A stretch of DNA of 10,653 nt from contig USJY01000021.1 of assembly GCA_900555065.1 (NCBI GenBank), positions 1-10,653 of the forward strand, in the 5' to 3' direction. The DNA is from an uncultured Eubacteriales bacterium. Its GTDB lineage: Bacteria; Bacillota; Clostridia; Oscillospirales; UMGS1783. Position numbers and translations under genes: made by a program. This document shows positions 1 through 10,653 of this stretch, piece by piece (position 1 is the first letter of the stretch; the number at the start of each line of letters is the position of its first letter). Below the pieces are notes generated by a model, which saw nothing but the letters and a program-made list of their open reading frames with translations, was not told where the DNA came from and did no database searches.

Positions 1-327
1 GTCCGAAGCGGGCCCCCGCGCCGCGCCGCCGCCCGCCTCGTTTCTCGCCGCGCGGCCCCGGTCCGGCCGTTCGGCTTTTGCAATGATCGAGCAGGCGGTA
101 TGGTGTTCCCTCTGCGCGCCCCTCTCCCTATTCGCGGCCTTTTACAGCCGCGCCGCGCGCCTGCATACGCCCGCAGCCAGCCGGTTCACGCCGCCTGGTT
201 CCCGCCGCCTACCCGTCGCCCCTGCGCCCGCCACGCCCTGCGCCCGCCCCGGCCGTGTCTTTGCCCGGCTCCAGTGCTTACGTCTTGCGCCGGATATGCG
301 GAAGCCGCATTTTCCAAATCCCGCATA
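1..327. other. GC-rich stretch with no supportable gene
   Basis: Very GC-rich sequence. Frames stay open on both strands, but their translations are Arg/Pro/Ala-rich, resemble no family I recognise, and have no convincing RBS-start pair. One frame simply continues into the antisense of the next gene. A small inverted repeat (ATGCGG, 3-base loop, CCGCAT, positions 296-310) is followed by a short T run and could be the weak end of a plus-strand transcript. The 3' end of a gene lying left of the window cannot be excluded. Confidence 0.5.
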
Positions 328-358
328 AACAAAGGAGGGGCAACGCCCCTCCTTTGTT
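328..358 (-). terminator. Hairpin terminator downstream of the SpaA/Cna_B gene
   Basis: A perfect 14-bp inverted repeat (328-341 with 345-358) has a 3-base loop and a G/C-rich core. It lies 11 bases past the stop codon of the minus-strand gene ending at 370. On the minus strand only a short T-rich stretch lies at the end of the stem. On the plus strand a better T-rich tail (TTGTTGTTTT) follows, so it may act in both directions. Confidence 0.8.
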
Positions 359-369
359 GTTTTGTGGAA

Positions 370-2334
370 TCAGTCCGCTTCTTTTGCCGCATGATAGAAA
401 AACGTAACCTCTTCCGTTTCGGTGACATGCGCCAGCGAAAAGGACAGGGGCGGCACGGGCTCATACCCGTAAACGGGTTTGAAGCGGACGGACAGGGGCG
501 CGCCCCGGTAGACGGTATACGCGTCCTGGCCCGCGAGGTCGAGCATGGTGAAGCCATCCGTGTAGCTGACGCGGACAGAGGCCGTCTGCAGCCGGTTATA
601 CAGCAGTCCGGGCCGGGTCTCGACCCGGTAACCCGGCATATCGAACGCCTGCCGAACGTCATACTGAAAATCTTCGCCGTCCGGATCTGTGCGGGGCAGG
701 CCGGAAAACCGGTAGTACTCCGCACCGGCGGTCGAAACCATCTGCTGCCGGCAGAGCGCGCCGTTACAGTACAGGTTCAGCGTCATGCCGAGCGGGCGGG
801 ATCGGTACGCGTTGTCGAAATCCTCCCAGACAATGTGTCCGTCCACATAGGCTGTGCCGTCGAGCGGCGCAAGCGTAATTTCAGCCTGCCATGCTGTCCG
901 ATCCTCCGTGAAAACGGCGGCCTTTGGCGCCTGAAATCCGGCGGGAGGCAGGGCGGTAAGCGTACAGCCGTCGGTCGGAAGCGTGTGGAACACTACAGCG
1001 CCCCATGCGTCCGTGACCTGTTCGCCGAGCGGCCCGCCGTCGCTTGCCGCCGTCACGCGCACGCCGGGCAGGGGCCTGCCGTCCTCACCGCGAACGCGCA
1101 CTTCCACGCCGCCCGGACCGGGCCTGCGCAGGCGCAGGGTACGGGTGGGCACGCCGTCCACACGGACAAGGCCCCAGCTGTCAACCGTCACGGCATACTG
1201 CCGGATTAATCCGTCCGGGCCCTGTTCCGTCAGCGTATACGCGCCCGCTTCCAACGCGCGGAACGCCGCAGCGCCCGTACCGTCCGTCCTGCGCTCCTGA
1301 ACGCCGCCTTCCGCGTCTGTCAGACGCAGGCGAATGCCGAACCGCGGCTCCTGCTCTTCGCCCAGACATGAAACGCGCAGGTCCGCGCAGGCGGACAGGC
1401 GCAGTTCAACCCGTTCGGCGTACGCGCCGTCCTCGCGTACAAGCACCGGAAAGACTTCCCGCTGCGCGCATAGCCCCTGCGCCGCTTCACGCACGCGCAG
1501 CAGATACGCGCCGGGCCGCAGGCCGTTGAAGACGGCTTCACCCGCGTTGTCCGTTACTGCGACCTGTTCAGGTCCGGGTTCATTGTCGCTGTTTTCCGGG
1601 CCGGTTGCCTCTGTTTGCCTGCCTGCGCCGGCCGCCGTGCCGTCACAGGGCGCGTTTTGCACGGCGTGGGCCGCCTGGCCGCTTTGCTGCGCGTCGTACG
1701 TTTCTGAACCGCCCTCCGCGGGAGTGCGGCCCGCGAGGGTGCGGCCCGCGAGGGTGCGGCCCGCGAGGGTGCGGCCCGCGAGGGTGCGGGTGGCCGATTC
1801 GGACGAGAGCGATAGCACGCAGCCGGGGACGGGCTCGCCCGTTTCCCCATGCAGTGCCGTAACGTCGATGCGCGCCGCAGACACGTCGGGCAGCAGCAGG
1901 GTATCCGCCTCCGTCCCGTTTACAATGTACGCGCCGTCCCGTACGGCGATCAGCTGCGGAACTTCCATTCGCAGGTAGCCGCGCGGCGGCTCTATTTCCA
2001 CAAGCGTGTATTCCCCGTCAGGCAGGTTTGCATACAGGATCCGGCCGTCCGCGTCGGTAACGCTGCGGCTGACGGTATGCGTGCCGCGTCGCAGCTCGAA
2101 TATTGCGCCCGCGAGTCCAGCGCCTGTGGCGGGGTCGATTTTCCGCACGGCAAAAGCGCCGTCAGCGGCATGCGGACCGTTGCAGGGGCGGCATGTTCCA
2201 TTGCACCGTTCCTGGTCGCAGACGTCGCTGCAATCGCAGCAGGAGGCGCTGCACACGGACTGCGTCCTCTGCCTGGGATACGGGCAGCTGTCCCGCCTGT
2301 TCAGCCGCTTTGTATTTGGTTCATATGGGGTCAT
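370..2334 (-). CDS. SpaA/Cna_B multi-domain surface-type protein, Cys-rich N-terminus
   Basis: A 654-residue protein made of repeated beta-sandwich (prealbumin-like) domains of the kind found in Gram-positive pilins and adhesins. Repeats lie at about 58-150, 152-313, 317-402 and 408-490. The first has the family pattern of a Lys near its start (K65, in VRKID) and E113 in the YTLVEIEPPRGY stretch. Residues 491-581 match a Cna_B domain well (VWEDFDNAYRSRP, LYCNG, FSGLP, DGEDFQYDV, PGYRVE). The tail at 583-650 ends in EEVTFFYHA, as MucBP-like modules often do. The N-terminus has about nine cysteines in residues 17-51 and no hydrophobic signal peptide. I see no LPxTG-type motif or membrane segment at the C-terminus. 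The start is well set by GAGGAGG (2343-2349), 8 bases upstream. The second domain carries a long low-complexity insert (about 178-255) with four TLAGR repeats. The domain family is clear. Surface location and linkage by the neighbouring sortase are inference. Confidence 0.85.
   Translation of the reverse strand: MTPYEPNTKRLNRRDSCPYPRQRTQSVCSASCCDCSDVCDQERCNGTCRPCNGPHAADGAFAVRKIDPATGAGLAGAIFELRRGTHTVSRSVTDADGRILYANLPDGEYTLVEIEPPRGYLRMEVPQLIAVRDGAYIVNGTEADTLLLPDVSAARIDVTALHGETGEPVPGCVLSLSSESATRTLAGRTLAGRTLAGRTLAGRTPAEGGSETYDAQQSGQAAHAVQNAPCDGTAAGAGRQTEATGPENSDNEPGPEQVAVTDNAGEAVFNGLRPGAYLLRVREAAQGLCAQREVFPVLVREDGAYAERVELRLSACADLRVSCLGEEQEPRFGIRLRLTDAEGGVQERRTDGTGAAAFRALEAGAYTLTEQGPDGLIRQYAVTVDSWGLVRVDGVPTRTLRLRRPGPGGVEVRVRGEDGRPLPGVRVTAASDGGPLGEQVTDAWGAVVFHTLPTDGCTLTALPPAGFQAPKAAVFTEDRTAWQAEITLAPLDGTAYVDGHIVWEDFDNAYRSRPLGMTLNLYCNGALCRQQMVSTAGAEYYRFSGLPRTDPDGEDFQYDVRQAFDMPGYRVETRPGLLYNRLQTASVRVSYTDGFTMLDLAGQDAYTVYRGAPLSVRFKPVYGYEPVPPLSFSLAHVTETEEVTFFYHAAKEAD
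1724..1789. repeat. 15-bp tandem repeat (4 full copies plus a 6-base partial) inside the SpaA/Cna_B gene
   Basis: The unit GTGCGGCCCGCGAGG occurs four times in perfect register (1724-1738, 1739-1753, 1754-1768, 1769-1783), followed by a partial copy (1784-1789). On the coding strand it gives the pentapeptide TLAGR four times, at about residues 184-203. Fifteen bases is a multiple of three, so changes in copy number would lengthen or shorten the linker without breaking the frame. Confidence 0.97.
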
Positions 2335-2381
2335 GGGACTGTCCTCCTCATGTTTATTGCAGCATGGTTGAAGCCATTCCC

Positions 2382-2387
2382 ATTATA
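2382..2387 (-). promoter_or_regulatory. Candidate -10 box of the SpaA/Cna_B gene
   Basis: A perfect TATAAT on the minus strand lies about 47 bases upstream of the start codon, between the sortase terminator and the gene. No good -35 box is seen at the usual 16-18 base spacing; a TCGACA-like hexamer is too far away. The gene may depend on an activator, or the site may be weak. Confidence 0.5.
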
Positions 2388-2468
2388 CGGCCGTTCGCGC
2401 GTTTGCGTGCGGGAACTGTCGAAACCTGTGCAAACGGGTCGAAAGCGGCGAATCCGGCGTGCGGGCGC

Positions 2469-2498
2469 AAAAAAAGGCGGGACGTACGTCCCGCCTTT
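2469..2498 (-). terminator. Intrinsic terminator of the sortase gene
   Basis: A perfect 26-bp palindrome (2473-2498, core GGCGGGAC/GTCCCGCC) is followed on the minus strand by a run of seven T (plus-strand A run 2469-2475). It lies about 28 bases beyond the sortase stop codon. This should separate sortase transcription from the downstream SpaA/Cna_B gene. Confidence 0.93.
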
Positions 2499-2526
2499 CC
2501 GTTATATATCCGGCCCGAACGCCCGG

Positions 2527-3591
2527 TCAGTCCGCCTGTGTTTCGGCAGGCGTACGGACGTCCGATTTAATAAGCTTTGCGCACAGAACGAGCCGGTCCG
2601 CGTCGTCCGTGCAGGTAGACAGGGTGATTATCCTGTCGTCCGCGCCCACGTCCACGCCGAAATCGCAGAAGCTCTTGTCCTGCATCTGCCCCACCATGTT
2701 TAAAAACTCCTCGTCGTTGGCGAACGTGGTCTGGATATAGTTGAAATCGACGCTTGTCGTAAACACGGCGAACACGCGCCAGACCGACTGTTCGTTAAGC
2801 GTCGTCAGGCGTACGATGTGGTATGCGTCGCGCTCCTGCCACCAGTCCTCGCGGCAGTACTCTATCGATCCGAACATGGACATATCCCTGCGCCCATGGC
2901 CGTATAGAATCGTGTTTCTGTTATTGGCCAGCTTGTCGAAATTGTTTCGGTAATCCGCAAAAATCCAGCCTGCCTGGGTATAATTCCCCTCAAAGTCCCG
3001 CTTCAGATAATACTCGTTGTCATTCGTCTGGACCACCGGATAGTCGATCTTGGTGCCGTTGACACGAATCCAGCCGACCGTATCGGGGTTCTTTGCCACA
3101 AGTTCTTCCAGGTTCACGTCCAGGTATTGCAGGGCGGCGTCCTCGCCGTCGTCGTCGTCCATGGGCGCGATTCCCTTGCCTTCCATGCCCGCCACGACTC
3201 CGGCCAGGCCCGCAAGGCTGTCGCTTATCTGCTTGGTCTTGTAGTTTTCATACATCCAGCGCCCAAGCAGAAACGCGCACACAAGGAACACGCACGCGCA
3301 CACCGCGATGCCGACGTTGTAGACCCAGCCCGCCTTCTTTTTTTTCCCGGCCCCCGCGCGCTCTTTTTTCTGCGCTGTTTTGCCGGCGGAGCGTCTTTTG
3401 CGCGCGGTTTTTCTGCTGGCTGCAGCCGTCCTTCCGCGCGCGGCGTCTGCGCCGGTCGCAGTCTCTGTCCGCACGGCGTCTTCGCCGGTCGGCACCGGCG
3501 CGGCCTCCATGGGTATGTCGCCGGGCGTGTGCGCCGCAGGCTGCAGTTCGCGCTCTTCGCGCCCGTCCTGGTTCCTGTTTTCCTCAGCCAT
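2527..3591 (-). CDS. Class B sortase with long basic N-terminal tail
   Basis: A membrane-anchored cysteine transpeptidase of the sortase B family, 354 residues. Such enzymes cut a C-terminal sorting motif on secreted proteins and join them to peptidoglycan or to other subunits. One membrane segment lies at about 90-110 (type II anchor). The catalytic domain spans about 155-345. It contains WIRVNGTKIDYPVVQ, the catalytic His in YGHGRRDMSMFG (H232), the catalytic Cys in LSTCTDD (C327) and the likely catalytic Arg six residues later (R333). The NTILYGH and SMFG context is typical of class B. The first 88 residues are hydrophilic, acidic at first and then rich in Ala, Lys and Arg, and should sit in the cytoplasm. 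They make the protein roughly 100 residues longer than common SrtB proteins. A short acidic run (DDDDGED, 145-151) links the anchor to the domain. The start is supported by AGGAGG (3601-3606) 9 bases upstream. Its substrate is unknown. Confidence 0.94.
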   Translation of the reverse strand: MAEENRNQDGREERELQPAAHTPGDIPMEAAPVPTGEDAVRTETATGADAARGRTAAASRKTARKRRSAGKTAQKKERAGAGKKKKAGWVYNVGIAVCACVFLVCAFLLGRWMYENYKTKQISDSLAGLAGVVAGMEGKGIAPMDDDDGEDAALQYLDVNLEELVAKNPDTVGWIRVNGTKIDYPVVQTNDNEYYLKRDFEGNYTQAGWIFADYRNNFDKLANNRNTILYGHGRRDMSMFGSIEYCREDWWQERDAYHIVRLTTLNEQSVWRVFAVFTTSVDFNYIQTTFANDEEFLNMVGQMQDKSFCDFGVDVGADDRIITLSTCTDDADRLVLCAKLIKSDVRTPAETQAD

Positions 3592-3630
3592 AGAGACCGT
3601 CCTCCTGTGATCTGTGATAGGGCATTTTCC

Positions 3631-3656
3631 CGCCGCCGTCCGAGGGCGCGGCGGCG
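3631..3656. promoter_or_regulatory. GC hairpin in the sortase 5' leader
   Basis: A perfect 8-bp inverted repeat, CGCCGCCG (3631-3638) with CGGCGGCG (3649-3656), has a 10-base loop. It lies between the sortase promoter and its RBS, so the leader RNA should fold here. No T run follows, so it is not a terminator. It could affect translation or RNA stability, or simply reflect GC-rich sequence. Confidence 0.45.
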
Positions 3657-3671
3657 CAGCCGTCTTCGGGT

Positions 3672-3700
3672 ATTATATCATCCGGCCCTGCAAAGTGCAA
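3672..3700 (-). promoter_or_regulatory. Sigma-A-type promoter of the sortase gene
   Basis: On the minus strand TTGCAC (3695-3700) and TATAAT (3672-3677) are separated by exactly 17 bases. The start codon lies about 80 bases downstream, which leaves a 5' leader of roughly 70 bases. Confidence 0.8.
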
Positions 3701-3759
3701 TAGCTGGCGCGCCCAAAATCCAGAATTCCCTGTTTTTAGCATAAACTGGACCAAATCGA

Positions 3760-3788
3760 TTGACGCGGGCAAGCCGTAGTGCTATCAT
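3760..3788 (+). promoter_or_regulatory. Sigma-A-type promoter of the aldolase-dehydrogenase operon
   Basis: TTGACG (3760-3765) and TATCAT (3783-3788) are 17 bases apart, about 31 bases before the aldolase start. GGAGGG (3808-3813) serves as RBS. The promoter is divergent from the sortase promoter; the two -35 boxes lie about 60 bases apart, leaving room for a shared regulator, though I see no clear operator. Confidence 0.75.
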
Positions 3789-3819
3789 GGGGGTATCTTA
3801 AATATTTGGAGGGATATCC

Positions 3820-4617
3820 ATGCGAAAGGCGTTATTCAAAATCCGTGAAAAAATGCGGCGCAGAGAATTCATCCTCGGCACGAACACTACGTTCAACGAC
3901 GCGTGCGTGACGGAGCTGCTGGGCGACTGCGGCTTCGACTTTATCTGGATCGACATGGAGCACACCACCATCACCAAGGACAGCGCCGTACAGCACCTGA
4001 TCGCCTGCCGTGCGAGCGGAGCTGCTTCGTTTGTGCGCATTCCGTGGAACGACCCCGTGCTCGCCAAGCCTATTCTGGACATGGGCGCGGACGGGATCAT
4101 CATTCCGCAGATCCGCAGCTACGACGAGGCGGTCGCCGCGGTCGCCGCCATGAAATACCCGCCGAAGGGCGTGCGCGGCTGGGCCCCCGTCCGCGCCTCC
4201 GACTACGGGCTGGACACGCAGGCGTACATGACCGAGTACGGGGACGACCGCACCCTCTGCCTGCCCCAGATCGAGCACATCGGCGCTGTGCGCGATATTG
4301 AGCGCATCTGTACCATCGAGGGCATCGACGCGCTCGTCATCGGTCCGATGGACCTCTCGGCCTCCCTCGGCAAGCTCGGGCAGATCCACGACCCGGAGGT
4401 GGAGGCGGCCATAGAGCGCGTCTGCACCGCGGCGCGGGAGAAGGACGTGCCCGTCTGCATCGCCGCCGGGTTCGACCCGCCCTTTGTCAGAAAGCTCATA
4501 TCGCTCGGCGTCACCATATTCTGCAGCACCGGCGACGCTGGCTTCATCCAGACCGGCGCCAGGGCGCACATAAGCGCGGCGCAGGAGCTGTTTGCCGAGG
4601 CGGGAGGCGCGAAATGA
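3820..4617 (+). CDS. HpcH/HpaI-family class II aldolase
   Basis: A 265-residue cytoplasmic (beta/alpha)8-barrel enzyme of the HpcH/HpaI aldolase/citrate lyase family, whose members cleave or form 2-keto-3-deoxy or 4-hydroxy-2-oxo acids, with pyruvate as one partner. The family signatures appear in order: FDFIWIDMEH with the catalytic-type His (H48), VRIPWND with the substrate-binding Arg (R73), GADGIIIPQI (89-98), QIEHIGAV with metal ligand E152, and IGPMDLSASLG with metal ligand D178. The length is normal for the family (about 250-270). The start has a good RBS and promoter. It overlaps the next gene by four bases (ATGA), so the two are translationally coupled. The exact aldehyde partner cannot be told; 2-dehydro-3-deoxyglucarate aldolase (GarL-like) and 4-hydroxy-2-oxoheptanedioate aldolase are the nearest named types. 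Family is certain, substrate is not. Confidence 0.93.
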   Translation: MRKALFKIREKMRRREFILGTNTTFNDACVTELLGDCGFDFIWIDMEHTTITKDSAVQHLIACRASGAASFVRIPWNDPVLAKPILDMGADGIIIPQIRSYDEAVAAVAAMKYPPKGVRGWAPVRASDYGLDTQAYMTEYGDDRTLCLPQIEHIGAVRDIERICTIEGIDALVIGPMDLSASLGKLGQIHDPEVEAAIERVCTAAREKDVPVCIAAGFDPPFVRKLISLGVTIFCSTGDAGFIQTGARAHISAAQELFAEAGGAK

Positions 4618-5594
4618 AACGAAGGCTCGCATTGACGGTAAACGTCCAGCAGCCGCAGTACGCGGATCTGCTCGGCCCGCTCTACGACGCGGGTATGGAG
4701 ATCGACTATATAGAGCTGATGAGCACCACCGACCAGGACAGAGTCGCAAGGGAGCTGCGGGGCTACGACTATGTGCTGGCCGCAAGCGAGATTTACGGCG
4801 ATACGTCCATTCCGCGCCTGGCGGACAGCCTCAAGCTGATCGCGCGCAACGGCGTGGGCGTGGAGAGCGTGGACATCGGCCTGTGCACCGAATACAACAT
4901 CGCGGTTGCGAACATGCCGGGCATGAACGCCGACGGCGTGGGCGAATACTGTATCTCCGCCCTGCTTGCGCTGCTGCGCAACGTCTGCAAAAACAACGCC
5001 GCCATGCACGCGGGGCAGTGGCGCGGTTTTCCGGGCCGGTCCCTTACGGGCACGCTCGGCCTGATCGGCTTCGGCGCGATCGCCCAGTCCTTCGCGCGCT
5101 TCTGCGCCGGCTTTCCCGTGGACGTCGTCGCCTACGACATGAACCCAAACCCGGCGCGCGCCGCGGAATTGGGCGTGACGCTCGTGTCCCTGGAGGAACT
5201 GCTCGCGCGGGCCGACTTTGTCAGCCTGCACCTGCCCCTGACCGGGTCCACCCGCCATTTTGTGGACGGCGCGATGTTTTCGCGCATGAAGCGGGGCGCG
5301 TATTTCATCAACACCAGCCGCGGTCCCGTTGCGGACGAACAGGCGCTGATCCGGGCCCTGCAGGAAGGACAGCTCCAGGGCGCCGTGCTCGACGTGTTTG
5401 AGACGGAGCCGGTCGATCCGGACAACCCGCTGCTCGCGATGGACAACGTCATGCTCTCGTCGCACACGGCGGCGGGCAGCCTGCACGCGCAGCGCAAAGT
5501 ACTGCAGGCCTGCTGCGACACCATTCTGGACTACCACCGCGGCACCCTGCGCGGCAACGTCATCAACCGGGACAAAGTCACGGTCCGTGGATAA
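4614..5594 (+). CDS. D-isomer-specific 2-hydroxyacid dehydrogenase
   Basis: A 326-residue NAD(P)-dependent oxidoreductase of the D-2-hydroxyacid dehydrogenase family (phosphoglycerate dehydrogenase-like), which interconverts D-2-hydroxy acids and 2-keto acids in the cytoplasm. The substrate-binding part includes LIARNGVGVESVDI (75-88). The nucleotide-binding fold starts at TLGLIGFGAIAQSF (147-160), where the third Gly of the usual GxGxxG is Ala. D175, after the second beta strand (VVAYD), suggests NAD preference. The catalytic trio is present: R236 in NTSRGPVADE, E265 in DVFETEP and H284 in SSHTAAG. Length fits the family. GGGAGG (4602-4607) is the RBS, and the start overlaps the aldolase stop. 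Pairing with an aldolase suggests a short pathway for a sugar acid or hydroxy acid: the enzyme might supply the keto acid to the aldolase or reduce its product. That order is inference. No terminator is seen after the gene. Confidence 0.93.
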   Translation: MKRRLALTVNVQQPQYADLLGPLYDAGMEIDYIELMSTTDQDRVARELRGYDYVLAASEIYGDTSIPRLADSLKLIARNGVGVESVDIGLCTEYNIAVANMPGMNADGVGEYCISALLALLRNVCKNNAAMHAGQWRGFPGRSLTGTLGLIGFGAIAQSFARFCAGFPVDVVAYDMNPNPARAAELGVTLVSLEELLARADFVSLHLPLTGSTRHFVDGAMFSRMKRGAYFINTSRGPVADEQALIRALQEGQLQGAVLDVFETEPVDPDNPLLAMDNVMLSSHTAAGSLHAQRKVLQACCDTILDYHRGTLRGNVINRDKVTVRG

Positions 5595-5609
5595 AATTAA
5601 ACGGGGATA

Positions 5610-5638
5610 TGGACATTCGCGCCCGTATCTGGTATAAT
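5610..5638 (+). promoter_or_regulatory. Promoter of the first lipoprotein gene (extended -10)
   Basis: TGGACA (5610-5615) and TATAAT (5633-5638) have a 17-base spacer, with TGG directly before the -10 (an extended -10, TGnTATAAT). It begins 15 bases after the dehydrogenase stop codon. It lies 34 bases before the ATG at 5672, which supports that start over an in-frame ATG at 5609. Confidence 0.85.
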
Positions 5639-5671
5639 TACGCAGATATTAATTTTAAGAGGAGAAGATCC

Positions 5672-6286
5672 ATGAAAAGAACGCTTTCCATCCTGCTTGC
5701 CGTGATGATGCTTTTGTCGGTCGCGGCCTGCAACAATACGCCCGCTTCCCCCAAGCTGACCCGCGGCACCTGGACGGGAGACGAATACGCCAACGAATTT
5801 GCCGGTATCCGCTTCACGATTCCTGACGGCTTCGTCAAGCTCAGCGACGAAGAACTCTCCGAAGCGCTTTCCCTCGGCCAGGAGTTCATCGACGCGACCG
5901 AAGACGAACTGAAGCTTGCCGAGCTCAATACGGTGTATGACGCGATGGTGCAGGACCCCTCCACGGGCGTCAACGTAATCATCATGTTTGAAAAGGTTAC
6001 GAGCATCCAGGGCGGCGATAAGATGACCGCCGAAGATTATGTCTCGATCCTGACCGACCAGCTCAAGAACCAGACCAGCTTCAACTATGAAATCAGCGAG
6101 GCGAAGACAGAGGAGTTCTGCGGCGAGGAGTATGTCACCTTTGAGGCCGAGATGGTGGATTACCAGACTTTCCAGAAGATGTACGTCCGCAAGATCGGCA
6201 ACTACTTTGCAGGGATTACCTTCAGCGGCAACGCCGCTGCCGAGAACGGCTACCAGACCCTGATCGACGCGTTCCAGGCCTATTAA
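5672..6286 (+). CDS. Small lipoprotein of unknown function (paralogue 1)
   Basis: A 204-residue secreted protein anchored to the outer face of the membrane by lipid. It has a lipoprotein signal peptide (MKRTLSILLAVMMLLSVAAC) with lipobox VAAC and lipidated C20. The mature part opens with a short Thr/Pro/Ser linker, then a conserved-looking block TWTGDEYANEFAGIRFTIPDGF (33-54). An acidic, helical-looking stretch (about 55-80) follows, then alternating beta-like segments (VNVIIMFEKV, YVTFEAEMVDYQ, NYFAGITFSG). I recognise it only as the kind of short hypothetical lipoprotein common in Clostridia and do not assign a function. The ATG at 5672 is chosen because GAGGAG (5659-5664) precedes it and the signal peptide begins there; the in-frame ATG at 5609 lies upstream of the -10. 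It shares its start region with the next lipoprotein. Confidence 0.9.
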   Translation: MKRTLSILLAVMMLLSVAACNNTPASPKLTRGTWTGDEYANEFAGIRFTIPDGFVKLSDEELSEALSLGQEFIDATEDELKLAELNTVYDAMVQDPSTGVNVIIMFEKVTSIQGGDKMTAEDYVSILTDQLKNQTSFNYEISEAKTEEFCGEEYVTFEAEMVDYQTFQKMYVRKIGNYFAGITFSGNAAAENGYQTLIDAFQAY

Positions 6287-6307
6287 GCCGGAACCTGTGC
6301 AAAACGC

Positions 6308-6348
6308 GGCGTCTCGTCCCCTTGTGTGGGGGCGGGGCGCCCTTTTTT
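6308..6348 (+). terminator. Intrinsic terminator after the first lipoprotein gene
   Basis: A 14-bp stem (6308-6321 with 6328-6341, including some G-U pairs) has loop TTGTGT and is followed by a run of six T (6343-6348). It lies 22 bases after the stop codon. Confidence 0.88.
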
Positions 6349-6349
6349 G

Positions 6350-6378
6350 TTGCAAAATATAAAAAAACATGGTAAAAT
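6350..6378 (+). promoter_or_regulatory. Promoter of the second lipoprotein gene (extended -10)
   Basis: TTGCAA (6350-6355) and TAAAAT (6373-6378) have a 17-base, A-rich spacer, with TGG before the -10. The -35 box begins two bases after the terminator T run, so termination and re-initiation are packed back to back. AGAAGG (6397-6402) is the RBS. Confidence 0.8.
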
Positions 6379-6408
6379 AGCCTGAAACTGAGCGAAAGAA
6401 GGCCGTAT

Positions 6409-6906
6409 ATGAAAAGACAGTGGGCGACCTGCCTGTGCGCAGCGCTTGCAGTGCTGTGCGTTGGGTGCAGCAGCGTGTTCGATCCGGGCGTGCCCAAAGC
6501 GCTGGGCGAATGGGACGGGCGCGAGTATACAAATGCGTTTTTTGAGATTGCGCTCGCGCCGGGCGAGAGCTGGTCCGTTTCGGAAAACACCGGCGAGCCC
6601 ACCGAGCGGGACGGCTATTACCGGCGGTTGGAGGGCGTGCACGTGCACGGCGAATCGAGCTTTACAATCGCCTTTTATGCAGTCAACGCCGCGGACGGCA
6701 AGAACCTGGACGAACTGGCCGGGCCGCAGCCGGAATTTGTTATATTGGCAGGGCAAAACTATGCCGTCGTACAGCGTGAGGCGGCCGGACGGCTCGAGAC
6801 GCATTATTACAGGCAGGAGAGCGACGTTGTGCTGGACTTCTGCGTTTATGGCGACGTAATGAGCGCGGAGCTTGTAGAACTCCGCGCCGCATTGCGCACG
6901 CCGTAG
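6409..6906 (+). CDS. Small lipoprotein of unknown function (paralogue 2)
   Basis: A 165-residue lipoprotein whose signal peptide ends in lipobox CVGC (lipidated C20). The mature start (EWDGREYTNAFFEIALAPGESW, 34-55) lines up with TWTGDEYANEFAGIRFTIPDGF of the preceding gene, sharing W, G, EY, N, F, I, P and G at matching positions. The two therefore look like diverged paralogues. The rest is shorter than paralogue 1 and has beta-like segments (FTIAFYAVNA, PEFVILAGQNYAVVQ, HYYRQESDVVLDFCVYGD). No catalytic motif is seen and no function is assigned. It has its own promoter, RBS and terminator, so it can be expressed separately from the gene before it. Confidence 0.88.
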   Translation: MKRQWATCLCAALAVLCVGCSSVFDPGVPKALGEWDGREYTNAFFEIALAPGESWSVSENTGEPTERDGYYRRLEGVHVHGESSFTIAFYAVNAADGKNLDELAGPQPEFVILAGQNYAVVQREAAGRLETHYYRQESDVVLDFCVYGDVMSAELVELRAALRTP

Positions 6907-6918
6907 CATATCGAGCAG

Positions 6919-6957
6919 AAAAAAGTAGGGGAACCACCCGGTTCCCCTGCTTTTTTT
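6919..6957. terminator. Bidirectional intrinsic terminator
   Basis: The core stem GGGGAACC/GGTTCCCC (6928-6935 with 6940-6947) is extended by A-T, G-U and G-C pairs and by an A run (6919-6924) opposite a T run (6951-6957). It lies 13 bases after the second lipoprotein gene. The A and T runs on either side let it stop transcripts from both directions, including read-through from the minus-strand acylation genes. Confidence 0.9.
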
Positions 6958-7123
6958 CTGCGCACTGTCCGCGCCGCGTCCTGTACGAACGCCCGCCGCA
7001 ATCGTTGGCGGCCGGGTTCAGCGCCGCAGTCCGCGCCGTGCCGAACGCCGTGTCTGCAATGCGGCGCGGCGCGAAGGCATGCAACGCGCCGGCGCTCCGG
7101 ACGGACTGCGCCATCATGATCAC
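6958..7123. other. Gap between two terminators, nothing recognised
   Basis: A GC-rich spacer between the bidirectional terminator and the terminator of the SGNH genes. Short open frames exist on both strands, but their translations are Ala/Arg-rich and lack an RBS or family resemblance. No repeat or RNA gene is recognised. Confidence 0.5.
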
Positions 7124-7161
7124 AAAAGAAAAGGATAGCCGCAGGTTTCTGCGCGCTATCC
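7124..7161 (-). terminator. Intrinsic terminator of the MBOAT-SGNH operon
   Basis: On the minus strand GGATAGC plus CTGCG pairs with the second arm (7149-7161 with 7133-7144, one bulged base, loop of four). It is followed by TTTTCTTTT (plus strand 7124-7132). It lies 10 bases past the stop of the last gene. The promoter-proximal arm is also present after the upstream SGNH copy, without its partner arm. Confidence 0.88.
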
Positions 7162-7171
7162 CCGTCTGTCC

Positions 7172-8218
7172 TCAGGACGCTTCTGGATACAGATCTGCAC
7201 GACGCTCTTCCATTTCGGCCTGAAATCGTTCGTAATCCGCATTCAAGGTAGAAGCGACTGTCTCATCCCCCCTGCGGTCCGGTATCTGATAGTGCTCCAC
7301 CAGATAATCGGCCAAATACTGTGAAGTTTTCACGGCCCCATACGTGTTAATGTGCGTAGCGTTGTAGAAATCCGTCTGTACGTCCACGCCGGCGGCGTCC
7401 CATACGTCGTCAAGATTAAAATCCAGATAATCCACGCCATACTCGTCGGCCAACTGCTGTATGGCCAGATATTCCGCATAGGTCCAGTCAACCCGCGGCG
7501 CGGTGAGCAAAAGCACTTTGCAGCCCTTTTCCAAACACGCTTCAATCGCTTTCCCATAGTAGTAAGCCGAATCCTCGTTGACTGCCGCCGGCTGATCTAC
7601 CGGCGTCATATTGCGCTGGTCTTCCATGACTTCTAACTTGTAAACAGGCAAATATCCTCTTGTGTAATGGAACTCCCGATAAAATACATCTTCATTGAGA
7701 GATGCCCACCGGTCATGGTGTCGAATAATCGGGAAAAGGTAGTCAAACCAGGTTTGGTAATCGCTTTTCTGCACAATGGCGCTAATTGCTTCCAGTTTTT
7801 GCTTTGAAAGCCTGCGGGTATCCATTGTGGCGCGCAGATAAGACTCATTTTCTTCCTTGTCGACATCATATTCGTCAAATAAATACATCGTACCTATAAT
7901 GACTACTTCAGGGTTCTGATATTCCAGTCCTTCCGTCACGTTATAGTATGTGATCAGCGGCGCCTGCACACTTGTACAACGGGAATAAGAGGTAATTCCC
8001 TGCGCATCCCACATAACAAGAGGCGATACGCTCACCAGCAGTGAACTGCTCCCCACCGTCATAACGTCGATTGCATCTTCGGGAAGCGCATAAAAGGTTT
8101 CCGACTGATTTGTGGTTGTTCCCCAATACGGAGTCAGCAGACGGGTAAAGCCGAGACCCATCGCAAAAAACAGCAACAGGAATACGATCGGCTTTGCAAT
8201 CATTTTCCATTTCCCCAT
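7172..8218 (-). CDS. SGNH/DltD-like membrane-anchored protein, downstream copy
   Basis: A 348-residue protein with an N-terminal membrane anchor (about 7-26) and an extracellular domain of the SGNH/GDSL-hydrolase type that accompanies MBOAT acyltransferases (compare DltD, AlgJ/AlgX, PatB). The nucleophile block reads VGSSSL (55-60), where G56-S57-S58 stands for the GDS motif. The C-terminal block TDFYNATHINTYGA ends in the expected His (H289), but the residue three before it is Asn (N286) where many relatives have Asp. Such proteins finish or assist O-acylation of cell-wall polymers or exopolysaccharide outside the membrane. GAGGAGGGG (8224-8232) is the RBS. It is the last gene of the minus-strand operon. 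It is a tandem duplicate of the gene at 8468-9514: residues 133-291 are identical, whereas the first 132 residues differ at about 30 positions. Fold assignment is by motif and context; the acyl group and polymer are unknown. Confidence 0.85.
   Translation of the reverse strand: MGKWKMIAKPIVFLLLFFAMGLGFTRLLTPYWGTTTNQSETFYALPEDAIDVMTVGSSSLLVSVSPLVMWDAQGITSYSRCTSVQAPLITYYNVTEGLEYQNPEVVIIGTMYLFDEYDVDKEENESYLRATMDTRRLSKQKLEAISAIVQKSDYQTWFDYLFPIIRHHDRWASLNEDVFYREFHYTRGYLPVYKLEVMEDQRNMTPVDQPAAVNEDSAYYYGKAIEACLEKGCKVLLLTAPRVDWTYAEYLAIQQLADEYGVDYLDFNLDDVWDAAGVDVQTDFYNATHINTYGAVKTSQYLADYLVEHYQIPDRRGDETVASTLNADYERFQAEMEERRADLYPEAS
7346..7824 (-). repeat. Near-identical block shared by the two SGNH copies (copy 1)
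   Basis: Positions 7346-7824 match 8642-9120 at a constant offset of 1296 bases. I find a single difference (7382 versus 8678), so 442 bases (7383-7824) are identical in an unbroken run. Divergence starts abruptly on both sides. Confidence 0.95.
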
Positions 8219-8230
8219 AAAGTCCCCTCC

Positions 8231-8345
8231 TCAGAAACCATTGTAAATGAACATATTGGCGTCGAAACCGCTCCTATAAACGCCTAAAATAATCATGAAC
8301 GGCAGTCAAATTAACAATCCGGCGGAACACCAATACACGGCTGCC
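8231..8345 (-). pseudogene. Frameshifted remnant of the MBOAT gene 3' end
   Basis: Between the two SGNH genes the minus strand encodes a decayed copy of the last roughly 35 residues of the MBOAT protein. One frame gives VFRRIVNLTAVH, matching VFRWAVYLTAVY. After a 5-base deletion the next frame gives MIILGVYRSGFDANMFIYNGF followed by a stop, matching VIIFGVYGIGFDAASFIYQGF. The stop lies 12 bases before the SGNH start, exactly as in the intact MBOAT-SGNH junction, and at the same 1296-base offset. Resemblance fades beyond about 8345. It should be non-functional as an enzyme, though its stop still overlaps the RBS of the next gene. Confidence 0.88.
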
Positions 8346-8440
8346 AGCGATATATGAAAACCGTCGCTCTCCCCGCTATAGGGGTATTTTAGTGCGCGAC
8401 AGGATATCGAATCCCCAAACGCTCCGCCTTCCTCAATCTT
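8346..8440. other. Degenerate junction sequence between duplicated units
   Basis: This stretch links the recognisable MBOAT remnant to the truncated terminator after the upstream SGNH gene. By position it should derive from further inside the MBOAT gene, but only faint similarity is visible. A short CCCC-GCTATA-GGGG inverted repeat (about 8377-8390) has no T run on the minus strand and is unlikely to terminate the operon. Confidence 0.5.
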
Positions 8441-8467
8441 CTGTCTGCACGCTATCCCCGTCTGTAC
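8441..8467 (-). other. Half-terminator after the upstream SGNH gene
   Basis: The sequence CTGCACGCTATCC followed by CCGTCTGT (on the plus strand) matches the first-transcribed arm of the real terminator at 7149-7161 and its flank. The partner arm and the T run are replaced by unrelated sequence. Transcription should therefore continue into the downstream copy. Confidence 0.8.
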
Positions 8468-9514
8468 TCAGGGCTCTTCCGGAAACAGTTCTGCGCGGCG
8501 CTCTTCCATTTCGGTTCGAAACCTCTCATAATCCGCATTATAGGCAGCGGCCACAGTTTCGTCGGTCCGGCGGTCCGGTATCTGATAGTGCTCCGCCAAG
8601 TAATCCGCTAAATACTGTGAAATTTTCACGGCCCCATACGCGTTAATGTGCGTAGCGTTGTAGAAATCCGTCTGTACATCCACGCCGGCGGCGTCCCATA
8701 CGTCGTCAAGATTAAAATCCAGATAATCCACGCCATACTCGTCGGCCAACTGCTGTATGGCCAGATATTCCGCATAGGTCCAGTCAACCCGCGGCGCGGT
8801 GAGCAAAAGCACTTTGCAGCCCTTTTCCAAACACGCTTCAATCGCTTTCCCATAGTAGTAAGCCGAATCCTCGTTGACTGCCGCCGGCTGATCTACCGGC
8901 GTCATATTGCGCTGGTCTTCCATGACTTCTAACTTGTAAACAGGCAAATATCCTCTTGTGTAATGGAACTCCCGATAAAATACATCTTCATTGAGAGATG
9001 CCCACCGGTCATGGTGTCGAATAATCGGGAAAAGGTAGTCAAACCAGGTTTGGTAATCGCTTTTCTGCACAATGGCGCTAATTGCTTCCAGTTTTTGCTT
9101 TGAAAGCCTGCGGGTATCCAATACGGCGCGCAGCCCGGGCTCACGGTCCGTATGGTCTACATCATACTCCTGAAATAAGTACATCGTACCGATAATTACC
9201 ACTTCAGGGTTTTGATATTCCAATCCCTCCGCCACGTTATAGTATGTGATCAGCGGCGCCTGCACGCTCGAGCTGCGGGAAAAGGAAGTAATTCCGTGAG
9301 ATCCCCACATGGCAAGCGGAGATACGCCGGACCGCAACGAACTGCTTCCCACAATCATGACATCAATCGAATCCGCAGGAAGATCATAAAAGGTTGCTGA
9401 CTGATTCGTGCTTGACTCCCAGAACGGGGTTAACAAACGGGTAAAGCCAAGCCCCATCGCCAAAAACAGTAACAGGAATACGATCGGCTTTGCAATCATT
9501 TTCCATTTTCCCAT
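8468..9514 (-). CDS. SGNH/DltD-like membrane-anchored protein, upstream copy
   Basis: A 348-residue paralogue of the protein encoded at 7172-8218, of the same length and with no gaps. It has the same N-terminal anchor (about 7-26), nucleophile-type block VGSSSL (55-60) and terminal FYNATHIN block with H289 and the same N286. It differs from its twin mainly in residues 31-132, around the nucleophile block (SSSLRSGVSPLAMW against SSSLLVSVSPLVMW) and in a loop near 115-132, and again in the last 55 residues. If both are active they may differ in substrate or partner. It starts 12 bases after the MBOAT stop, and its RBS (GAGGA, 9524-9528) overlaps that stop, so it is translationally coupled to the acyltransferase. 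It is probably the original partner gene. Role by context: extracytoplasmic step of polysaccharide or cell-wall O-acylation. Confidence 0.87.
   Translation of the reverse strand: MGKWKMIAKPIVFLLLFLAMGLGFTRLLTPFWESSTNQSATFYDLPADSIDVMIVGSSSLRSGVSPLAMWGSHGITSFSRSSSVQAPLITYYNVAEGLEYQNPEVVIIGTMYLFQEYDVDHTDREPGLRAVLDTRRLSKQKLEAISAIVQKSDYQTWFDYLFPIIRHHDRWASLNEDVFYREFHYTRGYLPVYKLEVMEDQRNMTPVDQPAAVNEDSAYYYGKAIEACLEKGCKVLLLTAPRVDWTYAEYLAIQQLADEYGVDYLDFNLDDVWDAAGVDVQTDFYNATHINAYGAVKISQYLADYLAEHYQIPDRRTDETVAAAYNADYERFRTEMEERRAELFPEEP
8642..9120 (-). repeat. Near-identical block shared by the two SGNH copies (copy 2)
   Basis: Partner of the block at 7346-7824. It covers residues 133-291 of the upstream SGNH protein, with only one synonymous base difference seen. 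Outside it the two genes differ at many positions, in both their 5' and 3' parts. Confidence 0.95.
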
Positions 9515-9526
9515 AAGATCTTTTCC

Positions 9527-10653
9527 TCAGAAGCCCTGGTAGATAAACGAAGCGGCGTCGAAACCGATCCCATAAACACCGAAGATAATCACGGCGTAAA
9601 CAGCCGTTAAATACACGGCCCAACGAAACACAATGTTCTGCCGGTCCAAAGATTCCCGCAGCTTGTACCCCTTTTCCTGCAAAAGGCTGACCACAAAGAA
9701 CACGAAAATCGCAAGGATAAGCAAATGAAAATTATTCGCGTCTAAACCCATTTCATATAAGGAACCGTCCACCAGTACCCATGGGTTAAACGTGGTAAAG
9801 GTGGATAAAAGCATGGAACACGCCGCGCGAAATCCTTCAGCCAGGGCGAAATACTTCCCAATAAACACCAGGAAAAAGGTGGTGAGTAAACGGAACAGGC
9901 CCCAACTGAAAGTATGGGTATTCACAAGCTTATGCTTATCATTGAAATTCTCCAAAAGGGGAGAAAATAAAATTCCTAACATGATAAGGCCGCCATTGTA
10001 CACGCCGAACATGATATATTTCCAACTGGCGCCATGCCAAATACCTACCAGAAGGAATACAATCCCCATGGCAATACAGGTGGGGATCTGTTTACCCCAG
10101 TAGTTCCCAAACCATTTTCTGGTCTTTTTCCCTAACTTGGCGAACGCTTTGGACAGCGAGATCGGGTAAAGGACATAGTCCTTCATCCACGAACCCAATG
10201 TGATGTGCCACCTGCGCCAGTATTCTGCAATCGATTTTGCAAAATGCGGCCGCCGGAAATTTTGCACCATCTCAATGCCGCAGCATTCCGCAATACCAAT
10301 GGAAATATCCATTCCGCCGGAAAAGTCGGCATAGACCTGCGCCATAAAGACAAGAACCGTAACGGCGATTTCCAGGCCGGCAAAATCCGCACGATTCTGC
10401 AAAACATAGCTGGTCAGGATCGCGGCTCTGTCCGCAATCACCAGCTTTTTGAAGTAACCCCATAAAATCAGTTCTACCCCATGTTTGAACCGGGTATAAT
10501 CGAATTTATGCGGCGCGTACAGCTGATGGGCAAGCTGGTCGTACCGGCTGATCGGCCCCTGCACAATTTGCGGAAAAAACGAAACAAACAACGCAAATTT
10601 AGCAAGGTTGCGGTCAGGCGCATATTTGCCGCGGTACACATCGATCAAATAAC
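9527..10653 (-). CDS. MBOAT-family membrane O-acyltransferase (AlgI/DltB-like), N-terminus beyond the window
   Basis: The C-terminal 375 or so residues of a polytopic membrane acyltransferase that moves acyl groups (often acetyl or D-alanyl) across the membrane to surface polymers. The frame is open to the window edge and begins with YLIDVYRGK, an internal AlgI-family stretch. The true start therefore lies outside; a TTG at 10648 is part of this stretch and is not a start. Family marks in order are FFPQIVQGPISRY, DFSGGMDISIGIA, NFRRPHFAKSIAEYWRRWH with the first conserved His (position 148 counted from the TTG), DYVLYPISLSK, and GIWHGASWKYIMFGVYNG with the catalytic His (205). Several hydrophobic segments follow to the C-terminus. 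Full-length relatives have about 470-500 residues, so roughly 100 are missing here. It is the first visible gene of an operon with the two SGNH copies. Its base composition is lower in GC than the genes to the left. Acyl donor and acceptor cannot be told. Confidence 0.94.
   Translation of the reverse strand, partial: YLIDVYRGKYAPDRNLAKFALFVSFFPQIVQGPISRYDQLAHQLYAPHKFDYTRFKHGVELILWGYFKKLVIADRAAILTSYVLQNRADFAGLEIAVTVLVFMAQVYADFSGGMDISIGIAECCGIEMVQNFRRPHFAKSIAEYWRRWHITLGSWMKDYVLYPISLSKAFAKLGKKTRKWFGNYWGKQIPTCIAMGIVFLLVGIWHGASWKYIMFGVYNGGLIMLGILFSPLLENFNDKHKLVNTHTFSWGLFRLLTTFFLVFIGKYFALAEGFRAACSMLLSTFTTFNPWVLVDGSLYEMGLDANNFHLLILAIFVFFVVSLLQEKGYKLRESLDRQNIVFRWAVYLTAVYAVIIFGVYGIGFDAASFIYQGF

Follow-up and report, generated by a model that had tools for sequence, protein, structure and literature searches.

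The window, the whole analysed stretch of 10,653 nucleotides from a bacterium that is probably clostridial, carries a putative operon on its minus strand in the order MBOAT, SGNH-UP, terminator arm, linker, MBOAT tail, SGNH-DOWN and terminator (Table 1). Both SGNH genes are intact, and the MBOAT:SGNH ratio is 1:2, in agreement with the first-pass annotation. The MBOAT gene product scores 57.8 bits against PF03062 (cut-off 27), and the protein P0023 (533 aa) is a 100% match to the part of it encoded in the window.

Table 1. Features of the duplicated MBOAT-SGNH locus.
Feature	Position	Strand	Basis and remarks
MBOAT acyltransferase gene, 3' 374 codons	9527..10653	-	Runs off the window; Pfam PF03062, E 1.5e-15
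SGNH gene UP (upstream), 348 aa	8468..9514	-	ORF; N-terminal helix, then SGNH fold
SGNH gene DOWN (downstream), 348 aa	7172..8218	-	ORF; 88% identity with UP
Conversion tract in UP	8679..9120	-	442 nt identical to 7383-7824
Conversion tract in DOWN, probable donor	7383..7824	-	442 nt identical to 8679-9120
MBOAT 3' remnant	8231..8345	-	Last 21 codons open from an ATG to FIYNGF-stop; frame break farther upstream
Duplicated stretch past the MBOAT stop	8219..8230	-	Holds the SD-like GGAGGGG of DOWN (SD by eye)
98-nt linker from terminator arm to MBOAT remnant	8346..8443	-	No match above shuffles
Orphan 5' arm of the duplicated terminator	8444..8459	-	Fold and repeat comparison
Complete intrinsic terminator of the operon	7124..7163	-	Stem-loop and T-rich tail; fold

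A repeat with a constant offset of 1296 bases had been proposed, and this offset is exact. Positions 7148-8296 align without gaps to 8444-9592, with 141 mismatches in 1149 positions. Identity along the repeat is uneven: one stretch of 442 nt is identical, and 30-base blocks outside of it range from 57 to 97%. At the far end, a truncated MBOAT tail lies between the SGNH copies, as had been claimed. It pairs with 9527-9641 at 60% identity, and self-comparison places its best match exactly there; the next best place in the window reaches 42% at a mean of 25%. Past approximately 8303 identity at offset 1296 declines, and the best alignment needs several gaps there; for the remnant, gapped alignment scores 91 compared to a maximum of 49 among 200 shuffles.

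The other end of the homology is found one base inside the terminator loop, past the 5' arm. The terminator is indeed split, with the full hairpin at the outer copy only and the 5' arm alone at the inner copy. For the region 7115-7175 the folding energy is -26.2 kcal/mol (z -4.94), which none of 200 shuffles achieves, and the inner regions 8405-8467 (z +0.30) and 8330-8467 (z -0.16) fold no better than shuffles. We rely on folding here since the consensus terminator scan discriminates badly at this locus: it reports 17 sites against an expectation of 11.4 and credits the terminator of the operon itself with 5 pairs only. Within 8219-8467, the one weak minus-strand terminator-like site (8333-8319) lies in the remnant, and the sequence around it has no folding advantage over shuffles (z +0.98). 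Minus-strand promoter-like sites of at least 9/12 are absent from the scan in the same interval, and no Rfam family reaches its gathering score. As the internal terminator cannot form without its 3' arm, a single transcript spanning both SGNH genes is likely. Judged by eye, the SD-like sequence of UP, GGAAAAG, is weaker than that of DOWN.

Because of the frame break, no single reading frame of the remnant can encode the MBOAT tail. Its short ORF has an FXYXXF-type end and, by eye, no SD sequence before its ATG. We considered a DltX-like microprotein and rejected it, as 21 codons were judged to leave no room for both a membrane helix and the motif, and the frame is broken. When sequence outside MBOAT ORFs was searched permissively for ends of the form F.Y..[FYI]-stop, 29 were obtained in 123 sequences; the end in the window alone reads as an MBOAT tail and the other 28 are chance-like. 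Above the level of shuffles, the linker resembles nothing in the MBOAT gene, in the terminator flank or elsewhere in the window. No simple junction accounts for it. The interval 8219-8467 has no match in plasmids, and for 7100-10653 three partial matches are found in phages, all in unannotated human faecal records.

Divergence between UP and DOWN is segmented. The dS amounts to 0.81 for codons 1-131, 0.01 for codons 132-279 and 0.60 for codons 280-348, with dN/dS of about 0.17 in both outer segments. The longest identical run in 5000 shuffles is 116 nt. The identical block of 442 nt marks a gene conversion that the first-pass annotation had missed. The duplication itself is old, given the dS of the N-half and the presence of two paralogue types in two protein lineages. 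Paralogue identity of 88% need not imply a recent duplication.

Trees were calculated from 9 of the 12 rows of alignment A1, leaving out P0008-P0010 as fragmentary or error-laden. For residues 27-131, the tree splits by paralogue type across the two protein lineages (support 100/99), and for residues 206-348 it groups by lineage (support 100/99). Paralogues are thus closer within a lineage than to their orthologues in 206-348 but not in 27-131. The types are defined by the N-half, where all 15 positions fixed between types fall (31-127); 26 positions are fixed between lineages. P0005 and P0006 may come from different genomes. When the converted rows (UP, P0001 and P0002) are set aside, the types are separated at 26 positions, of which 16 lie in 31-127 and 10 in 146-198, and the middle part 132-205 differs by type in unconverted relatives. 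UP carries the down-type residue at these 10 positions, which is why we regard DOWN as the probable donor; the mid-segment tree underlying this direction has weak support (76/84). The C-terminal part 291-348 groups by lineage, yet UP and DOWN are only 78% identical there, so homogenisation is incomplete. The proteins P0001, P0002, P0004 and P0007 come from contigs of only 1.4-2.3 kb, which may be assembly chimeras joined across the 442-nt identity.

We assign SGNH blocks I and II, together with the loop past block III, to the N-half (31-127). The type-fixed residues 61 (R/L) and 63 (G/S or C) flank the nucleophile. The persistence of diverged N-halves under purifying selection suggests two specialised enzymes. 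UP and DOWN agree at the five catalytic-site positions examined. With regard to a Ser-His-Asp catalytic triad, G56, S58 and H289 are present in both copies, but each has Asn at position 286, the Asp of the DxxH motif. The same Asn occurs in 15 of 33 aligned proteins, 32 of which conserve D283. The AlphaFold2 model of UP has a mean pLDDT of 86.7, and with it Foldseek ranks DltD (6pfx_A) first at an E value of 2e-5 but a TM-score of 0.36, and finds PatB (7tlv) at 3e-4. On the MBOAT side, the C-terminus FIYQGF fits the FXYXXF acyl-shuttle hexapeptide as defined in PMC12148441, and an SGNH-fold partner is encoded next to it. With the DltB model TIGR04091, P0023 reaches 142 bits and the window fragment 127.5, both below the curated cut-off of 375. 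We infer that one MBOAT may serve two SGNH acyltransferases.

A single SGNH gene per MBOAT had been suggested as the ancestral arrangement. This 1:1 composition is usual in distant relatives, with one SGNH gene directly downstream in 64 of 81 MBOAT loci and two in one (L005), while no close single-copy relative was found. The loci fetched are the best ones only, and L120-L122, picked for several SGNH matches, are left out of these frequencies. Two SGNH genes lie behind one MBOAT in L107 and four in L120, so operon expansion itself recurs. L005, L107 and L120 share this make-up with the window, and no MBOAT tail was found between their copies. Conservation in L005 and in 5 of 6 L120 pairs is highest in the N-half, and in L107 the N-half is level with the middle (60 versus 61%), unlike the window. 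In the family of G168, 23 of 58 genomes match at E <=1e-30, with exactly one match each. No SGNH protein above 37% identity occurs in 391 genomes of the class of G005, the 58 of the G168 family, 392 of its order and 397 of the family of G751; these sets partly overlap, and all but the 58 are samples of larger groups. Pattern searches for close relatives of the SGNH genes gave 10 matches in genome_contigs and 2 in viral_contigs, none of them a relative. The wide SGNH alignment A3 has no sufficiently conserved stretch, and genome_contigs was therefore scanned with the MBOAT alignment A4. Among the best 80 of at least 585 loci the closest MBOAT has 51-52% identity; MBOAT proteins of 66-74% identity exist in the protein collection.

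We consider it probable, at roughly 60%, that an old partial tandem duplication split the terminator and left one MBOAT with two SGNH genes, whose core was homogenised by conversion with the N-halves kept diverged. The ancestor would have been an MBOAT-SGNH-terminator operon. Loss of the 3' arm would have disabled the internal terminator and placed both SGNH genes on one transcript, and the duplicated bases past the MBOAT stop would supply the SD-like sequence of DOWN. Within each lineage, conversion would have evened out the core (residues 206-290); in the window the 442-nt tract, probably copied from DOWN to UP, would also have overwritten the middle part 132-205. By analogy with PatA/PatB and DltB/DltX/DltD, the Tyr of FIYQGF may be acylated by the MBOAT, and either SGNH enzyme would take over the acyl group and pass it to a cell-envelope polymer. 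Of the one-step junction from the MBOAT interior to the terminator loop originally proposed, the tandem duplication, the remnant and the lone arm stand; the 98 bases that match neither side do not fit it.

The same end product would result if the entire MBOAT-SGNH-terminator module was duplicated, or a diverged module acquired, and one deletion from the first terminator loop into the second MBOAT then removed that MBOAT and the internal arm. This course of events, which would account for a tail still reading FIYNGF, appears doubtful to us. The 32 alignable codons of the remnant have a dN/dS of 0.22 at a dS of 1.0, like a constrained gene, and 12 of 26 changes are synonymous, an excess with P 0.007 under full neutrality. 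Under the model of the first-pass annotation, with one lineage neutral and one constrained, P is 0.12 and the two origins are not distinguished, so we dropped this excess as decisive evidence; these codons are also the best-aligning part and hence biased towards constraint. Moreover, 5 of 12 positions invariant across seven aligned MBOATs are changed in the remnant, and the linker should look like MBOAT, which it does not. An assembly artefact, in which strain variants or paralogues collapsed in the metagenome assembly would have produced the 442-nt identity or the tandem itself, is unlikely. Several relatives do lie on short contigs, but both types are present in the protein collection, where P0003 lies on a contig of 36.7 kb, P0005 on one of 7.6 kb, and P0009 and P0010 on contigs of 34-38 kb. 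With both types in two lineages, two genes exist, and only the tract within UP could be artefactual.

Other possibilities concern the use of the two genes. Compatible with either origin is a division of labour in which one SGNH protein transfers the group and the other is an esterase that removes it. The patA-patB-ape1 operon, with one MBOAT gene and two SGNH genes (PatB, Ape1) according to PMC12148441, provides a model, and the type-fixed residues around the nucleophile would fit; the overall similarity of UP and DOWN and their common catalytic-site residues speak against it, and we give it little weight. Also improbable is a standing module-shuffling device, in which middle and C-terminal parts are re-assorted by conversion behind one MBOAT with the N-halves held apart, strains differ in their acyltransferase combinations, and the FIYNGF tail still matters, either by coupling translation or as what is left of an acyl shuttle. 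P0001, P0002, P0003 and P0004 represent four segment combinations, although for three of these the contigs are so short that they may be chimeras.

If old partial duplication is the correct reading, the locus combines the growth of an operon in one place: a duplication, loss of half of the internal stop signal and a retained ribosome-binding site, followed by conversion that erases differences in one part and selection that maintains them in another. It would be a well-preserved but precedented route to a larger operon. Among the open-licence PMC papers listed for MBOAT-SGNH operons, for duplications that are tandem or split a terminator, and for conversion, none deals with this case. Since the 15 type-fixed positions separate two kinds across two lineages, UP and DOWN could serve as a natural pair for finding the residues that set the acceptor of an MBOAT-dependent SGNH enzyme.

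The arrangement resembles PatA/PatB(/Ape1) peptidoglycan O-acetylation in having an MBOAT beside SGNH and the C-terminal hexapeptide on the MBOAT. Similarity to DltB/DltX/DltD teichoic acid D-alanylation lies in the match of the MBOAT to the DltB model and to solved DltB chains; the hexapeptide is here part of the MBOAT, whereas DltX is a separate microprotein. DltD, first in Foldseek despite its low TM-score, is absent among the 50 matches of another listing. In alginate acetylation AlgI is the MBOAT; AlgJ and AlgX are two different proteins and are not known to be recent tandem paralogues. A reference title in PMC12148441 describes these two as SGNH-like proteins with separate roles in one acetylation pathway, a likeness to UP and DOWN. 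In bacterial concerted evolution, as outlined in PMC6053082, paralogues of the same lineage are more alike than orthologues; here only part of the SGNH gene is homogenised, and the N-half escapes.

Shifted by 1296 bases, one copy aligns gap-free with the other across 7148–8296, with 141 mismatches in 1149 positions in the within-window alignment, and BLAST returns a single ungapped alignment of 1148 bases at 88%. Identity is at background level before 7148 and fades past about 8303. The stretch 8231–8345, between the upstream and the downstream SGNH gene (UP and DOWN), finds its best match anywhere in the window at the MBOAT segment 9527–9641 with 60% identity (runner-up 42%), and the gapped score of 91 exceeds the maximum of 49 among 200 shuffles. 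The MBOAT remnant is therefore real, and both it and the constant offset bear out the first-pass annotation. Its last 21 codons read MIILGVYRSGFDANMFIYNGF, compared with VIIFGVYGIGFDAASFIYQGF in the MBOAT copy, and the C-terminal hexapeptide is the FXYXXF shuttle motif described in PMC12148441. The 98 bases 8346–8443 match neither flank nor the remaining window above shuffles.

The outer RNA 7115–7175 folds with −26.2 kcal/mol (z −4.94; 0 of 200 shuffles equally good), whereas the inner RNA 8405–8467 reaches only −7.8 (z +0.30). Both copies share GGGGATAGCG(C/T)GCAGA on the minus strand and diverge one base into the loop, as expected for the split terminator proposed earlier. Between the copies, a consensus scan of the minus strand finds one weak terminator-like site (8333–8319, 6 pairs, 3 GC), whose surroundings fold no better than shuffles (8296–8350, z +0.98; 8219–8345, z +0.85), and no promoter-like site of at least 9/12, the best being 8/12. 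With half of the terminator missing, no folding beyond shuffles around the weak site and no good promoter-like site in the gap, transcription likely carries on into DOWN. DOWN has the SD-like sequence TTCTGAGGAGGGGACTTTATG after the remnant stop; its UP counterpart is TTCTGAGGAAAAGATCTTATG.

Searching 5.8 billion proteins with phmmer yielded 12 relatives of UP, ten of these at 62–96% identity. Protein clusters define one lineage of the window and relatives P0001–P0004 (91–96% to UP) and a second of P0005–P0007 (80–82%). Segments were compared for 9 of 12 rows, leaving out P0008 as a fragment and P0009 and P0010 as error-laden. Assigned from the N-half, the up type comprises UP, P0001, P0002, P0003 and P0006, the down type DOWN, P0004, P0005 and P0007. 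In these nine rows 15 positions are fixed between types, all within residues 31–127. Trees of residues 27–131 divide by type (100/99), those of residues 206–348 by lineage (100/99). The duplication thus predates the parting of the two lineages, with the later part of the gene exchanged inside each.

The observation behind the first-pass reading is confirmed and its interpretation partly supported: a single even duplication does not account for the patchy identity, which includes a fully identical block of 442 bases (7383–7824); shuffling these mismatches 5000 times gave no identical run longer than 116. Between UP and DOWN, dS is 0.81 in codons 1–131, 0.01 in 132–279 and 0.60 in 280–348, with dN/dS about 0.17 in both outer segments; protein identity is 73% in the N-half, 99% in the middle (residues 132–205) and 100% in the core. 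Since protein selection cannot equalise synonymous sites in the middle alone, gene conversion probably homogenised it; an assembly effect is less likely. P0003, up-type in its N-half, is just 70–73% identical over residues 132–205 to the five other rows of its lineage. Dropping the converted rows UP, P0001 and P0002 leaves 26 type-separating positions, 16 in 31–127 and 10 in 146–198, so the middle was also type-specific before conversion. UP carries the down-type residue at these 10 positions, which makes DOWN the likely donor, although the tree of the middle segment has weak support (76/84). C-terminally, UP is 100% identical to P0003 and to P0004, DOWN is 100% identical to P0001, and UP and DOWN share 78%. 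P0001 has an up-type N-half with the C-terminus of DOWN; P0004 shows the opposite combination. P0001, P0002, P0004 and P0007, on contigs of 1.4–2.3 kb, could be assembly chimeras; the P0003 contig spans 36.7 kb.

We give a probability of roughly 60% to an old partial tandem duplication that split the terminator, followed by conversion, with two SGNH proteins served by one MBOAT. Alternatively, the entire MBOAT-SGNH-terminator module was doubled, and a later deletion removed the second MBOAT and the internal terminator arm. In its favour, 12 of the 26 changes over 32 alignable remnant codons are synonymous, an excess if all change was free (P 0.007). However, this count takes in the best-aligning part only, P rises to 0.12 with one side drifting and the other constrained (0.98 with both constrained), and 5 of 12 positions invariant among seven MBOATs are altered, which speaks against lasting constraint. 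Module duplication plus deletion is thus a plausible, if less likely, origin. Among 28 loosely similar ends in the other 122 sequences, none reads as an MBOAT tail.

One-to-one MBOAT:SGNH is the usual state. Scanning genome contigs with an MBOAT alignment, we kept 80 of at least 585 loci (best MBOAT 51–52%) and added L001 from a Subdoligranulum record. Exactly one SGNH ORF lies directly downstream of MBOAT in 64 of these 81, the single-copy arrangement sought in relatives. Locus L005 has two downstream, L051 one downstream plus a second within the locus, five have it elsewhere and ten have none detected (L014, entered as none, gave a very weak hit in another search). Among 38 further loci chosen for their SGNH match (L082–L119), 31 have one, L107 two, two have it elsewhere and four are without an MBOAT ORF. 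L120, picked for its several matches, has four behind one MBOAT, so tandem expansion occurred elsewhere too. The family of genome G168 has matches at E 1e-30 or better in 23 of 58 genomes, one apiece; a class sample has matches at 1e-10 in 90 of 391, 12 of the 90 holding more than one, not necessarily adjacent. Conservation is highest in the N-half for 5/6 pairs of L120 and for L005; in L107 the N-half is level with the middle (60 vs 61%). The window is the reverse, with its N-half lowest and middle and core highest, which fits overwriting of the rest of the gene.

Four BLAST-compared pairs in L120 are 60–76% identical. In L121 a 764-codon open frame holds two SGNH matches, as if two copies had fused. 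L106 holds the best SGNH match among the genomes searched (37%, E 2.2e-75), directly downstream of a non-MBOAT enzyme, presumably of the AMP-binding, adenylation type. In 12 of 33 aligned MBOAT-linked SGNH proteins GDCE replaces the GxS motif, placing Cys at the nucleophile position; a single literature search found no paper combining most of the relevant terms, and such a candidate Cys-nucleophile acyltransferase group would deserve separate study. Within the window, a 15-base tandem repeat (4.9 copies) adds GRTLA units to a surface protein gene, two adjacent lipoprotein-like genes without Pfam match are each followed by a terminator-like hairpin, and part of the MBOAT region has about 72% DNA similarity to MT839496, a 4.2-kb human faecal sequence that lacks annotation and is classed as phage.

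Coordinates of features in the window and in related loci
Feature	Location	Strand	Remark
UP	9514-8468	-	348 aa
DOWN	8218-7172	-	348 aa
SpaA/Cna_B-type surface protein gene	2334-370	-	
15-base tandem repeat	1716-1789		
Lipoprotein-like genes	5672-6286, 6409-6906	+	lipobox read by eye
Terminator-like hairpin	6308-6341	+	
Inverted repeat	6919-6956		
MT839496-like segment	~10173-10600		
MBOAT and four tandem SGNH genes	L120:2948-9210 (G287:C26)		
Fused-like open frame	L121:2937-5228 (G217:C17)		
SGNH after non-MBOAT enzyme	L106:3-2517 (G751)		
GDCE SGNH proteins	L010:7603-8673; L017, L019, L021, L022, L027, L028, L029, L033, L041, L048, L064		alignment A5

G56, S58, D283 and H289 are kept in both putative enzymes, UP and DOWN. 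At position 286, where the spacing places the Asp of DxxH, both copies have Asn; P0006 has Asp, 17/17 outgroup proteins (16 from one family) have Asp/Glu, and 15/33 proteins of the wider set have Asn. Around the nucleophile loop, positions 54, 61 and 63 are type-fixed, as are 78, 81 and 82 in the next conserved block by our own block assignment. The 17 outgroups resemble the down type at positions 61 (17/17) and 78 (16/17) and the up type at 63 and 82 (17/17 each) and 124 (12/17), and are mixed or like neither type at the remaining ten. Neither UP nor DOWN simply represents the ancestor.

Old duplication, split terminator and partial conversion are each known in kind; the striking point is their combination, with conversion sparing the N-half. 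In PatA/PatB, according to PMC12148441, the MBOAT loads acetyl onto the Tyr within its C-terminal FXYXXF, from where the SGNH partner carries the group to the polymer. Because it ends in FIYQGF, the window MBOAT would use chemistry of this type and supply two SGNH proteins.
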